Of a stretch of DNA of 64,000 bases, positions 1-64,000 are shown piece after piece (positions within the stretch are counted from its first letter, which is position 1; each line of letters opens with the position of its first letter). Origin of the DNA: Arthrobacter bambusae (GTDB taxonomy: Bacteria > Actinomycetota > Actinomycetes > Actinomycetales > Micrococcaceae); the NCBI RefSeq assembly GCF_022606295.1, contig NZ_JAHHZS010000001.1, forward strand, positions 1 to 64,000, read 5' to 3'. Both the position numbers and the translations under genes were made by a program. Under the pieces are notes generated by a model. The model was given only the letters and a program-made list of their open reading frames with translations. It was not told where the DNA came from and ran no database searches.

Positions 1-369
1 GTTCGCGAGTCCGAGGAGCCGGGATCCTTTGGCGGGGGATTCCCGCCGGGCCAAAGCCACCTGGGCTGCGACGCCGCGTCCGCGTTCGTCGGCCGGGACA
101 CCGGCCGCGGCGTCGGCGCTGCGCTGGACGGCGTCGAACGCGACGGCGATCCTGGCCTGCGCGGCCGCTGCCGCGGACTTCAAGTCCTCCAGGGCACGCA
201 GCTGGTCGATAAGTTCGGCGCGGTCAACTGGTGCCGTGCCGTTCGGGAGGTCTGGCCGGAATGAGGTCACGGCATCGATCAAGTCCCGCACCCAGGCACC
301 CGACACCGGACCCGCGCTGCCCGCTGGCGCGCCGGTTCCGATCAGCTGCGTTCCCCGAATACCGGCCAT
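1..369 (-). CDS. DUF222/HNH endonuclease family protein, N-terminal part (runs off left edge)
   Basis: The minus strand is open from an ATG at 369 to the window edge (123 codons) without a stop. The N-terminus is Gly/Ala-rich and is followed by an Ala/Glu-rich helix containing RAELIDQLRALEDLKSAAAA and then VALARRESPAKGSRLLGLA. This is the typical start of the DUF222 domain found in actinobacterial '13E12 repeat' HNH endonucleases, which are abundant, multicopy proteins of unclear role. The HNH nuclease part would lie outside the window, so catalytic residues cannot be checked. The family call rests on the N-terminal pattern alone. Confidence 0.75.
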   Translation of the reverse strand, partial: MAGIRGTQLIGTGAPAGSAGPVSGAWVRDLIDAVTSFRPDLPNGTAPVDRAELIDQLRALEDLKSAAAAAQARIAVAFDAVQRSADAAAGVPADERGRGVAAQVALARRESPAKGSRLLGLAN

Positions 370-528
370 AAGAAAAGCATTCCAGAGGGGTACGACAGTA
401 ATGGGCTCAAAAAGGCCCTCCCGCGCCCAAAAACAGGAAAATTAGTAAAACTTTTTCGCCACCGCTGATGGACCACAGCCTTGCCGGTCTTCAAGGGGCC
501 CGCAGTCCCGCATGGTTACCCTGAAGGG

Positions 529-1185
529 GTGACTCGTACACGTCGGCTGAGCGTCGTCCTGATCTTGAACCTGGTGCTGGTGGCCGGGTTGGTAGTCGTG
601 GGGATCTCGGCGAATTCGTTGGGCGTGCTCGCGGAGGGCGCGGACTACCTGGCAGATGCTGCCGCTATCGGGGTGTCCTTGTTGGCCGTCCGGGTGTCGA
701 AGCTGCCGCCGACCCCCACGCGTCCACACGGGTACCCAATGGCCACCACGTGGGCCGCAGGGGTAAATGCCGGCTGGTTGCTCGTCTTGAGCATCGCGAT
801 TCTGGCGGGCGCCGCCGGACGGCTCATCACCGGCACCAGCGAGGTTCACGGACTGCCGGTGCTCATCGTCAGCGGGATTGCCGCCGTCGTGATGTTCGTC
901 GGCGCCCTTATCCTCGACGGTGACGACGGCGACGACGACGGCGGCGACAAAGCCGGCGCCGACCTGAACATGCGTGCCGTCCTTCTTGATACCGCCGGCG
1001 ACGCCGCGGCTGCGGCCGGGGTGGCACTGGCCGGTGCCGTCATCTACGTGACGCAGGGCCTTTATTGGCTTGATCCTGTTGTCGCGGCGATCATTGCCCT
1101 TGTGGTGGGATATCACGCGGTCCGTTTGCTGATCGAAATCTTCGGGGCACTGAGGGCGCATCGACGCAGTGGCTCGCGGCCATGA
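529..1185 (+). CDS. CDF-type cation transporter with Asp-only metal motifs
   Basis: A 218-aa membrane protein with about six TM segments, matching the transmembrane half of cation diffusion facilitators, which export divalent metals against protons. The TM2 motif is GADYLADAA (DxxxD) and the TM5 motif is DTAGD (DxxxD). Zn2+-type CDFs usually carry His at the first position, and all-Asp sites are associated with Mn/Fe-type members, so a Zn2+ role is less likely. The TM4-TM5 loop is Asp-rich (DGDDGDDDGGD) instead of His-rich. The usual cytosolic C-terminal domain is absent. I chose the GTG at 529 because the hydrophobic part begins directly after it; an upstream in-frame TTG at 481 is possible. 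The next gene overlaps it by ATGA. Confidence 0.7.
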   Translation: MTRTRRLSVVLILNLVLVAGLVVVGISANSLGVLAEGADYLADAAAIGVSLLAVRVSKLPPTPTRPHGYPMATTWAAGVNAGWLLVLSIAILAGAAGRLITGTSEVHGLPVLIVSGIAAVVMFVGALILDGDDGDDDGGDKAGADLNMRAVLLDTAGDAAAAAGVALAGAVIYVTQGLYWLDPVVAAIIALVVGYHAVRLLIEIFGALRAHRRSGSRP

Positions 1186-1856
1186 GCGCCCCGGCGATGC
1201 GCGGGACCGAACGGGTGTTGCGGATAGTCCTCGCGATTGCGATCGTCGGCGGACCCTTGGGCTACCTCGTTGGCGGGCTGCTAGCCCCGGCCATCCACAC
1301 TTCCGGAGCCTCAACTATTGACGCGAATGCGGCGGCTGATCCGGTCACGAACGCCGTGCACGTGGCAGCGTTCGTGATCGCCTCGTTCCTGCTCCCCGTT
1401 GGAGCCGCCGGCCTCGCCTACCTCTGTTACCGTCGCATGCCGTGGCTCGCCACGATCGGTGGTCTGCTGGGCGCGGTGGGCTGGCTGCCCTTCTCTGCCT
1501 TGGCCGCCTTGGATGATCTCGCGAGCACCATGGCTCAGCGTCGGGACCGCGGTTCTTATGCGGCGTTGCTGGATCAGTTCACCAATGACACGGTCATGAA
1601 CACGTATCTGGTGGTCTACGTTGTTTGCCACTTGGTTGCCTACGTGCTGTTCGGAATCGGGTTGTACCGGGCCGGGGCCATCCCGCTTTGGGCGGCTTGC
1701 GCGATGATCGCCAGCAGCCCCCTGACGGTCGTCGCGTTCGCTTTCCACGACGGCGGCCGCACCGCCGTCGGCGTTGTTGCGCTGGCCTTGTTGCTGATCG
1801 GCGGCCTGCCGGCAGCTCAGGCCATGGTCACAGCCCGACGCCGGACCCTCCCGTGA
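1182..1856 (+). CDS. Multi-pass membrane protein, unknown function
   Basis: A 224-aa protein with about six predicted membrane helices; the first is near residues 14-34 and the last near 195-215. It has a conserved-looking loop with LDDLASTMAQRRDRGSY. Its ATG overlaps the stop of the CDF gene (ATGA), so the two are probably translated together. The general pattern resembles DUF4386-like actinobacterial membrane proteins, but I do not recognise the family with certainty. No catalytic motif is visible. Confidence 0.65.
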   Translation: MSAPAMRGTERVLRIVLAIAIVGGPLGYLVGGLLAPAIHTSGASTIDANAAADPVTNAVHVAAFVIASFLLPVGAAGLAYLCYRRMPWLATIGGLLGAVGWLPFSALAALDDLASTMAQRRDRGSYAALLDQFTNDTVMNTYLVVYVVCHLVAYVLFGIGLYRAGAIPLWAACAMIASSPLTVVAFAFHDGGRTAVGVVALALLLIGGLPAAQAMVTARRRTLP

Positions 1857-1888
1857 CAGGGCCGCGTGCTCAACCTGCGGCCGGTACC

Positions 1889-2404
1889 TCAGTCCGCCGG
1901 CTGAGCCTCGGCCGAGGACTCTTGACTTCGTGCCTTGTGGAGCCGGTATTCGCGGGCGGTGATCCAGACGATGAAAATATCGAAGGCGGTCAGGAGGACA
2001 AGGCCCCAGGAGAAGGCCACGGCGATCCGGTAGCCCTGGTAAAGGATAAAGACCAGCAGGAACGCGATCATCCACGGGTAGGCCCAGAGCTTGTCCTTCA
2101 GGACGGCCCAGACCAGGACGATTTTTACCAGGCCATGGAGCAGCAGGTAGATCGCGCCGAACACTGATGCCGATACCGAGAGGTTCGAGCTCATGTGCAC
2201 CAAGCTGTTCGCCACGAAGTCGTGGGGATCCTGGGCGAGTTCATGCTGGGTGAGGAACCTGACCAGATCACCGATTTGTTTGGGCGTCACCAGCAAAAGA
2301 AGGACGCCGCCGATCAGTTCCAGAACACCGTCCAGGCCCTTCAGGACGAGGCTCACTCGAAATGTCCGGTCGAGCAGGGTTGTTTGAGCCGATTGCGTTG
2401 TCAT
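1889..2404 (-). CDS. DUF2127 family membrane protein
   Basis: A 171-aa protein with about four TM helices. The opening LLDRTFRVSLVLKGLDGVLE, the following hydrophobic GGVLLLLVTP and the central HGLVKIVLVWAVLKDKLWAYP are characteristic of the DUF2127 family, whose function is unknown. The ATG at 2404 is preferred over the longer reading from 2434 because GAAGGGAAG sits just upstream. It is transcribed towards the preceding plus-strand gene, with the stop codons 32 nt apart, and is divergent from the ABC exporter on its other side. Confidence 0.8.
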   Translation of the reverse strand: MTTQSAQTTLLDRTFRVSLVLKGLDGVLELIGGVLLLLVTPKQIGDLVRFLTQHELAQDPHDFVANSLVHMSSNLSVSASVFGAIYLLLHGLVKIVLVWAVLKDKLWAYPWMIAFLLVFILYQGYRIAVAFSWGLVLLTAFDIFIVWITAREYRLHKARSQESSAEAQPAD

Positions 2405-2442
2405 GACACTTCCCTTCGGTACCTCAAGATACATTCTTTCCT

Positions 2443-3372
2443 ATGTCCCTCTCCTCTGAGCCCGCACGAGGTTTCGCCATTGAAACACAAGGCCTGAGCA
2501 AGCGCTTTGGCAGCCAAACCGCCGTCGAGGGCCTCACCATGCGTGTGCCGGCGGGAGCCATTGCGGGTTTCATCGGTCCCAACGGGGCAGGCAAGACGAC
2601 TACCATCCGCCTGCTCCTCGGGCTGGTGCGGCCGGACGCAGGCAGCGCCACGGTTTTGGGCCACTCACTCGCGGAACCCGAGCGCTACCTGCCGCGCGTC
2701 GGAGCGCTGGTCGAAGCGCCGGCGTTCTATCCGGGCCTTTCAGGGCAGACCAACTTGGAGGTGCTTGCCCGCCTTGGAGGCCATCCCGGATCCCTCGTGG
2801 CCGAACTGCTGGAGGTGGTGGGACTCTCCGATCGGGCGCGAGACCGGGTCGGGACGTATTCGCTGGGTATGAAGCAGCGCCTTGGAGTGGCGATGGCCCT
2901 GCTGCCCGATCCGGAGCTGCTCATTCTCGACGAGCCAGCCAATGGCCTTGATCCCCTCGGCATCATCGAAATGCGCGAGATGCTGCGCCGCTTGGCCGGC
3001 CAAGGGAAGACCATCCTGCTCAGCAGTCACTTGCTTGGCGAATTGGAACAGCTCGCTGACTGGCTGATTATGCTCAATCAAGGGAAGGTCCTGTTCTGCG
3101 GGCCGGCGCGGGAGCTGTTGGCTCAACGCGTCGAAGTAGTTGTCGAATCCCAGGACGCGATCCAGCTGGATGTGGTGGCCCGGATTGCGGGCGACGCCGG
3201 TCATGCGGTCACGAGGGAGGACGGAGTCTTGCGCATCGCTTGTCCTGCCGGTTTTGCCGAGACCTTGAACCGGATGGCCGGGGAAACCGGCGCGCCGGAC
3301 CTGACCCTCCGGATACGGGAAGCCAGCCTCGAGCAGCTGTTCCTGGCTTTGATAAAGGGAGACCACCCATGA
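2443..3372 (+). CDS. ABC-2 type exporter, ATP-binding subunit
   Basis: A 309-aa ATPase of the DrrA/CcmA-like group that energises a two-gene exporter. Visible motifs are Walker A GPNGAGKTT (about residues 46-54), signature YSLGMKQRLG, Walker B LLILDEPANGLDP, and a switch His in LLSSHLLGELEQL. The C-terminal ~90 residues form the accessory domain usual for this group. Its TGA overlaps the ATG of the permease gene (ATGA), so the two form one operon. The substrate cannot be told from sequence; relatives export drugs, lipids or peptides. No strong Shine-Dalgarno is visible before the ATG. Confidence 0.9.
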   Translation: MSLSSEPARGFAIETQGLSKRFGSQTAVEGLTMRVPAGAIAGFIGPNGAGKTTTIRLLLGLVRPDAGSATVLGHSLAEPERYLPRVGALVEAPAFYPGLSGQTNLEVLARLGGHPGSLVAELLEVVGLSDRARDRVGTYSLGMKQRLGVAMALLPDPELLILDEPANGLDPLGIIEMREMLRRLAGQGKTILLSSHLLGELEQLADWLIMLNQGKVLFCGPARELLAQRVEVVVESQDAIQLDVVARIAGDAGHAVTREDGVLRIACPAGFAETLNRMAGETGAPDLTLRIREASLEQLFLALIKGDHP

Positions 3373-4178
3373 TTTCCGTGATCCGTGCGTTCCGCAGCGA
3401 AGTGCCCAAGTTCCGCCGTTGGAGTGTTTTGGCGGTCGCGGGAGCCATGCTGGTGGTGAGCACCTTTATCGCTTATCTGACGTTCCACCAGATCGCATCC
3501 GGAGCCACGGGGCGCGAGATGGCAGGCCTGATTACCGCGTTCCCCACACCCCAGGGATTGGTCTCGATCATTGGCCAGGCCCGATCCTTGATCATTGCCA
3601 TCGCGCTGGTGATGGTGACAGCCAATCTCGCCGCGGAATGGTCCCAAGGGACGCTGCGCAACTTGTTGGTCTGTGAGCCGCGGCGGCTGCGGTGGTTGGC
3701 GGGCAAGATGCTGGCACTAGTGCTTTTCGTGCTGCTCTCGATGCTGCTCACCCTGCTCATCAGCGGCACATTCATCCTCGTGGTTGCCCAAGGCCAAGGG
3801 ATTCAGACGGCTGCCTGGACCTCTCCGGAGGGTCTGCGGGTCTTCCTGGCGTTCTTGGGCAATGAGGTGCTGTGCCTCGTCGGGGTGAGTGCCCTGGGCA
3901 TGCTCATCGCCATACTCACCCGTTCGGTCGCGGCCGGCGTCGGAATCGCCTTGGCCTACATCCTGGTGGTCGAAGGCATCATCGCGGTGGTATTGCCGCA
4001 GGTCACCCAGTGGTTCCCGGGCCGGGTGTTCAACACCATTGTGGGGACCGCTGTGCCCCTGGTTGGCCCGGAACCGCCCCAGGGCTACCCGGCGGCCCTG
4101 GGCGCAGCACTCTTGTGGATTGCCGTCTTCGTTGTGGTGAGCGCCGTCGTCTTCCCACGCCAGGACGTCAAAGCGTGA
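3369..4178 (+). CDS. ABC-2 type exporter, permease subunit
   Basis: A 269-aa integral membrane protein with about six TM helices and the ABC-2 layout. The N-terminus MISVIRAFRSEVPKFRRW is followed by TM1, and the EWSQGTLRNLLVCEPRRLRW stretch is the conserved cytosolic segment after TM2. The start at 3369 overlaps the ATPase stop; a longer in-frame reading from 3240 lies inside the ATPase gene and is rejected. It forms the pore of the exporter with the ATPase encoded just upstream. Confidence 0.88.
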   Translation: MISVIRAFRSEVPKFRRWSVLAVAGAMLVVSTFIAYLTFHQIASGATGREMAGLITAFPTPQGLVSIIGQARSLIIAIALVMVTANLAAEWSQGTLRNLLVCEPRRLRWLAGKMLALVLFVLLSMLLTLLISGTFILVVAQGQGIQTAAWTSPEGLRVFLAFLGNEVLCLVGVSALGMLIAILTRSVAAGVGIALAYILVVEGIIAVVLPQVTQWFPGRVFNTIVGTAVPLVGPEPPQGYPAALGAALLWIAVFVVVSAVVFPRQDVKA

Positions 4179-4707
4179 CGGATCGAGCGCGAGGCGAGGC
4201 TTCCGGCGTCGTCGGCAACGAGCGCCTCACCGCACTGACAGGTGCGGTGGTGCTGGTGCTGTCGGTGGCGGAGATCGCTACCGTTCCGACCCTGGGCAGC
4301 CTGATGGTGGCCCACTTCTTCGTTGGCGTGCTCCTGGCGGGCCCGGTGGTGGCCAAGACGGCCAGCACCGGCTGGCGGTTCATTCGCTACTACTCGCGGG
4401 ATCCCGCCTACCGCCGCAAGGGGCCGCCCCGGCCGCTTCTGCGAGTGATCGCTCCGCTGCTCGTCGCGTCGACGACTGGCGCCCCACCCCTCTGCAGAAG
4501 CGCGGGAAACCCGAGCGGTTGCGATGCCGGATACGCCTGGCGGCCAACATTACGGCGCTTGCGCTGGCTGGGATCCCTGCCGTGCTGCTTCTGCCGACAG
4601 CCCCATCATGGGAAGGGTGGCGCGGTCAGGCCGTGACCGGGCCCGGGGTCCTCGCCGTCGTAGTGGGCATTGTGACCGCGGTTGCGGTGTTGCTCAAGCG
4701 CCGCTGA
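4175..4707 (+). pseudogene. Frameshifted membrane protein gene following the ABC exporter
   Basis: A GTG at 4175 overlaps the permease stop (GTGA) and starts a frame with two clear hydrophobic segments, GNERLTALTGAVVLVLSVAE and HFFVGVLLAGPVVAKTASTG, then FIRYYSRDPAYRRKGPPRP. This resembles cytochrome b561/ferric-reductase-like actinobacterial membrane proteins. After LLRVIAPLLVAS (about 4472) the frame becomes non-membrane-like and stops at 4636. A neighbouring frame then carries a plausible tail, AANITALALAGIPAVLLLP, plus a last TM ending in LLKRR at 4707. The simplest reading is a gene broken by an internal deletion and frameshift near 4470-4490. The alternative is two short separate genes. 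Confidence 0.55.
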
Positions 4708-4709
4708 AC

Positions 4710-5159
4710 TCAGATATCGCTGAGCCCGACCCCTGAGTCATCGAGGCAAGGCGAGCGTTTTCCGGCCGGGGCGCCGATGGATCTGCGGCAGACGCAGGGG
4801 TGTCCCGGGACTGCCGGCATCGATAGCCAGATGAACCGTTGCATTTTGTTGTAGTTGCCGAAGTGCAAAACCGCACCGTCCAGCTTCGGCGCGAGATTAT
4901 GGCTCACACTCAGGGCTATTTCGGTTTCGAAACCCGGAGCGGGCCCTTCCGCAAGGAGGCAACGAAGGTATTTTTTGGGCTCAGTACGGGAGAAGTAGAG
5001 GCCTTGTTTGCGGCAGCCAGCAGAACCCTGGTAGCAGTGCAGGGTTCCACCGAACACGTCGATCATGTGCACTGCTTCCGCCGTCACCGTGAAGCTGCCG
5101 TGGCCCGGGATCTGAACCCCGACGCCGGTGAGGCTCGCCATTGCGGGTGGGCGGCTCAC
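4710..5159 (-). CDS. Hypothetical Cys-containing protein coupled to ArsR regulator
   Basis: A 149-aa ORF whose ATG overlaps the stop of the upstream ArsR gene (ATGA on the minus strand). Third codon positions are strongly G/C in the first half, as expected for real coding DNA here. It has no TM segment. It contains several Cys and His residues (TLHCYQGSAGCRKQG, YLRCLL, PGHPCVCRR) that could bind metal. I recognise no family. Metal-sensing ArsR genes are often coupled to a metal-handling gene, so a metal-related role is an inference. The C-terminal 30 residues look less gene-like and may reflect decay. Confidence 0.45.
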   Translation of the reverse strand: MSRPPAMASLTGVGVQIPGHGSFTVTAEAVHMIDVFGGTLHCYQGSAGCRKQGLYFSRTEPKKYLRCLLAEGPAPGFETEIALSVSHNLAPKLDGAVLHFGNYNKMQRFIWLSMPAVPGHPCVCRRSIGAPAGKRSPCLDDSGVGLSDI

Positions 5160-5521
5160 ACCTCGTCCAAGACGTCGGCGTGGTGGTGGCGCGGGGTTCC
5201 GTCGAGGGAGTGCTCGGCCTGGAAGATCGCGTCGGTGACGAGCTGGCGGACGTGCTCGTTCGCGAGGCGGTAGTACACGCGGGTTCCGGCTTGCCTCGTG
5301 GTGACCACGCGGCCGAGGCGTAATTTGGCCAGATGCTGGGATACGGCCGCCTGGGATTTGTGGACCAGCTCGGCCAGCTGGTTGACGGGCATCTCACCGT
5401 CGCGCAGCGCAAGAATGATGCGGACCCGGGTGGCGTCGGCGAGCATCGCAAAGACCTCGACGGCTAACTCGACGTACTGGCTGTCCGGCTCCCGGCCGCA
5501 CACGGCGTTATCTGCATCCAT
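5156..5521 (-). CDS. ArsR/SmtB-family metal-responsive repressor
   Basis: A 121-aa winged-helix protein. The ArsR core is clear: FAMLADATRVRIILALRDGE, helix-turn-helix NQLAELVHKSQAAVSQHLAKL, then wing TTRQAGTRVYYRL. The alpha-3 ELCVCD site is absent. Possible ligands are instead in the last helix and tail, with AEHSLDGTPRHHHAD and an N-terminal Cys (AVCGREP), a layout closer to Ni/Co- or Zn-type sensors that bind through alpha-5. It is divergent from the M-box/Nramp unit; its ATG is only 8 nt from that unit's predicted -35 box, so it probably represses its own promoter and may affect the divergent one. Confidence 0.88.
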   Translation of the reverse strand: MDADNAVCGREPDSQYVELAVEVFAMLADATRVRIILALRDGEMPVNQLAELVHKSQAAVSQHLAKLRLGRVVTTRQAGTRVYYRLANEHVRQLVTDAIFQAEHSLDGTPRHHHADVLDEV

Positions 5522-5528
5522 GCTTATA

Positions 5529-5558
5529 TTGTTTCATACGGATAAAATGAGGTATACA
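5529..5558 (+). promoter_or_regulatory. Predicted sigma70-type promoter for M-box/Nramp unit, overlapping ArsR control region
   Basis: TTGTTT (5529-5534) and TATACA (5553-5558) are 18 nt apart, in the only A+T-rich stretch of the region. Transcription would begin about 15 nt before the M-box. The spacer holds a weak inverted repeat, TCAT-N9-ATGA (5534-5550), that could be an ArsR site. Promoter position is inferred from hexamers only. Confidence 0.5.
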
Positions 5559-5573
5559 TATTGAGCAAGGTGC

Positions 5574-5738
5574 CGTTCGTTAGCTGAGGCTCCTTCGCGG
5601 AAACATGCCAGCGACCCCCAACGTCGAGAGACGCCCCGGGTCAGGACAGGCCGCCCCGGCATTAAGGGGTGGCCCCGATTGGCTCCTGGACACAGTCCGG
5701 GTTCACGCCGCGAAGTGCCAAAGGTCTTACGAGGAGGG
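5574..5738 (+). ncRNA. M-box (ykoK leader) Mg2+ riboswitch
   Basis: Several conserved M-box blocks occur in the right order. GTTAGCTGAGGCTCC (5579-5593) matches the start (GUUAGGUGAGGCUCC in the Bacillus ykoK leader). ACATGCCAGCGACCCCCAA follows, then GAGAGACGCC. The closing part is GAAGTGCCAAAGGTCTTACGA, matching the conserved GUGCUAAAGCUCUACGA. The two ends can pair (TTCGTTAG with CTTACGAG, one mismatch) to form P1. M-boxes fold on Mg2+ and switch off Mg2+ uptake genes. It lies about 310 nt upstream of an Nramp-related transporter with Mg2+-type substitutions. Boundaries are approximate. Confidence 0.85.
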
Positions 5739-5808
5739 GCATGTGCAGGCTCCAATGCCTGCCCTCCCCGCGGCGCGTCCAACGGCAGCAGGAGGTGACG
5801 GTTCCATC

Positions 5809-5871
5809 ATGAACGATGGTCATAAACCCAGTCTCCCGTCCCGTTTTCCGGACTTCGTTTCAGCTTCCTGA
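5809..5871 (+). CDS. Short upstream ORF (20 aa) in the Mg2+ transporter leader
   Basis: It reads MNDGHKPSLPSRFPDFVSAS and stops. A near-perfect Shine-Dalgarno AGGAGGTGA (5790-5798) stands 10 nt before the ATG, far stronger than the site of the transporter itself. The stop codon (5869-5871) lies inside a hairpin with arms GTTTCAG and CTGAAAC (5857-5874), so translation to the end would melt it. It contains three prolines and two acidic residues. In other bacteria, Pro/Asp-containing leader peptides sense low Mg2+ through stalled or unstable ribosomes; that role here is inference. It might also be a fortuitous ORF. Confidence 0.45.
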   Translation: MNDGHKPSLPSRFPDFVSAS

Positions 5872-5932
5872 AACCCTGCGCTGACTCATTCCCCCACGCC
5901 GGAGCCTGACCCAGCCGGAGCCTGATCCACAC

Positions 5933-5956
5933 GGCACGCAACGTGCCCCCTTTACT
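5933..5956 (+). terminator. Weak terminator-like hairpin in leader
   Basis: GGCACG (5933-5938), loop CAA, CGTGCC (5942-5947), then CCCTTTACTT. The stem is six pairs with a poor T-tract. It could be part of the expression platform between the M-box and the transporter gene. Just upstream is a tandem repeat of GCCGGAGCCTGAYCCA (5898-5929). Confidence 0.3.
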
Positions 5957-6051
5957 TAGCAACGCCCACCCACGCCCGCCGCGCCCTTTGGTCCGGTGAG
6001 GCTTATCCACGACTTTTTTGTGCCCGGTTCCGGGCAGAAAGCCGGTGCATC

Positions 6052-7689
6052 ATGACCGAAACCAAGACGCTGCCAGCTCCCTCCGCAGCCCTCGACACAG
6101 CCCATGTCGGTGACATCAAGGGTGCCTTCGGTACTATCCGCGTCAATGACGAAAGGCCGCGTTCGGGCGTCAAATCGCGCCTGAAGACCCTGCTGGCGAT
6201 CATCGGGCCCGGGCTGATCGTCATGGTCGGCGACAATGATGCCGGCGCTTTCGGGACCTACACCGAGGCCGGTCAGAACTACGGAACGTCGCTGCTTTGG
6301 ACTTTGCTCCTTCTGGTCCCGGTGCTGTACGTGAATCAGGAAATGGTGCTGCGCCTGGGGGTGGTCTCCGGTGTGGGGCATGCCCGTTTGATCCTGGAGC
6401 GGTTCGGCAAATTCTGGGGCGCGTTCAGCGTCATCGACCTGTTCATCCTCAACGCCCTGACGATCGTCACCGAATTCATCGGCATCAGCCTGGGCCTGGA
6501 CTACCTGGGCATCCCGAAGATCCCTGGAATCCTCTTGGCCACCGCGGTGATCGTGGGCGCGGCAAGCACCGGCTCCTTCAAGCGCTTCGAGCGTGTGTGC
6601 CTGACCCTGGTGGCCGGGTCCCTGCTGCTGGTGCCGATCATCTTCATGGTCCATCCCGACGTCGGACAAGTCGCACACGACTTCGTGGTGCCCGGCATGC
6701 CCAAAGGCGCGGACCTGTCCACGGTGACGTTGCTGATCATCGGGATCGTCGGAACCACGGTGGCGCCGTGGCAGTTGTTCTTCCAGCAGTCGTACATCAT
6801 CGATAAGCGCATCACCCCTCGCTTCCTGAAGTACGAGAAGGCTGATCTCTGGCTGGGAATCGTCATTGTCATCGTGGGGGCAGCCGCGATCATTTCCTTC
6901 ACGGCGGCGACGTTTGCCGGTACCCCACAGTTCGGCAACTTCACGGACGCCGGCGGGGTCGCCGTCGGCCTGGAACAGCACATCGGAAAGGTCGCAGGTG
7001 TCCTGTTCGCGCTGGCACTGATCGATGCCTCGATCATCGGTGCCGCCGCCGTCGGGCTTTCGACGTCGTATGCCCTCGGTGACGTCCTGGGGCTCAAGCA
7101 CTCCCTGCACCGCAAAGTGTCGGACGCCAAAGGCTTCTACGCAGTGTTCGCGGGAGTCCTGCTCCTCTCGGCCATTGTGGTCCTGATCCCGGGCAGCCCT
7201 TTGGGTTTGCTCACGGTCGGGGTCCAGGTGCTGGCGGGGGTCCTGCTTCCCTCGGCCACGGTATTCCTGTTGCTTCTGTGCAATGACAAGCAAGTGCTGG
7301 GGCCCTGGGTGAACGGACGGTTCATGAACTTCTTCACCTCGGCCGTGATTGCGGTCCTGGTGATCCTTTCCTTGGTCCTGACCGCCGGGGTGTTGTTTCC
7401 GGACATGGGTTCGGACGCCATCCTGGGCATCCTCGTCGGCGGTGCCGCCGTTTCCGCCGTCGCGGGGGCCGTTTTCCTGGTCTACCGCGGCATCCACCCC
7501 GCAGCGCCGAGCGCGGACGCGGTCGACCGCTCACAGCGGCAGACGTGGCGCATGCCCCCGATTGCCCTGCTCACTGCCCCCAAACTCTCCACCGGGCACC
7601 GGATCGGCCTGACGGTTCTGCGCACGTATCTGCTGATCGCGATGGTCCTGGTGATTGTGCGGGTGGTTCAGCTCGCGCTTGGCGCCTGA
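6052..7689 (+). CDS. Nramp-related divalent metal transporter, probably Mg2+ (NRMT type)
   Basis: A 545-aa transporter of the SLC11/Nramp fold with about 11 TM helices. The canonical TM1 motif DPGN is replaced by DNDA (VGDNDAGAFGTYTEAGQ), and the TM6 motif MPH is replaced by APW (GTTVAPWQLFFQQSYI). Loss of the soft-ligand methionine is expected for carriers that prefer hard ions. The Nramp-related Mg2+ transporters (NRMTs) are the known branch with such changes and are known to occur behind M-boxes, as here. The N-terminal ~45 residues are a hydrophilic extension. The ATG at 6052 has only a weak ribosome site. Mn2+ or Al3+ transport remains possible. The 5' leader of about 500 nt is unusually long. 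Confidence 0.85.
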   Translation: MTETKTLPAPSAALDTAHVGDIKGAFGTIRVNDERPRSGVKSRLKTLLAIIGPGLIVMVGDNDAGAFGTYTEAGQNYGTSLLWTLLLLVPVLYVNQEMVLRLGVVSGVGHARLILERFGKFWGAFSVIDLFILNALTIVTEFIGISLGLDYLGIPKIPGILLATAVIVGAASTGSFKRFERVCLTLVAGSLLLVPIIFMVHPDVGQVAHDFVVPGMPKGADLSTVTLLIIGIVGTTVAPWQLFFQQSYIIDKRITPRFLKYEKADLWLGIVIVIVGAAAIISFTAATFAGTPQFGNFTDAGGVAVGLEQHIGKVAGVLFALALIDASIIGAAAVGLSTSYALGDVLGLKHSLHRKVSDAKGFYAVFAGVLLLSAIVVLIPGSPLGLLTVGVQVLAGVLLPSATVFLLLLCNDKQVLGPWVNGRFMNFFTSAVIAVLVILSLVLTAGVLFPDMGSDAILGILVGGAAVSAVAGAVFLVYRGIHPAAPSADAVDRSQRQTWRMPPIALLTAPKLSTGHRIGLTVLRTYLLIAMVLVIVRVVQLALGA

Positions 7690-7803
7690 CGGTTTCCCGC
7701 GTCATCGGGGCCATAACCGGGATGGCCGATTACAATCTGCTTACCCGCTGGTCGCGCCGCGGACCGAGCCACCACGCCAAAACGGCGGGGACAGGAGAAT
7801 TTC

Positions 7804-9138
7804 ATGAGTGATGGACACCAGGCAAGCTCGCCGGGCCCTCGCCACATGCGCCGCAAGTCCCGGCGTAAATCCATCATCCTGATCTCGGCCACGGCGGTTG
7901 TCGCCGCCGTGGCCCTGGCAGCCGCCAGCGCTGTCACCTATGTGGGCGCGACGGCGGTTGCGGTCAACAACAACGTCCATCGCTCGGATGTCTTGAAGGA
8001 CATGAAAACCCAGCCTGCGGCGGTGCCGAAACTGACCCAGGACACGAACATCCTGGTCATGGGCCTCGATACAAGGGTTGACGAGAAGGGCAAGCCCCTT
8101 CCTCCGGAGATGTACGACGCCCTGCACGCGGGCGATGAGAATATCGGTGGTTACAACTCCAACGTCCTGATGCTCATCCATATCCCCGCGGACGGTTCCA
8201 AAGCCACGGGCATTTCCATTCCCCGGGATGACTACGTCCAGGTGGACGGCATCCCGGGGAGCGGCCCGTTCAAGGCCAAGATCAAAGAGGCGTACGGCTA
8301 CGGTTTCGCGGCGGAGAAGACTTCGTTGATCAACGCGGGAAAGCCCGACGACGACACCACCTACCAGGCGGCGCGCGACGCCGGGCGCAAGGCTGAAATC
8401 GCCACCGTCACCTCGTTCCTGGGCAGCGTTCACATCGACCACTTCCTCGAAGTCACCATGGCGGCGTTCTACCAGACGGCCCAGGCCATCGCGCCCATCA
8501 CCGTGTGCGTCAACAAGGCCACCCAGGACACGTTCTCCGGGGCCGACTTCAAAGCGGGCATGCAGCAGATCAATGCCAAGCAGGCCATGGCCTTCGTGCG
8601 GCAGCGCCGGGACACGTCAGACCCGACGTACTTGTTCTCGGACCTGGACCGTGAGCGCCGCCAGCAGGCCTTCATTGCCTCGGTCTCCCACCAGCTCAAG
8701 GACGCCGGGACCTTCACCGATATCGGGAAGATGCAGGGTGTCCTGGATGCCGTGAGCAAGAACATCGTGGTCGATTCCGAGCTGAACCTCATTGAACTCG
8801 CCCAGCAGGCCACGTCCCTGACCGGCGGCAACATCTCCTTCTCCACCCTGCCGATCACAGGCTTCGGCACGTCCCCTGATGGCGCCTCCATCAACACCGT
8901 GGACATCAACCAGGTGCAGGCCACCGTCAAGGATCTCCTCACCCCGGTCCCGCCGGCTCCCGCACCAACCCCGACGGCGACCCCGACGACGGCGGCTGCC
9001 TCGACGGCGGCGACCGCACCGCCCGCGGCACCCGCCCCAGGGGCTGCAGCGCCAGCCGCTCCGCCCGCACCCCCAAGCAACGTCTACGCGGATTCCACCG
9101 GGGCGCTCCAAGGCGGTGCCATTCCCTGCGTCAAGTAG
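7804..9138 (+). CDS. LytR-CpsA-Psr (LCP) family wall-polymer ligase
   Basis: A 444-aa protein. After a basic N-terminus comes one TM helix (about residues 25-45), then an extracellular LCP domain: NILVMGLDTR, YNSNVLMLIHIPADG, SIPRDDYVQV, INAKQAMAFVRQRRDT and DLDRERRQQAFI. These hold the Arg and Asp residues that bind the polyprenyl pyrophosphate substrate. LCP enzymes attach teichoic-acid-like or capsular polymers to peptidoglycan. The C-terminus is a Pro/Ala/Thr-rich tail (about residues 380-430), probably wall-spanning. ACAGGAGAATTTC upstream of the ATG supports the start. It may ligate the product of the EPS locus 2 kb away, but that is not shown. Confidence 0.9.
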   Translation: MSDGHQASSPGPRHMRRKSRRKSIILISATAVVAAVALAAASAVTYVGATAVAVNNNVHRSDVLKDMKTQPAAVPKLTQDTNILVMGLDTRVDEKGKPLPPEMYDALHAGDENIGGYNSNVLMLIHIPADGSKATGISIPRDDYVQVDGIPGSGPFKAKIKEAYGYGFAAEKTSLINAGKPDDDTTYQAARDAGRKAEIATVTSFLGSVHIDHFLEVTMAAFYQTAQAIAPITVCVNKATQDTFSGADFKAGMQQINAKQAMAFVRQRRDTSDPTYLFSDLDRERRQQAFIASVSHQLKDAGTFTDIGKMQGVLDAVSKNIVVDSELNLIELAQQATSLTGGNISFSTLPITGFGTSPDGASINTVDINQVQATVKDLLTPVPPAPAPTPTATPTTAAASTAATAPPAAPAPGAAAPAAPPAPPSNVYADSTGALQGGAIPCVK

Positions 9139-9176
9139 CGCAGCAACTAGGTAGCTCTCTCCGATAGGCTCGGCGA

Positions 9177-9659
9177 ATGAGTGAAAATACCCCGAAGCTC
9201 GCAGGCTATCTGGACAAGCAGCAGCCCGGACTCTATCAGGCCCTCTCCGACTACGCGGGTCAGGTCTCTGCCGAGGCGGACAGGACCGGGATCCCGCGCC
9301 GCACACTCGAGTTGTTGAACTACCGGGCTTCGCAGATCAACGGCTGCGCCTTCTGCCTGGACCTGCATCACCGCCGCGCCATCGGCTACGGCGAGACCGA
9401 GCAGCGGCTTTCCCTGGTGTCGGTGCATGGCGAGGTGGGGCTCTTCGACGAGGCCGAACAGGTGGCGCTTGAGCTTGCCGAACAGATCACGCGCATGACC
9501 ACTGCCCGTCCCACTCCCGAGCTGTTCGCACGCGCGCGGAAGGTCTACACCGAAGAACAGATCAGCGTGCTCTGCATGGCGTGCATCGGCATCAACGCGT
9601 TCAACCGCTTGTCTATCCTGAGCGAGCACCCTGTGCGCAAGGCCCGTCCGTCGTCCTGA
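9177..9659 (+). CDS. AhpD-like carboxymuconolactone decarboxylase family protein
   Basis: A 160-aa all-helical protein. The AhpD motif is INGCAFCLDLHHRRA, with the redox pair Cys57-x-x-Cys60 and the following His, as in alkylhydroperoxidase D-type proteins that reduce peroxides using a partner thiol. Length and motif fit the single-domain form. It starts 38 nt after the LCP gene and may be cotranscribed. No partner peroxiredoxin is nearby. Confidence 0.85.
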   Translation: MSENTPKLAGYLDKQQPGLYQALSDYAGQVSAEADRTGIPRRTLELLNYRASQINGCAFCLDLHHRRAIGYGETEQRLSLVSVHGEVGLFDEAEQVALELAEQITRMTTARPTPELFARARKVYTEEQISVLCMACIGINAFNRLSILSEHPVRKARPSS

Positions 9660-9776
9660 AGGGCGCGGAGTCGCAGGATTCCTCTCAGCCTGGTGGAGGC
9701 TTGGTGCTCGAATTCTTCCGCCTAATGTGCCACCACAGGTACAGACCCCAGCATCCGATCCGCAGGACGTCATTGA

Positions 9777-10085
9777 CTAGCTAAGCGGTGTTTTCCGAAA
9801 AGGCCCGCGCTTGGCAACGACCCTGGCTTCCCAACGTGCGAGGTCCTCTGGACCATCGTCGATTAATTCAACCCCGAGGACAATGAACGTGGTTTTAGGA
9901 TTTTTGCCGCGAAATTCCTCGAGGGAGACAGGGATGAAGCTGCCGTCTGGTAGTTCCATGTCAAATGTATATCCGCCATGATGTTGGAGTGCGAACTCTA
10001 GGCTGATTATTCCCTTGTTACTCGGATCAGGAGACTCCCCTGAAGGATAATCCCCTACATATTCAAGAATTAATTTGTTCTTCAC
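9777..10085 (-). CDS. Hypothetical protein
   Basis: The true gene probably starts at a GTG at 10085, because AGGGGAG stands 6 nt upstream and the reading frame before it looks non-coding; this gives 102 aa. The protein is soluble and acidic, with a beta-rich pattern (NKLILEYVGDYPSG, GYTFDMELPDGSFIPVSLEE, TTFIVLGVELIDDGPEDLAR). Base composition is more A+T-rich than its neighbours, suggesting recent acquisition. No family recognised. It lies downstream of a secreted-protein gene on the same strand (95 nt gap). Confidence 0.55.
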   Translation of the reverse strand: MKNKLILEYVGDYPSGESPDPSNKGIISLEFALQHHGGYTFDMELPDGSFIPVSLEEFRGKNPKTTFIVLGVELIDDGPEDLARWEARVVAKRGPFRKTPLS

Positions 10086-10180
10086 GTCAAACTCCCCTAA
10101 TTTTGAATAGTTTCGGCGATGTCCTGGCGGAGCCAGCAAAGTACACATGTCCCGAGGCAAACGGTGCAATACGCTTTGTA

Positions 10181-10699
10181 CTATTGGTTCCTCGGCTCCA
10201 GTACAAGAAGGCTGGGGGCGATCTGCTTCCATTGGCCGCCCTTGCTCGTGGCCGCAACGGCGTCGGCGCTCTTCAGCGTATTTCCGGCCGCGCCGTGGGG
10301 AGATATCAACCAAGCCTGTTCGCTACGGTCATCGTTGCCCACTCGAAGCCCATAGCCCTCGAAGCCCTTGACGTTGGTGCAGGCCAAACCGAGCGGCTCG
10401 GCAGCTTTCCCGATGGTTGCGATGCAAATCTTGTCCGAACCGCGAGTGACGGCGAAGTATCGAGCGTTCTGGCCGGCCCCTAGAAACCGGGCGTTTGTGA
10501 GATCGGCGCCGGTTGGCGCAAAGGTGGCAATGAATGTGTCCGGTAATTTATCAGACTCCGCCTGACGCGATAAGAAAGCCGGGACGACGTCTGAGGCTGA
10601 TGATATCGACGGAGGAGCGTTGAGCGCTGCGGCAGTAAGTGTGATGCCGGAAACGCAGACTGCACCAAGGAGAATGGCTGTTTTTATTGACGTGCGCAT
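10181..10699 (-). CDS. Secreted hypothetical protein
   Basis: A 172-aa protein with a Sec signal peptide: MRTSIKTAILLGAVCVSGIT followed by LTAAALNA, with likely cleavage around residues 25-28. The mature part is mixed alpha/beta with two Cys residues (DKICIATIG and LACTNVKG) that could form a disulfide. GGGGGGAAATTC precedes the ATG. I do not recognise the family. Its A+T content is slightly raised, as in the next gene on the same strand. Confidence 0.65.
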   Translation of the reverse strand: MRTSIKTAILLGAVCVSGITLTAAALNAPPSISSASDVVPAFLSRQAESDKLPDTFIATFAPTGADLTNARFLGAGQNARYFAVTRGSDKICIATIGKAAEPLGLACTNVKGFEGYGLRVGNDDRSEQAWLISPHGAAGNTLKSADAVAATSKGGQWKQIAPSLLVLEPRNQ

Positions 10700-11141
10700 G
10701 AATTTCCCCCCGAAATTCCAAACGTCTTTGTGAGTTCCCCGAAGGTAGCAGAAAATAGGAGTTTATTCAATGATAGTGTGGTCAGGCAAATATAATGATG
10801 CTTACAATCTCCTCTGCTCGTCTGGCATGGGATCCATGGGACCTCATTCGGTGGTTACCGACCTCCCGAATGCAGTCAGCGCCCGAACATCTGCCACCGA
10901 GATCCACACCCATCCATGGGCTGGAGCGAGCCGACAGTGGTCCGGGCTGGACGGCCCGCGGCAAACTTCGGTCGGCTAGCCCAGGTCGCCTGGTGCAGGA
11001 GGCGCCGGACAGCAAACCAAGCTCCGGACCACCTGTCGACGGCCACGCTTTGCGCCCGGAGCTAAGGACTTCCCGACCGGACGCGCCGGAATCTTGCCTC
11101 CGGGATTCGCACTTTCGATAATCCATTCGTAGGATTTGCCT
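10700..11141. other. Intergenic region upstream of galU
   Basis: About 440 nt without a convincing gene. The A+T-rich part (10740-10800) probably holds the minus-strand promoter of the secreted-protein gene. The remainder is GC-rich, and possible ORFs on either strand lack protein-like composition. Nothing else is seen. Confidence 0.4.
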
Positions 11142-12032
11142 ATGTCTATGGGGAGATCAGTTCGTAAAGCAGTTATTCCGGCCGCCGGTTTGGGCACGCG
11201 GTTCTTGCCTGCCACCAAGGCGATGCCAAAGGAGATGTTGCCGGTGGTGGATAGACCGGCCATCCAATATGTGGTCGAGGAGGCCGTGGAGGCGGGCCTC
11301 ACTGACTTGTTGATGATTACCGGTCGTAACAAGCGCGCACTTGAAGACCATTTTGACCGGGCACCAGATCTTGAGCGCACGTTGGAGCTAAAGGGCGACG
11401 AAGCCCGTTTGGACGCCGTGCAGCATGCCTCCGGGCTCGGGCCCATCCACTATGTTCGGCAGGGCGAACCGAAGGGCTTGGGGCATGCCGTGCTGTGCGC
11501 CAAGCAGCACGTCGGGGATGAACCATTTGCCGTGCTTTTGGGGGACGACCTGATTGACGAGAACGATCAGCTCTTGTCAACCATGATTGACGTCCACGCG
11601 AAGACCGGCGGCTCGGTGATTGCTCTCATCGAAGTGGATCCGTCGCAGATCAGCGCATATGGCTGCGCGGACGTTACACCCATCACGGGGGAGGATTACG
11701 TCCGGGTCAACAGCCTTGTGGAGAAGCCTTCCGTTGAGGAGGCGCCATCAAACTTGGCTGTCATAGGACGCTATGTCCTGCACCCGGCTGTGTTCGATGT
11801 CCTCGAAGAGACCGGGCCAGGGCGCGGCGGCGAGATCCAGCTGACCGATGCCCTGCAGACCCTCGCAAAGGGCGACGGCGAAGGCGCGGGCGTTTACGGG
11901 GTCGTCTTCCGCGGACGCCGCTACGACACCGGAGACAAGCTCAGCTACTTGAAGGCCGTCATCACCATGGCGTCCGAGCGGGCCGAATTCGGCGAAGACC
12001 TCAAAACCTGGATGAAGGCGTTCCTCGGCTAG
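11142..12032 (+). CDS. galU: UTP--glucose-1-phosphate uridylyltransferase
   Basis: A 296-aa enzyme making UDP-glucose from UTP and glucose-1-phosphate. The nucleotidyltransferase signature AVIPAAGLGTRFLPATKA is intact, followed by KEMLPVVDRPAIQYVVEEA, LLGDDLIDEN and the C-terminal DTGDKLSYLKAVI. Length matches bacterial GalU. The ATG at 11142 is favoured over the in-frame TTG at 11136 (AGGA lies upstream at good spacing); an ATG at 11148 is also possible. It supplies substrate for the Ugd and glycosyltransferase genes of the same locus. It converges on the phosphatase gene with a 4-bp overlap. Confidence 0.93.
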   Translation: MSMGRSVRKAVIPAAGLGTRFLPATKAMPKEMLPVVDRPAIQYVVEEAVEAGLTDLLMITGRNKRALEDHFDRAPDLERTLELKGDEARLDAVQHASGLGPIHYVRQGEPKGLGHAVLCAKQHVGDEPFAVLLGDDLIDENDQLLSTMIDVHAKTGGSVIALIEVDPSQISAYGCADVTPITGEDYVRVNSLVEKPSVEEAPSNLAVIGRYVLHPAVFDVLEETGPGRGGEIQLTDALQTLAKGDGEGAGVYGVVFRGRRYDTGDKLSYLKAVITMASERAEFGEDLKTWMKAFLG

Positions 12033-12631
12033 GAATGCTGCATGCTTAGCCGGGCGTAGCGGAGAATCCTGAGGATGGCCGGAGCCAGCTCGTCTTCCAT
12101 CCGCAGGTACGCCTCGGCGCCCTGCTTGTAGGGGTCGGCGACGTCGTTGTCCGAGGATGTTGCCGCCAGGACGAGGTGGCGCACGGAGGATGCCCGTGCC
12201 GGCAGTTCCCGCCATAGTTGGGTGTAGTCAGAGTCCGACGGCGGCGCGTCGCCTCGTTCTTCAAGGGCCGTCACCATCCGTGCGAACTCCCTGATGGTGA
12301 ACGTCCGTTTGAGCAGGGAGGCGTCCAGCTGCAGCACTTCACCGCGATGGTGGGACGCCATAGTGAGTACCAGGTCCGATTCCCGAAGGATTTTCGAGGT
12401 GAGCTGGCGGGCCGCGAAATCCTCGGGAGTGCCGCCGTAGGTTCGGATGATGTCTGCGGACAGCGGTTGGATCGGGCTGCCGACCATGGCGCGGGTACCG
12501 GCGCTGCGGACTTCGAAGCCGCCGGGGAGGACCTGGTCCAGGCCTGCCTGAAGCAGTCGTTCGGCCACGGGGGAGCGGCAGATGTTTCCGGTGCAGACGG
12601 TCAAGATCCGAATGGGTTGGGGCGATTCCAA
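12029..12631 (-). CDS. Low-molecular-weight protein tyrosine phosphatase (EPS-associated)
   Basis: A 200-aa phosphatase. The active-site P-loop is VCTGNICRSP (Cys13, Arg19), and the general-acid region appears as VADPYKQG near residue 165. The start is a TTG at 12631. Such enzymes (Wzb/CpsB role) dephosphorylate BY-kinases that control polysaccharide chain length; a BY-kinase is encoded 19 kb away in the same locus. It is about 40 residues longer than typical Wzb because of an insert between residues 110 and 150. Confidence 0.88.
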   Translation of the reverse strand: MESPQPIRILTVCTGNICRSPVAERLLQAGLDQVLPGGFEVRSAGTRAMVGSPIQPLSADIIRTYGGTPEDFAARQLTSKILRESDLVLTMASHHRGEVLQLDASLLKRTFTIREFARMVTALEERGDAPPSDSDYTQLWRELPARASSVRHLVLAATSSDNDVADPYKQGAEAYLRMEDELAPAILRILRYARLSMQHS

Positions 12632-12703
12632 AGGTATAGCTCTTTCACTAGCTGGCAGGCGTGCGTGGCACCTGTGTTTTACAAGTTAACACGGGAGTCG
12701 TGA

Positions 12704-12877
12704 TCAGGAATGCCGCATCAGTGCGAAAGCAGCGACGCCGATGGAAACCATGGCCAGCAGGATCAGAAAAATGACGGGCCAAGCCTCACCCGGAATGGCC
12801 GGAATACGTGGAATCGTAGGCAACTCCACTCTGAAGCTCAGCCTCTTGCGGCGTCGCCAATGTCTCCCCATGTTCAT
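12704..12877 (-). CDS. Small single-TM protein (57 aa)
   Basis: An ATG at 12877 opens a 57-codon frame. It begins MNMGRHWRRRKRLSFRVELP, continues with a Pro-rich linker TIPRIPAIPGEA, and ends in one TM helix (WPVIFLILLAMVSIGVAAFA) plus LMRHS. Charge distribution suggests a cytosolic basic N-terminus. The ribosome site is weak, and a second in-frame ATG lies at 12871. It lies between a strong terminator and the phosphatase gene. Composition is convincing, but no homologue is recalled. Confidence 0.5.
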   Translation of the reverse strand: MNMGRHWRRRKRLSFRVELPTIPRIPAIPGEAWPVIFLILLAMVSIGVAAFALMRHS

Positions 12878-12899
12878 AAGTTACCGTAGGCGCAAACAA

Positions 12900-12945
12900 G
12901 GAGGGGTTGTTTCCGGATCACCGGAAACAACCCCTCCTTTTGTTT
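12900..12945. terminator. Strong intrinsic terminator
   Basis: A 17-bp perfect stem: GGAGGGGTTGTTTCCGG (12900-12916), loop ATCA, and its exact complement ending at 12937. TTTTGTTT follows on the plus strand and TTGTTTG on the minus strand. It stands right after the stop of the wall-protein gene (minus), which it probably terminates. Confidence 0.85.
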
Positions 12946-12950
12946 AGCGT

Positions 12951-13559
12951 CTAGGCTGCTGCTACGGGTTCGTTCTTTGCGCGGCGGCGAACCACCACTA
13001 CGGAGGCCGTGCCGGCGACGAGTGCGCCAGCGCCGACCAAGCCCCAAAGAATCAGGCTGGAGTCGACGCCGGTGTTGGCCAGGCCGACGCCACCGGTGTT
13101 TGCCAGTGCTGCTCCACCCGTGTTTGCCAGAGCGGCCGGTGCGGCCGCAACGACGGTCGCCGTGACGGTGTGCCCGGATTGTGCGCCCACTGCGGTCAGC
13201 TGGTAGGTACCTGCTTCGGTGAGCGTGACCGGCACAGCGAAAGCGCCGTTGGCGTCGGCAGTCGTATTTACTTCGGTCGGAGCGAGCGAAAGCGAGCTGC
13301 CAACTGCCATGACTGCCGCGCCTGCGCCGGGTGCTGCTGCACCTTGCGGCCCGCCGGGTGCTGTGATGACGATGGTGATTCGGATGGTTTCGCCGGGCTT
13401 GAAGCCGGTGCCGGAGAAGGTGATGGTTGCGCCGGGCGTAACGATGGAACCTGAGACGGTGCCCGGTGCTGGCGCCGGGTAATCAACGGCCATTGCTGGA
13501 GCCGAAGCGGAAAGTGCGATGCTGCCCGCAAGCGCGATCGCTGCAAGTGATTTCTTCAA
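12951..13559 (-). CDS. Wall-anchored surface protein with repeated LANTG sortase motifs
   Basis: A 202-aa protein from a TTG start at 13559, chosen because AGGGGGAC lies 5 nt upstream; an in-frame ATG at 13607 would add 16 residues that spoil the signal peptide. It has a signal peptide (KKSLAAIALAGSIALSASAPAMA), then a beta-sandwich-like domain with FSGTGFKPGETIRITIVI and an Ala/Gly/Pro-rich loop. The C-terminus has three ALANTGG-type motifs in a row, the last as LANTGVDSS, then a TM helix and RRRAK. LAxTG is the class E sortase signal of GC-rich actinobacteria. The protein is probably wall-linked. A 5' leader of about 100 nt precedes it. Confidence 0.82.
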   Translation of the reverse strand: MKKSLAAIALAGSIALSASAPAMAVDYPAPAPGTVSGSIVTPGATITFSGTGFKPGETIRITIVITAPGGPQGAAAPGAGAAVMAVGSSLSLAPTEVNTTADANGAFAVPVTLTEAGTYQLTAVGAQSGHTVTATVVAAAPAALANTGGAALANTGGVGLANTGVDSSLILWGLVGAGALVAGTASVVVVRRRAKNEPVAAA

Positions 13560-13713
13560 TTTTTGTCCCCCTGAGACCTTGGTACGTGCTTGAGACCTGA
13601 TGCGCAATTCATTGGTGTTGACGTGATTTCATCCACCACGAACACGTGAACTGAAATCTGAGACCTACCCAAGAGAGAAGCTACCATCCTAAGGGTACTT
13701 ACCGCAAAGTTAA
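13560..13713 (-). promoter_or_regulatory. Promoter and repeat-containing leader of LANTG protein gene
   Basis: On the minus strand, a -35-like TTAACT (13708-13713) and a -10-like TAGGAT (13686-13691) are 16 nt apart. The leader then contains three exact copies of AGGTCTCA, at 13659-13666, 13591-13598 and 13572-13579. The last runs into the ribosome site AGGGGGAC. Arms GATTTCA and TGAAATC between copies 1 and 2 could form a hairpin. A regulatory role is inferred from the repeats only. Confidence 0.45.
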
Positions 13714-13745
13714 TCCAAAGTCGTTACAAAGGGTTAACGTGCCGT

Positions 13746-15632
13746 CTATCCTGCGGCGCCGCATGTTTCCGATTTGGTGGGGAGAACCACCTTGTCAACG
13801 GATTCGACGGTTGGTGTCACGACCACTTCGGGTTGGTTGTGCTGCACGATCTTTCCGAAGGTGAATTCCACGGTGCTGCTTTGCCCTGGTGCCAGCCGCA
13901 CTGAAAGGGTTGCAACGGGCCTATTGTCGTGTTGCTGTGCGCCGAAGGGGACTTTGTTCCCATCTTGGGTAGCCATTACCACCTGGGACTGGGCGGGCCC
14001 GTACGCGATGACGTTGCTTTGGGCGGTACCGGCCGGCACACCAAAGTTTCCACCTCCAGTTACGTATGCCGGCAACGATGTGGCCGCATCGGCCGGTGCG
14101 GTATTGGTGCTGGTGATCCGCAGTTTGACGGTTCCATAGCCGTCGGCGGCAGTGCATTGCTGGACGAGCTGAACAGTGCGTTTCACGTAGTAGTCCATTT
14201 TTGCACCAGTGCCGTCATTGAAGTATGCGCCGAATTGGGCCGCCGGCACGCTGGGGCCGGAAATGGAGCCGCTAAGTGGGTACTTCCCGAGAACGGACTG
14301 TTCGGCCGCGTCCGCTGACCAGAGCAAGATCCTGTGTTCTTCTACGCCTTTCCCGACTCCGGCGAGGAGGCTCTTCGCCTCGCCCTTACCGGAGGAGAGA
14401 GCACCGAAGACGTCCTTGGCCACAGCCCCAAAGTAAGCGTCCTGCACGTTTGGTTCCTTGATCTGGGCGTAGACATCCGACAGCAGGGTCTTCACCACGT
14501 TCTTACCCGACAGCTGGCTTGGAAGTTTCCCCCTAGTCAGTGCTAAGAGTTCGGGGTCTTGAAGATTGACCGGACCTGTGGCGTCCAAAATGTAGCCGAG
14601 AGCAACCGGATCGATTGAAATGACGCCGTCCAGGCGTGCTCCCTTTTTCTTCTCCCACATTTTGAGAGCTGTAGAAGCTGCAGTGGGAAAGTCAGGGGTG
14701 AAATTGACATCCTGCATGAACATGCCCATGCGGGAACTGTAGATGCGCTCCTGCTCGTCGTCTACCGGTATCGGGGGATCGAATGTGCCCAGTGCACCCC
14801 CGTTGCTCTCACCGGAGAGGCTGATCTTGCCTTTGTCCGCCGTGACTACCACCAACGCGCCAGAAATCCCTCCGGAAGCGCGGGCTTCGGCGTTGTTTTG
14901 CACGAGGAGCAAATAGTGTCGCGGTTTTTCAGCTCCAAGCATCGCGGGAGCGAGGCCTGCGGCATCGGCAGCTGAGTCCAACTCTTCTGCAGCGGACCCG
15001 AGCTGTTGCCTTGCCGTCGTCAGTGGTCCGACTATTTGGGGGAGGAGACCCGACGTGTCTATTCCGTCAAGCCGATGGGCGGAGACACGCACGGCATTTG
15101 CGGCGGAGGCAACTGTGGGGGCGGCTTTTCGAATAGGCCCAAGGTCGGTTCCGGTTCCGTTCGGGATCAGTTTGTCCCAGTTGACCGAGTCGTAGACCTT
15201 CACGAGGGGTGTGACGCCAAGCGATGCGACGTCGTCGGCCGAGCGGGCGATTTCAGCAGTTGCCGAGAAGTTCGAGCCGATCCACGGCATGGCCGACGCA
15301 AGAGACCAGAGGGGGTCGCCAGCGGCATCGCGGGCAGCCGCTGTATGCCGTCCTAACTCGACGGCTGCGGAGGAAGCATCCTCGGGACGGTTTTGAAGAA
15401 TGCTCTCTTTCAGTTTTGGCACCAGCTGGGCGGAGGCCTCAAGTTCTGACATAATTGTTGTCGCCTTCTCGCTAAGCCACAATACGGCGGTTACGCCGAT
15501 CACGAAAAGGGCACCGATGCAGATTCCAACTGTCCAAAGCCGACGGCGGCGCTGGTTGGGCAGCGATTTCGCTCTTTTCCGGCGGCGTTCGGGTTCGACT
15601 TGAACGGTCTCGGATTGTCGAGTGTTGGCCAT
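13746..15632 (-). CDS. DUF4012 domain protein, EPS-associated membrane protein
   Basis: A 628-aa protein with a basic cytosolic N-terminus (to about residue 33), one TM helix (about 34-54) and a large outer domain. Landmarks of DUF4012 are HYLLLVQNNAEARASGGISG, VNFTPDFPTAASTALKMWEK, GVISIDPVALGYILDATGPV and the later LLWSADAAEQSVLG. DUF4012 proteins occur regularly in actinobacterial polysaccharide loci, but their activity is unknown. The fold with a single TM anchor suggests extracytoplasmic work on the polymer. The start at 15632 has GGAAGG upstream and is 1 nt from the stop of ugd, so the two are cotranscribed. Confidence 0.85.
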   Translation of the reverse strand: MANTRQSETVQVEPERRRKRAKSLPNQRRRRLWTVGICIGALFVIGVTAVLWLSEKATTIMSELEASAQLVPKLKESILQNRPEDASSAAVELGRHTAAARDAAGDPLWSLASAMPWIGSNFSATAEIARSADDVASLGVTPLVKVYDSVNWDKLIPNGTGTDLGPIRKAAPTVASAANAVRVSAHRLDGIDTSGLLPQIVGPLTTARQQLGSAAEELDSAADAAGLAPAMLGAEKPRHYLLLVQNNAEARASGGISGALVVVTADKGKISLSGESNGGALGTFDPPIPVDDEQERIYSSRMGMFMQDVNFTPDFPTAASTALKMWEKKKGARLDGVISIDPVALGYILDATGPVNLQDPELLALTRGKLPSQLSGKNVVKTLLSDVYAQIKEPNVQDAYFGAVAKDVFGALSSGKGEAKSLLAGVGKGVEEHRILLWSADAAEQSVLGKYPLSGSISGPSVPAAQFGAYFNDGTGAKMDYYVKRTVQLVQQCTAADGYGTVKLRITSTNTAPADAATSLPAYVTGGGNFGVPAGTAQSNVIAYGPAQSQVVMATQDGNKVPFGAQQHDNRPVATLSVRLAPGQSSTVEFTFGKIVQHNQPEVVVTPTVESVDKVVLPTKSETCGAAG

Positions 15633-15633
15633 G

Positions 15634-16947
15634 CTAGGGCCTTCCAAGTCCACGATATTGCCAGCCTGCTGTGCGCCACTTGGCTGGGTCTAATACGTTT
15701 CGACCGTCAAGGATTTTCAATCCGATGACGCCGCTGCCGACCTCGTAAGGATCAAGTTCCTTGTACAGCGACCATTCGGTGAGCAGGAGCAGCACATCGG
15801 CTCCCATAATCGCTCTATCTAGATCCGGCTCATACTGGAGCTCGGGGAATCTTTTCGCGGCGTTCTCCAACGCTTTAGGGTCGGTGACGGTAACAACGGC
15901 GCCTTGGAGTTGGAGCTGTGCTGCGATGTTAAGGGCCGGAGAGTCGCGGACGTCATCGCTCTCGGGTTTGAATGCGGCACCGAGCACTGTGATGCGCTGC
16001 CCCAGAAGGCTTCCTCCGCAGAGATCCCGTGTCAGCTCCACCATTCGAGTGCGTCGGCGCATGTTGATGGAATCCACTTCCCTCAGGAACGTCAGGGCTT
16101 GATCGGCTCCGAGTTCACCGGCCCTTGCCATAAAGGCACGGATATCCTTCGGGAGGCATCCTCCTCCAAATCCGATGCCCGCGTTAAGGAATTTGCGTCC
16201 GATTCTGTCGTCCAAGCCGATTGCGTCGGCCAGCCTGGTGACGTCTGCGCCCGTCGCTTCGCAGACTTCAGCCATCGCGTTGATAAAGGAGATCTTGGTG
16301 GCCAGAAACGAGTTTGCGGCCGCCTTGACGAGTTCGGCCGTCGGGTGATCGGTCACCAATCGAGGGGTTCCCGCGGAGAGCGGAACGGCGTAAACATCGT
16401 CCAGAATAGAAACAGCAGCGTGATCTTCCGAGCCGTCAGTGACGCCGTAGATCAAACGGTCAGGTGAGAGGGTGTCTTGGACGGCATGACCTTCGCGCAG
16501 GAATTCAGGGTTCCACACGAGATGGGCCCCAGGCTCACTTTCGGAGAGGATGTCAGCTAAACGGGAAGCGGTTCCCACAGGGACTGTGGACTTTCCAACC
16601 ACGATGGCGTCTGGTCCCACGTGAGGGAGGAGCGCTTCCACGGCGGCATCCACATAGCGCATGTCGGCGCCGTTCTCTCCTTTCTTCTGGGGTGTTCCCA
16701 CGCAGATGAAGTGGACGGCGCTACCGGCGGCCGCGGACATATCTGTGGTGAACGACAGCCTCCCAGTGTCCTGAACGTCCCGGAGGAGGGCATCCAACCC
16801 GGGTTCAAAGAACGGGGCTTTGGCAGTGGAAAGCTTACTGATCTTCTGCTCGTCCACGTCGATGCCAACCACGTCGTGACCGAGTTTGGCCATGCAAGCC
16901 GCGTGTACGGCGCCGAGATAGCCGCATCCGATGACTGAAATACGCAT
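15634..16947 (-). CDS. ugd: UDP-glucose 6-dehydrogenase
   Basis: A 437-aa enzyme oxidising UDP-glucose to UDP-glucuronate with two NAD+. The N-terminal Rossmann motif is ISVIGCGYLGAVHAACMAKL. Further motifs are GKSTVPVGTA, NPEFLREGHAV, SPDRLIYGV and the catalytic Cys in GIGFGGGCLPKDIRAF (about residue 255). The start at 16947 follows GGAAGG; the longer in-frame start at 16962 lacks a site. It leads a two-gene unit with the DUF4012 gene and implies that the exopolysaccharide contains glucuronic acid or a derivative. Confidence 0.93.
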   Translation of the reverse strand: MRISVIGCGYLGAVHAACMAKLGHDVVGIDVDEQKISKLSTAKAPFFEPGLDALLRDVQDTGRLSFTTDMSAAAGSAVHFICVGTPQKKGENGADMRYVDAAVEALLPHVGPDAIVVGKSTVPVGTASRLADILSESEPGAHLVWNPEFLREGHAVQDTLSPDRLIYGVTDGSEDHAAVSILDDVYAVPLSAGTPRLVTDHPTAELVKAAANSFLATKISFINAMAEVCEATGADVTRLADAIGLDDRIGRKFLNAGIGFGGGCLPKDIRAFMARAGELGADQALTFLREVDSINMRRRTRMVELTRDLCGGSLLGQRITVLGAAFKPESDDVRDSPALNIAAQLQLQGAVVTVTDPKALENAAKRFPELQYEPDLDRAIMGADVLLLLTEWSLYKELDPYEVGSGVIGLKILDGRNVLDPAKWRTAGWQYRGLGRP

Positions 16948-17008
16948 TATGTTGCCTTCCACATAACCAGAATGACGGCACTGCGCCGCGGGCCGGATCG
17001 GATCCAGA

Positions 17009-18448
17009 TCAGACCGCTCCGGTGCTTCTAAATACTGCTTTAAAAGTCCTAAATAGGATTATCAGGTCACCCATCAGCGACCAGTTTTCCACATAGTAGA
17101 GGTCGAGTCTGATGCTCTCTTCCCAACTGAGGTTCGAACGGCCGCTCACCTGCCACAGGCCGCTCATACCGGGACTCACATAGAGCCGGCGGTGTGCGGC
17201 GTCATCGTAAAGGGCCACCTCGCCTTCTCGCTGAGGTCTCGGACCTACCAGGCTCATGCTGCCCCCAAGCACGTTAAAAAGTTGTGGCAACTCATCCAGT
17301 GAATATTTGCGAAGAATCCGTCCAAGAGGAGTGATCCGGGGATCCTCCTGAACCTTGAAAAGTGGAGTGTGGCCCGAACCCTGGGCTGACAGAAGGGCAG
17401 TAAGTTCGAGGTCCGCATCAATCTTCATAGAACGGAATTTCACCATGCGGAATGTCGTACCCCCGAGACCGATTCTTTCCTGACGGTAGAACACTGGACC
17501 CCTATCAGCCAGCCAAATCAACAACGCCAAGAGTAAAAAAATCGGGGAAAGTGCGGATATCATCAGCCCCGCAATGGCAAGGTCAAAAGTCCGTTTGGCC
17601 ACCTTCTTGCCACCAGTAAGCTTTGGTGTCGATACGTGTATCAAGGGAAGACCGGCCACGGGTTGAGTATGAATTCTTGGACCTGCAATGTCGGTGAGTG
17701 CAGGAGCCAAAATCATTCCGATGTCTCGCGCAGCCAATTCCCAACCAAGCTTGCGAAGGTCTCGCGGATGCATGTTCACACCGGCCGATAGCGCGACCGA
17801 ATCGACTTCCGATTCGAGAATGACGGCGAGGATACGCTCAAACTCCGTGTCCACCCCGGTCACGGGCACGGATACGTCGGACAACATGTTTCGGTCGGCT
17901 GGGGCCCCAGGCAGGTGGGCGGCGACTGGAACATAACCCGCTTCGGGCACGCTCTGAAGTGAGCGAACGAGGTGAGCGGCCGAGTGACGGTCCCCGATGA
18001 TAAGGACTCGTGAACTGCTTCTGCCAAGTCTCCGTTCGAGGCTGAGGTGCTGCCGGACGAGCCATCGCGCCGCGAGAAGCCCAACGACACCGGCTGGGAA
18101 GGCCAATCCCACAAATCCGCGGGCGATATCAATTCGCAAAGCGTAGGAAACGACGGCCACGAATCCGAAAAGCCACGCCGAACCTGCCAAGACTCGCTTG
18201 TACTCTTCCGTTCCGGAGCCGAGGACCTTGGATTCTCTGGATCCCCAAAACTCGAGTACGAGCCACCAAGCAACAGCCAGCGCTATTGCCAAGGAAAAAT
18301 AGTCTATGTCGTGTGTTTGGCCGGCGCCAAAGTCTGTGAATCCGAACCGTATGCCAAAGGCCCCTGCAACAGCCCAAAGGACCACAAATCCGTCTGCGAG
18401 CCTGAGGCGCCTTGCGTACTTCGATCGCCACGTCGCAATTCTCTTCAT
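17009..18448 (-). CDS. Polyprenyl-phosphate sugar-1-phosphate transferase (priming enzyme, WbaP/ExoY type)
   Basis: A 479-aa integral membrane protein. The first half has about four to five TM helices and a CoA-binding-like domain (VLIIGDRHSAAHLV). The C-terminal 200 residues are the bacterial sugar transferase domain: KRTFDLAIAGLMISALSPIF, YRQERIGLGGTTFRMVKFRS, KYSLDELPQLFNVLGGSMSL, VGPRP and PGMSGLWQVSGRS. It moves a sugar-1-phosphate (glucose or galactose) from UDP-sugar to undecaprenyl phosphate, the first step of repeat-unit assembly. The ATG at 18448 is favoured because GGGGAAG precedes it. Confidence 0.92.
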   Translation of the reverse strand: MKRIATWRSKYARRLRLADGFVVLWAVAGAFGIRFGFTDFGAGQTHDIDYFSLAIALAVAWWLVLEFWGSRESKVLGSGTEEYKRVLAGSAWLFGFVAVVSYALRIDIARGFVGLAFPAGVVGLLAARWLVRQHLSLERRLGRSSSRVLIIGDRHSAAHLVRSLQSVPEAGYVPVAAHLPGAPADRNMLSDVSVPVTGVDTEFERILAVILESEVDSVALSAGVNMHPRDLRKLGWELAARDIGMILAPALTDIAGPRIHTQPVAGLPLIHVSTPKLTGGKKVAKRTFDLAIAGLMISALSPIFLLLALLIWLADRGPVFYRQERIGLGGTTFRMVKFRSMKIDADLELTALLSAQGSGHTPLFKVQEDPRITPLGRILRKYSLDELPQLFNVLGGSMSLVGPRPQREGEVALYDDAAHRRLYVSPGMSGLWQVSGRSNLSWEESIRLDLYYVENWSLMGDLIILFRTFKAVFRSTGAV

Positions 18449-18615
18449 AACTCGGGCTTCCCCAAGTCGAGTCTGCCGAATCAAGAGTGTCCTCCCTCGG
18501 CATCCTTAGGTCGTGTTAGCGATCCTGGACGAATGCATAACGTCATGCGTTCACCTCTGACCTCTCGCGATTATTGGCCTTAACTGTTGGCGCTCTGCCT
18601 TGTTTCGCAAAGACG

Positions 18616-19734
18616 TCAGCCTGCTTGACCGTCGACCCAAGCGCGGATCTCCTCGAGAAACCGCTCCCTAGAGAAAGCCCGAGCGCGCGAACGGACTGCC
18701 TCTCGGTCGATCTCGTGGATTTGACCGATGGCCTCGGCGATTGATTCTGGGGTCAATCTCGACAAGAGCAAGCCTGTCACCCCGTGGACGACCGTCTCGG
18801 CGGCGCCGCCCTGGCTGTTGGCTATGACTGGAGCGCCCGCCGCCATAGCTTCAACTGGCATAATGCCAAAGTCCTCGATCGGGGGAAATATGAACGCGCA
18901 GGACATTTGGTAGAGCGCATACAGAAGGTTAGTGCTCGGGGAAATAACGAACTCGACCTGGACTTGCGCCTTCGCGGCGAGGGCTCTTAGCTCTTCCTCA
19001 CATGGTCCTAAACCTGCAATGACAGCTGGCACTCCCGCCAGATCGGCTGCCTTTATGACCAGATCCAGTTTCTTATACGGGATAAACCTCGATGCGCCAA
19101 GTACAAAATCTTTTGGAAGTCGATCTACCAAAGCTCTCTCATCGTGGGTCAGACTGGTCCTCCAGTCTGGAACTGACTGTATATCCATCACATCAACGGG
19201 CGGGTATATCACGGGGGCCTCTCGACCCCAAGCGGCAGCGATTCTCTCTTTTACGAAGTGGCTGTTGGCTGCGAACTCGACTTCGCGGTCATTGGCCCGC
19301 CGGCGGTCGATCGCCTTGAGGACGGGTGAAATTATCCGAGCCAAAGGATGATGGCCCCGGGCGTCAAGGTCTGGAACCCAGATATATCTCGCAGGTGTGT
19401 GAACATAGACAAACTTACGTGGGCTTCCGACGTTTCGCGGGAAGAACGCATGGTGGGCGAACAGATGAGAACTAACGAGCATCCAGTCCAACTCGGATTG
19501 AGACCGAAGCCGTCGCCAGGTGAAGAGCATTAGCGGAAGTGCCAGAGCCTTATGCCTGCGGAGTGGAGTGCGGCTTAACCAGGTTTCATTGACCCTTCTT
19601 ACAGGGAAACGTTGCGGGGCGTCGTTCCAGAGGCAGTGGATATCGGTGTCTGGAAACGCCTCGGCCATTGCATCCAGGACTTTTTCCGATCCGCCGTTGA
19701 CATCGATCCACTCGTGGACCAAAACTCCCTGCAT
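18616..19734 (-). CDS. Glycosyltransferase family 4
   Basis: A 372-aa GT-B enzyme. MQGVLVHEWIDVNGGSEKVL is the donor/acceptor-side start with the Gly-rich loop. The C-terminal nucleotide-sugar motif is PIEDFGIMPVEAMAAGAPVI followed by GGAAETV. It resembles mannosyl/glucosyl transferases of O-antigen and EPS clusters. The start at 19734 (GGGGGCTCGGA upstream) removes 31 unlikely residues of a longer reading from 19827. The sugar specificity cannot be told. It precedes the priming transferase gene on the same strand (167 nt gap). Confidence 0.88.
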   Translation of the reverse strand: MQGVLVHEWIDVNGGSEKVLDAMAEAFPDTDIHCLWNDAPQRFPVRRVNETWLSRTPLRRHKALALPLMLFTWRRLRSQSELDWMLVSSHLFAHHAFFPRNVGSPRKFVYVHTPARYIWVPDLDARGHHPLARIISPVLKAIDRRRANDREVEFAANSHFVKERIAAAWGREAPVIYPPVDVMDIQSVPDWRTSLTHDERALVDRLPKDFVLGASRFIPYKKLDLVIKAADLAGVPAVIAGLGPCEEELRALAAKAQVQVEFVISPSTNLLYALYQMSCAFIFPPIEDFGIMPVEAMAAGAPVIANSQGGAAETVVHGVTGLLLSRLTPESIAEAIGQIHEIDREAVRSRARAFSRERFLEEIRAWVDGQAG

Positions 19735-20121
19735 TCCGAGCCCCCATCGGTGTGTATTCAGAGTGCCCGTCGCCCCTTGCCTCCCCGAGGCAGCGATCCT
19801 AACGACGGCCCTGTGTCTTTCGCCCAAATCTTAGCCTCATATGTGCCGATCTTGGACTCGGATGCATTTTTCGACTCGGACATGACGACACTGTTTTGGT
19901 CATGTCCTTTGAAACCAAAATACCCGATAAGATGACGGGCATCTGCATTTGAGCCTGAGCGGTCAGCTGGACTTGACCAGCGCAGGTGAGTCGCAACGGG
20001 GGTAACTGGCACATGCATTCCACGGAAGATCGGCGGGCTGCGCCGTGCTCTCTACGCCGTCGGGACAGGCAAGGTGCGCCTCTGGTCGGGCGGATCCCTT
20101 CCACGTTCTTAGGACACGTCC
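19735..20121. promoter_or_regulatory. Divergent control region of the EPS locus with inverted repeat
   Basis: 387 nt separate the minus-strand glycosyltransferase/priming unit from the plus-strand assembly operon. It contains a perfect 9-bp inverted repeat, GGACATGAC-N12-GTCATGTCC (19878-19907), in an A+T-rich patch, and near-repeats of GACTCGGA just before it. It is a good place for promoters and an operator, but none is proven. No gene is seen. Confidence 0.4.
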
Positions 20122-20670
20122 GTGAACGTTAAGAAGGCGATTCAGCGCCGGATTAGGTACGCTGCCGAAGTCACTTTCAATTGGGTTGGCACCTACGTTC
20201 CATCACATTTCGTGCGGCAGCATTGGATGGAGACAGCAGGATCATCGATAGGGCTCGGCTCGTCCATCTTCATGGGGACCAAGATCTTCGGGGCCGACAA
20301 GTTGCGCATTGGAGCTGATACCTCGATTGGGTTTAGGTGTGTTCTTGACTCAAGAGGCGGTCTAACCGTCGGTGATCGGGTGGTTGTTGCGAGTGATGTC
20401 CAGATCATCACGGGGTCCCACGACGTCCACTCTGATGGCTTTGACGCAGTGTTCCTGCCGGTTGACATCGGCAACTCTGCGTGGATCGCTTCCCGAGCCA
20501 CGATTTTGCAGGGAAGCCGGATCGGCGAAGGGGCCGTTGTGGCCGCGGCTTCGTTAGTTCGGCAAGATGTTCGTCCCCGCGAGATTGTAGCGGGGGTACC
20601 AGCCAGGAGGGTCGGTGAGCGGTCGTCGAGTCTCAAGTACAACCCGAGGTATCGGCCAGCGTTTTACTAG
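20122..20670 (+). CDS. Left-handed beta-helix (hexapeptide) acyltransferase
   Basis: A 182-aa protein from a GTG at 20122 (AGGACAC upstream). The hexapeptide pattern is visible in IGLGSSIFMGTKIFGADKLR, IGADTSIGFRCVLDSRGG and IGNSAWIASRATILQGSRIG, with the catalytic-site-like ITGSHD. The ending VAGVPARRVGERSS is typical of WcaF/WbbJ-like O-acetyltransferases. It probably acetylates a sugar of the repeat unit. First gene of the long plus-strand assembly series. Confidence 0.87.
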   Translation: MNVKKAIQRRIRYAAEVTFNWVGTYVPSHFVRQHWMETAGSSIGLGSSIFMGTKIFGADKLRIGADTSIGFRCVLDSRGGLTVGDRVVVASDVQIITGSHDVHSDGFDAVFLPVDIGNSAWIASRATILQGSRIGEGAVVAAASLVRQDVRPREIVAGVPARRVGERSSSLKYNPRYRPAFY

Positions 20671-20736
20671 CGGTCTTGATCGACCGGTTGGCTTCGAGAA
20701 GTGGTCGCCGGGTCACGCCCATGAAAGGAAGTCGTC

Positions 20737-22197
20737 GTGCCTAAGCGCCGGGACGTAACCATGGGTTCACTCGTGCAACTCGTAATTCGTGTTGCGGGAA
20801 TGTTTAGTGGGGCGCTTGTCGCAGCGTTGCAAGCGAGGTCACTGTCTGTCTCCGACTTCGGCAGTCTATCCATAATCTTTTCAATTAACGCGATGGCAAT
20901 AATACTCAGCGACCTGGGCATCATGAACACCGCCATTCGGCGGCTCTCCGCCGAGCCAGACAACCGCGCCAAGATAGTTAGCGGCCTTCTGACTTCGAGA
21001 TTCTTGGTCGGCGTCCTACTCTCACTTCTAGGAATCGCGACTTCAACCTTCCTCATTCGGACTCCGGAAGGGATCTCTACTGCGGTTTTGGTCCTCGCTA
21101 CACTACCACTGGGGTCTTTGACCGCTATGCAGGCGCTCAGCCAAGCCAACTTGCATTTCGCCGCCGTGAATTCTCTGCTCGTCCTCCAAAACTTCCTTTG
21201 GCTCGCAGCGGTTTCCATCCTCTCGCTTGTCGGCGCCGGTCTGGCGCAGTTTGGACTTGCCTTCCTTTTGTGCGCAGTTGTCCAAGGAGCAACAACCTGG
21301 GCCCTGTGCGGAAACGGTCTGAGGTTTGATTGGAGAGCTGGAACAAAGGAAGCTTGGCCGTTGGTTAAGCAGGCCCTTCCTTTAGGGCTTGGGTCCTTGG
21401 CTGTGACTGCGTATTACCGCTTAACTGGAATCATCTTGTACGCAGACGGAGGCCCAGAGTCAGCAGGGAGCTTCTCGGCAGCATTTCGCTTTCTTGATGT
21501 CCTTCAGGCCATCCCGGCGACCCTCAGCGCAACGCTTCTGCCCCTGATGGCCAGAAGTTTCGCAATGCGGACACGAGATCGGGCTGAAACGGTTTGGCGG
21601 TTGGCGCTCAAGTTATTGCTGACATCAGCGGTGATGGCCTCGCTGTTTGTAGGTCTGCTTGCTGAACCGATAATCGATCTCCTCTACGGGAAGGAATACT
21701 CGGAATCTGCAAGTCTCCTGGGTATCTTGATGCTCGCGTTTCCTCCCGTGTGCATGGGGTGGCTTCTGACCGGCGTGATTACTGCGCATGGGCAGGTCAA
21801 GGCTTATTCTCAGCTCGTTTTCTCGGTGGCTCTTCTAAGTGTTGCCGCGTCACTCCTCTTAATTCCAGAGTTCGGCGCCAAGGGCGCGGCTTGGATCTCG
21901 GTCGGCACTGAAACACTGGTGATGGTGCTGCTGATTGCACTGGTGTATCGCACCACCCGACTGGCGATTCCTGCTGCGACTGTTTTGCGAGTTCTTGGGG
22001 CTGCCGCCGTAACCGCAGTGGTGACTATTTATCTCCGGCAATTCGGTCTGGTCTTGACGATCATTCTGGGTGGCACCGTTGCGGCGGGATTGGTGATGTT
22101 ATTTAGGGTTGTCACATGGGCTGATATGAAAACGCTGCTACACCGAGCAGATGTGCTCGAACCAGCAAAAGAAGAGGAAGTTCAGCATGCCAAGTAG
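20737..22197 (+). CDS. Wzx-type oligosaccharide flippase
   Basis: A 486-aa membrane protein with 12-14 TM helices of the MOP/polysaccharide-exporter superfamily. The N-terminus (GSLVQLVIRVAGMFSGALVA followed by ALQARSLSVSDFG) is characteristic. It flips the undecaprenyl-linked repeat unit to the outer face. The GTG start has AAAGGAAG upstream. It overlaps the next glycosyltransferase gene by 11 nt, indicating coupling. Confidence 0.9.
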   Translation: MPKRRDVTMGSLVQLVIRVAGMFSGALVAALQARSLSVSDFGSLSIIFSINAMAIILSDLGIMNTAIRRLSAEPDNRAKIVSGLLTSRFLVGVLLSLLGIATSTFLIRTPEGISTAVLVLATLPLGSLTAMQALSQANLHFAAVNSLLVLQNFLWLAAVSILSLVGAGLAQFGLAFLLCAVVQGATTWALCGNGLRFDWRAGTKEAWPLVKQALPLGLGSLAVTAYYRLTGIILYADGGPESAGSFSAAFRFLDVLQAIPATLSATLLPLMARSFAMRTRDRAETVWRLALKLLLTSAVMASLFVGLLAEPIIDLLYGKEYSESASLLGILMLAFPPVCMGWLLTGVITAHGQVKAYSQLVFSVALLSVAASLLLIPEFGAKGAAWISVGTETLVMVLLIALVYRTTRLAIPAATVLRVLGAAAVTAVVTIYLRQFGLVLTIILGGTVAAGLVMLFRVVTWADMKTLLHRADVLEPAKEEEVQHAK

Positions 22198-23173
22198 AGT
22201 GCGACTCGCGATCGTGAGCCCTGACCCATCTGATAACTCTCAGGGTGTTGAGAGGTTTTGCCACACGCTTAGAGACAGTATTTCGCCTTACATGATTGAT
22301 GGAAGCGTAATCGCAGAAGCGAGCTTTCGTCCCTCGGAGTACGATGTAGTCTTGACGAACGCACTAGTGTCGGTAACTACGAGACTTCCCAAAATCCATG
22401 TCTATCATGGATGCCACGTTCCTCAAATTATGCGAAGTCACGCGGAGGCCTCTGTTCAGTGGCGCTTGAAATTCATGATCGAGGCCGCTTTTCGAGAGAT
22501 AAAGAACGGACTGGGCGCCAATCGTGTTTCTGTTTCAAACAGTTGCGCTAGTGAGCTCAAGAGATGGTACCGCCTGAGCAGTCACGTTATTGAGAATGGT
22601 ATTGATACCAAAGTTTTTAGTGAAAGTGATCGAGAGGATGCGAGAGATCGGCTTGGTATTCCGCAAGACGGCCGAGCGGCCCTCTTTGTTGGGCGCCCCG
22701 AATGGAGGAAACGGCCAGATATTGCCATCACCGCGGCCCGAGAAAACGGATACACGCTATACCTAGCGGCTGGGCGGCCGTATGAGGGAATGCATTGGTT
22801 GGGGAAGCTCTCACCAGAACAGCTCTCGATTGCCATCGCCGCGGTTAACGTTGTTTTGATGCCGACCCAGTACGAGGCATGTTCACTGGCGTTCCTGGAG
22901 GCGTTATCGGTGGGTACTCCCGTGGTCACGACCGATGCGGGATGGGTCCCGGACCTACTAAAGGCCGTTCCAGAATATTCCGCACTGGTTTCGCCAATTA
23001 ATGATACTGGTCGTTTCACAACTGCCTTGCGCGAAGCTGATAGGAACGATCATGGAATTTCAAAGGCGAGCCGTTTTGTGCGAAATAACAATAGTCTTGA
23101 AGCCTTTGGGAAGGCATGGTCAGAATATATTCACGGGGTTCATCGTGCGAAGGATGGAGAGCCGAATGGTTAG
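22187..23173 (+). CDS. Glycosyltransferase family 4
   Basis: A 328-aa GT-B protein. The C-terminal donor-binding block is PTQYEACSLAFLEALSVGTP followed by VVTTDAGWVPDLL; the acceptor half begins RLAIVSPDPSDNSQGVERF. The ATG at 22187 has AGAGGAAG upstream, inside the end of the flippase gene; a longer in-frame reading begins at 22151. DNA here is richer in A+T and uses rarer codons than the flanks. Confidence 0.85.
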   Translation: MPSRVRLAIVSPDPSDNSQGVERFCHTLRDSISPYMIDGSVIAEASFRPSEYDVVLTNALVSVTTRLPKIHVYHGCHVPQIMRSHAEASVQWRLKFMIEAAFREIKNGLGANRVSVSNSCASELKRWYRLSSHVIENGIDTKVFSESDREDARDRLGIPQDGRAALFVGRPEWRKRPDIAITAARENGYTLYLAAGRPYEGMHWLGKLSPEQLSIAIAAVNVVLMPTQYEACSLAFLEALSVGTPVVTTDAGWVPDLLKAVPEYSALVSPINDTGRFTTALREADRNDHGISKASRFVRNNNSLEAFGKAWSEYIHGVHRAKDGEPNG

Positions 23174-24338
23174 TCCAACAGCCGGACCCGCTGAGATGAA
23201 GAATTCGGTTACCGTTGTTGGTCGCTACTACAACCAGCAAGGTGGGGTCTCAAATGTAATGGCCCAACTGGCCACTCGAGCTTCTTCTAAGTATCGGGTG
23301 TCCGTTGCAGCAAATGAGTATTTGGATTGGAATTCAAATCTCCACAAGGTGCCCGTACCGATGATCACTAAACCGGCTTGGGCTCAGATTCCAAGTTTTG
23401 CCGCAGCGGCACGTCCTAGAGTAACGGCTTCATTACCAGACATTATCCACGCGCACGACCCTCAGCTTATTGGCGCTGACATATATACCGCGCATAGCTG
23501 CTTTAAGGGCTACATCGGTGGTCAACGACTTGCGGCCGATATCCCAAGAAGATTCTTGAGCCACGTATTCCCCCCGCATGTTGCCGGCATCATGATGTCC
23601 AATCTCGCGTATCGCTCAGGCTCAAAGATTGTGGCGGTCTCAGGATCGATTAAGTCGGAGCTCATTCGAGAACACGGCATCGCTCCAGAGAGGATCCATG
23701 TTGTATATAACGGCGTCGATTTGGAAAAATTTAAGCCCTCTGGAAGACCTGAGGCTAAGCAGCGCCTGTCGAGGGAAATCGGAGTCGATCTTCAAGAGAA
23801 GGTTGTGTTGATTTTTGTAGGCTATGAATTTGAGAGGAAACGACTCGGCGTGGTTTTGAGAGCGTTGTCCAGTGTTGGGTCGGATGCGTGTCATTTACTA
23901 GTCGTTGGCGGTGCTGATACCACGAAGTATCGAGCCTTGGCTAACGAATTGGGCGTGCAAGGAATGACTACATTTCTAGGGCATCGAGAGGATGTTCCAA
24001 ACCTTCTTCGAGCGTCGGACATCTTCGTCTTCCCAACCAAATATGAAGCGGCAAGTTTGGCGATCTTAGAGGCCGCCGCTGCCGGGTTGGCGATGATTAC
24101 CACGGACGTCGCCATGGCATCTGAGGTTTTCACGGACGGTGCCGACGCATTACTTGTGCCAAACTCGGACTCTCACGCGGCCGTTTCCAAGTCCTTGACT
24201 CAGCTCATCGATGACCGTGACCTTAGGCTTCGGCTGGGAGACTCGGCTAATGCTCTAGCGCAAGACTTTGGGTGGGACAGTATCTGGAGTCAGTATGACG
24301 ATATCTATTCAGAAGCTCTGAGCCGTAAGAAGCGTTGA
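23166..24338 (+). CDS. Glycosyltransferase family 4
   Basis: A 390-aa GT-B enzyme. Clear features are VVGRYYNQQGGVSNVMAQLA at the N-terminus, EHGIAPERIHVVYNGVDLEK at the domain junction, then FPTKYEAASLAILEAAAAGL and MASEVF. The ATG at 23166 follows GGATGGAGAG and overlaps the previous gene by 8 nt; a later ATG at 23196 is possible. A longer frame from 23001 lies inside the upstream gene and is rejected. Low-GC codon use continues. Confidence 0.86.
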   Translation: MVSPTAGPAEMKNSVTVVGRYYNQQGGVSNVMAQLATRASSKYRVSVAANEYLDWNSNLHKVPVPMITKPAWAQIPSFAAAARPRVTASLPDIIHAHDPQLIGADIYTAHSCFKGYIGGQRLAADIPRRFLSHVFPPHVAGIMMSNLAYRSGSKIVAVSGSIKSELIREHGIAPERIHVVYNGVDLEKFKPSGRPEAKQRLSREIGVDLQEKVVLIFVGYEFERKRLGVVLRALSSVGSDACHLLVVGGADTTKYRALANELGVQGMTTFLGHREDVPNLLRASDIFVFPTKYEAASLAILEAAAAGLAMITTDVAMASEVFTDGADALLVPNSDSHAAVSKSLTQLIDDRDLRLRLGDSANALAQDFGWDSIWSQYDDIYSEALSRKKR

Positions 24339-24342
24339 CGCC

Positions 24343-25398
24343 GTGAAGTTATTCAAAGGAACCGTAGAGGGCTGGCCGGCTCGATCGAACGCGGCCCATA
24401 ACCCATTCCAAACTTTGCTAAGCGACGCTATGCAGTTCCTTGGCTGGGAGGTTCGTGAGTTTTCGCCCCTGAAGTCGCTGGTGAGACGTGCAAACCTCTG
24501 GCATTGGCATTGGCCGGATGGTCAATTCAGCCAGCGTAGCCGATTGAGCGCCTGGGCACGTTTAATTGCCTTGCTCGTGCTGCTGCAGAAAGCCCGATTA
24601 TCTCGCACGCCAATAGTATGGACAGCTCACAACCTTCGGGGCCATGAAACCGGCAATCGGAAGGTAGAAGAAATCTTTTGGCCCATTTTCTATCGTCAGG
24701 TCGCGGGTGTGCATTATATAAGCGAGTCGTCGCGAGCACTGGTCGTTGAGCACTATGCGGATCTGGCGGGGAAACCGTACACCGTCACGAACCATGGACA
24801 CTACAGAGATGTTTATGGAGAAGCCTTTTCGAAGAGTGTTGCGAGGACGGCTTTGAAACTCGACGCGGACAAGCGAACTGTGGTGTTCTGCGGCAAGGTG
24901 CGAGCCTACAAGGGTGTTACGGATCTGATTCAGGCTTTCCGATTGTTATCCTCAGATGGCATTCAGCTCGTAATCGCAGGAATGGCAACTGACGACGAGG
25001 AACGCCTCGTCCGCGATGCTGCAGCAGGCGACCCCAGAATCACGCTCTGTCTGAAATTGCTAAGCGATGAAAAGATCAAGGAATTTGTATGCGCAGCTGA
25101 CTTGGTCGTTCTGCCTTATCGAAAAATAGTGAATAGCGGAAGCGCCCTCCTTGCATTGTCCTTGGACCGTCCTGTATTCGCTGCGAACAAGGGTTCCATT
25201 CGCGAGCTCGCGCATGAAATCGGACCTGAGTGGGTAATGACATACGAGGAGCTCACACCCGAGGGACTTGCCTCAGCGCTGGAGGCTGCCGTTGAGACTG
25301 ACGGATCATCACCGGATCTGAGTGCCTATAGCTGGGCCAAAATCGCGTTGGAAGTCTCAGATCTATATACCAAAGTCAGCTCATCAGTTTCGCGTTGA
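24343..25398 (+). CDS. Glycosyltransferase (GT-B, mannosyltransferase-like)
   Basis: A 351-aa protein starting with GTG 4 nt after the previous stop. The N-terminal half has NPFQTLLSDAMQFLGWEVRE and LWHWHWPDGQF, seen in beta-1,4-mannosyltransferase-like GT-B proteins. The donor half has KRTVVFCGKVRAYKGVTDL and VLPYRKIVNSGSALLALSLD. The E/EX7E motif of classic GT4 enzymes is not evident, so the exact family and donor are uncertain. Confidence 0.78.
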   Translation: MKLFKGTVEGWPARSNAAHNPFQTLLSDAMQFLGWEVREFSPLKSLVRRANLWHWHWPDGQFSQRSRLSAWARLIALLVLLQKARLSRTPIVWTAHNLRGHETGNRKVEEIFWPIFYRQVAGVHYISESSRALVVEHYADLAGKPYTVTNHGHYRDVYGEAFSKSVARTALKLDADKRTVVFCGKVRAYKGVTDLIQAFRLLSSDGIQLVIAGMATDDEERLVRDAAAGDPRITLCLKLLSDEKIKEFVCAADLVVLPYRKIVNSGSALLALSLDRPVFAANKGSIRELAHEIGPEWVMTYEELTPEGLASALEAAVETDGSSPDLSAYSWAKIALEVSDLYTKVSSSVSR

Positions 25399-25438
25399 GT
25401 GGGCCTGCACGGCCGAAGAAAAGGAGTGACATCGTCAC

Positions 25439-26578
25439 ATGAGGCAAAAGGTCTTGGTAGTTACCGTTGAACCGCTTTGGCCTTCAACGCATGGGGGCAG
25501 GGTCAGGACAGGCAAGATAGTCGAAACATTGGCTGGCGACGGGTTCGACGTGCGAGTCGCATACGCCAGGCGACCGGGAGTTCGTTCTGGCCCGGCTCCG
25601 TGCGGAGTGGAACAGGTCGACCTGAAGTGGTCACCCGTGAGTCCATTGAGAAGGCTGACTTGGCTACCATGGCTCGGTGTCTTTACGCTTCCGCGGTTCG
25701 ACGACCTCCAGGTTCTGGTGGCCAGTTTCCAGCCCGACTTCATCTATTGGAGTCACTCTTACCTTGCAGCTGTTGGATCAAGAAAGCTTGAAACCTCTGC
25801 GTATCAAATCGTGGAGTTTGCAAACATCGAACGCGACCGCTTCTTGTCAATCTCGAAGCGAGGGACTCTTAAGCATCGCGCATCGGCATTCGTAGAGTTT
25901 CTCAAAGCATGCCGATGGGAACGTAGGATTGCACGAGGGATGGATCTGTGCGTTGCCATTTCTTCAACGGACGAGAAAGTCCTCAACAGCTTCGGCGGTA
26001 AATCCGTGTTGGTAGAAAATGCCCTACCAGGGAGCCCTTGGCAGCTCTCGCCCGACGATGCCGTCGTGATGTCGATCGCTAATTGGGACTATGGACCGAA
26101 TCGGGAGGGAATGACTTACTTCTTAGACACAGACTGGCACACCGTATTGGAGGCTCTGCCGGAGGCCAAGCTGGTCTTGGCAGGGAACGGTTCCGTCGAA
26201 ATCGCGGAGAGATTTAGCCATCTGAACAACGTCGCCGGAGTTGGTTTTGCTGATGATTTGACTGAGCTCTTCAATAATTCGACCTTGTTCCTCGCTCCCG
26301 CACGTAGCGGGGCCGGCCGACAGCTGAAAGTGGCTGAAGCTCTAGGGCATGCGAGGGCCGTTGTCGGGCCACCCTTCTTGAATCGGGAACGCAGACCAGG
26401 ACTGCCGGATGATGCCATCAACGGATCAGACGATGTCGCGGCTGAGATTATTAGAAAGATCCAGAACCTCAATGATCGTCACATCGTGGAGAAAAAAATC
26501 GCTCAATACGCTTTGCAGCACGACTGGCAATTCGAGACTGCATCATTGCGTGGATGGATGAAAGGGAAGCAGGCCTAA
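25439..26578 (+). CDS. Glycosyltransferase (GT-B)
   Basis: A 379-aa protein. The N-terminus VLVVTVEPLWPSTHGGRVRT has the Gly-rich acceptor loop. The C-terminal half has ANWDYGPNREGMTYFLDTDW, LVLAGNGSVEIAERF and LAPARSGAGRQLKVAEALGH, the pattern of GT4 enzymes related to sugar transferases of EPS loci. AAAAGGAGTGACATCGTCAC precedes the ATG. The stop overlaps the next start (TAATG). Confidence 0.84.
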   Translation: MRQKVLVVTVEPLWPSTHGGRVRTGKIVETLAGDGFDVRVAYARRPGVRSGPAPCGVEQVDLKWSPVSPLRRLTWLPWLGVFTLPRFDDLQVLVASFQPDFIYWSHSYLAAVGSRKLETSAYQIVEFANIERDRFLSISKRGTLKHRASAFVEFLKACRWERRIARGMDLCVAISSTDEKVLNSFGGKSVLVENALPGSPWQLSPDDAVVMSIANWDYGPNREGMTYFLDTDWHTVLEALPEAKLVLAGNGSVEIAERFSHLNNVAGVGFADDLTELFNNSTLFLAPARSGAGRQLKVAEALGHARAVVGPPFLNRERRPGLPDDAINGSDDVAAEIIRKIQNLNDRHIVEKKIAQYALQHDWQFETASLRGWMKGKQA

Positions 26579-27765
26579 TGCGAATTTTGGTGCTCTCGAC
26601 AGCCGACTGGGACCATCCTTTCTGGACGAACAAGCAACATGTAACTACGGCGCTCGCTTCACTCGGTCACGAAGTTTTGTATGTTGAAAGCCTCGGCATA
26701 CGTTCCTTCAGCCGAGAATCTGTTCAGGACGCTACGAGAGTGTTTCGGAGACTTAGACGGTTTTTGAGACGCCCACGGTCGGTGGCGCAGTCCATCCACG
26801 TTGCTTCTCCTTTGGTAATCCCGCTTTGGTCTAGAAAACGCGTTGTCGCCCTAAACCGGATCCTAATGCGCCTTCAAATGTGGTTTTGGAAGGTCAGTTG
26901 GGGCAAGTGGGACGCAATCTGGACCTACAGTCCCATCACGACCGCGGCGATCTCAGCCGATTCACGCCCGGTTTTATATCACTGCGTCGACAACATCGCC
27001 GCCCAGCCCTTGATGCCCGCCGAAGCCATCGATCGTTACGAAACGGAACTGGTTCATACAGCCGATCTCATTTTTTCGACCGCTCCAGATCTTACCGACC
27101 GCCTGCGTCGGATGGGCGCCGATAACGTCATTGAACATACAAATGTGGTCGACTTTGAACACTTTGGTAAGGAATACCGGATGCGTGATGATTCGGAGTC
27201 TTCGAGGCGTCCAAGTCCAAGAACGATTGGGTTTGTAGGAGCGCTCAGCAGATACAAAGTCGACCTGCAACTACTGAGGCGCGTCGCGGAAAAATATCCG
27301 GATGCGGACGTTGTGCTTATTGGCCAGATCGGCGAAGGCCAGCCTGGTGAAACACTCGCAGAGCTGAAGGATCTCACGAACGTAAAGCTCCTTGGCCCGA
27401 AACCCTATAGTGAATTGCCGGGGATAATCTCGACTTTCGATGTCGCGCTGCTTCCGGTACCGATCAACCCCTACACCAGGTCAATGTTTCCCATGAAGTT
27501 CTTCGAATACCTCGCATGCGGAATACCGGTCGTGTCTACGAGAATTCCCGCGTTAGAGAAGTTCGGAGACTCTGCTTTCATCGCAGACACTGACGAACAG
27601 TTCGTCGAGTATGTGAAGGTAGCCTCCACGGTTTCACGGAATTGGCGCGATAACGCTCGGACGTTGGCATCCAAATATACGTACAGAGAACGAACTGCCG
27701 AAATGTGCTGTATGCTGGATCGGCTGTTAGCCTCCAAGTCTGGTTCGGTCGATGGGACCTTGTGA
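26578..27765 (+). CDS. Glycosyltransferase (GT-B, TuaH-like)
   Basis: A 395-aa protein. It begins MRILVLSTADWDHPFWTNKQ and has YHCVDNIAAQPLMPAEAIDR followed by LIFSTAPDLTDRLRRMGADN, which recalls TuaH-like transferases of teichuronic-acid clusters. The donor block is LPVPINPYTRSMFPMKFFEY followed by LACGIPVVST. The start at 26578 overlaps the previous stop by 1 nt and has AAAGGGAAG upstream; an upstream in-frame ATG at 26554 lies inside the previous gene. Confidence 0.84.
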   Translation: MRILVLSTADWDHPFWTNKQHVTTALASLGHEVLYVESLGIRSFSRESVQDATRVFRRLRRFLRRPRSVAQSIHVASPLVIPLWSRKRVVALNRILMRLQMWFWKVSWGKWDAIWTYSPITTAAISADSRPVLYHCVDNIAAQPLMPAEAIDRYETELVHTADLIFSTAPDLTDRLRRMGADNVIEHTNVVDFEHFGKEYRMRDDSESSRRPSPRTIGFVGALSRYKVDLQLLRRVAEKYPDADVVLIGQIGEGQPGETLAELKDLTNVKLLGPKPYSELPGIISTFDVALLPVPINPYTRSMFPMKFFEYLACGIPVVSTRIPALEKFGDSAFIADTDEQFVEYVKVASTVSRNWRDNARTLASKYTYRERTAEMCCMLDRLLASKSGSVDGTL

Positions 27766-27905
27766 GAGAGCAGTTGTTGAGGTGGGTGTCGCGATCACGA
27801 CTCCGAGTAGGTTCGGAATAACGAACTCTGGATTGGATTATTATTCCAGACATGTGGCTCCCACCTGTTTGAGAAGTCCGGCAGCTATGTGCGATGTGGG
27901 GCGTT

Positions 27906-29360
27906 ATGATAACTGAATTGCGTGCCCGTGTTGAAGGGAATGATAGCGGTCGGAATGTCCGTCGGATCTTTTCCGGAGGGATTTCGGATCCGATTATGAG
28001 TTTCGTAGCTGTTTTCATAACGATTATTATCGCTGCAATCGGGGCATTTGGGGCAACTACCTCAACCGGATTGATGGTTATTGCCGCTGTTGTAGGTTGT
28101 GCTGCACTTTTCTGGCGACCTTTACTTTTTTCGACACTCGCTTTGGTTGTGTGTCAAGAGATAAATCCTAAGTTTGGCCAAGGCGGTCTAACGGTCTTAG
28201 GCTACCAATTCTATTTTGTAGAGTTCGGAAGCCTGCCAATTGTTTTCTATTTCTTCGTCGCGGCTGCGGTCGTAGCAGCCATAAAATACGACTGGTCGGA
28301 CAAGCTTAGCGCTGCATCCGACAAGCGACCGCTCTTGGTTATACTAATATTCTTGGCTTTGTCGATCTCAATCGGACTTTTCGCCGGTTTGAATATCCCC
28401 TCAGTGTTTGGCCAAGTCGCTCGCCCGCTCATGCTTTTTCTACTCGCTTGGCTCGTAGGTGCATACTCTCCGCAGGAGGCCGGTGGTAAATCCCTTGCGG
28501 TGGTTGTTGGACTGAGCATGGTCGGGCTGGCGATGGTTGGTCTTCCGGTAGCGGCGACGGGTGGCGGATTGAGTCTCGGCGGCCGGCTTGTGTACTATGA
28601 CACGGCTACGGCGGCGGTTGCTGCAGCCGTTCTCTTGGCAATTCTTCGCCAACGCGCTCGGTCGGCGGTGACGGTGGCTGCCGCGATTTGCTCGGCGGTC
28701 GTTTTGCTGGTGTCTTTTAGGAGATCAGTCCTTGTCGCGCTCGTGTTGATATTACTGCTAACTGGCCTGGTCAATAGAGCGTTTCGCAGAGTGATTTTAA
28801 GGGTGATCGCGGTTGGCACTGCTTTAGTACTTTTGGGCCTGTTGACCGTTCAAAACCTGATTGTTTCCTTCTGGGATCGTATTGTTTCATCGTACGAGAC
28901 ACTAGGCGGTGCCGCTTCGGATGAATCCACCCAGGGGCACGTTGATGACATTAGAATTGGTTTAGATTATGCGTTTGCCAATCCAGGGGGATACGGTCCA
29001 GCATCGCCCCAGCTTCCTGGCTTTCTAACCCAGGGGTCGAGTATATATGTTCATGACGAGGTGCTGCTGAATTGGCTTCGTTTTGGGCTGACAGGCCTCG
29101 TACTAAGTGCCGTAATCATCTATATATTTACCAGGACATCGTTCGCGGTTGTTTTGCGTCCTAGATTGGAATTTAGCACAATATTTTATTGTGCAGCATA
29201 CTTTATTCCGATCTATCTGATTGCATCTTTCACTGCACCGTTCATGATGACAACTTCGCGGTGGCCTGCGTTGCTCGGTATCGCGTTCGGGATACTGTCC
29301 CGCGCTTCGACGAATGGTCTTTCGGTTCAAGGTCTCGGACGCCAAAACACTAAGTTCTAA
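27906..29360 (+). CDS. Wzy-type O-antigen/EPS polymerase
   Basis: A 484-aa protein with about 11-12 TM helices and one larger outer loop (residues ~310-370) before the last helices, the layout of O-antigen ligase/polymerase family proteins. The loop holds YGPASPQLPGFLTQGSSIYV and HDEVLLNWLRFGLTG; HxxxL-type and Trp residues in this loop are common in Wzy/WaaL proteins. It would join flipped repeat units into chains. I prefer the ATG at 27906 (GGGG upstream), but ATG 27894 in the same frame is equally possible. It is A+T-rich compared with the flanks. Confidence 0.82.
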   Translation: MITELRARVEGNDSGRNVRRIFSGGISDPIMSFVAVFITIIIAAIGAFGATTSTGLMVIAAVVGCAALFWRPLLFSTLALVVCQEINPKFGQGGLTVLGYQFYFVEFGSLPIVFYFFVAAAVVAAIKYDWSDKLSAASDKRPLLVILIFLALSISIGLFAGLNIPSVFGQVARPLMLFLLAWLVGAYSPQEAGGKSLAVVVGLSMVGLAMVGLPVAATGGGLSLGGRLVYYDTATAAVAAAVLLAILRQRARSAVTVAAAICSAVVLLVSFRRSVLVALVLILLLTGLVNRAFRRVILRVIAVGTALVLLGLLTVQNLIVSFWDRIVSSYETLGGAASDESTQGHVDDIRIGLDYAFANPGGYGPASPQLPGFLTQGSSIYVHDEVLLNWLRFGLTGLVLSAVIIYIFTRTSFAVVLRPRLEFSTIFYCAAYFIPIYLIASFTAPFMMTTSRWPALLGIAFGILSRASTNGLSVQGLGRQNTKF

Positions 29361-29477
29361 GAGTTTGTCGTATTTGAGTGTTTATCTGGGTCCTGAATCT
29401 GCTGGTCTCGAGGAATGATCGGCTGGTATTGCTCGGCGGGTCGTGGAAGCTGAGGTGGGCTCGCGGTGATGTTTGAG

Positions 29478-29840
29478 GGCTCTTCACGGTTCGTGGGGAA
29501 ATAGATCCCTGGGATGGGCGTCATGCCGCCGCCCGGGCAGCACTTCTCAAGAGAATAACCGATTTGTAGTTGGCGGGGTTGCGATAGCCACGGGCGGTGC
29601 GCTTGATATTTTTTTGTGGCTGTGTTGTTGGCTTCGACCTTGCCCGTCGTGGCGCCGGTAAAGATCAGTACCTCAATCTCTTTCCACCACCTGCAGAAGG
29701 TGCGGTAGAGCCTGTTCGTCTCCGGTCGAGCGGCTGCCTTGACCAGTTCTTCGAGTTCTTTCTTCGCCGTCGCGGCGTCTTCCAGGGAGCCGGTGCGCAG
29801 CAAGACCCGCAGCTGTTCCTTGACCCTCCACCACCAAAGC
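29478..29840 (-). pseudogene. Remnant of an older ISL3-family transposase and its terminal repeat
   Basis: The minus strand encodes VKEQLRVLLRTGSLEDAATA, RPETNRLYRTFCRWWKEIEV, LIFTGATTGKVEANNTA and then shifts frame (NIKRTARG-like residues appear in another frame). This is the C-terminal third of an ISL3 transposase, clearly related to, but not identical with, the copy next door. Its outer end carries GGCTCTTCACGGTTCGTGG (29478-29496), the ISL3 terminal repeat. The 5' two-thirds are missing. It is non-functional. Confidence 0.8.
29833..29840. repeat. 8-bp target-site duplication, left copy
   Basis: ACCAAAGC directly precedes the left terminal repeat of the insertion sequence and is repeated exactly at 31199-31206. 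ISL3 elements make 8-bp duplications. Confidence 0.9.
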
Positions 29841-31198
29841 GGCTCTCCGTGGTTCGTGGTGAAACGGATTCCGTGTCTTGAGAGCTGAAGGGCTCGTAGC
29901 CCTGCTGTGATGGATGTTCTCTACGCATTCATCAAGAGTCAGGAGCTACGAGCTGAGGTCCTCGCTTTCGGGCAGCGGCGGGTCCGCGTCGAAGCCACGG
30001 CCGAGGCCGGGTGCCCGTGCTGTGGCGTCATCAGTACCCGCGTGCATTCACGCCGCCCCCAACGCCTGCGTGACATCCCGGTGGCCGGCCCGGTCGAAGT
30101 GATCTGGTCCAAGTGGAGATTCTTCTGCGATGAGTATCTGTGCCCGCGGCGGACGTTCGCGGAGGAGACTGCCCAGGTGCCGCGCCGCGCCCGGTCCACC
30201 CGCCGGCTTCGCGATGCCCTCGTGTCCGCCGTCATTGGATCCGGAAGGGCCGCTGCGGAAGCGGCCGCATCGTTCGGCGTCTCATGGTGGCTGGTCCAGC
30301 GGGCCCTGGATTCCGCGGCGCTGACACTGCCCGATGTCGACGGCCTGGCGCCACGGATGCTCGGCATCGATGAACACCGCTACCGGTCCGTGCGGTTCTT
30401 CCGGGATCCCGAAACGAACGCCTGGAAACGGTACTTACCCTGGATGACGACTATTGTCGATCTGGACAGCGGACAAGTGCTCGGGATCGTGGACGGGCGT
30501 GACAGTGAGGGCGTCGGGGACTGGCTGTTCGCCCGGCCGCTGCAGTGGCGTCTGGGCGTGCAGGTCGTCGCGATCGACCCGTCAGCGGCATTCCGCAAGG
30601 CACTGCGGATGTGGCTCCCGCGCACCGCGGTCTCGGTCGACGCGTTCCATTTGGTCAAGCCCGGCGCTCGACATGCTCACCGAAGTCCGGCAACGACTCA
30701 CCCAGCAGGTCCACGGCCGGCGGGGACGCTCCATCGACCCGGTCTGGGCCAACCGACGGCTGCTCCTGCGCGGCGCCGACACGCTCTCGGACCGGGCACG
30801 GAACAGGCTCAGCACCGTGTTCGCCACCGGGAAGCTGCAGGCTGCGTGGCTGGTCAAAGAACAGCTCCGGACGCTGCTCGCCACCGGGTCTCTTGCCGAC
30901 GCGGCCGCGGCGAAAGACCACCTGAAGGAACTGGTCGAACGAGCCGCGCAGCCGGAAACGAACCGGCTCTGGCGCACGATCTGCCGGTGGTGGAAAGAAA
31001 TCGAAGTCCTCATTGTCACCGGTGCGACCACGGCGAAAGTAGAAGCCAACAACACAGCCATCAAACACATCAAACGGACAGGCCGGGGATTCACCAACGC
31101 ACGCAACTACAAGACGCGTATCCTGTTGCGCAGTGCCGCCAAACCAGCGGCATGAACATCCATCACGGCAGAACAATCACCACGAACCGTGAAGAGCC
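29841..31198 (+). mobile_element. ISL3-family insertion sequence, 1358 bp, intact ends
   Basis: The left terminal repeat GGCTCTCCGTGGTTCGTGG (29841-29859) matches the complement of the right end (GGCTCTTCACGGTTCGTGG, ending at 31198) with three differences over 19 bases. ACCAAAGC flanks both sides as a direct 8-bp target duplication. One transposase gene fills the element and is broken by a single-base frameshift. The perfect duplication suggests recent insertion. It sits next to the remnant of a related older element, between the EPS polymerase and the BY-kinase gene. Confidence 0.92.
29910..31155 (+). pseudogene. ISL3-family transposase, frameshifted
   Basis: The first frame gives the zinc-finger N-terminus (GCPCCGVISTRVHSR and, further on, CPRRTF), a helix-turn-helix part and the first DDE residues in MLGIDEHRYRSVRFF and VVAIDPSAAFRKALRMW. 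After AFHLVK (about 30658) it fails. The other frame continues ALDMLTEVRQRLTQQVHGR, then WWKEIEVLIVTGATTAKVEA with the catalytic Glu, and NNTAIKHIKRTGRGF, ending at 31155. One extra C in the run at 30660-30662 explains the break. Unless ribosomes slip there, no full transposase is made. About 415 aa if repaired, normal for the family. Confidence 0.85.
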
Positions 31199-31206
31199 AC
31201 CAAAGC
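31199..31206. repeat. 8-bp target-site duplication, right copy
   Basis: ACCAAAGC directly follows the right terminal repeat and is identical to 29833-29840. Confidence 0.9.
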
Positions 31207-31592
31207 CGGCCTCCACAACTAGGTCAATCTCGCCGATGACGGAGTCCGCTACCTGAGCCAGTCCGAGGGGGTGACGGCCGCATTCCTACCGGCAGGCCGG
31301 CGCCGAAAACGCCCGAGAGCGAAGACTGCTTCGGCTCGCATTTTTCCGCGCGACTCGCGGCCAAATGCCCCCACAGAGGGGACACCCGTCGTCGCGAGTG
31401 TTCTCGTCAGCATGGACCGAACGTGATCGCTCGTTGGCTGGGTTTGTGACATGCCGTCACTTCGTCGCACGGTTAGCAGTCGAACGGTTCGACCGAGCAG
31501 ACCGGGGGGCACCGTCAAGCATCGACTAACTGCTGCATATGTAGGGCAGTCCCAGAGAGACTGCTGCTTTCTCCCTAGGGCCGTGGCGGATG
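31207..31592. other. Gene-free stretch between the insertion sequence and the BY-kinase gene
   Basis: About 385 nt with only short, low-quality ORFs on both strands. One plus frame without stop for about 60 codons (31214-31424) may be the tail of a decayed gene, but no family is recognisable. No clear terminator is seen for the kinase gene, whose 3' end is here. Confidence 0.35.
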
Positions 31593-33089
31593 TTATCCGC
31601 GCCTCAACCGGTCTGACGGGAAATGGGAGGCCGGCCTCGACTCCTCAGTGACATCAGGATCACCTGAATCCAAGACCCATTGGTTGAGCGACTCCGGTCG
31701 TTCGCGCGATTCGACACGGAAGGATCCTTGCTTCGGTCGCTCAGTGTCGGCGTAGTACCCGTAGGCGTATGAATCCGGCCCCTTCGCCGGGAGGCGGTTC
31801 AGCACTACACCTAGGATTTTCGCATCTACCAAGCGAAGCGCGGCAAGTGACTTCTCAAGATCGTGTTGACGAATCTTTTGAACGCTGGCTACCACGACTA
31901 CTCCGCCAACGTGCTGGGAAAGAACAGCGGCATCAGTCACGGGGAGGAGAGGAGGCGCGTCGATAATCACAGAATCAAACGACTGTTCAAGCCTAGAGAT
32001 CAAATTCTGCATTTCGCCGGATCCCAGAAGTTCGCTCGGGTTTGGTGGGATCCTTCCTGATGTGAGAACGAAGAGGTTGTCTTCCCCCCAAGGCTGCATG
32101 AGGTCGGCGACATCCGCGTCCCCAACCAGAGCGGTCGTAAGGCCAGCGTTTCGATCGAGCCCGAGGTATTCATCGACCATAGGACGACGGAGGTCGGCGT
32201 CGACAAGGCATACGGTTTGCCCAGCCTGGGCGAGAGCTATTGCGAGGTTGGTTGCCGTGGTGCTTTTCCCCTCCCCAGGAAGCGAAGAAGTAACCAGAAT
32301 GGTTTGTGCATGGCCAGCAACGTTGGCGAATTGAAGATTGGTTCTCAACTGGCGGAATGATTCGGCTCGCGGGCTTTGTGCCGGTGCTTGGGTCAGTAGC
32401 GGTTTTTTAGTCGCGTCTTGATCGAACGAGATTGCCCCTAGCAAAGAGGCCTCGGTCACTCGGCGGAGGTCGGCCTCGCCCCGGATCCTGTTATCGAGAT
32501 GTGCACGCAGGATGGCGGAGCCGATACCGGCTGCCAGTCCAATCAAGAGACCGAGAACCAGGTTAAGCCGAGTGTTTGGAGCAGATGGCGCGGTTGGCGC
32601 CGTCGCCGGGCTGATGATAGAAAGGCTAACAGGCGACGATCCGCCGGTTTTTGGCCTCTCCAAGGAGTCGACGGCGGAAATAAGGCTCTTAGCCACAGCT
32701 TGGGCGATCGCTGCCGCTTGAACTGGAGAACTGTCAGAGACGTCGATGTCGATGAGCACGGTGTTCAGGTCAGTCTTGGCCTGTACCTGGTTGGCCAACT
32801 CCTCGGGCGAAATTGTCAACCCCAGAGCGTCGATAGCGGGCTGCAGCACGATCGGAGAGTCGACTGTTTTGACATACGACTGCACTCGCGCCTGACTGAA
32901 CGTGTTGCCCTGCTGGAGTTCTTGAATTGATCCAGAGCTCTGTATTGCAACGAACAGTTGAGTCTTTGCCGTGTACGTCGGCCGGATGAGCACAGACGCG
33001 GCGCCGCCGACCAAGATACCAACAAGCGCTGAGGCGATGATCAAGATCCAGCTTCGGCGTGCGATGCGAAGGTAATCGCGTAGGTCCAA
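31593..33089 (-). CDS. Polysaccharide co-polymerase with BY-kinase domain (Wzz/Wzc-like)
   Basis: A 498-aa fusion protein. The N-terminal Wzz part has TM1 (RSWILIIASALVGILVGGAA) and TM2 (about residues 175-195, LNLVLGLLIGLAAGIGSAIL). The C-terminal kinase has Walker A VTSSLPGEGKSTTATNLAIA, Walker A' CLVDADLRRPM and Walker B SVIIDAPPLLPVTDA. The tail has a Tyr cluster (SYAYGYYADTE), the usual autophosphorylation site. It sets chain length with the phosphatase at 12 kb. The start is a TTG at 33089, after AGGGGGAC, as in the LANTG gene; a longer in-frame TTG at 33110 lacks a ribosome site. Confidence 0.92.
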   Translation of the reverse strand: MDLRDYLRIARRSWILIIASALVGILVGGAASVLIRPTYTAKTQLFVAIQSSGSIQELQQGNTFSQARVQSYVKTVDSPIVLQPAIDALGLTISPEELANQVQAKTDLNTVLIDIDVSDSSPVQAAAIAQAVAKSLISAVDSLERPKTGGSSPVSLSIISPATAPTAPSAPNTRLNLVLGLLIGLAAGIGSAILRAHLDNRIRGEADLRRVTEASLLGAISFDQDATKKPLLTQAPAQSPRAESFRQLRTNLQFANVAGHAQTILVTSSLPGEGKSTTATNLAIALAQAGQTVCLVDADLRRPMVDEYLGLDRNAGLTTALVGDADVADLMQPWGEDNLFVLTSGRIPPNPSELLGSGEMQNLISRLEQSFDSVIIDAPPLLPVTDAAVLSQHVGGVVVVASVQKIRQHDLEKSLAALRLVDAKILGVVLNRLPAKGPDSYAYGYYADTERPKQGSFRVESRERPESLNQWVLDSGDPDVTEESRPASHFPSDRLRRG

Positions 33090-33438
33090 ATTGAGGTCCC
33101 CCTGAGTCAATTGCTATGGCTGGCGCCCGCAGGCACGACCTAGGAAATGTGATGTGCGTGCTGTCACTCCAATAGTAACTGTCCTCATTGCCGACTCCGT
33201 CACGGTACAGCTCACGTTTCGGAAGCTATCCGAGACGGTCACACGGGCACCCGACTGTGAATTGCTGTCAGCGGCGCCAACCCGGGCTCAGACTAGTCTG
33301 ATCAAGGACCACGTCGGTGGGGCAACGGTCGTTATGATTTGCTCTCGCGCCTCCTCCCCGGGCTGAGTAAGACTTTTTTGACGGTTCATGCGAAATGTTG
33401 GCCATAGCTCCTTGCTCGAGTACCCCTAGAATCGAGCC
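33090..33438. other. Divergent intergenic region
   Basis: 349 nt between the BY-kinase gene (minus) and a glycosyltransferase gene (plus). It must hold promoters for both. I see no strong palindrome or RNA structure. The part just before 33439 is moderately A+T-rich. Confidence 0.35.
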
Positions 33439-34461
33439 ATGCGCATCTGCTGCCTGAATAACTACCCACTCGACAAAATGTGGAGAATGGCCGATCAAGG
33501 CCGTATACCGCGGCAACACGCATGGGGAGTGGATACTCTTTCGTCGGCGGGTCATGAGATGATTTTGGCGCCCTTCCAAGAACCGCACGAACGCGGTCTG
33601 CTGGCTAAGTTCTCTGGGAAAACCAGGTATGCTCTCGGCCAGCTGGATCAAGAAGCCTTCGCTCTTGGCACGGAAGCTGATATTTACTACTCGGCCGACC
33701 AGGGGAGCGCAAGAGCGCTTCCCTTTTTGAGAAGACGTCCAGTCATTTCGGTGATGCACCATTCCCTTCAACCTGGCGCATTGAGCAACATAAGTACCAA
33801 ACTGCATGCTGGTTTCATCTGTCTCTCGGAGCATGTCCGCTCGTGTCTTCCGATGCGTGTCAGGCGCAGGTCGATCACGCTCCCATGGGGACCGGAACTC
33901 AACAGTTCCCTTTATGAGTCCAAAGACGAATCGCTTGGCATCGTAAGCGCGGGTAAGTCGAATCGGGACCTTGCGACGCTTGTTCAGGGATTAGCCCGAT
34001 CCGGCGACGCGGCGGTCGTTTACGATCCTGCGGAACTTATCTCGGACCCACCTTCCAACGTTCATCTGGTGCGGCCGGGCCTTTCTGAAGAAGATCCTGC
34101 CTCGCCCGGAGTGTACTTAGCGAGAAAGGTCATCGGTGACATCGCCAGGGCAAGCGTTGTGGCCGTTCCGGCCCTGTTGCCGAATCGATTGACCGGTTTG
34201 ACGGAAATAAATGATGCGCTGGCGTTAGGGAAACCTATGATCGTGACACGTTCCCGTTTCCTCCCCCTCGCTATAGAAAGGTCTGGCGCCGCCATTTTTG
34301 TGGATCCCGGTGACATCGATGGCTGGGTTTCAGCCTTGAATCTCCTAAGGGACGAAGGACTACGGAGGGAAATGGGACAGCGCGGACGCGAATTTGCCGA
34401 GAAGAGCTGGAACTACTCTCTTTGGGGGGAAGGGCTGAGAACCTTCATAGAAGAGATTTAG
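33439..34461 (+). CDS. Glycosyltransferase-like protein (GT-B C-terminal half recognisable)
   Basis: A 340-aa protein. N-terminus MRICCLNNYPLDKMWRMADQ; donor-side block LPNRLTGLTEINDALALGKP followed by MIVTRSRFLPLAIERSGAAI and an ending FAEKSWNYSLWGEGLRTFIE, typical of GT-B transferases. DPGDIDGWVSALNLL is the usual C-terminal region. The donor is unknown. It begins a short operon with the next gene. Confidence 0.75.
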   Translation: MRICCLNNYPLDKMWRMADQGRIPRQHAWGVDTLSSAGHEMILAPFQEPHERGLLAKFSGKTRYALGQLDQEAFALGTEADIYYSADQGSARALPFLRRRPVISVMHHSLQPGALSNISTKLHAGFICLSEHVRSCLPMRVRRRSITLPWGPELNSSLYESKDESLGIVSAGKSNRDLATLVQGLARSGDAAVVYDPAELISDPPSNVHLVRPGLSEEDPASPGVYLARKVIGDIARASVVAVPALLPNRLTGLTEINDALALGKPMIVTRSRFLPLAIERSGAAIFVDPGDIDGWVSALNLLRDEGLRREMGQRGREFAEKSWNYSLWGEGLRTFIEEI

Positions 34462-34511
34462 GGAGACGCGATTTTGGTCTGTAACATTCGACATAAAGGG
34501 TGCGGGATATC

Positions 34512-35342
34512 ATGACTGACTTCGATCATTTCTTGTTGACCCGTTTCAATGCCCGACAGGGCCCTGCGCGGGCCGGTGACGGATGGCTGCGTCATCGACT
34601 AGAACTTTTTGAAGACCTCTGTCTGCCCTCTGTGAGGGCGCAGTCAAGCGATTCCTTCAGGTGGCTAGTGTTTTTCGACTCTGAACGCGATCAATGGTTC
34701 CAGCGTGAAGTCGACAGGCTTTCCGAAGGTGCGTTTGAGCCGATTTGGGTGGATGGCGCGCTCACCACGGACCTAATTTCTGATGAGGTTCAGGGAAGAT
34801 CATCCTCCCCGTGGCTAATCACCACCCGTGTGGACAACGATGATGCTGTTGCCAAGGATTTTATTGAACGTATTCAGCATGAGTTTGCTCGTCAGGATTT
34901 TGAATTCATCAACTTCAACTCCGGCCTTCAGCTCGCAGAGGACGGAGCCGTGTTCAGGTGGACGGACCTATCGGGTCCGTTCATATCGCTTATCGAGAAA
35001 AGATCGGTAGACGGCGCGCCCAGAACAGTCCATATTGACGGGCATGACAAGCTGACAAACTATGGGAACATTCGAGGCCTCGATCCGCATCCCATGTGGC
35101 TCCAAATGATTCACGGAAAGAACCTTGCAAACGAGGTTCGTGGAATCCGGACATCGCCGAGGCAACTCTTGGAGCACTTTGTTGTACACCGGACTGCGAC
35201 TCCGATTTCAATGGTCTCACTTCGAACTGCGCAGCTAAGAAACATTGTCAAACTAGTCGCTCGTGTTCTAAGACACCCTCGCTTCATGCGTCGAGCGGTG
35301 TCTATTTTACGGAGCCGAATCCTTGGACAGTGGAGGGAGTGA
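34512..35342 (+). CDS. Putative rhamnosyltransferase-like protein (GT-A)
   Basis: A 276-aa protein. Key features are FDHFLLTRFNARQG, WLRHRLELFEDLCLPSVRAQ, SFRWLVFFDSERD and ITTRVDNDDAVAKDFIERIQ with the DxD-like VDNDD metal site. This is the pattern of the 'putative rhamnosyl transferase' family found in EPS and lipopolysaccharide loci. The ATG at 34512 is preferred to the in-frame GTG at 34500. It follows the previous gene by 50 nt. Confidence 0.75.
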   Translation: MTDFDHFLLTRFNARQGPARAGDGWLRHRLELFEDLCLPSVRAQSSDSFRWLVFFDSERDQWFQREVDRLSEGAFEPIWVDGALTTDLISDEVQGRSSSPWLITTRVDNDDAVAKDFIERIQHEFARQDFEFINFNSGLQLAEDGAVFRWTDLSGPFISLIEKRSVDGAPRTVHIDGHDKLTNYGNIRGLDPHPMWLQMIHGKNLANEVRGIRTSPRQLLEHFVVHRTATPISMVSLRTAQLRNIVKLVARVLRHPRFMRRAVSILRSRILGQWRE

Positions 35343-35466
35343 TTATTTTGCCATGTCAGCCAACGTACCGACATGGACGGCCGCCCTTTCGCGGAAGGCG
35401 TTGGGCCGATGAATGTTTTGGTGGTATCGATCTAGTCGGCAACGGAGAGAAGTGGCTCAATTTCTA

Positions 35467-35664
35467 ATGTCTGAAAAGGCTCTGATCACGACTGCTGCGA
35501 TTGTCACGGGTACGTTTGTGACGGTAATGCTCGTCTTCGTATACGTTGCATTTCCGGCTCTGCAAGAAACTGCCCCAGCATGGGGCAGTTTGGGGATTCT
35601 GCTCGGCCTGTTATCGATGGCAATCATCACGCAACGGTCCGGCACTGCTCGGCGTTCGTTGTGA
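35467..35664 (+). CDS. Small membrane protein with two TM helices (65 aa)
   Basis: MSEKALITTAAIVTGTFVTV opens TM1, and APAWGSLGILLGLLSMAIIT forms TM2, ending TARRSL. The length and simple hairpin topology do not match a family I know. The ATG at 35467 is chosen over one at 35413 because the earlier residues are not membrane-like; the ribosome site is poor. A perfect 11-bp inverted repeat lies inside the coding sequence. The gene may belong to the end of the EPS locus. Confidence 0.5.
   Translation: MSEKALITTAAIVTGTFVTVMLVFVYVAFPALQETAPAWGSLGILLGLLSMAIITQRSGTARRSL
35567..35591. repeat. Perfect 11-bp inverted repeat inside small membrane-protein gene
   Basis: Arms AAACTGCCCCA and TGGGGCAGTTT with a 3-nt loop GCA. 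It is GC-rich with a short T-run at the end, so it looks like an intrinsic terminator, but it lies in the middle of an open frame. Confidence 0.7.
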
Positions 35665-35713
35665 TTGCCTGAAAGGGGAAGTCCTAGGTCGTGTGTTGAG
35701 GCTGGATACAGTC

Positions 35714-36178
35714 CTACCTCGTATCCAAGTCCTCGAACACCAAAAACGTCTGCGTGTCCTGCACCCCTGGCATTGACTGCAGTCTGTCGAAAATGACCCT
35801 GCGTAGGTGAATATTGTCGGTGGCGCGGACCAGCAGGATGACGTCGAAATCTCCACCCACCAGTGCGATGTGCTGTACCTCCGGAATGAGCCGAAGCTCT
35901 TCACGAAGCTCGCGCCAGGAGTGCTGTTGCACTTTGAGCGTGACGTAGGCCGATGACTTCAAGCCGGCCTTGATGGGGTCCACCAGCGCGGTGAACTTTG
36001 TGAGCACGCCTTCGCCCGTCAGCCGGGAAATTCTTGAGTACGCGTGCGCCCGGCTGATGTGGACGTTTTCCGCCACCTGGGTAACCGACATGCGGCCGTC
36101 CCGCGTCAGCTCGGCAATGATGTCCCTGTCCACTTGGTCGAGAGGAACCTCTGCCTGATCCGCTTCGACCTCGGCCAT
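35714..36178 (-). CDS. Lrp/AsnC-family transcriptional regulator of the 2-oxoacid dehydrogenase operon
   Basis: A 154-aa regulator. HTH: QVDRDIIAELTRDGRMSVTQ and VAENVHISRAHAYSRISRL; RAM ligand-binding domain: SSAYVTLKVQQHSW, EVQHIALVGGDFDVILLVRA and the ending FLVFEDLDTR. The start at 36178 has GGAGATGCA directly upstream. It is divergent from the E1alpha gene; Lrp-type regulators next to branched-chain 2-oxoacid dehydrogenase genes (BkdR role) respond to branched-chain amino acids. That role is inferred from position. Confidence 0.9.
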   Translation of the reverse strand: MAEVEADQAEVPLDQVDRDIIAELTRDGRMSVTQVAENVHISRAHAYSRISRLTGEGVLTKFTALVDPIKAGLKSSAYVTLKVQQHSWRELREELRLIPEVQHIALVGGDFDVILLVRATDNIHLRRVIFDRLQSMPGVQDTQTFLVFEDLDTR

Positions 36179-36349
36179 TGCATCTCCAATTCGTCCACAG
36201 CGTGGGCCCGTTACCCAGCTCACATTTGCAATCCGTCTTCCAGACTAAGGGTTTCAGGCAAGCTTTTCCACGATTCTGCCCAGAGCTGGATACGAAACTT
36301 CTCCAGGGAACATACTGGTGACAAATAGTGGATACAGAAGGACGGACCA

Positions 36350-37582
36350 ATGACGATCTCCGCGGACCATGAGGCCCAGGGTCTGGCTGACGCTCGGCCG
36401 GACGATACCGAAGCCAACGACCAGGCTTCCGAAGTGCGGCGCAAGTTCGGAATCAGCGTGGAAGACTACATGCTGCCTGCACGCCATCAGATCCAGATGG
36501 TCAATCCTTCTGGTGTGCTCAAGCCCGAAGCTGAGCAGGGTACGGAGCCCGGTCACGAATATCCCATCCCTGGCGACGCTGAACTCATGGCTGCTTACGA
36601 ACAACTCGTCGTCGGGCGCCGCGTGAATGGCCAGAACTCCGCCCTCGTCCGGCAGGGCCGCATGGCCGTTTACCCCTCCAGCCACGGCCAGGAGGCGTGC
36701 CAGGTAGCCGCCGCCCTGTGCCTCCGCGAAGGCGACTGGCTCTTCCCTACCTACCGTGATGCCGTAGCAGTCATGTCCAAGGGCGTCGACCCTGTGGAGA
36801 CCATGACCATCTTCCGCGGCGACTGGCACGGCGGCTACGACCCCACCAAGCACAAGGTGGGCATCCAGTGCACGCCTTTGACCACCCAGCTGCTCCACGC
36901 TGTCGGCGTTGCGCATGCCGCCAAACTGCGCGGTGAGGACACCGTGGTGTTGGCGATGTGCGGCGACGGTGCCACGAGCGAAGGCGACTTCCACGAGGCC
37001 CTCAACTTCGCTGCCGTCTTCCACCTGCCTGTCATCTTCTTCGTACAGAACAACAAGTACGCTATCTCGGTACCCCTGAGCCAGCAGTCCGTGGCGCCGT
37101 CGCTGGCGCACAAGGCCGTCGGTTATGGCATGGCCGGTGAGCGCGTTGACGGCAACGACCTCGTCGCTTTGCTCGCCGTGCTGGACCGGGCAGTGAAACT
37201 CGCTCGCGATGGCTCCGGTCCCCTCCTCATCGAGGCCCACACCTACCGCATGCAGGCCCACACCAACGCCGACGACGCCACCCGCTACCGAGAGGACAGC
37301 GAAGTTGCCGAATGGACCGCCAAGGACCCCATTACCCGCATGACGGCGTACCTCACCGACCGCGGACTCCTCGACGACGACGGTTCCACCCGGATCGCGG
37401 CAAAGGCCGAAGCCGTTGCATCCCAGCTCCGCGAAGGCCTGGGGGAGGACGTCCCGGTAGACCCACAGAATCTCTTCCGCTACGTCTTCTCCACACCCAC
37501 CCCGCAACTCAAAGAGCAGTCCGCCCTGCTCGCCGATGAACTCGCCCGTGAGGCATCCAGCCAGAAGGAGGCAGGCAAATGA
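36350..37582 (+). CDS. 2-oxoacid dehydrogenase E1 component, alpha subunit (branched-chain type)
   Basis: A 410-aa thiamine-diphosphate enzyme subunit. The TPP motif is MCGDGATSEGDFHEALNFAA and ends in NN (FFVQNNKYAIS). RQGRMAVYPSSHGQEACQVA and the phosphorylation-loop-like TYRMQAHTNADDATRYREDS are typical of branched-chain E1alpha. It decarboxylates branched-chain 2-oxoacids (or pyruvate) and passes the acyl group to E2. AAGGACGGACCA precedes the ATG. It overlaps the next gene by ATGA. Confidence 0.9.
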   Translation: MTISADHEAQGLADARPDDTEANDQASEVRRKFGISVEDYMLPARHQIQMVNPSGVLKPEAEQGTEPGHEYPIPGDAELMAAYEQLVVGRRVNGQNSALVRQGRMAVYPSSHGQEACQVAAALCLREGDWLFPTYRDAVAVMSKGVDPVETMTIFRGDWHGGYDPTKHKVGIQCTPLTTQLLHAVGVAHAAKLRGEDTVVLAMCGDGATSEGDFHEALNFAAVFHLPVIFFVQNNKYAISVPLSQQSVAPSLAHKAVGYGMAGERVDGNDLVALLAVLDRAVKLARDGSGPLLIEAHTYRMQAHTNADDATRYREDSEVAEWTAKDPITRMTAYLTDRGLLDDDGSTRIAAKAEAVASQLREGLGEDVPVDPQNLFRYVFSTPTPQLKEQSALLADELAREASSQKEAGK

Positions 37583-38706
37583 GCCCCGCCGTTACCACAT
37601 CCTCTGAGGCAACCGAGCGCGCAGCAACAGGCGATGTCAGCTCCGCCACCGCCAGTGCGGCCGCAAGTGCAGCAGCCGTAGCCGAAGCCTCCGGTCCCCA
37701 GACCATCACCATGGCCAAAGCGCTCAACACCGCGATGGCGGACGCCATGGAAGCCGACTCTTCCGTCCTTGTATTCGGTGAAGACGTTGGCCGCCTGGGC
37801 GGCGTCTTCCGGATCACGGACGGCCTCATGGCCACCTTCGGAGAACAGCGCTGCTTCGACACCCCTCTGGCCGAGTCAGGCATTGTGGGCATGGCCGTAG
37901 GTATGGCCATGAACGGAATGCGTCCCGTGATCGAGATGCAGTTCGACGCCTTCGCTTACCCGGCCTTCGAACAGATCGTCAGCCACGTCGCCAAGATGCA
38001 TAACCGGACCAAGGGCGCCGTCAAGCTGCCCATGGTCATCCGTGTCCCTTACGCGGGAGGGATCGGCGGCGTGGAGCACCACTGCGACTCCTCCGAGTCC
38101 TACTACGCCCACACCGCAGGCCTGAAGGTCTACACGCCGGCGACCGTCGCGGACGGCTACCGTATGCTCCGCGAGGCCATCGATTCCGACGATCCGGTCA
38201 TGTTCATGGAACCCAAGAAGCTTTACTGGTCCAAAGACCAAGTGGACCTGGGCGCACTCCGGGCCGAACATGCCGCGAACGCTGAGACAGGTTCCAGCAG
38301 TGAGGGGCGCGCCGCCGTCGCGCGTCCCGGCACTGATGCAACGCTCATTGCCTACGGCCCCTCGGTCCCGACGGCGCTCGCCGCCGCGGCTGCAGCCGCT
38401 GAGGAAGGCCGCTCCCTCGAGGTGATCGATGTCCGCTCGATCGTGCCTTTCGACGACGAAACCGTCTGCGCGTCGGTGCGCAAGACCGGGCGCGCTGTGG
38501 TGATCGCCGAGGCCCACGGATTCGCCTCCGTGTCCTCCGAAATCGTGGCCCGCGTGCAGGAACGCTGCTTCCACTACCTGGCCGCGCCGATCCGCCGGGT
38601 GACCGGCTTCGACGTCCCGTACCCGGCTCCGAAGCTGGAACACTACTACTTGCCAAGCGTCGACCGCATCCTCGACGCCGTTGACGACCTTCAATGGGAG
38701 AACTGA
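37579..38706 (+). CDS. 2-oxoacid dehydrogenase E1 component, beta subunit
   Basis: A 375-aa subunit. The first ~45 residues are an unusual Ala/Ser/Thr-rich extension. The conserved body begins TITMAKALNTAMADAMEADS, then VFGEDVGRLGGVFRITDGL, DTPLAESGIVGMAVGMAMNG and VPYAGGIGGVEHHCDSSESY. The C-terminal transketolase-like half has DVRSIVPFDDETVCASVRKT. It forms the alpha2beta2 E1. AGAAGGAGGCAGGCAA upstream of the ATG gives a strong start, overlapping the alpha gene. Confidence 0.92.
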   Translation: MSPAVTTSSEATERAATGDVSSATASAAASAAAVAEASGPQTITMAKALNTAMADAMEADSSVLVFGEDVGRLGGVFRITDGLMATFGEQRCFDTPLAESGIVGMAVGMAMNGMRPVIEMQFDAFAYPAFEQIVSHVAKMHNRTKGAVKLPMVIRVPYAGGIGGVEHHCDSSESYYAHTAGLKVYTPATVADGYRMLREAIDSDDPVMFMEPKKLYWSKDQVDLGALRAEHAANAETGSSSEGRAAVARPGTDATLIAYGPSVPTALAAAAAAAEEGRSLEVIDVRSIVPFDDETVCASVRKTGRAVVIAEAHGFASVSSEIVARVQERCFHYLAAPIRRVTGFDVPYPAPKLEHYYLPSVDRILDAVDDLQWEN

Positions 38707-38708
38707 CC

Positions 38709-40151
38709 ATGAGCGCAGAAATGCAGGTGTTCCTGCTTCCGGACCTCGGGGAGGGCCTTACCGAGGCTGAACTCGTCAACTGGCTTGTGGCCGTGGGCGA
38801 CGAGATCCGCGTCGACCAGCCGATCGCCGAGGTGGAGACCGCCAAGTCCATGGTGGAGGTGCCCTCGCCGTACGCGGGCATCGTCGCCGTGCTGCACGGC
38901 GAAGCCGGCCAGACACTCGACGTCGGCAAGCCGCTGATCTCAGTCGCTCCTGTTGGTGCTTCGATTGCGGCTGCACCAGAGGCTGAGCCCGAGCCTGTGG
39001 AAGAAAAGGTCTCCGAGCCATCCGCGGTCGCCGCAGCTGCCGAAACCTACCGCACCGAAGAGAAGGCCGGATCCGGGAACGTCCTCATTGGCTACGGAAC
39101 ATCCGGAGGTGGCGAGGCCCGCCGCACCAGGCCGCGGAAGGTTTCTGCCGGTTCTGCCATTCCGGTGAGCCCGGAGCCAGACTTTGCCGAACTCTCTTTG
39201 TCCCGTACGCGGATTCCGGGGAAGCTCTCTGCAGTGATTTCCCCCTTGGTGCGGAAGATGGCCAGAGACCATGGTGTCTCGTTGGACGCCGTGCCTGGCT
39301 CGGGGGAGAGCGGGCTCATCCTGCGTCGCGACATTGAGGCTGCCATCGGAGGGGCCACGCGCGAGACCATGCCGGTAGAGGTGCCCGCCGTTGTCCAGTC
39401 CTCTACCGGAGACCAGGATTCGCGTACCGGCCTGACGGTGGCTTCGCGCACTCCGGTCCGCGGGATACGGAAGGCCGTAGCCGCGAACATGACCCGCAGC
39501 CGCGCCGAGATCCCCGAAGCAACTGTCTGGGTCGACGTGGACGCCACTGCGCTCCTGGAGATGCGTGCCGAACTCAAGAAGCGTGATCCGCACGGCGCTC
39601 CTGGGCTGCTCGCGTTCATCGCTCGTTTTGTCACAGCTGGGCTAAAAAAATTCCCGGAGCTGAACACCCGGTTTGTCACAGCAGAGGATACGGCCGGCGG
39701 CGAAATGCAGGAGATCATCGCGTTCGACGGCATCAACCTTGGCTTCGCGGCGCAGACGGACCGGGGCCTCGTGGTTCCGGCGGTCCGCAATGCCCACTTG
39801 TTGAACGCCCGGGAACTCGATGCTGAGATCCGCCGTCTCACCGCCGTCGCCCGTGAGGGAAAGGCAACGCCGACGGAGTTGGCTAGCGGCACCTTCACTT
39901 TGAACAATTACGGCGTGTTCGGCGTGGACGGTTCTGCAGCGATCATCAACTACCCCGAAGTAGCGATGCTTGGCGTAGGCCGCATCATCGACAAGCCTTG
40001 GGTAGTGGAGGGGCAACTTGCCGTCCGGAAGGTCACCGAGCTGACGCTTGCGTTCGATCACCGGGTTTGCGATGGGGAAACGGCTGCTGGGTTCCTGAGG
40101 TATGTTGCGGACGCGATCGAGAACCCGGGGACAGTGCTGGCGGATTTGTAG
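38709..40151 (+). CDS. 2-oxoacid dehydrogenase E2 component (dihydrolipoyl acyltransferase)
   Basis: A 480-aa protein. One lipoyl domain is present (lipoylated Lys46 in EVETAKSMVEV). Then come a flexible Ala/Pro linker, an E1/E3-binding domain (ISPLVRKMARDHGVSLDAVP, GSGESGLILRRDIEAA) and the catalytic domain ending in FDHRVCDGETAAGFLRYVAD with the active His-x3-Asp. The start at 38709 follows GGGAGAACTGACC; 38694 is inside the E1beta end. No E3 (lipoamide dehydrogenase) gene follows, so that subunit must be shared. Confidence 0.92.
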   Translation: MSAEMQVFLLPDLGEGLTEAELVNWLVAVGDEIRVDQPIAEVETAKSMVEVPSPYAGIVAVLHGEAGQTLDVGKPLISVAPVGASIAAAPEAEPEPVEEKVSEPSAVAAAAETYRTEEKAGSGNVLIGYGTSGGGEARRTRPRKVSAGSAIPVSPEPDFAELSLSRTRIPGKLSAVISPLVRKMARDHGVSLDAVPGSGESGLILRRDIEAAIGGATRETMPVEVPAVVQSSTGDQDSRTGLTVASRTPVRGIRKAVAANMTRSRAEIPEATVWVDVDATALLEMRAELKKRDPHGAPGLLAFIARFVTAGLKKFPELNTRFVTAEDTAGGEMQEIIAFDGINLGFAAQTDRGLVVPAVRNAHLLNARELDAEIRRLTAVAREGKATPTELASGTFTLNNYGVFGVDGSAAIINYPEVAMLGVGRIIDKPWVVEGQLAVRKVTELTLAFDHRVCDGETAAGFLRYVADAIENPGTVLADL

Positions 40152-40253
40152 TCCGATACCTTCAATAATCTCAAGCTCGAATTCAAAAGCGACTGGAAGA
40201 ACAGGTACTCATCACTCTTAATTCGACTCTTTGGACGCCTCTAGCCTGACACC

Positions 40254-40391
40254 ATGAACAATGGGGGATACCGTTCGGGATGGCGACGCAAGCGGGCGCG
40301 GAGGACTCGCCAGGAGCTGTTTGTCTATCTAGGGCTGGTGACGTTCTTCGTTATCGCCGCCGTGGTGTCGGCTATCGCGCTCACTCATTGA
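40254..40391 (+). CDS. Tiny basic single-TM protein (45 aa)
   Basis: It reads MNNGGYRSGWRRKRARRTRQ and then one TM helix (ELFVYLGLVTFFVIAAVVSA) ending IALTH. The architecture (about 20 basic residues, one TM, very short tail) is the same as in the 47-aa proteins at 43643-43786 and 61570-61713. The ribosome site is weak. It converges on the YdcF-like gene, whose 3' end is 4 nt away. Confidence 0.55.
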   Translation: MNNGGYRSGWRRKRARRTRQELFVYLGLVTFFVIAAVVSAIALTH

Positions 40392-40394
40392 CCT

Positions 40395-41000
40395 TCAGCA
40401 ACTCGGGTGGATCGCAACTTTCACGAATGCCGCTGTTTGGTAGAGGTACTGGTAGGCCCACGAATCGGTGGGGTTGATCAAAGAAATTACCGGCAAACTC
40501 CGTCGGTCAGCGACCATCTGCAGGTCACCTGTGTAGCAGCGGGAGACGATCACGCGGGCCCTAGTTACGTGGAACTGGGCCGTCAGGACGTTGGCGCTTT
40601 TCCAGCCATACTGGACAGACAGATTTTTAAGCGCCCGCGCTTCGCCTTGGGTAGTGAATGGATCGGGGTTGAAACAGATAATTCGGTACGAGCGGTGATC
40701 ACCACATATGCCGGCCTCGAATCGGCCGTGTTGATCCACCGGGCTTGAGACCGCAAGCGTGGGTGCATAGCCTTGCTGCATCAACTGTTCGGCATAAACC
40801 ATGCGTTGATCTGGCGGCCCGAGCACGAACAGCACATCCGCGTGTTGCGGCTCATCAGACGGCGGAGCCACATAAAGAAAGATTCCGGCAACGGCCCAGA
40901 CGATCGCCAAGGTTGCAACGACAGCAATCGACCGAAAGAACAAACGCTTCTTTCGGGTAGGCGGTGTGGCCTGTGTTTCGGGATCGCGGAGAAGGGTCAT
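40395..41000 (-). CDS. YdcF/SanA-like DUF218 membrane-anchored protein
   Basis: A 201-aa protein with an N-terminal TM helix (about residues 21-45) and an outer DUF218 domain. Landmarks are HADVLFVLGPPDQRMVYAEQ, LMQQGYAPTLAVSSP, DPFTTQGEARALKNLSVQYG and VLTAQFHVTRARVIVSRCYT. DUF218 proteins act in envelope metabolism, but no defined reaction is known for most. Cys pairs (GICGDH, IICFNP) may form a disulfide outside. Confidence 0.82.
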   Translation of the reverse strand: MTLLRDPETQATPPTRKKRLFFRSIAVVATLAIVWAVAGIFLYVAPPSDEPQHADVLFVLGPPDQRMVYAEQLMQQGYAPTLAVSSPVDQHGRFEAGICGDHRSYRIICFNPDPFTTQGEARALKNLSVQYGWKSANVLTAQFHVTRARVIVSRCYTGDLQMVADRRSLPVISLINPTDSWAYQYLYQTAAFVKVAIHPSC

Positions 41001-41089
41001 ACCGTCCTCTTACCAAAGCGGGATGTGGGCGGCAGTGCTGCACTTGGGTCCAAGACTACTATCTGCCGGCACGGAGACCCATCGTTGAC

Positions 41090-42847
41090 TCATGGAAGGC
41101 TGACACGGAGAACCACGTCGCCGCCATCCTGGCTCAGCGTTACCTCCTTGCACAGGGCCTGAAGCGTCGTCATTCCGAGGTTGGGGCGGATCCGGCCCCT
41201 GAGACGGCCAGGCGAACTGATGCTTATGTGAAGGGCCCCGTTGTCCGTTGACATTGTGACGCGGACATTGTTTCGTTCACCGTGGCGGATGGCGTTGGTG
41301 AAGCCTTCTGAGAGCACTTCGATGACTGCCTCAGCCCTGGCAGCGTCCTCGTCACATAAGGCCCACACACCAGGGTCGATGTCGCAGCACAGCTTCAGAA
41401 CGCGCCCCCAGGTACTCAGCAGGTCCTGGATACTCGCTGCTCCGCGCACCGACTGCCCGGGCGACTCCTCCAGGATCTCACTTTCCGCAGCAGCTATGGC
41501 ACACCGCAGGATGTCCCTCACCCGCGGCGGGGCAAGATCCTTTTCGTGATCGTTCCCTCCGGAAGCAGTCAATGCGAGGGCACTCGAAACCAGGTTTCCC
41601 TGAAGGTTGGTGTGCAGAATCCGGGCGACCCGCCGGCGGGTGTGGAGCAGCTTGTGGTGCGCGCGGTCGGCTAGCTTGAGTTGCTCGTTGAGCGAGCGTG
41701 CCAGCCTGACCTCATGCCGCCGTCGTTGGCTCTCGGCAGCTCGAAGAACCGCCACCGTGAGCGCAGTCAGCGGATAGGCCCAGATGGCGGACCAGTAGAA
41801 GTACGGGGCATAGCCGAATGCGTCCTGCAGCAGGCAGGTCACCGACGCTCCAATTGCGGCCGTGCCCGCGTAGCAGAGGGTCATGGCGGAGATTCGCCGC
41901 AGGGGACTGGTGATCCCCCGCACCGTCCGGGCCGTCGCGGCGTTTCCGGCGAGCAGAATGGCCCCGCCCACAACCCACTGAACCAGCAGGAAGAGAACGT
42001 CGTATTCGGTCAGCAGACGCACTGAGATGAGTGATTCGAAGAGCAGCACAGGCAATGCGAGCGGTGAAGCCTGGATCAAATCCGTGAGTCGCTCGGTGCG
42101 TTCTGCCCGGGAGGGCCGCTGCGGAGGGGCCGTGTCATGGGGCCAAGGTGAGTGGTCGTGGAAGAGCTGGTGGCTCATCGGGCGGACGACGTCATCGGAG
42201 ATCGTCCGCAGCAGGCGTGAGGCCTCGGCTCTGTCGAGGCTTGTCATCATCCCGGCAGGGAGGGCCGCGTCAAGGCGTGAGGAGAGTTCGGTGACATAGT
42301 CGGATCGGATCGAGCGCAGACGGTTCTCATCGAATCCGAGCTGCGTCTCGATCGCTGCCCGCGCGGCGCGGAGCCGGCGTTCAAGCACGGCGTGCCCGCG
42401 GATGCAGTCCGTCAGAATAGCAATCGCCGAAAGGAAAACCAGGGCCATCCCGACGTTGATGAGGATGCGGGCCCAGAGATTTTCGCTGAGGTCCGCAATG
42501 TTCAGAACCTGCGCGGACCAGGCGACGAGGACCGGGCGGCAGGCGCCCAACAACGCGAAGGTGCCGAACGCCGTCGTGATCCTGCCCTTAAGGCTCGGGC
42601 GTGCCGTGATCAAAGGGCGGAGGAGTATCCCCAAAAGACCAAGCATGACGTGCGCAAGAAGCAGGATCGCGATGCCGGCACTTTCCCCCACCATCGTGGC
42701 CGATCCGGTCCCGGACAGCGTGTTCGATCCGGCGAACACGTTCATGACAGTCAGCGACAAGGGCAGGGTCAGAAGCCACGACCAGAGACTCAGGGCATTG
42801 TCACCGCCGATGCCCCGGGCCCAGAGTGCAGGGGAGCGGCCGCTCAT
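41090..42847 (-). CDS. Membrane-bound sensor histidine kinase (NarL-system type, divergent DHp)
   Basis: A 585-aa protein with about four N-terminal TM helices (to ~residue 150), a cytosolic helical part, further TM helices (~255-360), then the kinase. The probable phospho-His is in RRVARILHTNLQGNLVSSAL, where the usual acidic residue after His is Thr. The HATPase N-box is EVLSEGFTNAIRHGERNNVR and the G-region RIRPNLGMTTLQALC. Two separate membrane blocks are uncommon. Its start overlaps the stop of the response-regulator gene (ATGA), so the two form one operon. Confidence 0.82.
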   Translation of the reverse strand: MSGRSPALWARGIGGDNALSLWSWLLTLPLSLTVMNVFAGSNTLSGTGSATMVGESAGIAILLLAHVMLGLLGILLRPLITARPSLKGRITTAFGTFALLGACRPVLVAWSAQVLNIADLSENLWARILINVGMALVFLSAIAILTDCIRGHAVLERRLRAARAAIETQLGFDENRLRSIRSDYVTELSSRLDAALPAGMMTSLDRAEASRLLRTISDDVVRPMSHQLFHDHSPWPHDTAPPQRPSRAERTERLTDLIQASPLALPVLLFESLISVRLLTEYDVLFLLVQWVVGGAILLAGNAATARTVRGITSPLRRISAMTLCYAGTAAIGASVTCLLQDAFGYAPYFYWSAIWAYPLTALTVAVLRAAESQRRRHEVRLARSLNEQLKLADRAHHKLLHTRRRVARILHTNLQGNLVSSALALTASGGNDHEKDLAPPRVRDILRCAIAAAESEILEESPGQSVRGAASIQDLLSTWGRVLKLCCDIDPGVWALCDEDAARAEAVIEVLSEGFTNAIRHGERNNVRVTMSTDNGALHISISSPGRLRGRIRPNLGMTTLQALCKEVTLSQDGGDVVLRVSLP

Positions 42848-43503
42848 TTGTCGCTATCGGCAGGGTCCGGCCACCCGAACGTGCGCGCATACAGCGTCGC
42901 TGCGGCAACACGCGGGTTCACGCCCGGAATTCGGTTCAAGCCGAGCGCCTCGAACGTGCGCGAAACGGCCTTCTCCACGGATCGCATGCTGCTTCCCCGT
43001 TGTTTCGCGATTTCAGCGTTGGACCAGCCCTCCGCAATCATGCGCAGGATATCCAGCTGTACACGCGTCAACGCGCCGATCCGCGCTGCGTCCGCCGACA
43101 AAGTGGGAGTCACGGTGACCGGAAGCTCCACCAAGGTTGAATTCACGGCATTGATGAGGCCGTCCACGGAGTCAAGGGACGACTTGTTGACGAAAGTCGA
43201 TCCCGCCGGCAACTCGGAAAAGGCAGCCTCCGACGGATAGTTGGTGAGGAAAACGATCGCGCACCCCGGCGAGAGCGACCTCACCACATGCGCCAGTTCG
43301 ACGCCGTTGGGCCGGGTTCCCAGATCGATGTCCGTCACAAGAACATCGGGATCGACGGCGGCAAACATGGAGATCGCCTCGGACGCGGACGCGCAGTCAT
43401 GGACGTCGAATTCCGCGCCCCTCAAGGCCTCGGCGACCAGCCCGCGCATGAATGGTTGATCTTCGACAACCAGCACCCGCCGAACCCACCCCACAGCCCC
43501 CAT
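42844..43503 (-). CDS. LuxR/NarL-type response regulator
   Basis: A 219-aa protein. Receiver domain: RRVLVVEDQPFMRGLVAEAL, phospho-acceptor Asp in DVLVTDIDLGTRPNGVELA, conserved Lys in FVNKSS. HTH: RVQLDILRMIAEGWSNAEIA followed by KQRGSSMRSVEKAVSRTFEA. Cognate of the kinase encoded next. The ribosome site before ATG 43503 is weak and a later GTG might be used. Target genes are unknown; the operon lies beside small membrane-protein genes. Confidence 0.88.
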   Translation of the reverse strand: MGAVGWVRRVLVVEDQPFMRGLVAEALRGAEFDVHDCASASEAISMFAAVDPDVLVTDIDLGTRPNGVELAHVVRSLSPGCAIVFLTNYPSEAAFSELPAGSTFVNKSSLDSVDGLINAVNSTLVELPVTVTPTLSADAARIGALTRVQLDILRMIAEGWSNAEIAKQRGSSMRSVEKAVSRTFEALGLNRIPGVNPRVAAATLYARTFGWPDPADSDK

Positions 43504-43642
43504 GGTTGAAGGCTATCCGAGCACGCCCTTCGATTCACCGGCAGCAGCCAGTTGTTACAACTCAGGATGGATTACGACGGCGGCGCGCTCGCGGTCCGCT
43601 TCGCGACGCCGCCTGCCGGAGTGCTTGCCCCAGGCGACGGTC

Positions 43643-43786
43643 TCAGTGGCGGAGGGCGATCGTGACAACGACGCCCGTGGCGACAGCCAGAATCGCCAAT
43701 CCAACGTAGGACAGTCTCCGCTGAAACCTTCTCCGACGCTCACGCCGTTCATCCCTGGCCAGATATCCCGTTCTGTAGTTCCCCAT
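43643..43786 (-). CDS. Tiny basic single-TM protein (47 aa)
   Basis: It reads MGNYRTGYLARDERRERRRR, FQRRLSYVGLAILAVATGVV and VTIALRH. The basic N-terminus, YVGLAILA(V/L)ATxVVVxIALR helix and exact length of 47 match the protein at 61570-61713. Upstream residues of the longer frame are not protein-like, so the ATG at 43786 is chosen. Function unknown. It is monocistronic, between the response-regulator promoter and another small membrane gene. Confidence 0.6.
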   Translation of the reverse strand: MGNYRTGYLARDERRERRRRFQRRLSYVGLAILAVATGVVVTIALRH

Positions 43787-43859
43787 GCCGCGAGGATATC
43801 GCCGCTGAATCTGCGCTCGCCTGCCGGGGTTCGGGTATTGCGACCGGGTTGGCTGCCGC

Positions 43860-44173
43860 CTACCCGTCCTTCCCATCGTTGTTGAGAAGGTCCGGGATAT
43901 GGTTTCGAAGTATGTGTGCTGCGATGCCCAGAGCTACGAGTGATGCGCTCAGTAGGGCAAGCCAGACGCGCACGACTGAACCGATGAAGCCTGTCAGCCA
44001 TAGCCCGACGCCCGCGCCGGCCCCGCCTTGGAGGGGAAAAGAAGCGAACGTAAGTTTGTGGCCAACGTTTCGAAGAGCATTCCGCCCGTGCAGACAATGA
44101 CGCCAACAATGAGCAGCCGGTTTCTTACCTGGGTAAAAAATATGTGGTGTTTGCGATTGAAGTTCCGATTCAT
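43860..44173 (-). pseudogene. Small two-TM membrane protein interrupted by a -1 frameshift
   Basis: From ATG 44173 (GGGGACTAAAA upstream) the frame reads MNRNFNRKHHIFFTQVRNRL, then a TM helix LIVGVIVCTGGMLFETLA, and NLRSLLFP, but soon stops at 44024. The -1 frame continues with LQGGAGAGVGLWLTGFIGSV, VRVWLALLSASLVALGIAAH and ILRNHIPDLLNNDGKDG to 43860. Together they give a sensible ~104-aa protein with two helices. The junction lies at T-TTC-CCC-T, a heptamer on which both tRNAs can re-pair in the -1 frame. It is either a pseudogene, a sequencing error, or programmed slippage. Confidence 0.5.
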
Positions 44174-44195
44174 TTTTAGTCCCCGCCTGACCTAA

Positions 44196-44225
44196 GGAGC
44201 GCCCCACCCTGCGGTGGGACGCTCC
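44196..44225. terminator. Strong hairpin, probable terminator
   Basis: GGAGCGCCCCACC (44196-44208), loop CTGC, GGTGGGACGCTCC (44213-44225), one mismatch. No long T-tract follows on either strand. It stands after the stop of the 76-aa membrane-protein gene and would isolate the secreted-protein operon from the next minus-strand gene. Confidence 0.6.
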
Positions 44226-44261
44226 CCTCCGCGCCATGATTGGGCATCGTCGATCGAGGGA

Positions 44262-44492
44262 CTAGGAAGGCGGCTCCCGGTAGGCGTGCACCATCGGGTC
44301 GGTGCGCTCGAGCTCGGCTGCGAGTGCACGTGCGGCCTTCTTCCTCCTGTGAAGAACTGCTTCATTGACCACGTACAACACCAGAACCACCGATGGTAAG
44401 AGGATTCGAAGCCACAGGTCCCAATTGGTCATAAAAAGGATCGCCAGGGAAACCATAAAGATCGGCGGATGCGCGTAGCTGTACCATTTCAC
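44262..44492 (-). CDS. Small membrane protein (76 aa), partner of secreted protein
   Basis: It reads MKWYSYAHPPIFMVSLAILF and has two TM helices (VSLAILFMTNWDLWLR and LLPSVVLVLYVVNEAVL) followed by a basic/acidic cytosolic tail with RRKKAARALAAELERTD. It begins 12 nt after the stop of the secreted protein gene, so the two are one operon ended by the hairpin at 44196-44225. Size and topology resemble immunity proteins of bacteriocin operons, but this is a shape argument only. Confidence 0.6.
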   Translation of the reverse strand: MKWYSYAHPPIFMVSLAILFMTNWDLWLRILLPSVVLVLYVVNEAVLHRRKKAARALAAELERTDPMVHAYREPPS

Positions 44493-44504
44493 GATTGCCT
44501 TCTC

Positions 44505-45548
44505 TCAGAAGCCGCAGTCTCGCCCAGGCATATCCCGTAGCGGAGAGGACGGGTTGGAAAGATTAATGCCATAGCACTTTGTGGCAACAAGGTTGGCACC
44601 CCTAAACGTGCCATTGATGATAGCGATCACAGACGCAACACCACCCACGCCGATCACGGTACAAATCTGGCTCACGACTTTTGCGATCCACCCGGTCAGC
44701 TTGCTGAATGTGCAGCCTGCCCACGTTCCGCCGACGAAAACCGTGGCCGTGAGGCCCGCTAGTACCTGCAACTCGGCGCCGCTGATCGCGAGGACTGGCC
44801 ACGGTACCCACTGAATGCTCGGATCGGCCGTTATGGGAAATGCGTTCGAGGAATTGAAGTCAATGCGCTGAACTAAGGTACCGTCCTCAATCCTGAATGT
44901 CGTTGGCACCGGTTTGCCGTCGGCGTCGAATGCCCACGGGGAGACGAATGTGCCTGTAACTCTTCCCGCGGCGTCTCGAATGAGTACCGAACCGTCAGCT
45001 TCCACCTTCGCGGTGGATCCGGCCGAGAGAGCTAATGGGAATCGGTAATAGCGAGGTGCCTTGTCCGATTCGACTGTGATCAATGTTTGCGAGCCGTGTG
45101 GAATGCTGTAGGTGGTCGTTGTCGCGCCGGTCAGGGCGGTGGTCAAAAGTGGTGCGCCTTCGCCAATGAAGTGCCCGATCGGGACGCCCTTAAGCTGGGC
45201 AGGTTTCGTCTCTGACTTTTTGCCGGGAACGGTAATCCGTACCGAACCCGAGGGGGATTGCGTTTGGACAGTAGCACTTCCGGGGGCGTTCCCGTCCATC
45301 ACATACACGCCGTCGTGCTTCTTGGCGTTTTCATGCAGTGGACTGGCGCTTCGCCCGGGCGACAGCCCCTGATCCCACGCGACAGACTGGACTCCAAGGC
45401 TGGTATCGGCCCGTATCGGCTGATCTACCCGTTCCTGTAGTGTCGTGCTTCTTTGAGCAGTACCTGCCTGTGCCGGTGCGGCAATAAGGATGGTCGCAAT
45501 CAAAGACAGGCATGCGGTAGCTGAGGCAATAATATGTAGACGCTGCAA
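44505..45548 (-). CDS. Secreted protein of unknown function with hydrophobic Gly-rich C-terminus
   Basis: A 347-aa protein with a Sec signal peptide (cleavage after APAQA, about residue 28). The middle is beta-rich (VYVMDGNAPGSATVQTQSPS, VLIRDAAGRVTGTFVSPWAF) and passes into SNAFPITADPSIQWVPWPVL, a 'variable tail' junction seen in many actinobacterial secreted proteins. The last ~90 residues are strongly hydrophobic and Gly-rich (LAGLTATVFVGGTWAGCTFS, AKVVSQICTVIGVGGVASVI) with four Cys, ending MPGRDCGF. Toxin/bacteriocin-like delivery with the adjacent small membrane protein as immunity is a hypothesis. Confidence 0.7.
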   Translation of the reverse strand: MQRLHIIASATACLSLIATILIAAPAQAGTAQRSTTLQERVDQPIRADTSLGVQSVAWDQGLSPGRSASPLHENAKKHDGVYVMDGNAPGSATVQTQSPSGSVRITVPGKKSETKPAQLKGVPIGHFIGEGAPLLTTALTGATTTTYSIPHGSQTLITVESDKAPRYYRFPLALSAGSTAKVEADGSVLIRDAAGRVTGTFVSPWAFDADGKPVPTTFRIEDGTLVQRIDFNSSNAFPITADPSIQWVPWPVLAISGAELQVLAGLTATVFVGGTWAGCTFSKLTGWIAKVVSQICTVIGVGGVASVIAIINGTFRGANLVATKCYGINLSNPSSPLRDMPGRDCGF

Positions 45549-46022
45549 GGTAAACTCCTATTCATATAGGTGCCCCCCTGAGACTCACAGCTTGCAAGTA
45601 ATCATACGGCGTTTTTGTCTTTGTTGAAAGAGAATTTCGTGCGAAATCCTACTACCTGAGTAATTAATTTGGCATTTGAAAAGGAGGATTAGCGTCGTCG
45701 ACTGCGGGTGCGTTTTCTCGCCCTACGCCTGGCTGGTCATTCGCTGTTCCCAGGAAGGACACGGCAAGGACGCCTTCCGACGATCAGCGCGGGGGACTAG
45801 GATGCCGGAATGAGAGTTACGTTGCTCCGCGGGGAGGGCGATGGCGGCCCCGATTGCCCACATCAATTCGTTGGTCGCTGCGATGATTGCCTCGACGCCG
45901 AACGAAATTCACGTGGTGAATCGGGTGGCCACGAGCCGGTGTGCCCCAGCGAATAGTCGGCGGTGCTGCCTCCGGAAGGCGCCCGTCGTCGGTGCTTGCC
46001 GCGAAATGAATAGGTGGAATCC
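45549..46022. other. Intergenic region with A+T-rich promoter zone
   Basis: About 470 nt. The part 45560-45670 is A+T-rich and probably carries the promoter of the secreted-protein gene; its leader has CTCAGGGGGGCAC. A plus-strand 48-codon ORF (45810-45956) is listed separately. Nothing else is seen. Confidence 0.4.
45810..45956 (+). CDS. Possible small Cys/His protein (48 aa)
   Basis: ATG 45810 opens MRVTLLRGEGDGGPDCPHQF, then VGRCDDCLDAERNSRG and ends VCPSE. CxH...CxxC spacing resembles a mini zinc-binding knuckle. AGGATGCCGGA lies directly upstream. No homologue is known to me, and a chance ORF in GC-rich DNA is quite possible. Confidence 0.25.
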   Translation: MRVTLLRGEGDGGPDCPHQFVGRCDDCLDAERNSRGESGGHEPVCPSE

Positions 46023-46598
46023 ATGCGGATTACCGTGATTGGGCGGGGTCACGTCGGCGGCGCCCTCGCTCGACGCTGGACAGCCGCAGGCCACGACGCG
46101 GCTGCGCTCAGCCGTGACGGCGGTGATGCCACCGGCGCCGACGTCGTGGTGGTCGCCATCCCGGGAGACTCGATCGCCGTCGGGCTCGCCAACATTGCCG
46201 GCCTCGACGGCAACGTGACCATCGATGCCAGCAATGCCTTCGGCGATCGGCTGCCGGGCTACGACTCGATCGCCCATCAGGTCAAAGCGATGATCGGCGG
46301 CCCAACCGCAAAGGCCTTCAACACCAATTTCGCGTCGATCTATGAGGCGGTCGACGCCGAGCCAATGCCACCAGGAACCCTCTACGCGTCCGACGCCGAT
46401 GCTCGCCAGGTGGCCGAGCAGCTCATCAGGGACGCAGGATTCGAGCCGATCCACCTCGGCGACTTGACGAAGGCTCCACTGCTGGAAAGCCTCATCGCCC
46501 TGACCTCAACGCTGGACAGGGGAGAACTCGGTCCATTCTTCTACCGCTTCAACCGCCCCGGCGAGCTGGCGGCACGATTGGGCCTCAACCCGCGCTGA
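46023..46598 (+). CDS. NAD(P)-binding oxidoreductase, F420-dependent NADP reductase-like
   Basis: A 191-aa Rossmann protein. It starts MRITVIGRGHVGGALARRWT with the dinucleotide motif GRGHVG, followed by ADVVVVAIPGDSIAVGL, VTIDASNAFGDRLPG and VKAFNTNFA-like KAFNTNFASIYEAV. Related proteins are NADP oxidoreductases (F420-dependent family), with an N-terminal NADP fold and short C-terminal helical part. The ATG at 46023 follows AGGTGGAATCC. No F420 genes are nearby, so the cofactor partner is open. Confidence 0.82.
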   Translation: MRITVIGRGHVGGALARRWTAAGHDAAALSRDGGDATGADVVVVAIPGDSIAVGLANIAGLDGNVTIDASNAFGDRLPGYDSIAHQVKAMIGGPTAKAFNTNFASIYEAVDAEPMPPGTLYASDADARQVAEQLIRDAGFEPIHLGDLTKAPLLESLIALTSTLDRGELGPFFYRFNRPGELAARLGLNPR

Positions 46599-46616
46599 GT
46601 TCCAGCCCGCCAACCC

Positions 46617-46803
46617 CTACTGCAGCTTGAACAAATTGTGCGTGGCCGGCCCCTCCAGCGGTTTGCCCGCGGCCGTGAAGCGCGAGTCGTGCAGATAGCC
46701 GTGGGTTTCACATGGAAGAGCCAGGTCACGACCGTGCCCTCGGCAGGGCTGGTTTGCTCCGTGATGGACGGCTTCTCCTTCAGGACTGCCTTGTCACCGT
46801 AGT
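46617..46803 (-). pseudogene. Remnant of a Rieske/FAD oxidoreductase C-terminus
   Basis: The minus strand ends with RFTAAGKPLEGPATHNLFKL followed by Gln and stop, nearly identical to the C-terminus of the intact oxidoreductase at 54931-56436 (RFSAAGKLLEGPATHNLFKL). Before it, LFHVKPTAICT matches LFHGKPAAICT, but the ~35 residues with the Rieske Cys/His ligands are deleted and the frame is broken. Matching continues to about 46803. It is a decayed paralogue, 8 kb from the intact copy. Confidence 0.8.
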
Positions 46804-46897
46804 TTTTGCCGGGTTGCAGGTTCCTCGTATCGCACCAGCCTTTCGACTTGACTGCGCGGCGCCACGGAACCAGCGCGACCTAGGTGCTCCGTGGAGC

Positions 46898-46946
46898 TTG
46901 ACATCTTGCTGGTTGGACATGAATATGGTGCTAAATGGTTTTAGCC
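46898..46946 (+). promoter_or_regulatory. Promoter and LacI-type operator of glycosidase unit
   Basis: TTGACA (46898-46903), 17 nt, GAATAT (46921-46926), then the imperfect palindrome GCTAAATGGTTTTAGCC (46930-46946). The same 17 bases in reverse complement occur at 49276-49292 at the equivalent position behind another TTGACA box. The operator would block transcription start. The regulator is most likely the LacI-family protein at 53793. Confidence 0.75.
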
Positions 46947-47001
46947 AAGGAATTAAACCGCCTCTTCGGGCAACTCTTCGGATAAAGACAAGGACTCCTT
47001 C

Positions 47002-47067
47002 ATGCTTTCGATTGCTCCCCGGCGCCGAGATTTCGATGCGACGCGCCAGCAGGTGTTCGCTCGATGA
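47002..47067 (+). CDS. Possible leader ORF (21 aa) coupled to glycosidase gene
   Basis: ATG 47002 has AAGGA at good spacing and reads MLSIAPRRRDFDATRQQVFA, Arg, stop. Its TGA overlaps the glycosidase ATG (ATGA). It may be a translational coupler for the glycosidase, whose own ribosome site (AGCAGG) is modest. No function can be told. Confidence 0.35.
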   Translation: MLSIAPRRRDFDATRQQVFAR

Positions 47068-48038
47068 CATTCGCAAAGAACGACCACTGGGTGTGGGATT
47101 TCTGGATCGCCGACGATGGCGAGGCTTACCATCTCTACTACCTGCAGGCCCCGAAATCGCTCGGCCACCCCGAGCTTCGACACCGCAACGCATCCATCGG
47201 CCATGCCACCTCCGCGGATCTGCATACTTGGCGGGACCACGGCACGGTTCTCGTCCACGGAGGACCGTCGGAACCGGATGCCTCGGCAACCTGGACGGGA
47301 AGTGTCGTACGTGGCGATGATGGGCTCTGGCGGATGTTCTACACCGGTTCGAGATTCCTACGTCCGGACGCCATCACTAATATCGAGACCATTTGCGTAG
47401 CGGTTTCTCGCGACCTGCACACCTGGCACAAGTCCGCTGACTTCGCCCTGAATGCTGATCCGCGAGGCTATGAAACCTTGGACGACAGCGTCTGGCACGA
47501 AGAAGCTTGGCGCGACCCCTGGGTATTTCAGAGCGCGTCGGGATCCTGGCATATGGTCATCACTGCCCGCGGCCGGAGTGGACCCGACGAGCGAAACCGG
47601 GGCGTTATCGGATACGCGCGTTCCGACGACCTTGAAAACTGGAGTGTGGGCACCGCGCTGACAGGAAGTGCCGGGTTCGCTCACCTCGAAGTTCCCCAGA
47701 TTGTCGGGCTGTCCGGGAGCGACTGGCTGCTTTTTTCATGCGACGGGAGTCATCTCGCCGGGCCCCGGGCCGGGCTACCAGGCGGGATATGGCTCGCCCC
47801 TGCAGCCTCACCGCTCGGTCCCTTCGACCTCGACCAGGCCAGCCTTCTGGCAGACGAGCACCTCTACAGTGGTCGGATCGTGCATAACCGTTCAGGGCGT
47901 CCGGTTCTTCTTGCCTTCGAGAACCTTTCCGGTACGGGTGACTTCGTCGGGCGCATTTCCGATCCGCGCGATGTGGAATGGAATGGTCACGGTTTTGTGC
48001 TCGCCCCAGAGCTTCAAGAGCGGCAGGCCGTCAAGTGA
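47064..48038 (+). CDS. Five-bladed beta-propeller glycoside hydrolase (GH32/43/68-like)
   Basis: A 324-aa cytosolic enzyme without signal peptide. The nucleophile region is HWVWDFWIADDGEAYHLYYL, the transition-state Asp is in EEAWRDPWVF (RDP motif), and the acid/base Glu is probably in FAHLEVPQIVG. This trio is the mark of clans GH-J and GH-F (fructan, arabinan and related exo-glycosidases). RDP and the W-x-D start favour a fructosidase-like enzyme, but substrate is uncertain. First structural gene of the LacI regulon; its stop overlaps the GTG of the next gene. Confidence 0.8.
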   Translation: MTFAKNDHWVWDFWIADDGEAYHLYYLQAPKSLGHPELRHRNASIGHATSADLHTWRDHGTVLVHGGPSEPDASATWTGSVVRGDDGLWRMFYTGSRFLRPDAITNIETICVAVSRDLHTWHKSADFALNADPRGYETLDDSVWHEEAWRDPWVFQSASGSWHMVITARGRSGPDERNRGVIGYARSDDLENWSVGTALTGSAGFAHLEVPQIVGLSGSDWLLFSCDGSHLAGPRAGLPGGIWLAPAASPLGPFDLDQASLLADEHLYSGRIVHNRSGRPVLLAFENLSGTGDFVGRISDPRDVEWNGHGFVLAPELQERQAVK

Positions 48039-49192
48039 CGCATACGCAGACACAAGGAACCGTCGCACCTGGGTACGAGCCGGTGGCTGAAGCTTTCATC
48101 CGAGCATTCGACGGCCGTCCTACCATGGGTGCGGCCCTGGCTATCCTCGTCGGTGGAGAAACGGTGGTGGACCTCTGGGGTGGAGTTGCCGATGAAAGAA
48201 CGGGATCTCTGTGGGAGCAAGACACCGCTACCGTGGTGTTTTCCTGCACCAAAGGACTCGTCTCGATTCTTGCCGCGCGGCTGGTCCAGGAAGGCCGGCT
48301 GCGCTACGACGCCCCCGTTCACCTCTACTGGCCCGAGTTCGCCACGGCGGGCAAGGGGAATGTCACGGTCGGAGAGCTCCTCGCCCACAGGGCCGGCCTG
48401 TCGGCTCCCCGTATTCCATTCACTACCGAGCAGATCCTCGACTGGGACTATGTGACCTCCCGGCTGGCCCTGCAGGACCCGCTCTGGGAACCGGGCACCG
48501 GCTATGCCTACCACGCGATCACGCACGGGTGGCTCGCCGGAGAGGTCATCCGCCGTGTCACATCCGAGTCAATCGGCGACCACTTCGGACGCGCAACCGC
48601 TCAGTGGACCGGGGACGCCTGGATCGGGCTACCCACCTCGGAAGCGCATCGAGTCGCGCACGTCCAAGTGAGTGAGAGCCAAGCGCAGGCCGGGCGCGCG
48701 CTTGCGGAGATGCCGGATGGATGGAATCTGCAGGCGATGACTCTCGGGGGTGCGCTGCCACCTGAGCTCGTCGGGGACGCCAGCGGTTTCAACGACTCGC
48801 GAGTGCGGGCAGCCCAGATTCCCGGAGCCGGAGGTGTGGCCACCGCACGTGCCCTCGCGTCTATTTGGTCTGCAACCGTCATTGAAACTGAAGGTGCCCG
48901 CATCCTTGACGATGCGACGCTTGAGCGTGCTCTCATGCCCATGAGCGAAGGCGCGCCGGTCTACCATGCGACCGGTCCGTGGCCGCGCTGGGGCGCGGGA
49001 TTCCAGCTCGACTCCGCGGTCCGCAGCTACCTCAGCCCTCGAGGCTTCGGCCACGATGGCGCGGGCGGACAGGTAGCGTTCGCGGACCCTGATTCGGGCA
49101 CCGGGTTTGCCTTCCTCACCAACTGGATGGAAGCCGGCGACGATCGCGCGACGCAGATTATTGACGCGCTCCGCACCGTCCAGCGGGACTGA
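48035..49192 (+). CDS. Serine hydrolase, beta-lactamase/esterase family VIII-like (paralogue 1)
   Basis: A 385-aa protein starting at GTG 48035 in overlap with the glycosidase stop (GTGA). The catalytic SxxK motif is VVFSCTKGLVSILAA; the Tyr motif is in YAYHAITHGWLAGEVIRR; the third motif is FGHDGAGGQVAFADPDSG. Family members are esterases, not antibiotic-resistance beta-lactamases. It is clearly paralogous to the protein at 52630. In this context it may remove acyl groups from imported sugars. No signal peptide, so cytosolic. Confidence 0.85.
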   Translation: MTHTQTQGTVAPGYEPVAEAFIRAFDGRPTMGAALAILVGGETVVDLWGGVADERTGSLWEQDTATVVFSCTKGLVSILAARLVQEGRLRYDAPVHLYWPEFATAGKGNVTVGELLAHRAGLSAPRIPFTTEQILDWDYVTSRLALQDPLWEPGTGYAYHAITHGWLAGEVIRRVTSESIGDHFGRATAQWTGDAWIGLPTSEAHRVAHVQVSESQAQAGRALAEMPDGWNLQAMTLGGALPPELVGDASGFNDSRVRAAQIPGAGGVATARALASIWSATVIETEGARILDDATLERALMPMSEGAPVYHATGPWPRWGAGFQLDSAVRSYLSPRGFGHDGAGGQVAFADPDSGTGFAFLTNWMEAGDDRATQIIDALRTVQRD

Positions 49193-49246
49193 GTTGGCCC
49201 CGCGAGATTCTTGCCAAGTCACACCCTGAAACAAAAAAGACCACTC

Positions 49247-49292
49247 TTGACAACCTGGGAGAGGTCCGAAACCATGGCTAAAACCATTTAGC
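49247..49292 (+). promoter_or_regulatory. Promoter and LacI-type operator of ABC importer unit
   Basis: TTGACA (49247-49252), 17 nt, AACCAT (49270-49275), then GGCTAAAACCATTTAGC (49276-49292), the exact reverse complement of the operator at 46930-46946. A strong ribosome site (GAAGGAG) and the substrate-binding protein gene follow. Confidence 0.75.
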
Positions 49293-49337
49293 AAATTTTT
49301 CAACCTTAGATCTCACACGACGAAGGAGTCACCAGCT

Positions 49338-50708
49338 ATGACACTAAGTACCCTCCGCTCAACCCCGCATCCGCGGCGGCGAAGCATCGCAGCGGGCGGC
49401 CTGGCCGCCCTCGTCTCGGTCGCCTTGGCGGCTTGCGGCGCACCATCGGCCTCCGACTCGCCGTCGGCGGCATCGAACATTTCGGCAGGGTCCGGCACGG
49501 GCACCCTGAAGGTCTGGGCGCTGGATGGCCAGTCCGCGGAGAACACGGCGATCCAGAAGATCGTCTCCGACTTCGAATCCACCCACCCGGACATCAAAGT
49601 CAAGATGCAGTTCCTGCCAGCTGACTCTTTCGCAAAGGCCCTGCAGACCTCCAGCCCCGCTGACCTTCCCGATGTCCTGGAAGTCGACGGGCCGCAGATC
49701 GCCAACCTGGCCTACGGGCAGAAGATCGCTCCACTGTCGGACTACGTCTCAGCGGCCACCGTTCAGAACCAGACCGACGCCGTCAAAGGCCAGAACACCG
49801 TGGACGGAAAACTCTACGCCGTGAGCATGATGAACTCCGGTCTGGCAATGTGGGGCAACAAGAAGCTGCTCGACAAAGCCGGGGTGACGATGCCGAAGAG
49901 CGCGTCAGAGGCCTGGACTGCGGACGAATTCACCGAGGTCCTCAAGAAGCTCTCCGCCGTCGTGCCCAACGGCAAGCCTCTCGGTATCGCGGAGAACAAC
50001 GGACTGAGCTCCGAATACGGCATTTACGGCTTCTCTCCGGTCCTGTGGTCTGCCGGCACACCGATGATAGCCAACGGCAAAGCTTCCGGTGCGCTTGATT
50101 CGGACACTGCGGTGAACGCCCTGAAGAAGTTCGCCTCGTGGAAACAGTTCACCAACCCCGACGGTGACGGCACGGCCTTTCAGTCCGGTCAGGTGGCGCT
50201 GAACTGGATGGGCAACTGGATGTACCCGGCCTATGCCAAGGCACTCGGGAACGACCTCGTCGTGGGCCCGCTGCCCAACTTCGGCAAGGGAGCAAAGACC
50301 GGTTCCGGAACGATCGCCTGGAGCCTCGGAGGGCACACGAAGAACGGCGCGGCAGCAGGCAAATTGCTTGACTTCCTCATGAGCGACCCCGTCGTTTCCA
50401 CTTACACCGCTGCTAACGGGGCCCCGCCGGCGACGAAAACCACCGCAGCCTCCTCTCCGCTTTACGGAGCGGGCAAGCCCTTGGCTTTCTTGCGGGACCA
50501 ACTCGACGCAGCTTGCCCCACAGAGGATCGGCTGTCCCAGCAGTGCGTTGCCGTATCGCGGCCCGTGACAGCGGGTTATCCGGTGGTGACGTCATCGTTC
50601 GGCAAGGCTCTTACCGCCATCTGGGGCGGGGCCGACGTGGCTGCAAGTCTCCAGGCAGCCGCACGGGCGATCGACCGCGATTTCGCGGACAACAACAACT
50701 ACAAGTGA
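49338..50708 (+). CDS. ABC importer sugar-binding lipoprotein (family 1, CUT1)
   Basis: A 456-aa lipoprotein. The signal peptide has RRRS and lipobox LAAC (Cys33), so the mature protein is lipid-anchored outside. Binding-protein landmarks are GTLKVWALDGQSAENTAIQK, VSDFESTHPDIKVKMQFLP, DVLEVDGPQIANLA and GQVALNWMGNWMYPAYAKAL. It delivers an oligosaccharide to the two permeases that follow. GAAGGAG precedes the ATG. The LacI-type operator just upstream indicates induction by the sugar. Confidence 0.92.
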   Translation: MTLSTLRSTPHPRRRSIAAGGLAALVSVALAACGAPSASDSPSAASNISAGSGTGTLKVWALDGQSAENTAIQKIVSDFESTHPDIKVKMQFLPADSFAKALQTSSPADLPDVLEVDGPQIANLAYGQKIAPLSDYVSAATVQNQTDAVKGQNTVDGKLYAVSMMNSGLAMWGNKKLLDKAGVTMPKSASEAWTADEFTEVLKKLSAVVPNGKPLGIAENNGLSSEYGIYGFSPVLWSAGTPMIANGKASGALDSDTAVNALKKFASWKQFTNPDGDGTAFQSGQVALNWMGNWMYPAYAKALGNDLVVGPLPNFGKGAKTGSGTIAWSLGGHTKNGAAAGKLLDFLMSDPVVSTYTAANGAPPATKTTAASSPLYGAGKPLAFLRDQLDAACPTEDRLSQQCVAVSRPVTAGYPVVTSSFGKALTAIWGGADVAASLQAAARAIDRDFADNNNYK

Positions 50709-50713
50709 TCGCT

Positions 50714-50747
50714 ACCGTACGGGGTGGGCTTGCCTACCCCGTACGGT
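50714..50747. promoter_or_regulatory. 12-bp perfect hairpin between binding-protein and permease genes
   Basis: Arms ACCGTACGGGGT and ACCCCGTACGGT with a 10-nt loop. No T-tract follows. Hairpins in this place protect or end the highly expressed binding-protein message so that less permease is made. Confidence 0.75.
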
Positions 50748-50766
50748 AACCGTCGAAGGCTAGGTT

Positions 50767-51732
50767 ATGACTCTTCTTATTCGATCCCAGGCCAGGCGGA
50801 CGGCGCCGCCCACCCAGCGGCGAAAGCGGCTCTCGTCCCATGCGATCATGGGCCCGGTGATGGCCGCCCCCGCGCTCATCCTTCTCGCCGTTTTCCTCGC
50901 CATCCCGTTCCTTGGCGCCATCGCGATGTCGTTCTACCGGCTTCAGCTCAATAGCACCCGGGCCCCACGATTCATTGGGCTGGAGCAATATTCAAGGCTC
51001 TTCACCGACCCTGATATCAGCGCGGCCTTCCTGCATTCGCTGGGTAACAACTTCACCTTCGCGGCCGTGGTGGTGCCTGTCCAGACGGCGCTCGCCCTGG
51101 GACTAGCGCTTCTGGTGAACGGCAAGCTCCGTGGCATGGCCGTGTTCCGCACAATGTTCTTCATGCCACTCGTTTTCCCGCTGGCCCTGGTTGCCGTCGT
51201 GTGGCGGCTCATTTTCGCACGGGATGACCACGGCCTGCTGAATTCCGCAATTTCGCTGTTCACGGGCGGTTCCGTCGGTCCGCACGATTGGCTTGGAAGC
51301 AGCGCAACTGCCATGGGGGCGATCATCGTGATGTCGATTTGGCAGAGCGTGAGCTTCCAGATGATCATCCTCCTCGGGGGACTGCAGGCTGTTCCCCATG
51401 ACCTGTATGAGGCTGCCTCCCTGGACCGCGCTGGACGATGGAGTCAATTCCTGCACGTTACCGTGCCCGGAATTCGAAACACCCTCATCTTCGTGGCACT
51501 GCTGACCACGGTCTTCTCTTTCCGCCTCTTTGACCAGGTGTACCTTCTCGGCCAAAGCGGATCCGTTGATATCGAATCGACCCAGACAATGATGTACCAG
51601 GTCATCACTACCGGCTATGACCAGAACAACATCGGCCAAGGCGCAGCCATGGCCGTGGTCTTCCTCGTCATTGTCACCATCGTCGCCGTCATCCAACGCC
51701 GGCTCGTCCGTCAGGAAGGAAGCATCCGATGA
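50767..51732 (+). CDS. ABC importer permease, MalF-like
   Basis: A 321-aa permease with six TM helices. The EAA loop (docking site for the ATPase) is VPHDLYEAASLDRAGRWSQF and LHVTVPGIRNTL. The N-terminus SHAIMGPVMAAPALILLAVF is typical of CUT1 permeases. GAAGG lies before the ATG. It overlaps the next gene by ATGA. Confidence 0.92.
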   Translation: MTLLIRSQARRTAPPTQRRKRLSSHAIMGPVMAAPALILLAVFLAIPFLGAIAMSFYRLQLNSTRAPRFIGLEQYSRLFTDPDISAAFLHSLGNNFTFAAVVVPVQTALALGLALLVNGKLRGMAVFRTMFFMPLVFPLALVAVVWRLIFARDDHGLLNSAISLFTGGSVGPHDWLGSSATAMGAIIVMSIWQSVSFQMIILLGGLQAVPHDLYEAASLDRAGRWSQFLHVTVPGIRNTLIFVALLTTVFSFRLFDQVYLLGQSGSVDIESTQTMMYQVITTGYDQNNIGQGAAMAVVFLVIVTIVAVIQRRLVRQEGSIR

Positions 51733-52586
51733 CCCGCGTCCGAAGCATCAAACGGTCCCGGCTGCTCTCGAGGACCGGACGCTATGCACTGCTCGTCTTC
51801 TTCGGCCTGATCTTCTTCGTTCCCGTGTACTACTTGTTGGTCGGAAGCCTCAGGCCTGGTGACAAAGTCCTGGGCGGCCTGAGCGCCTTGGTTCCATCGG
51901 ACCTGTCGCTCGACAACTATGCCGGCGTGTTTAACCGGTTCTCCAACGACACCACGGGATATGTGTGGCAGTTCGCCGGGGTCTCCCTGGCGGTTACCGC
52001 CATTGTTGTACTCGGAGGTCTGCTAGTGAACTCACTCGCCGGCTACGCGCTGGCGCGCATGAAGTGGCGGGGACGCAACATCGTGCTCCTCCTGGTGACC
52101 ATCATGACAATCATCCCGTTCGAGGCGGTGGCACTGCCTCTTTACTACATGCTCTCCGGCCAACGGAACACACTATACGTCCAGGCCCTGCCCTTCCTGG
52201 CCAATGCGTTCTCGATTTTCCTCTTCTACACGTACTTCCTCAGCATCCCCGTGGAGGTGGAAGAAGCGGCAACGATCGATGGGGCCGGACCGGTGCGGAC
52301 CCTCTTCCAAGTGGTGGCCCCCATGAGCCTGCCAGCTTACGCGACGGTAGCCATTCTGACCTTCCTGGGCCAGTGGGGCCAATATCTTTGGCCAGTACTC
52401 ATGATTACCGACACCAAACTCCGGCCCCTTCCGCTGGAGCTGAGCGTTTTCCAAAACGCACAGCCGCCGGAATGGGGACCGGTGCTAGCGTTCGGAGTCC
52501 TCTTTGTCTTGCCGGTGCTTGTTGTCTTCCTGATCTTCCAGAGATCCTTTGTCGCCAGCGTGGCAAGTTCCGGCGTGAAAGGTTGA
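51729..52586 (+). CDS. ABC importer permease, MalG-like
   Basis: A 285-aa permease with six TM helices. The EAA loop is SIPVEVEEAATIDGAGPVRT and LFQVVAPMSLPAYATVAIL. RTGRYALLVFFGLIFFVPVY is TM1. GGAAGGAAG precedes the ATG. No ABC ATPase gene is present in the cluster; a shared MsmX/MsiK-type ATPase elsewhere must power it, as is usual for actinobacterial CUT1 importers. Confidence 0.92.
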   Translation: MTRVRSIKRSRLLSRTGRYALLVFFGLIFFVPVYYLLVGSLRPGDKVLGGLSALVPSDLSLDNYAGVFNRFSNDTTGYVWQFAGVSLAVTAIVVLGGLLVNSLAGYALARMKWRGRNIVLLLVTIMTIIPFEAVALPLYYMLSGQRNTLYVQALPFLANAFSIFLFYTYFLSIPVEVEEAATIDGAGPVRTLFQVVAPMSLPAYATVAILTFLGQWGQYLWPVLMITDTKLRPLPLELSVFQNAQPPEWGPVLAFGVLFVLPVLVVFLIFQRSFVASVASSGVKG

Positions 52587-52629
52587 GCGTCGCACCCCGA
52601 TTCCACCGATTCCCCAGGAGAAGATGCAC

Positions 52630-53796
52630 ATGAATGAAGTAAATGGATTCGCGGCTGATGGCTTCGGCCCGGTCGCCGATGCCTACCGCACAAGCGTCGG
52701 CGACGGCGAAGGCGGGTCTGCGCTGAACATCAGGGTCGGCGGTAAGACGGTCGTCGACCTGTGGGCAGGCCTCGCCGACCGGCACGGGCGAAGTGCTTGG
52801 GCACGTAATACGCCGACGGTGATCTTCTCTTGCACGAAAGGCCTCGTCGCAATCCTTGCTGCCATGCTGGTTGGCCAAGGCCGGCTCGGGCTGGACAGGC
52901 CGGTTGCCGATTACTGGCCGGAGTTCGGGGCTGCCGGCAAGGAGGCGATCACAGTCCGGCAGCTCCTGAGCCACCGTGCCGGGCTTGCGGCGCCCCGGGA
53001 AGACATCAGCCTTGAGACCGCGCTCGACTGGCCGTCGATTGTGTCCGTCCTGGCCTCGCAGGAACCGCTGTGGAAGCCTGGAACGGCGTATGGCTACCAC
53101 GCATTGACTTACGGCTGGTACGTAGGCGAGGTCATCCGCCGCATTACCGGTACCAGCGTGGGCTCGTTCCTGCAAAAGTCCGTCAGTGGTCCGTTGGGCG
53201 CCGACGCGTGGATCGGGATCCCGCCGTCGGTGGAGCCGCTGGTGGCCAGACTCAATGCGGGGGACAGCATCCGGAATGCGCCTGCGAGCGGCACCCGGCA
53301 ACCGGATGAGGACGATCTCTACTGGGCCGGCCGGGCGATGACGCTGGGAACGGCTTTCCCGCCCGAGCTGGTGGTCGCAGGCGCAGGATTCGACTCGCCC
53401 GAGGTGCATCAGGCCGAGGTTCCGGGCGCAGGCGGAATCGCCACGGCCGCGGCACTCGCCACGATCTGGTCAGCTACAGTGGCTCCGACGGAGGGCGTGA
53501 CCCTTGTGGAGAGCGATGTCGTCAACGACATGACCCAGGTCCAGAGCGAGGGAGAGCCTGTTTGGTGGCTTCCTGGCCCGTACCCCCGGTGGGGAACTGG
53601 GTTCATGCTCTCGTCTCCACGACGGGAGTTCCTCACGTCCTCTTCGTTTGGACACGACGGCGCGGGCGGTCAAGTCGCTTTCGCGGATCCCGTGCATAAC
53701 GTCGGCTTCGGCTATGTCACGAACACCCTCGAAAACCAGGACGATCCCCGGGCGACATCCATCGTGCGCGCCTTGAGAAGAATCATGGAACCCTAA
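52630..53796 (+). CDS. Serine hydrolase, beta-lactamase/esterase family VIII-like (paralogue 2)
   Basis: A 388-aa protein with SxxK motif VIFSCTKGLVAILAAML, Tyr motif YGYHALTYGWYVGEVIRRIT and third motif FGHDGAGGQVAFADPVHN, all shared with the protein at 48035. I choose ATG 52630 because AGGAG is 9 nt upstream (3 nt for ATG 52624). Two copies in one sugar regulon suggest different acyl positions or substrates. Its stop overlaps the stop of the convergent LacI gene by 3 nt. Confidence 0.86.
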   Translation: MNEVNGFAADGFGPVADAYRTSVGDGEGGSALNIRVGGKTVVDLWAGLADRHGRSAWARNTPTVIFSCTKGLVAILAAMLVGQGRLGLDRPVADYWPEFGAAGKEAITVRQLLSHRAGLAAPREDISLETALDWPSIVSVLASQEPLWKPGTAYGYHALTYGWYVGEVIRRITGTSVGSFLQKSVSGPLGADAWIGIPPSVEPLVARLNAGDSIRNAPASGTRQPDEDDLYWAGRAMTLGTAFPPELVVAGAGFDSPEVHQAEVPGAGGIATAAALATIWSATVAPTEGVTLVESDVVNDMTQVQSEGEPVWWLPGPYPRWGTGFMLSSPRREFLTSSSFGHDGAGGQVAFADPVHNVGFGYVTNTLENQDDPRATSIVRALRRIMEP

Positions 53797-54812
53797 TCAA
53801 TGACGGATGAACGCTCAATCAATGGCATGGGCACCAGTCGCTCGCCTGGAGCCGCATCGTCGGATAGCAGCAAGCTGACCGCATGCCTGCCCATCTGTTC
53901 GTGGGGGAGGGCAACCGTAGTGAGGCCCGGACGCAGATATGAGGCCAGTTCGTCGTTATCGAACGACACAATCGAAATATCGTCCGGAATTCGAAGGCCC
54001 TTCTCCTGAATCGCCTGATAAGCGCCGAAGGCGAGCCGGTCGTTCATGCACAGCAGAGCGCGGATGCCCGGATGCCGACGCAGGATCTTCTTCGCCGCCA
54101 CGTATCCGGTATCCGCGTCCCAGAGCCAGACTGATTCCCAGACGGCGACGTCGATTCCGTGTTCGGCGAGGGCATCCTTGACGCCGTCCACCCGCCGACT
54201 GACGGCGACCGAACGGAACAGGCCGTGCTCGGCCTCTTCGGAGTACCCGAGCACGGCCACCCCGTCGGTGAAGCCGTGACGGGCGAACACTTCAACAGCG
54301 GTTCTCCCCCCGGTGTACTCGTCGGACAATACGCTGACAGCGTGCCCCTGACTCGTGGCGTTCAAGAGAACTGAACGCGTCCCGGCCGGTAGTTCCGGAA
54401 TGTACAGCTCGCGGGCCCGCATGGAGGCAAAGACGATTCCATCCACCTGCCTATCGAGTACGGCTTCGAGGGCCGAGGCTTCCAGTTTGGCTTCGCCTCC
54501 GGTCTCAAGGACGAGCATGACATGGTCGGCCGCTCCCGCCGCCGCGAGAGCACCTTCAATCAGGCCGCTTGCGAATCTGGTGGTGGCAACACGGTCCGAG
54601 ATGAAACCAATGGTCCGTGTCTTCTGCGTCCTCAACCCTCTTGCCGCAACGTTGGGACGATAGTTCAGTTCGGCCGCGGCCGCGAGCACACGCTCGTGCG
54701 CATCCTGGGACAGCCGGGTATCCGGACGTCCGTTGAGGATCATCGAGGCGGCCGTGGTCGAAAGTCCGGCGAGCTTTGCAACATCTGCCAAAGTAACGCG
54801 TTTGGGCGCCAT
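53793..54812 (-). CDS. LacI-family transcriptional repressor of the sugar regulon
   Basis: A 339-aa regulator. HTH: VTLADVAKLAGLSTTAASMI and LNGRPDTRLS (minor-groove hinge region follows: NVAARGLRTQKTRTIGFIS). Ligand-binding core: VSVLSDEYTGGRTAVEVFAR, IRALLCMNDRLAFGAYQAIQ and DDISIVSFDNDELASYLRPG. The ATG at 54812 follows GAAGGAG; 24 extra residues of the longer frame from 54884 are not typical. It most likely binds the two GCTAAA-type palindromes and possibly a half-site before its own gene. Confidence 0.92.
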   Translation of the reverse strand: MAPKRVTLADVAKLAGLSTTAASMILNGRPDTRLSQDAHERVLAAAAELNYRPNVAARGLRTQKTRTIGFISDRVATTRFASGLIEGALAAAGAADHVMLVLETGGEAKLEASALEAVLDRQVDGIVFASMRARELYIPELPAGTRSVLLNATSQGHAVSVLSDEYTGGRTAVEVFARHGFTDGVAVLGYSEEAEHGLFRSVAVSRRVDGVKDALAEHGIDVAVWESVWLWDADTGYVAAKKILRRHPGIRALLCMNDRLAFGAYQAIQEKGLRIPDDISIVSFDNDELASYLRPGLTTVALPHEQMGRHAVSLLLSDDAAPGERLVPMPLIERSSVID

Positions 54813-54873
54813 ACACACTCCTTCAGGACCGCACGCGCCCCCGGGCAGGACTAGGTGCCCACTCAGTATATTT

Positions 54874-54890
54874 GCTAAATCCATTCATCT
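54874..54890 (-). promoter_or_regulatory. Possible operator half-site upstream of LacI gene
   Basis: GCTAAAT (54874-54880), seven bases identical to the half of the regulon operator, followed by an imperfect second half (CCATTCATCT). It lies about 60 nt upstream of the LacI start, so weak autoregulation is possible. Confidence 0.4.
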
Positions 54891-54930
54891 CGGGGTGCGG
54901 CTCCGAAGGCATCGCTTTTCCCGCCAATCC

Positions 54931-56436
54931 CTACTGCAGCTTGAACAAATTGTGCGTCGCCGGACCCTCCAGCAGCTTGCCCGCGGCCGAGAAGCGCGAG
55001 CCGTGGAGCGGGCAGTCCCAGGACTTCTCGGCGTCATTCCAGTGCAGGATCCCGCCCAAGTGCGCGCATTCTGCCGACACCCTGCACACCACGCCATCCA
55101 CCGTGCAGATAGCGGCGGGTTTCCCATGGAAAAGTCCTGTGACGCCCGTGCCCTCGGCGGGGCTGGTCTCCTCCGTGATGGCCGGCTTCTTCTTCAAGGC
55201 CGCCTTGTCCCGGAAATTCTGCTGCTGTGTCTCTACGTTGAGCGAAATCGTCGACGCCGCCCCGCGGGCACCGGTGATCCGGTGGTGGATCGTGCGGGCC
55301 CACTCCGGCTTTTCGCCACGGATATCCGCAGTGATATCCAGCGCCGCCGCAACACCGTTTGTCATGCCCCACTTGTTGTAGCCGGTGCCGAAGAAGATCT
55401 TCCCGTGGCCCCGGGGAAGCCTGCCGAAGAACGGCATGAGATTGCCGGCCTGGTAGTCCTGGGCAGCCCACGTGTGCGTGACCTCGGCCCCCGGATAGTG
55501 CTGTTGGGCCCAACCGAGGAGCTCATTCACATGGACCTGCGTGGACGGCGCCCGGCCACCCGCATGACCGAACCCGCCCACCAAAAGCAACGACCCGCCG
55601 TCGGGCAGTGGATAGTCCCTCAGCGAGCGGGTGGGCGGCTCCGCGGAAAGGTACATTCCGGGAGGCGGGCTGATGCCGTCCGGCAGCCGCAACGCGGCGG
55701 CGTACGAACGATTGGGCCGCAGCTTCGCGAAGTACAGTCCGCGGTTCAGGATGGGTGTCCCGGTGGCGAGCACCACGTTGCGGGCGCGGACCTCGCCCTT
55801 CCTTGTGACCACCGTCAGGGGATCGCCGTTGCGGACGTTCATGACGCGGATACCCTCCACAATGCTGCCGCCGGCGGCCCGGACATCCGCAGCCAGCGCA
55901 TCCAGGACGTCCATGGGGTTGAACTGGGCCTGCTTCGCAAGCCGCAAGGCGGCGTCGACGTCGAACGGCAGCCCGGTCTCGCGGGTGGACTTGACGTTGA
56001 GCCCGCACGCCCGGGAAGCGTTGGCTTCGGCGACGAGGTGTTCCGCGCCAGTGGGTGTAGTGGCGAAGGTGTAGGCATCCCGGTACTGGAAAGGCACACC
56101 CCGGCCCTCAAGGTAATCGAGCAGCCACTTCTGGCCCGCCCTGTTCGCGTCAACGTACGCGCGGACCACGTTCACCGAATACTGGTTCCGGAGCCTGGAC
56201 AGCGTAGTGCCCTGCAAAAGGCTCAACTTGGCCGTGGTGTTGCCGGTGTTGACCGCCCCGATGTGCCGGGCCTCGAGGACCAGCACGCTGCTGCCGGTCC
56301 GTGCCAGCATGAGGGCCGTGGCCAGGCCCGTGATCCCGGCGCCGACCACGACGGCGTCGTAACTGTTCCCTGGCATGAATTCATCGGGGCCCGCAACTGC
56401 GGAAGCCTCGCGGGCGTCTAGCCACAGAGAAGTCAT
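54931..56436 (-). CDS. FAD-dependent oxidoreductase with C-terminal Rieske [2Fe-2S] domain
   Basis: A 501-aa fusion enzyme. The N-terminal DadA/glycine-oxidase-type FAD domain begins YDAVVVGAGITGLATALMLA and continues with VLATGTPILNRGLYF and FFGTGYNKWGMTNGVAAALD. The Rieske domain carries C-x-H in ECAHLGGILHWND and C-x2-H in WDCPLHGSRF. It resembles Rieske-containing FAD oxidoreductases of unknown substrate in many soil bacteria. It is divergent from a TetR gene across a perfect palindrome. A decayed copy of the C-terminus lies at 46617-46803. Confidence 0.9.
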   Translation of the reverse strand: MTSLWLDAREASAVAGPDEFMPGNSYDAVVVGAGITGLATALMLARTGSSVLVLEARHIGAVNTGNTTAKLSLLQGTTLSRLRNQYSVNVVRAYVDANRAGQKWLLDYLEGRGVPFQYRDAYTFATTPTGAEHLVAEANASRACGLNVKSTRETGLPFDVDAALRLAKQAQFNPMDVLDALAADVRAAGGSIVEGIRVMNVRNGDPLTVVTRKGEVRARNVVLATGTPILNRGLYFAKLRPNRSYAAALRLPDGISPPPGMYLSAEPPTRSLRDYPLPDGGSLLLVGGFGHAGGRAPSTQVHVNELLGWAQQHYPGAEVTHTWAAQDYQAGNLMPFFGRLPRGHGKIFFGTGYNKWGMTNGVAAALDITADIRGEKPEWARTIHHRITGARGAASTISLNVETQQQNFRDKAALKKKPAITEETSPAEGTGVTGLFHGKPAAICTVDGVVCRVSAECAHLGGILHWNDAEKSWDCPLHGSRFSAAGKLLEGPATHNLFKLQ

Positions 56437-56590
56437 AGCGTCCCATGTCCCTTCAGCCGGCCGCGGCCCACACCGGAATTAGCGCGGCGGCGGCCCGGTA
56501 GTGCCAGAGAAGCAGAAGGCCGCAAGAGAAGCAAGAGGGGAGCCCCGACGTCGCGGGTTGCCTGTGCCGAGTCAACGAAAAATGGGGTCT

Positions 56591-56606
56591 GACAGACCGG
56601 TCTGTC
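56591..56606. promoter_or_regulatory. TetR operator palindrome
   Basis: GACAGACCGGTCTGTC is a perfect 16-bp palindrome in the 201-nt gap between the Rieske/FAD gene (minus) and the TetR gene (plus). Its centre is 39 nt before the TetR ATG, where the regulator would block its own promoter and probably the divergent one. Confidence 0.8.
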
Positions 56607-56637
56607 TGGTTGCTCTGCGAGTACGATTGCTTTCACC

Positions 56638-57282
56638 ATGAGTACGCCAGATGCCTCGGAAGCACCCGGTTCGTCTTCATTGCCAGCCGGACAAACGACC
56701 ACCCGTGATGACGCGGTGGATCGTATCCTGGACGCCGCCTACGAACTCTTCTCCCGCCGCGGGATCCGCGCGGTGGGGGTCGATCAGCTCATCGAGCGTT
56801 CAGGAGTAGCGAAGGCCACCTTCTACCGCCACTTCCCCTCGAAGGACGATCTGGTGCTTGCCTTCCTGGCGCTTCGCGACCAGATCTGGACCGTGGACTT
56901 GATCATCTCCGACGCCCGGAACCGGGGAAACACCCCCGAGGAGCAGTTGCTCGCGATCTTCGACGTCTTCGGCGACTGGTTCCAGCGGGAGGATTTTGAG
57001 GCGTGCTCGTTCATCAACGTCCTGCTTGAAATGGGGCGTGAACATCCCCTGGGCAAAGCCAGCATCGGCTACCTTGCCAGGATCAGGGGGCACATCCAGG
57101 AGTTGGCAGAAGAAGCCGGACTGGAACGCACCGAGGAGTTCGCGCGCTCCTGGCACATCCTGATGAAGGGATCCATCATCTCGGCCACCGAAGGCGACGT
57201 CCTGGCGTCGAAGCGAGCCCAACAGATGGCCTCCTGGCTGATCGAACAGCACCGAGGCCCGGAGCGCCCGGTAACCGCCTGA
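56638..57282 (+). CDS. TetR-family transcriptional regulator
   Basis: A 214-aa protein. HTH: AVDRILDAAYELFSRRGIRA and VGVDQLIERSGVAKATFYRH, then FPSKDDLVLAFLALRDQI. The C-terminal ligand domain is helical and of normal size. A hydrophilic N-terminal 25 residues precedes the HTH. No clear ribosome site before the ATG. Probably binds the palindrome at 56591-56606 and controls itself and the Rieske/FAD oxidoreductase. Confidence 0.9.
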   Translation: MSTPDASEAPGSSSLPAGQTTTRDDAVDRILDAAYELFSRRGIRAVGVDQLIERSGVAKATFYRHFPSKDDLVLAFLALRDQIWTVDLIISDARNRGNTPEEQLLAIFDVFGDWFQREDFEACSFINVLLEMGREHPLGKASIGYLARIRGHIQELAEEAGLERTEEFARSWHILMKGSIISATEGDVLASKRAQQMASWLIEQHRGPERPVTA

Positions 57283-57307
57283 GACGTCCCGAGTCCTGCG
57301 CGGCCTG

Positions 57308-58438
57308 TCAGGTCTTCGCTGTCCGGCCGCGACCGCCGGGAGAAGCGAGATGCCGCGCCTTCCCGCCCCACTTGGCCCATTCGCGGGGCTGGACCGAAGG
57401 CCGCCCAAGGTGATACCCCTGTCCAAGGGTGACGCCCAGGCCCGTAAGAGTGTCCAGCTCGTCCTTGGTTTCGATGCGCTGGGCAGTCAAGACCGCCCCG
57501 ATCTCCCGTGCGAACGCGACCTCCGCTGCGACGAGTTCCTGCCGGAGGGAATCCAGGTTCAGGCCTGCAGTCAGATTCCGCTCCAGCTTGATCATCTCCG
57601 GCTTGAGCCGAAGAATATGGCTGGCCCCGGCGAAGAAGGAACCCGTGTTCTCGATGCACAAGCGCACGCCGGCACTGCGCAGCGGAGCCACGGCCGCGTC
57701 GAGCGAATCAGCCTGATCCTGGGGGAACTTCCCGGAAACTTCAAGGATCACCCGCCCGGGCGCCAGCGGGGATTGCTCGAAAAGCCCAGGAAGACGCGGG
57801 TCCAGGCAGACCTCGTCGGAAAGCTTCAGCGCCACGAAAAGGTGGGGCGGCAGCTTCAGCGCGGCCTCAAGCCCCGATTCCAACGCCGCGAATTCCAGAT
57901 CCGTCCGGAGCCCCGAGTCCTCGGCCTCGGCGAACCAGAAATCCGCAGGGTCTCCGCTGTCGCTGACGAATCGGGTCAAAGCCTCGGCGCCGACAGCCGT
58001 GCCGGTGCTGAGGTCGAAAACGGGCTGGAAGGCGGTCATCAGCATGTGGTCCCTGAGAACGGCTTCGAGCCGCGGGCTGCCTGGGTGCTGAGACTCGGGC
58101 TCGCCCTGCGGGGCCGGATCGCCGGGTTGGTCCTGCTCGCCGGGCTCGCTTTGTTCGCGCTGCTGCCCGCCTTGCTGGTCCGGCTGTTCCGACCTGAGCT
58201 CAGACAAGTGCTCCAGCAACGCCTCTTCCGGATGCCCGGGGTGGGCGGCAATGTGCTGGCGAAGTTGCTCACGCACAGCGTCCGTCGCCTGCGAAGAGTC
58301 CGACAAGACTTCATCGATGATTTCCAGGACCTGGCGGCGCAGCCCACTCAGCTGCTTGAGCGGCCGCTCGACAGTCTTCCCGCTGGCCCGCAACCCGGCG
58401 TCGGTCAATGCAAAATGAGACGGTTTTCGCGGCGACAT
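57308..58438 (-). CDS. Degenerate EAL-domain protein
   Basis: A 376-aa protein. Residues 1-80 are a helical domain (LSGLRRQVLEIIDEVLSDSS) of unknown type; about 80-125 a Gln/Glu/Pro-rich linker; the rest is an EAL domain with GAEALTRFV, a Lys in EMIKLERNL and a C-terminal LGVTLGQGYHLGRPSVQPRE. The metal and substrate motif DDFGTG reads IENTGSFFAG, the NxS motif reads LKLSDEV, and the LEITE Glu is altered (ILEVSGKF). It therefore probably does not hydrolyse c-di-GMP and may act as a binding or scaffold protein. Confidence 0.75.
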   Translation of the reverse strand: MSPRKPSHFALTDAGLRASGKTVERPLKQLSGLRRQVLEIIDEVLSDSSQATDAVREQLRQHIAAHPGHPEEALLEHLSELRSEQPDQQGGQQREQSEPGEQDQPGDPAPQGEPESQHPGSPRLEAVLRDHMLMTAFQPVFDLSTGTAVGAEALTRFVSDSGDPADFWFAEAEDSGLRTDLEFAALESGLEAALKLPPHLFVALKLSDEVCLDPRLPGLFEQSPLAPGRVILEVSGKFPQDQADSLDAAVAPLRSAGVRLCIENTGSFFAGASHILRLKPEMIKLERNLTAGLNLDSLRQELVAAEVAFAREIGAVLTAQRIETKDELDTLTGLGVTLGQGYHLGRPSVQPREWAKWGGKARHLASPGGRGRTAKT

Positions 58439-58633
58439 GAAATCATTCCTTTGCCTTTAGCTCCCCCCCGAGCCCGGGACCTGCAAACAAGGGGAATACT
58501 ACAGGCGAACAATCCAGCAGGCGTGCATTGGAATGAAATCTCAATTGGAAGGAAAGGCGCTCCCGATCCTCCCAGCTCCACGTGGGTAGAATCGAGGCCT
58601 GAACACTGCCGGAACGCATCAGACGGAGAAACA

Positions 58634-59449
58634 ATGTCAGCATGGCTCGAAGTCGGCCCTAACAACTACGTGTTGGAGACCGAAGGGTGCCTGCTCAACA
58701 CGGGCCTCGTTGTAGGAACCGAACGAGCCATGGTGATCGACACCGGTTGCGGCCCCCGCCAGGGCAAGCAGATCCTCGCCGCCGTCCGCGAAAAGACCCA
58801 GCTGCCGCTCGTCGTCGTGAACACCCACGCCCACTACGACCACTACTTCGGCAACGCCGTTTTTGCCGACGACGGCGTCACGGAGTTTTGGGGGCACGTC
58901 AACTGTGCGGCGACAATCGACGACGACGGCGACCACCAGCGCCGCTTCGTCGCCGCCACGGAACCTGAGATGGCCGCGGGCCAGGGCGACGCCGTCGAGA
59001 TCGTCATTCCCAACGCGATCGTCAAGGACCAGCCTGTGCTGGTTGACCTCGGCGGCCTCACCGCGACGCTGTTCTACCTCGGCCGTGGCCACACCGACGG
59101 CGACCTCCTGGTCGGCACGCCCAGCACCCTTTACGCCGGTGACCTCGTGGAACAAGGTGCGCATCCCTCGTTCGAGGACTCCTACCCGGAGGATTGGGCC
59201 GACGCACTGCGGCACATCTCCGCTTTGCGCCACCGCTACGAGTTCCTCATCCCCGGCCACGGCAAGCCGTGCAGCGACCAGTTCGTGAAGACCATGGCCA
59301 ACACCATGTCCACAGCGGTCCGGCAGGCCAGGCAGTCGATCCGGGACACGCCGTCGGACGCTACCAAAGCGATCCCGGTGCTTCCCTACGGACCCGAGCA
59401 ATCACGCTGGTTCATCAAGCGGCTCCAGGAGACGCAAGCGCAGCACTAA
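58634..59449 (+). CDS. Metallo-beta-lactamase fold hydrolase
   Basis: A 271-aa MBL-fold enzyme. The zinc-binding motif is VVVNTHAHYDHYFGN (HxHxDH), with later ligands in FYLGRGHTDGDLLVGTP and LIPGHGKPCSDQ. Substrates of this fold vary widely. The ATG at 58634 has GGAGAAACA upstream. A 699-codon open frame that joins this gene to antisense of the EAL gene is an artefact; the true start is set by the MBL N-terminus MSAWLEVGPNNYVLETEGCL. It converges on the CDF gene downstream with a 4-bp overlap. Confidence 0.88.
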   Translation: MSAWLEVGPNNYVLETEGCLLNTGLVVGTERAMVIDTGCGPRQGKQILAAVREKTQLPLVVVNTHAHYDHYFGNAVFADDGVTEFWGHVNCAATIDDDGDHQRRFVAATEPEMAAGQGDAVEIVIPNAIVKDQPVLVDLGGLTATLFYLGRGHTDGDLLVGTPSTLYAGDLVEQGAHPSFEDSYPEDWADALRHISALRHRYEFLIPGHGKPCSDQFVKTMANTMSTAVRQARQSIRDTPSDATKAIPVLPYGPEQSRWFIKRLQETQAQH

Positions 59450-60056
59450 GCGGTGTGCTTGAAGGCGTGACCGGCCTCCCGGGCTGCGTAATAGATGATC
59501 ACGGCTCCCGCCAGGGGATCGGCCCACCACCAGCCGAACAGGGCATTCAGTGCTAGCCCGGCCAGCACCGCGCCGGCCAGGTAGGCGTCCACGAGGGTCA
59601 CTTTTCCTTCCGCGCTGAGCACCGGATTGCCCATGCGGTGCCCCGTGCGGATTTTGCCCCACGCCAGGGCGAGCATGACCACGAAGGTCAGCGCCGTCCA
59701 GGCGATCCCCGGAACTGAGGTGGCCGGGCGGACTCCCGTGGCAAACACGACGGCCACCTGGATGAGCAAGTAGGCGCCTAGCACTGCGAAGGCTATCCCG
59801 ATCAGTCGCATCGCAGGGGCTTCGCGCTCCTTGTGGGAACCTTTGAGCTGCCACACCACCACGATCGAAGCGAAGATCTCGATCAGGGAATCCAGGCCGA
59901 AACCCGCCAGTGCCGGGGAACCGGCCTGGATGGCGGCGGCTGCCAGGACGCCGAGGCCCACCACGTTCCAGCCCAGGGTCGCGTATTCCAGCCGCAACCC
60001 GCGGCGCAACAAGATCACGCGGTCCTTGGTTCCTTGCTGAGGCAGGGGAGTGGTCA

Positions 60057-60057
<1 letters not shown>
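59446..60057 (-). CDS. CDF-superfamily cation transporter, short form
   Basis: A 203-aa membrane protein with about five to six TM helices and no cytosolic domain. TM2 reads ALAGFGLDSLIEIFASIVVV (D-x3-E) and TM5 TLVDAYLAGAVLAGLAL, the acidic positions matching CDF metal sites but without the His of Zn2+ types. Its ATG overlaps the stop of the CzcD-like gene by 1-3 nt. It is the last gene of an ArsR-CDF-CDF operon. It may work with the larger CDF or on another metal. Confidence 0.75.
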
Positions 60058-61003
<946 letters not shown>

Positions 61004-61007
<4 letters not shown>

Positions 61008-61423
61008 TGGGCACTGTCCTTCTTGGAACGAGCCGTGCGCTCGGGGTGAACGGCGACGGTGTGGCCGGTGTGGGTCAGGCCCAGGTCCAGCAGCATCCGG
61101 ACGTGGGCATCGTCCAGCCGGTAATAAGCCATCCGGCCGCGCCTCGAAACGGAAACCACCCGGTGGGCGCGCAACAGCCGCAACGCGTGGCTGACCGCGC
61201 TCTCGCTCATCGCCGTCGTCGCCGCGAGGTCGCACACGCACAGTTCCCCGCCTTCCAGCAGGGACGTCAACAGACGCAAGCGTCCCGGATCGCCCAATAG
61301 CGAGAACACATCAGCAAGCTCGGCAATGTCATGATCCGAGGGCAGGGACGCGCGGACGAGTTCGACCTTGTCCGGGTCGACAAGTTTCACGCCGCATTCA
61401 TCGACGGCTTCACGGGCAGCCAC
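61004..61423 (-). CDS. ArsR/SmtB-family metal sensor
   Basis: A 139-aa repressor. The alpha-3 metal motif is intact (ELCVCDLAATTAMSESAVSH), the wing is VVSVSRRGRMAYYRL, and alpha-5 carries DDAHVRMLLDLGLTHTGH with Asp/His ligands, so both known site types (alpha-3N and alpha-5) may be present. It precedes two CDF exporter genes in a coupled operon and would release them when Zn2+/Cd2+/Co2+ rises. The operator probably lies at 61439-61452. Confidence 0.92.
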
Positions 61424-61438
61424 GGGACCTCCAACGTA

Positions 61439-61452
61439 TGAACAAGTATTCA
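61439..61452 (-). promoter_or_regulatory. Probable ArsR operator
   Basis: TGAACAAGTATTCA, arms TGAA and TTCA around six bases, 16 nt before the ArsR start in an A+T-rich patch. ArsR/SmtB operators are typically TGAA-N-TTCA type imperfect palindromes. Confidence 0.6.
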
Positions 61453-61569
61453 GATGTCATTATAGGCGAAGGGGCCACAAATCCCGGCCAGAGGCTGCCG
61501 TCTGGGAACTTCGTGGGAGTTATCCCGTTTGTTGCCCGAGCGAAACAATTGCGGCGTACTGTTCCCGGT

Positions 61570-61713
61570 ATGGGGAACAAGATGATTGGGCTGTCGGCTC
61601 GCGAATCGAAGCGGGAAATTCGGAAGCAGCGCCTTCACGTGCTCGCGTACGTGGGGCTGGGAATCCTCGCTCTGGCGACCGTGGTGGTCGTCGTCATCGC
61701 CCTGCGACGCTAG
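61570..61713 (+). CDS. Tiny basic single-TM protein (47 aa)
   Basis: It reads MGNKMIGLSARESKREIRKQ, RLHVLAYVGLGILALATVVV and VVIALRR. The same length, MGN start, basic N-terminus, YVGL(A/G)ILA(V/L)AT core and IALR end as 43643-43786 show that the two are paralogues. The ATG at 61570 is chosen on this basis; residues before it in the longer frame are not alike. Function unknown. Confidence 0.65.
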   Translation: MGNKMIGLSARESKREIRKQRLHVLAYVGLGILALATVVVVVIALRR

Positions 61714-61729
61714 GAACCATAACGCCAAT

Positions 61730-61925
61730 CCGCCACGGCCGTGTCCCGCTTTGCGGTCACCCGGCCGAGGGGTGCGTTCGACCAGGCCCGCAGTCACCAT
61801 TTGCTGCACCAGGTTGCTGACCGTGTTGGTGGCAATCCCTTCCCCATGCCCCCGGACTCGATGATCCGGTAAAACTCCATCACGAATTGGCAGTAGATGC
61901 CCGCAGGGAGCGGGCTGCCAGTTCG
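61730..61925 (-). pseudogene. Remnant of a MarR-family regulator
   Basis: In one minus frame GIATNTVSNLVQQMVTAGLV followed by ERTPRPGDRKAG is the helix-turn-helix and wing of a MarR-type regulator. The preceding helix appears only in another frame (CQFVMEFYRIIESGG), and the tail is replaced by unrelated sequence. A short decayed fragment. Confidence 0.6.
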
Positions 61926-61940
61926 CGCGTAAGTTCAGGT

Positions 61941-63509
61941 TCAGGAACTCGGCGCGGTGGGGGATGGAGTGGAGATCTGGGCTGGGGTCAATTTTGCCCA
62001 GGGGGAGTCCGGGGCGCCCTGGACTGCGGCTTCCGGGCTGTCGCCTTGAGTCCACCACTTGGCCTCGAACGCGGATCCTTCAAAGAGAATGCGGTCGCCC
62101 TTGTGATAAACGGTTTCCGGCACCCAGGCCGGGAAGGTTCCCGCAGGCACCGTTGCTTTGGGGCTGGGCCTGTCTCCCGGGAGCACCGGACCCACGAGTT
62201 TCCACGGGGTGGCACCGCCCTGCAGGACCGGGTTGTCCGGGACATCGGCGCGGGTCCACCACTTTGCCTCATAGACGCTGCCGTGCCACACCACCCTGTC
62301 CGCAGCGGCGTAGGCGGCATAGGCGCTCCACACCGGATACGGGCTTGTTGCCGGATCATCGGTGATGGAAGCCGTGGCACCGCTCGAAGGAGTAGCCGTG
62401 GACGATGGAACCGCAGTGGACGTAGGCAGCGCCACATCATTGGCAAGGGTGGCCGAAAACAGTTGGGAGCCTTGGACTACTCCGCTGCAGCTGTCAGAAA
62501 CCTTGCTCAAATCGGGGTAGTTGGGGCTGCACGTCCTGTCCCTGTTCATGGACCACATCGACAACCTGCCGAGGCCCTTGTCCTTGACGAAGCTGTTCAT
62601 GGTGGCGGCGTCATTGAGGGTGAAAATTTCGCCGGCGATGTCGTTCTGCCCGACCATGACGGTCAAGCCGAGCTTACGCCACAGGGTTTCGCTGCCGAAG
62701 TCAGTTCCGGCGTCGCGGTAAAGGGCGGCAAGCTGTCCGTGGGCAGCATCCGCAGCTGATTCAGCGGCGCGGGACATGCTCCAGGCCGCCGGTTTGCTGG
62801 CGCCGAAGTCCATCGTCATGATGTTCACGCCCTCGAGTTCCACCCCGCCAGCGAGGGTATGAGCCACGATCCCTTGGCCTTGGCTCGTGAGGCCGTTCGG
62901 GTCGGCCGCGAGGGTAAGCCATACGGCGAGGGGCTTGCCGCTGGACGTGCGTTCCTTCTGAAGGGCGGCAATGGCTTGCGCCCGTCGGTCGGCGGCGGCC
63001 GTGTCACCCAAGGCGACGCCTTCGACGTCGAGATCTATCGTCGCGACGTCGTAGCGGTCAACAATCTGCCGGTAGGCGTCGGTCAGGGCTTTCGTGTCTT
63101 TGCAGGAAACCGCGAGTTCGCTGTTGTTCATTCCGCCGAAGGAAACCGCTGTGGCCCCTCCAAGCTGGCGGAGCCGGGCGATCCTCCGGTCCAGGTCGAG
63201 ATCGGAGGCTGCCTGGTCCGGGCTGTAAGCGGCACCCCAGGACGGTGCGCAGTCCCGCTTCGGATCGGCGACGACGAAGGACAGCACCACGGCTTTCGCG
63301 CTGGGTACCGCCGGGTCCTCGAAGGCGAACCGCGGCGTCGCCGTCACGTCCACGTAGCCGGAGAACACCGAAGGCATGGAGGCCGCGGCACTGACATCCT
63401 GAACGTTGCGGAGGCCGAGGTAGCCCGCCGTGACCGCCGCGATCACGATGACGCAAAGGATGCCCAGCCGCAGGACGGACAGCCGGCGGCCGGGAAAGCG
63501 CTTCGACAC
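61941..63509 (-). CDS. Membrane-anchored GH18-type hydrolase with two CBM5/12 modules
   Basis: A 522-aa protein from GTG 63509 (TGGGGG upstream; the ATG at 63668 adds 53 unlikely residues). TM/signal helix at about residues 10-32. The catalytic domain begins FSGYVDVTATPRFAFEDP; the GH18 motif D-x4-D-x-D-x-E is YDVATIDLDVEG (about residues 154-163), and GVNIMTMDFGAS is the next conserved strand. A Thr/Ser/Pro linker precedes two chitin-binding modules ending in EAKWWT (about residues 415-450 and 475-510). It would act on chitin-like or GlcNAc polymers at the surface. It is divergent from a gene that may encode a polysaccharide synthase. Confidence 0.85.
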   Translation of the reverse strand: MSKRFPGRRLSVLRLGILCVIVIAAVTAGYLGLRNVQDVSAAASMPSVFSGYVDVTATPRFAFEDPAVPSAKAVVLSFVVADPKRDCAPSWGAAYSPDQAASDLDLDRRIARLRQLGGATAVSFGGMNNSELAVSCKDTKALTDAYRQIVDRYDVATIDLDVEGVALGDTAAADRRAQAIAALQKERTSSGKPLAVWLTLAADPNGLTSQGQGIVAHTLAGGVELEGVNIMTMDFGASKPAAWSMSRAAESAADAAHGQLAALYRDAGTDFGSETLWRKLGLTVMVGQNDIAGEIFTLNDAATMNSFVKDKGLGRLSMWSMNRDRTCSPNYPDLSKVSDSCSGVVQGSQLFSATLANDVALPTSTAVPSSTATPSSGATASITDDPATSPYPVWSAYAAYAAADRVVWHGSVYEAKWWTRADVPDNPVLQGGATPWKLVGPVLPGDRPSPKATVPAGTFPAWVPETVYHKGDRILFEGSAFEAKWWTQGDSPEAAVQGAPDSPWAKLTPAQISTPSPTAPSS

Positions 63510-63727
63510 AGAAATACCCCCAGAGGATTCGAATAGGACGTCGCGGATGTCCGGGAAAGACCTCACTCGAGTGGCAGCTCCGCAGCTTGGCGTAGCATTT
63601 CCACGAGTCTTATCCCAACTCCACGTCGTTCGCCTATCATAGGGGCGCACTGTAGTGCGGGCCGTCACATTACGCCTGCATTGTGCCGCGTGCCCACTGG
63701 GGGCACACGGACCGCGAATGGGGATTC

Positions 63728-64000
63728 ATGTCGGATCAGATCGTGCTGCTTCGGCCCGATGAGCAGGGAACGGCGGACGGGCAGTCCGCAAAAGTCCGAA
63801 AGCGTCAATGGGGCGCAGAAAAACGATCTGAACCGCTCTCGATCGTCCATCCGGCACCATCGCGGCGGAAAATAGTCCTCGGCCGGATCGGCGTCCTCAC
63901 CACCATCCTTGCCTGGCTCGGCTACGTGGTCACGACGGTGCTCAAGCAGTTGGTGGACAACCCCGGCGCCGGCTTCCGCTTCGGCGCCGAAACCTTCTCC
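63728..64000 (+). CDS. Membrane protein N-terminus, possibly a GT2 polysaccharide synthase (cut by right edge)
   Basis: ATG 63728 (GGGG upstream) opens a frame with no stop to the window end (91 codons). It has a hydrophilic N-terminus with KVRKRQWGAEKRSEPLSIVH, then a TM helix (RIGVLTTILAWLGYVVTTVL) and VDNPGAGFRFGAE. Such an arrangement fits several membrane enzymes, including family-2 glycosyltransferases; the family cannot be decided from this part. Divergent from the GH18-type gene, 218 nt apart. Confidence 0.45.
   Translation, partial: MSDQIVLLRPDEQGTADGQSAKVRKRQWGAEKRSEPLSIVHPAPSRRKIVLGRIGVLTTILAWLGYVVTTVLKQLVDNPGAGFRFGAETFS

What the first reader, a model, noticed from the sequence alone, without database searches (positions are those of the whole stretch)
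44196..45548. Possible secreted toxin and membrane immunity operon
A signal-peptide protein with a beta-rich body and a hydrophobic, Gly-rich, Cys-containing last 90 residues is followed 12 nt later by a 76-aa two-TM protein and then by a strong hairpin. The arrangement matches bacteriocin-type toxin/immunity pairs, with the toxic part placed at the C-terminus of a secreted carrier. I recognise no family for either protein.
Basis: inference. Interest (0 to 1): 0.6.

Follow-up and report, generated by a model that had tools for sequence, protein, structure and literature searches.

The report
Swappable secreted bacterial toxin with immunity
A soil actinobacterium carries a gene pair that looks like a secreted antibacterial toxin with an interchangeable C-terminal warhead and a matching membrane protein that protects its owner; it belongs to a widespread and, as far as I could find, unnamed family of such weapons.

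Summary
On the minus strand, 45548-44505 encodes a 347-aa signal-peptide protein: low-confidence linker, beta-sandwich carrier (92-242), 104-aa hydrophobic four-Cys C-terminus. Twelve nt later lies a 76-aa membrane protein (44492-44262), then a 15-bp hairpin. The carrier, ending in 'YPVVADP', recurs in Actinobacteria (33 of 206 genus genomes, 61 of 297 from the order) with C-termini in 23 sequence clusters, including EndoU-, DUF4258-, phospholipase A2- and DUF2599-like ones. The downstream gene follows the C-terminus, not the carrier: all 48 related downstream pairs have related C-termini; 0 of 5,678 pairs with unrelated C-termini have related downstream genes. Hydrophobic and DUF2599 cargos mostly precede small membrane proteins, RNase-like ones soluble proteins. 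At the same locus in sister genomes body and partner are replaced by an unrelated pair, and the window keeps a frameshifted copy of that other partner gene. No Pfam or NCBIfam model significantly matches carrier, window-type cargo or its partner. Best reading: a MafB-like polymorphic toxin on a new actinobacterial carrier, probably membrane-active from outside. Architecture well supported; toxicity and mechanism untested.

The parts
44505..45548 (-). CDS of the predicted secreted polymorphic toxin, 347 aa, TTG start
   Evidence: under purifying selection against the G054 copy
45465..45548 (-). predicted Sec signal peptide, residues 1-28 (...APAQA/G); no lipobox seen
   Evidence: read by eye from the sequence; no predictor run
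45276..45464 (-). linker, residues 29-91; together with the signal peptide the part shared with the alternative allele
   Evidence: pLDDT under 50 at 23-81 and 86-90; residues 1-91/92 are 79-84% identical in L174/L175, then unrelated
44820..45275 (-). carrier domain, residues 92-243, beta-sandwich ending in FPITADP (consensus YPVVADP)
   Evidence: (W205, A206, D208, T216, Q227, A241, D242, P243 invariant in 21 rows)
44508..44819 (-). C-terminal toxin domain, residues 244-347, hydrophobic, Cys at 279, 296, 325, 345
44262..44492 (-). CDS of the predicted membrane immunity protein ImmA, 76 aa, GTG start, 12 nt after the toxin
44194..44227 (-). 15-bp hairpin after ImmA, probable end of the operon transcript
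   Evidence: not listed by the consensus scan (no U-tract)
43866..44134 (-). frameshifted remnant of a second, non-cognate immunity gene (ImmB)
   Evidence: two pieces in two frames, 61% and 79% identical to the intact 92-aa gene that follows the other toxin in L174; 85-90% nt identity
43643..43876 (-). 77-aa ORF with one C-terminal hydrophobic segment, conserved at this locus; role unknown, possibly outside the toxin module
   Evidence: 67-83% identical in L158, L174, L175, L176

Best explanation
The pair is a polymorphic toxin and its immunity protein. Supported by comparison: the protein carries a signal peptide; its beta-sandwich carrier is constant across the family while the C-terminal cargo behind the 'ADP' junction is exchanged together with the gene behind it; partner genes persist as orphans when toxins decay or are swapped. 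Inferred: after Sec export the cargo acts on related bacteria. In the window type (mostly 82-112 aa, hydrophobic, 2-6 Cys in probable disulfides) it probably inserts into the target's cytoplasmic membrane from outside and depolarises it, and the small membrane protein blocks it in the producer's and siblings' membranes. Variants with RNase-like cargo must reach the cytosol; a hydrophobic stretch just after ADP, seen in EndoU and WHH-like members but not by the same threshold in the two DUF4258-like ones, could serve entry. Whether the cargo is cut off at the ADP junction, and what the carrier binds, is unknown.
For: Polymorphism: 114 C-termini in 23 clusters on one carrier. Toxin-type cargo: of 59 members outside the window type, DUF2599 in 22, EndoU in 2, DUF4258 in 2, prokaryotic phospholipase A2 in 1 (EndoU and DUF4258 are below Pfam's gathering score). 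Co-segregation: 48 of 48 related downstream pairs have related C-termini; 0 of 5,678 pairs with unrelated C-termini have related downstream genes; with carriers at least 40% identical over 150 or more positions, 17 of 28 versus 0 of 24. Compartment match with a chooser blind to TM: EndoU 2 of 2, DUF4258-like 2 of 2 and WHH-like 2 of 2 testable (of 3) have soluble partners; window type 36 of 55 and the DUF2599 cluster 17 of 26 a small TM partner. DUF4258-like cargo is followed by a DUF2283 protein on a Clavibacter plasmid and by relatives of it in L039 and L127. Allele swap at one locus with 82-85% identical flanks. Orphan ImmA: 13 of 19 places without a detectable cognate cargo. A related pair on an Arthrobacter plasmid (cargo plus carrier 44%, partner 38% identical, E 6e-14). 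Cys count even in 54 of 55 window-type C-termini. Cargo without carrier as a signal-peptide protein of about 160 aa (L222). Only one carrier in this genome.
Against: No toxicity, immunity or secretion was measured. The cargo's fold has no usable PDB match and its models are modest (mean pLDDT 69.7), so membrane insertion rests on hydrophobicity, Cys pairing and the membrane partner. Related cargo does not guarantee a related partner: only 48 of 317 pairs with related C-termini, and 41 of 94 at 40% identity or more, have related downstream genes. 31 of 113 carrier genes had no Shine-Dalgarno-preceded downstream ORF and 3 none at all; 4 window-type genes scored a small soluble ORF, 13 no Shine-Dalgarno site and 2 no ORF. 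ImmA diverges faster than the toxin C-terminus between window and G054 (68% versus 93% aa identity). In G054 and Hiyo8, close relatives with the same pair, the toxin gene is disrupted. Most genomes, also in the genus, lack the carrier.
Confidence: 0.88

Rival explanations
1. A freely diffusing bacteriocin precursor: the carrier is only a propeptide or chaperone, removed outside, and the disulfide-bonded peptide of about 100 aa is the active bacteriocin. This differs from the best explanation in delivery, not in toxin/immunity logic.
For: Cargo domain found with only a signal peptide and short pro-region in L222 and, with a less certain N-terminus, L224; cargo size and hydrophobicity; signal peptide.
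Against: The same carrier also bears RNase- and phospholipase-like cargo, and a domain matching its profile precedes DNRLRE in much larger proteins, which suggests a role beyond a throw-away propeptide.
Confidence: 0.3
2. Not a weapon: a secreted envelope or adhesion protein whose C-terminus docks to a small membrane partner in the producer's own membrane, the variability reflecting antigenic or phage-driven diversification.
For: The best-scoring folds for the carrier are weak matches to beta-sandwich parts of carbohydrate-active and other proteins (best Z 8.0); no activity shown.
Against: RNase- and phospholipase-like cargo and soluble partners in the same family, disrupted toxin with retained partner and orphan partner genes are hard to explain.
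Confidence: 0.06
3. An intracellular toxin-antitoxin or abortive-infection pair.
For: Compact two-gene operon; DUF4258/DUF2283 pairs in some relatives.
Against: Signal peptides and even Cys numbers point to an extracytoplasmic protein.
Confidence: 0.03

Closest known systems
MafB/MafI polymorphic toxins of Neisseria (PMC4287609; abstract and outline seen)
   Same: Signal-peptide-dependent secretion, conserved N-terminal domain, variable C-terminal toxin (EndoU among them), immunity gene immediately downstream
   Different: No MafB-N or other Pfam domain on the window protein; the upstream neighbour is a divergent oxidoreductase-like gene, a MafA relative was not searched for; most cargo here is hydrophobic or DUF2599; actinobacterial
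T7SS LXG toxins with membrane-depolarising C-termini, EsxX (PMC12744356; abstract and outline seen) and TspA (PMC7456083; start of abstract in the search listing only)
   Same: C-terminal membrane-depolarising toxin; for EsxX polytopic membrane immunity proteins and orphan immunity genes in non-producers
   Different: No LXG/WXG domain was found here; a signal peptide and probable disulfides instead; EsxX also has a soluble immunity pair
DNRLRE-containing large proteins of Streptomyces and other Actinobacteria (NF033679; relation to Rhs/WapA toxins recalled)
   Same: A domain matching the carrier profile lies 28-86 residues before DNRLRE in the three checked; five of 20 listed plasmid hits are annotated DNRLRE
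   Different: Two of the three frames are over 3,000 aa and one 912 aa, and the domain is internal; here it directly carries about 100 aa of cargo
Polymorphic toxin systems as surveyed in PMC3482391 (sections 36 and 37 and passages read)
   Same: Variable C-terminus, adjacent immunity gene, poly-immunity loci
   Different: The Sec-route N-terminal domains seen there (MafB-N, Microscilla-N, APD1, APD2, inactive transglutaminase) do not include this carrier; Arthrobacter does not occur in the held text

Membership tests
polymorphic toxin system | constant N-terminal trafficking part with exchangeable C-terminal domains | tested here: met
   114 C-termini in 23 clusters behind one carrier profile
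polymorphic toxin system | partner gene directly downstream that segregates with the C-terminal domain | tested here: met
   biochemical specificity not tested
polymorphic toxin system | orphan or multiple immunity genes, cassette exchange at one locus | tested here: met
polymorphic toxin system | toxicity neutralised by the immunity protein | not testable with these tools
   needs expression and competition assays
MafB family | MafB-N domain after the signal peptide | tested here: not met
   no Pfam match for the window protein at E up to 1; no such domain among the families listed for 50 window-type members
LXG/WXG (T7SS) toxins | LXG or WXG N-terminal domain | tested here: not met
   no Pfam match at E up to 1; signal peptide instead
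class II-type secreted bacteriocin | short secreted peptide precursor | tested here: not met
   347 aa with a 150-aa carrier domain; but a carrier-less relative of about 160 aa exists
known fold for the cargo domain | significant structural match in the PDB | tested here: inconclusive
   no Foldseek match at E up to 0.001; best VIA Z 2.9; model pLDDT 69.7

The most novel reading that the evidence does not exclude
Actinobacteria possess an overlooked class of Sec-secreted polymorphic toxins built on a YPVVADP beta-sandwich carrier, whose commonest cargos are two unassigned domains (a disulfide-bonded hydrophobic domain and DUF2599) that kill by attacking the target membrane from outside; the cargo can also act alone as a secreted bacteriocin, so the family bridges bacteriocins and polymorphic toxins.
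Probability: 0.5. Interest if true: 0.75.

Novelty: new variant of a known kind. Interest (0 to 1): 0.62.

Why it matters
If true, it adds a toxin class that needs no dedicated secretion machine to a phylum central to soil ecology and antibiotic production; gives DUF2599 a likely role (toxin domain); and supplies many matched cargo/partner pairs, including natural allele swaps at one locus, to test how a secreted protein crosses or disrupts the envelope of Gram-positive competitors.

Tried and rejected
Known-family searches gave nothing significant for the window protein: Pfam, NCBIfam. Of 50 window-type members Pfam lists 10 families, each in 1 or 2 members at E 0.0098 or worse, NCBIfam none. 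Of the other 59, Pfam also lists single weak rows (DUF2553 0.0017, Patatin 0.0052) and NCBIfam one PepSY row; I give them no weight. PDB sequences with cargo and carrier profiles: one hit at E 0.84, and none. Structure searches: full model, no Foldseek match at E up to 0.001 (best 4.3e-3), best VIA Z 8.0 to a heparan-sulfate lyase with many ties; cargo model, none. I do not claim a glycan-binding carrier or a new fold from this.

Literature: among the rows listed I saw no paper on this family (41, 42 and 45 list only part of their hits). DUF2599 occurs in 3 papers, once each; their titles and abstract starts do not concern toxins and the passages were not read. Arthrobacter with 'polymorphic toxin' gives 4 papers, none on such a family by title. 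The library lacks preprints and most subscription journals.

Considered and rejected: the first ORF chooser favoured TM ORFs, so the association counts come from a chooser blind to TM; the partner families still rest on the first. A control on the whole own genome was not possible, so control ORFs came from the window and fetched loci. Glycine zipper: GxxxG occurs at 274, 313 and 342 but not as a long zipper in the main helix, so I do not claim one. 'WHH-like' is my recalled label for a YQWHH motif; Pfam finds nothing in L151. Not every member of the DUF2599 cluster matches DUF2599: L101 does not, L107 and L138 only below the gathering score.

Rows dropped before counts: 21 of 25 carrier segments printed went into A1 (four near-duplicates left out). 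One search kept 116 of 176 matching frames (dropped: model end under position 220, cargo under 50 aa, protein over 900 aa, identical cargo); two with cargo over 200 aa were then left out, giving 114; 110 of these had a downstream ORF and entered the pair test. Some kept rows are truncated or frameshifted (for example L130, L147, L155, L167). A2 holds 50 of the 55 window-type members, A4 53 of 55, A3 all 59 others. Most of the 688 pairs with carriers at least 40% identical align over short stretches; one search repeats the count with 150 or more aligned positions.

Full report
What is there. The operon lies on the minus strand. A TTG start with an AGGAG site opens a 347-aa frame (45548-44505); twelve nucleotides after its stop a GTG start with GAGAAGG opens a 76-aa frame (44492-44262); a 15-bp hairpin follows (44227-44194). 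The large protein starts with a typical signal peptide (read by eye, no predictor run), then about 60 low-confidence residues, a beta-sandwich (92-242) and a helical, hydrophobic C-terminus with four Cys that ends in short strands (mean pLDDT 69.7, 83-96 in blocks 131-240). Substitution patterns against the G054 copy show real genes: dN/dS 0.28 for the carrier, 0.09 for the C-terminus, 0.44 for the small gene.

Families. No Pfam model (E up to 1) or NCBIfam model matches the toxin; the small gene has one Pfam row far below its cut-off (E 0.28). Ninety-nine genomes (own included) searched with the whole protein gave 18 with matches, many covering only part of it. A profile of the carrier up to ADP (A1, 21 sequences) matched 33 of 206 genomes of the genus, 61 of 297 sampled from the order, 42 of 296 from the class and 16 of 246 from the phylum, all at E up to 0.001. 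Some hits, above all in the class and phylum, lie inside frames of about 900-4,300 aa with weak to moderate E-values; three of these were checked (frames of 3,054, 3,392 and 912 aa) and have a DNRLRE domain 28-86 residues after the match.

Exchangeable C-termini. From 176 matching frames I kept 114 distinct C-termini of 50-200 aa. BLASTP single linkage at 1e-4 gives 23 clusters: 55 of the window type, 26 of a second type, three of 3, six of 2 and twelve singletons. Pfam on the 59 members outside the window type finds DUF2599 in 22, EndoU in 2 (best E 1.6e-4), DUF4258 in 2 (2.3e-4) and prokaryotic phospholipase A2 in 1 (2.5e-10), besides two single weak rows. EndoU and DUF4258 matches are below the gathering scores. 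The second cluster is the DUF2599 one: of the members looked at singly, L024, L047, L157 and L112 pass the cut-off, L107 and L138 score below it, L101 does not match. On 50 of the window type Pfam gives only scattered rows at E 0.0098 or worse and NCBIfam none.

Linked second gene. With a chooser blind to transmembrane segments, 66 of 113 carrier genes are followed within 100 nt by a Shine-Dalgarno-preceded ORF of up to 160 aa with a TM segment, against 3 of 167 control ORFs from the window and fetched loci (Fisher 2.8e-29). The remainder: 31 without a Shine-Dalgarno site, 13 soluble, 3 without an ORF. The partner type follows the cargo: soluble for EndoU (2 of 2), DUF4258-like (2 of 2) and WHH-like (2 of 2 testable, of 3), TM for 36 of 55 window-type and 17 of 26 genes of the DUF2599 cluster. 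The DUF4258-like cargos (L039, L127) are followed by proteins related to the DUF2283 protein that follows the same architecture on a Clavibacter capsici plasmid, where DUF2283 scores 1.6e-10.

Partner follows cargo, not carrier. Among 5,995 pairs of 110 loci, 48 have related downstream proteins and all 48 have related C-termini (2,000 permutations: mean 2.5, maximum 9); 0 of 5,678 pairs with unrelated C-termini do. With carriers at least 40% identical over 150 or more positions, 17 of 28 pairs with related cargo have related partners and 0 of 24 with unrelated cargo do. The reverse is looser: only 48 of 317 pairs with related cargo, and 41 of 94 with cargo at least 40% identical, have recognisably related partners, so partners are more diverse than cargos or partly missed by the chooser.

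Natural swaps and orphans. In two sister genomes (L174, L175) the same locus, with flanks 82-85% identical at the DNA level, keeps the first 91-92 codons (79-84% identical) but then encodes an unrelated body and a different 92-aa membrane gene, ImmB; in L175 the body is out of frame with the leader. The window retains ImmB as a frameshifted remnant (44134-43866). In G054 and in Arthrobacter sp. Hiyo8 the toxin reading frame is disrupted while ImmA is intact. A search with ImmA finds 19 places in 18 of 206 genus genomes; 4 have a full-length window-type C-terminus next to them (in one, G054, behind a broken leader), 2 a remnant and 13 none detectable with four cargo queries within about 1.5 kb. 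Six of these 13 are at least 64% identical to ImmA; the weaker ones may serve related cargo I could not recognise. One orphan (83% identical) lies behind a toxin of the DUF2599 cluster (L107), and some lie near ImmB copies (L182, L185, L195). A named plasmid of Arthrobacter sp. ERGS1:01 carries a related pair (toxin 44% identical over query residues 90-345; partner 38% identical, E 5.7e-14), the partner gene absent from the PLSDB gene table.

What the window-type cargo looks like. Alignment A4 shows an invariant Cys and a near-invariant last Cys. Across 55 members the number of Cys is 2, 4 or 6 in 54 and 3 in one, as expected if they pair. AlphaFold2 gives strands, two or more hydrophobic helices and a short C-terminal strand pair. 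Neither Foldseek nor VIA-align finds a convincing relative. A search of 297 genomes of the order with the cargo profile matches 30 genomes, mostly in carrier frames; in L222 the domain follows only a signal peptide and a short pro-region, and L224 is similar with a less clear N-terminus. The partner of this type is a small membrane protein, so I infer action at the cytoplasmic membrane from outside.

Mechanism, step by step. Export by Sec: inferred from the signal peptide. Carrier constant, cargo variable, partner tied to cargo: shown by comparison. Release at ADP: conjecture from the fixed junction. Membrane insertion and depolarisation: inference from hydrophobicity, probable disulfides and the membrane partner. 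Immunity: inferred from linkage and orphans. Entry of RNase-like cargo: unknown; a hydrophobic segment follows ADP in 2 of 2 EndoU and 3 of 3 WHH-like members, but in neither of the two DUF4258-like ones at the same threshold.

Comparison with what is known. The logic matches MafB/MafI (abstract and outline of PMC4287609) and, for the membrane cargo, EsxX, whose membrane immunity genes also occur as orphans (abstract of PMC12744356). The survey PMC3482391 lists Sec-route N-terminal domains that do not include this carrier. Among the papers listed by my searches none treats this family, in a library without preprints. I therefore rate it a new variant of a known kind.

Noticed in passing
window 41090-43503 (-): A membrane histidine-kinase-like protein and a LuxR-type response regulator lie directly beyond the toxin operon and are conserved in the sister loci examined (about 84-87% nt); they could regulate it. 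Untested.
   Followed up: no
window 43643-43876 (-): 77-aa ORF with a C-terminal hydrophobic segment, conserved in four sister loci, but in-frame stops in the N-terminal part of the relatives suggest that the real start is internal.
   Followed up: partly
L222, L224: The window-type cargo domain occurs without the carrier, in L222 behind a signal peptide and short pro-region.
   Followed up: partly
L174 3918-4415 (-): A lipoprotein-like 165-aa ORF is inserted between ImmB and the 77-aa ORF in the sister locus.
   Followed up: no
L060, L062, L120: A domain matching the carrier profile precedes DNRLRE in large actinobacterial proteins, which may tie the small toxins to Rhs/WapA-like ones.
   Followed up: partly
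A3 members, for example L024, L047, L157: DUF2599 is the second commonest cargo on this carrier and its cluster is often followed by a small membrane gene (17 of 26), which suggests that this unassigned domain is a toxin.
   Followed up: partly
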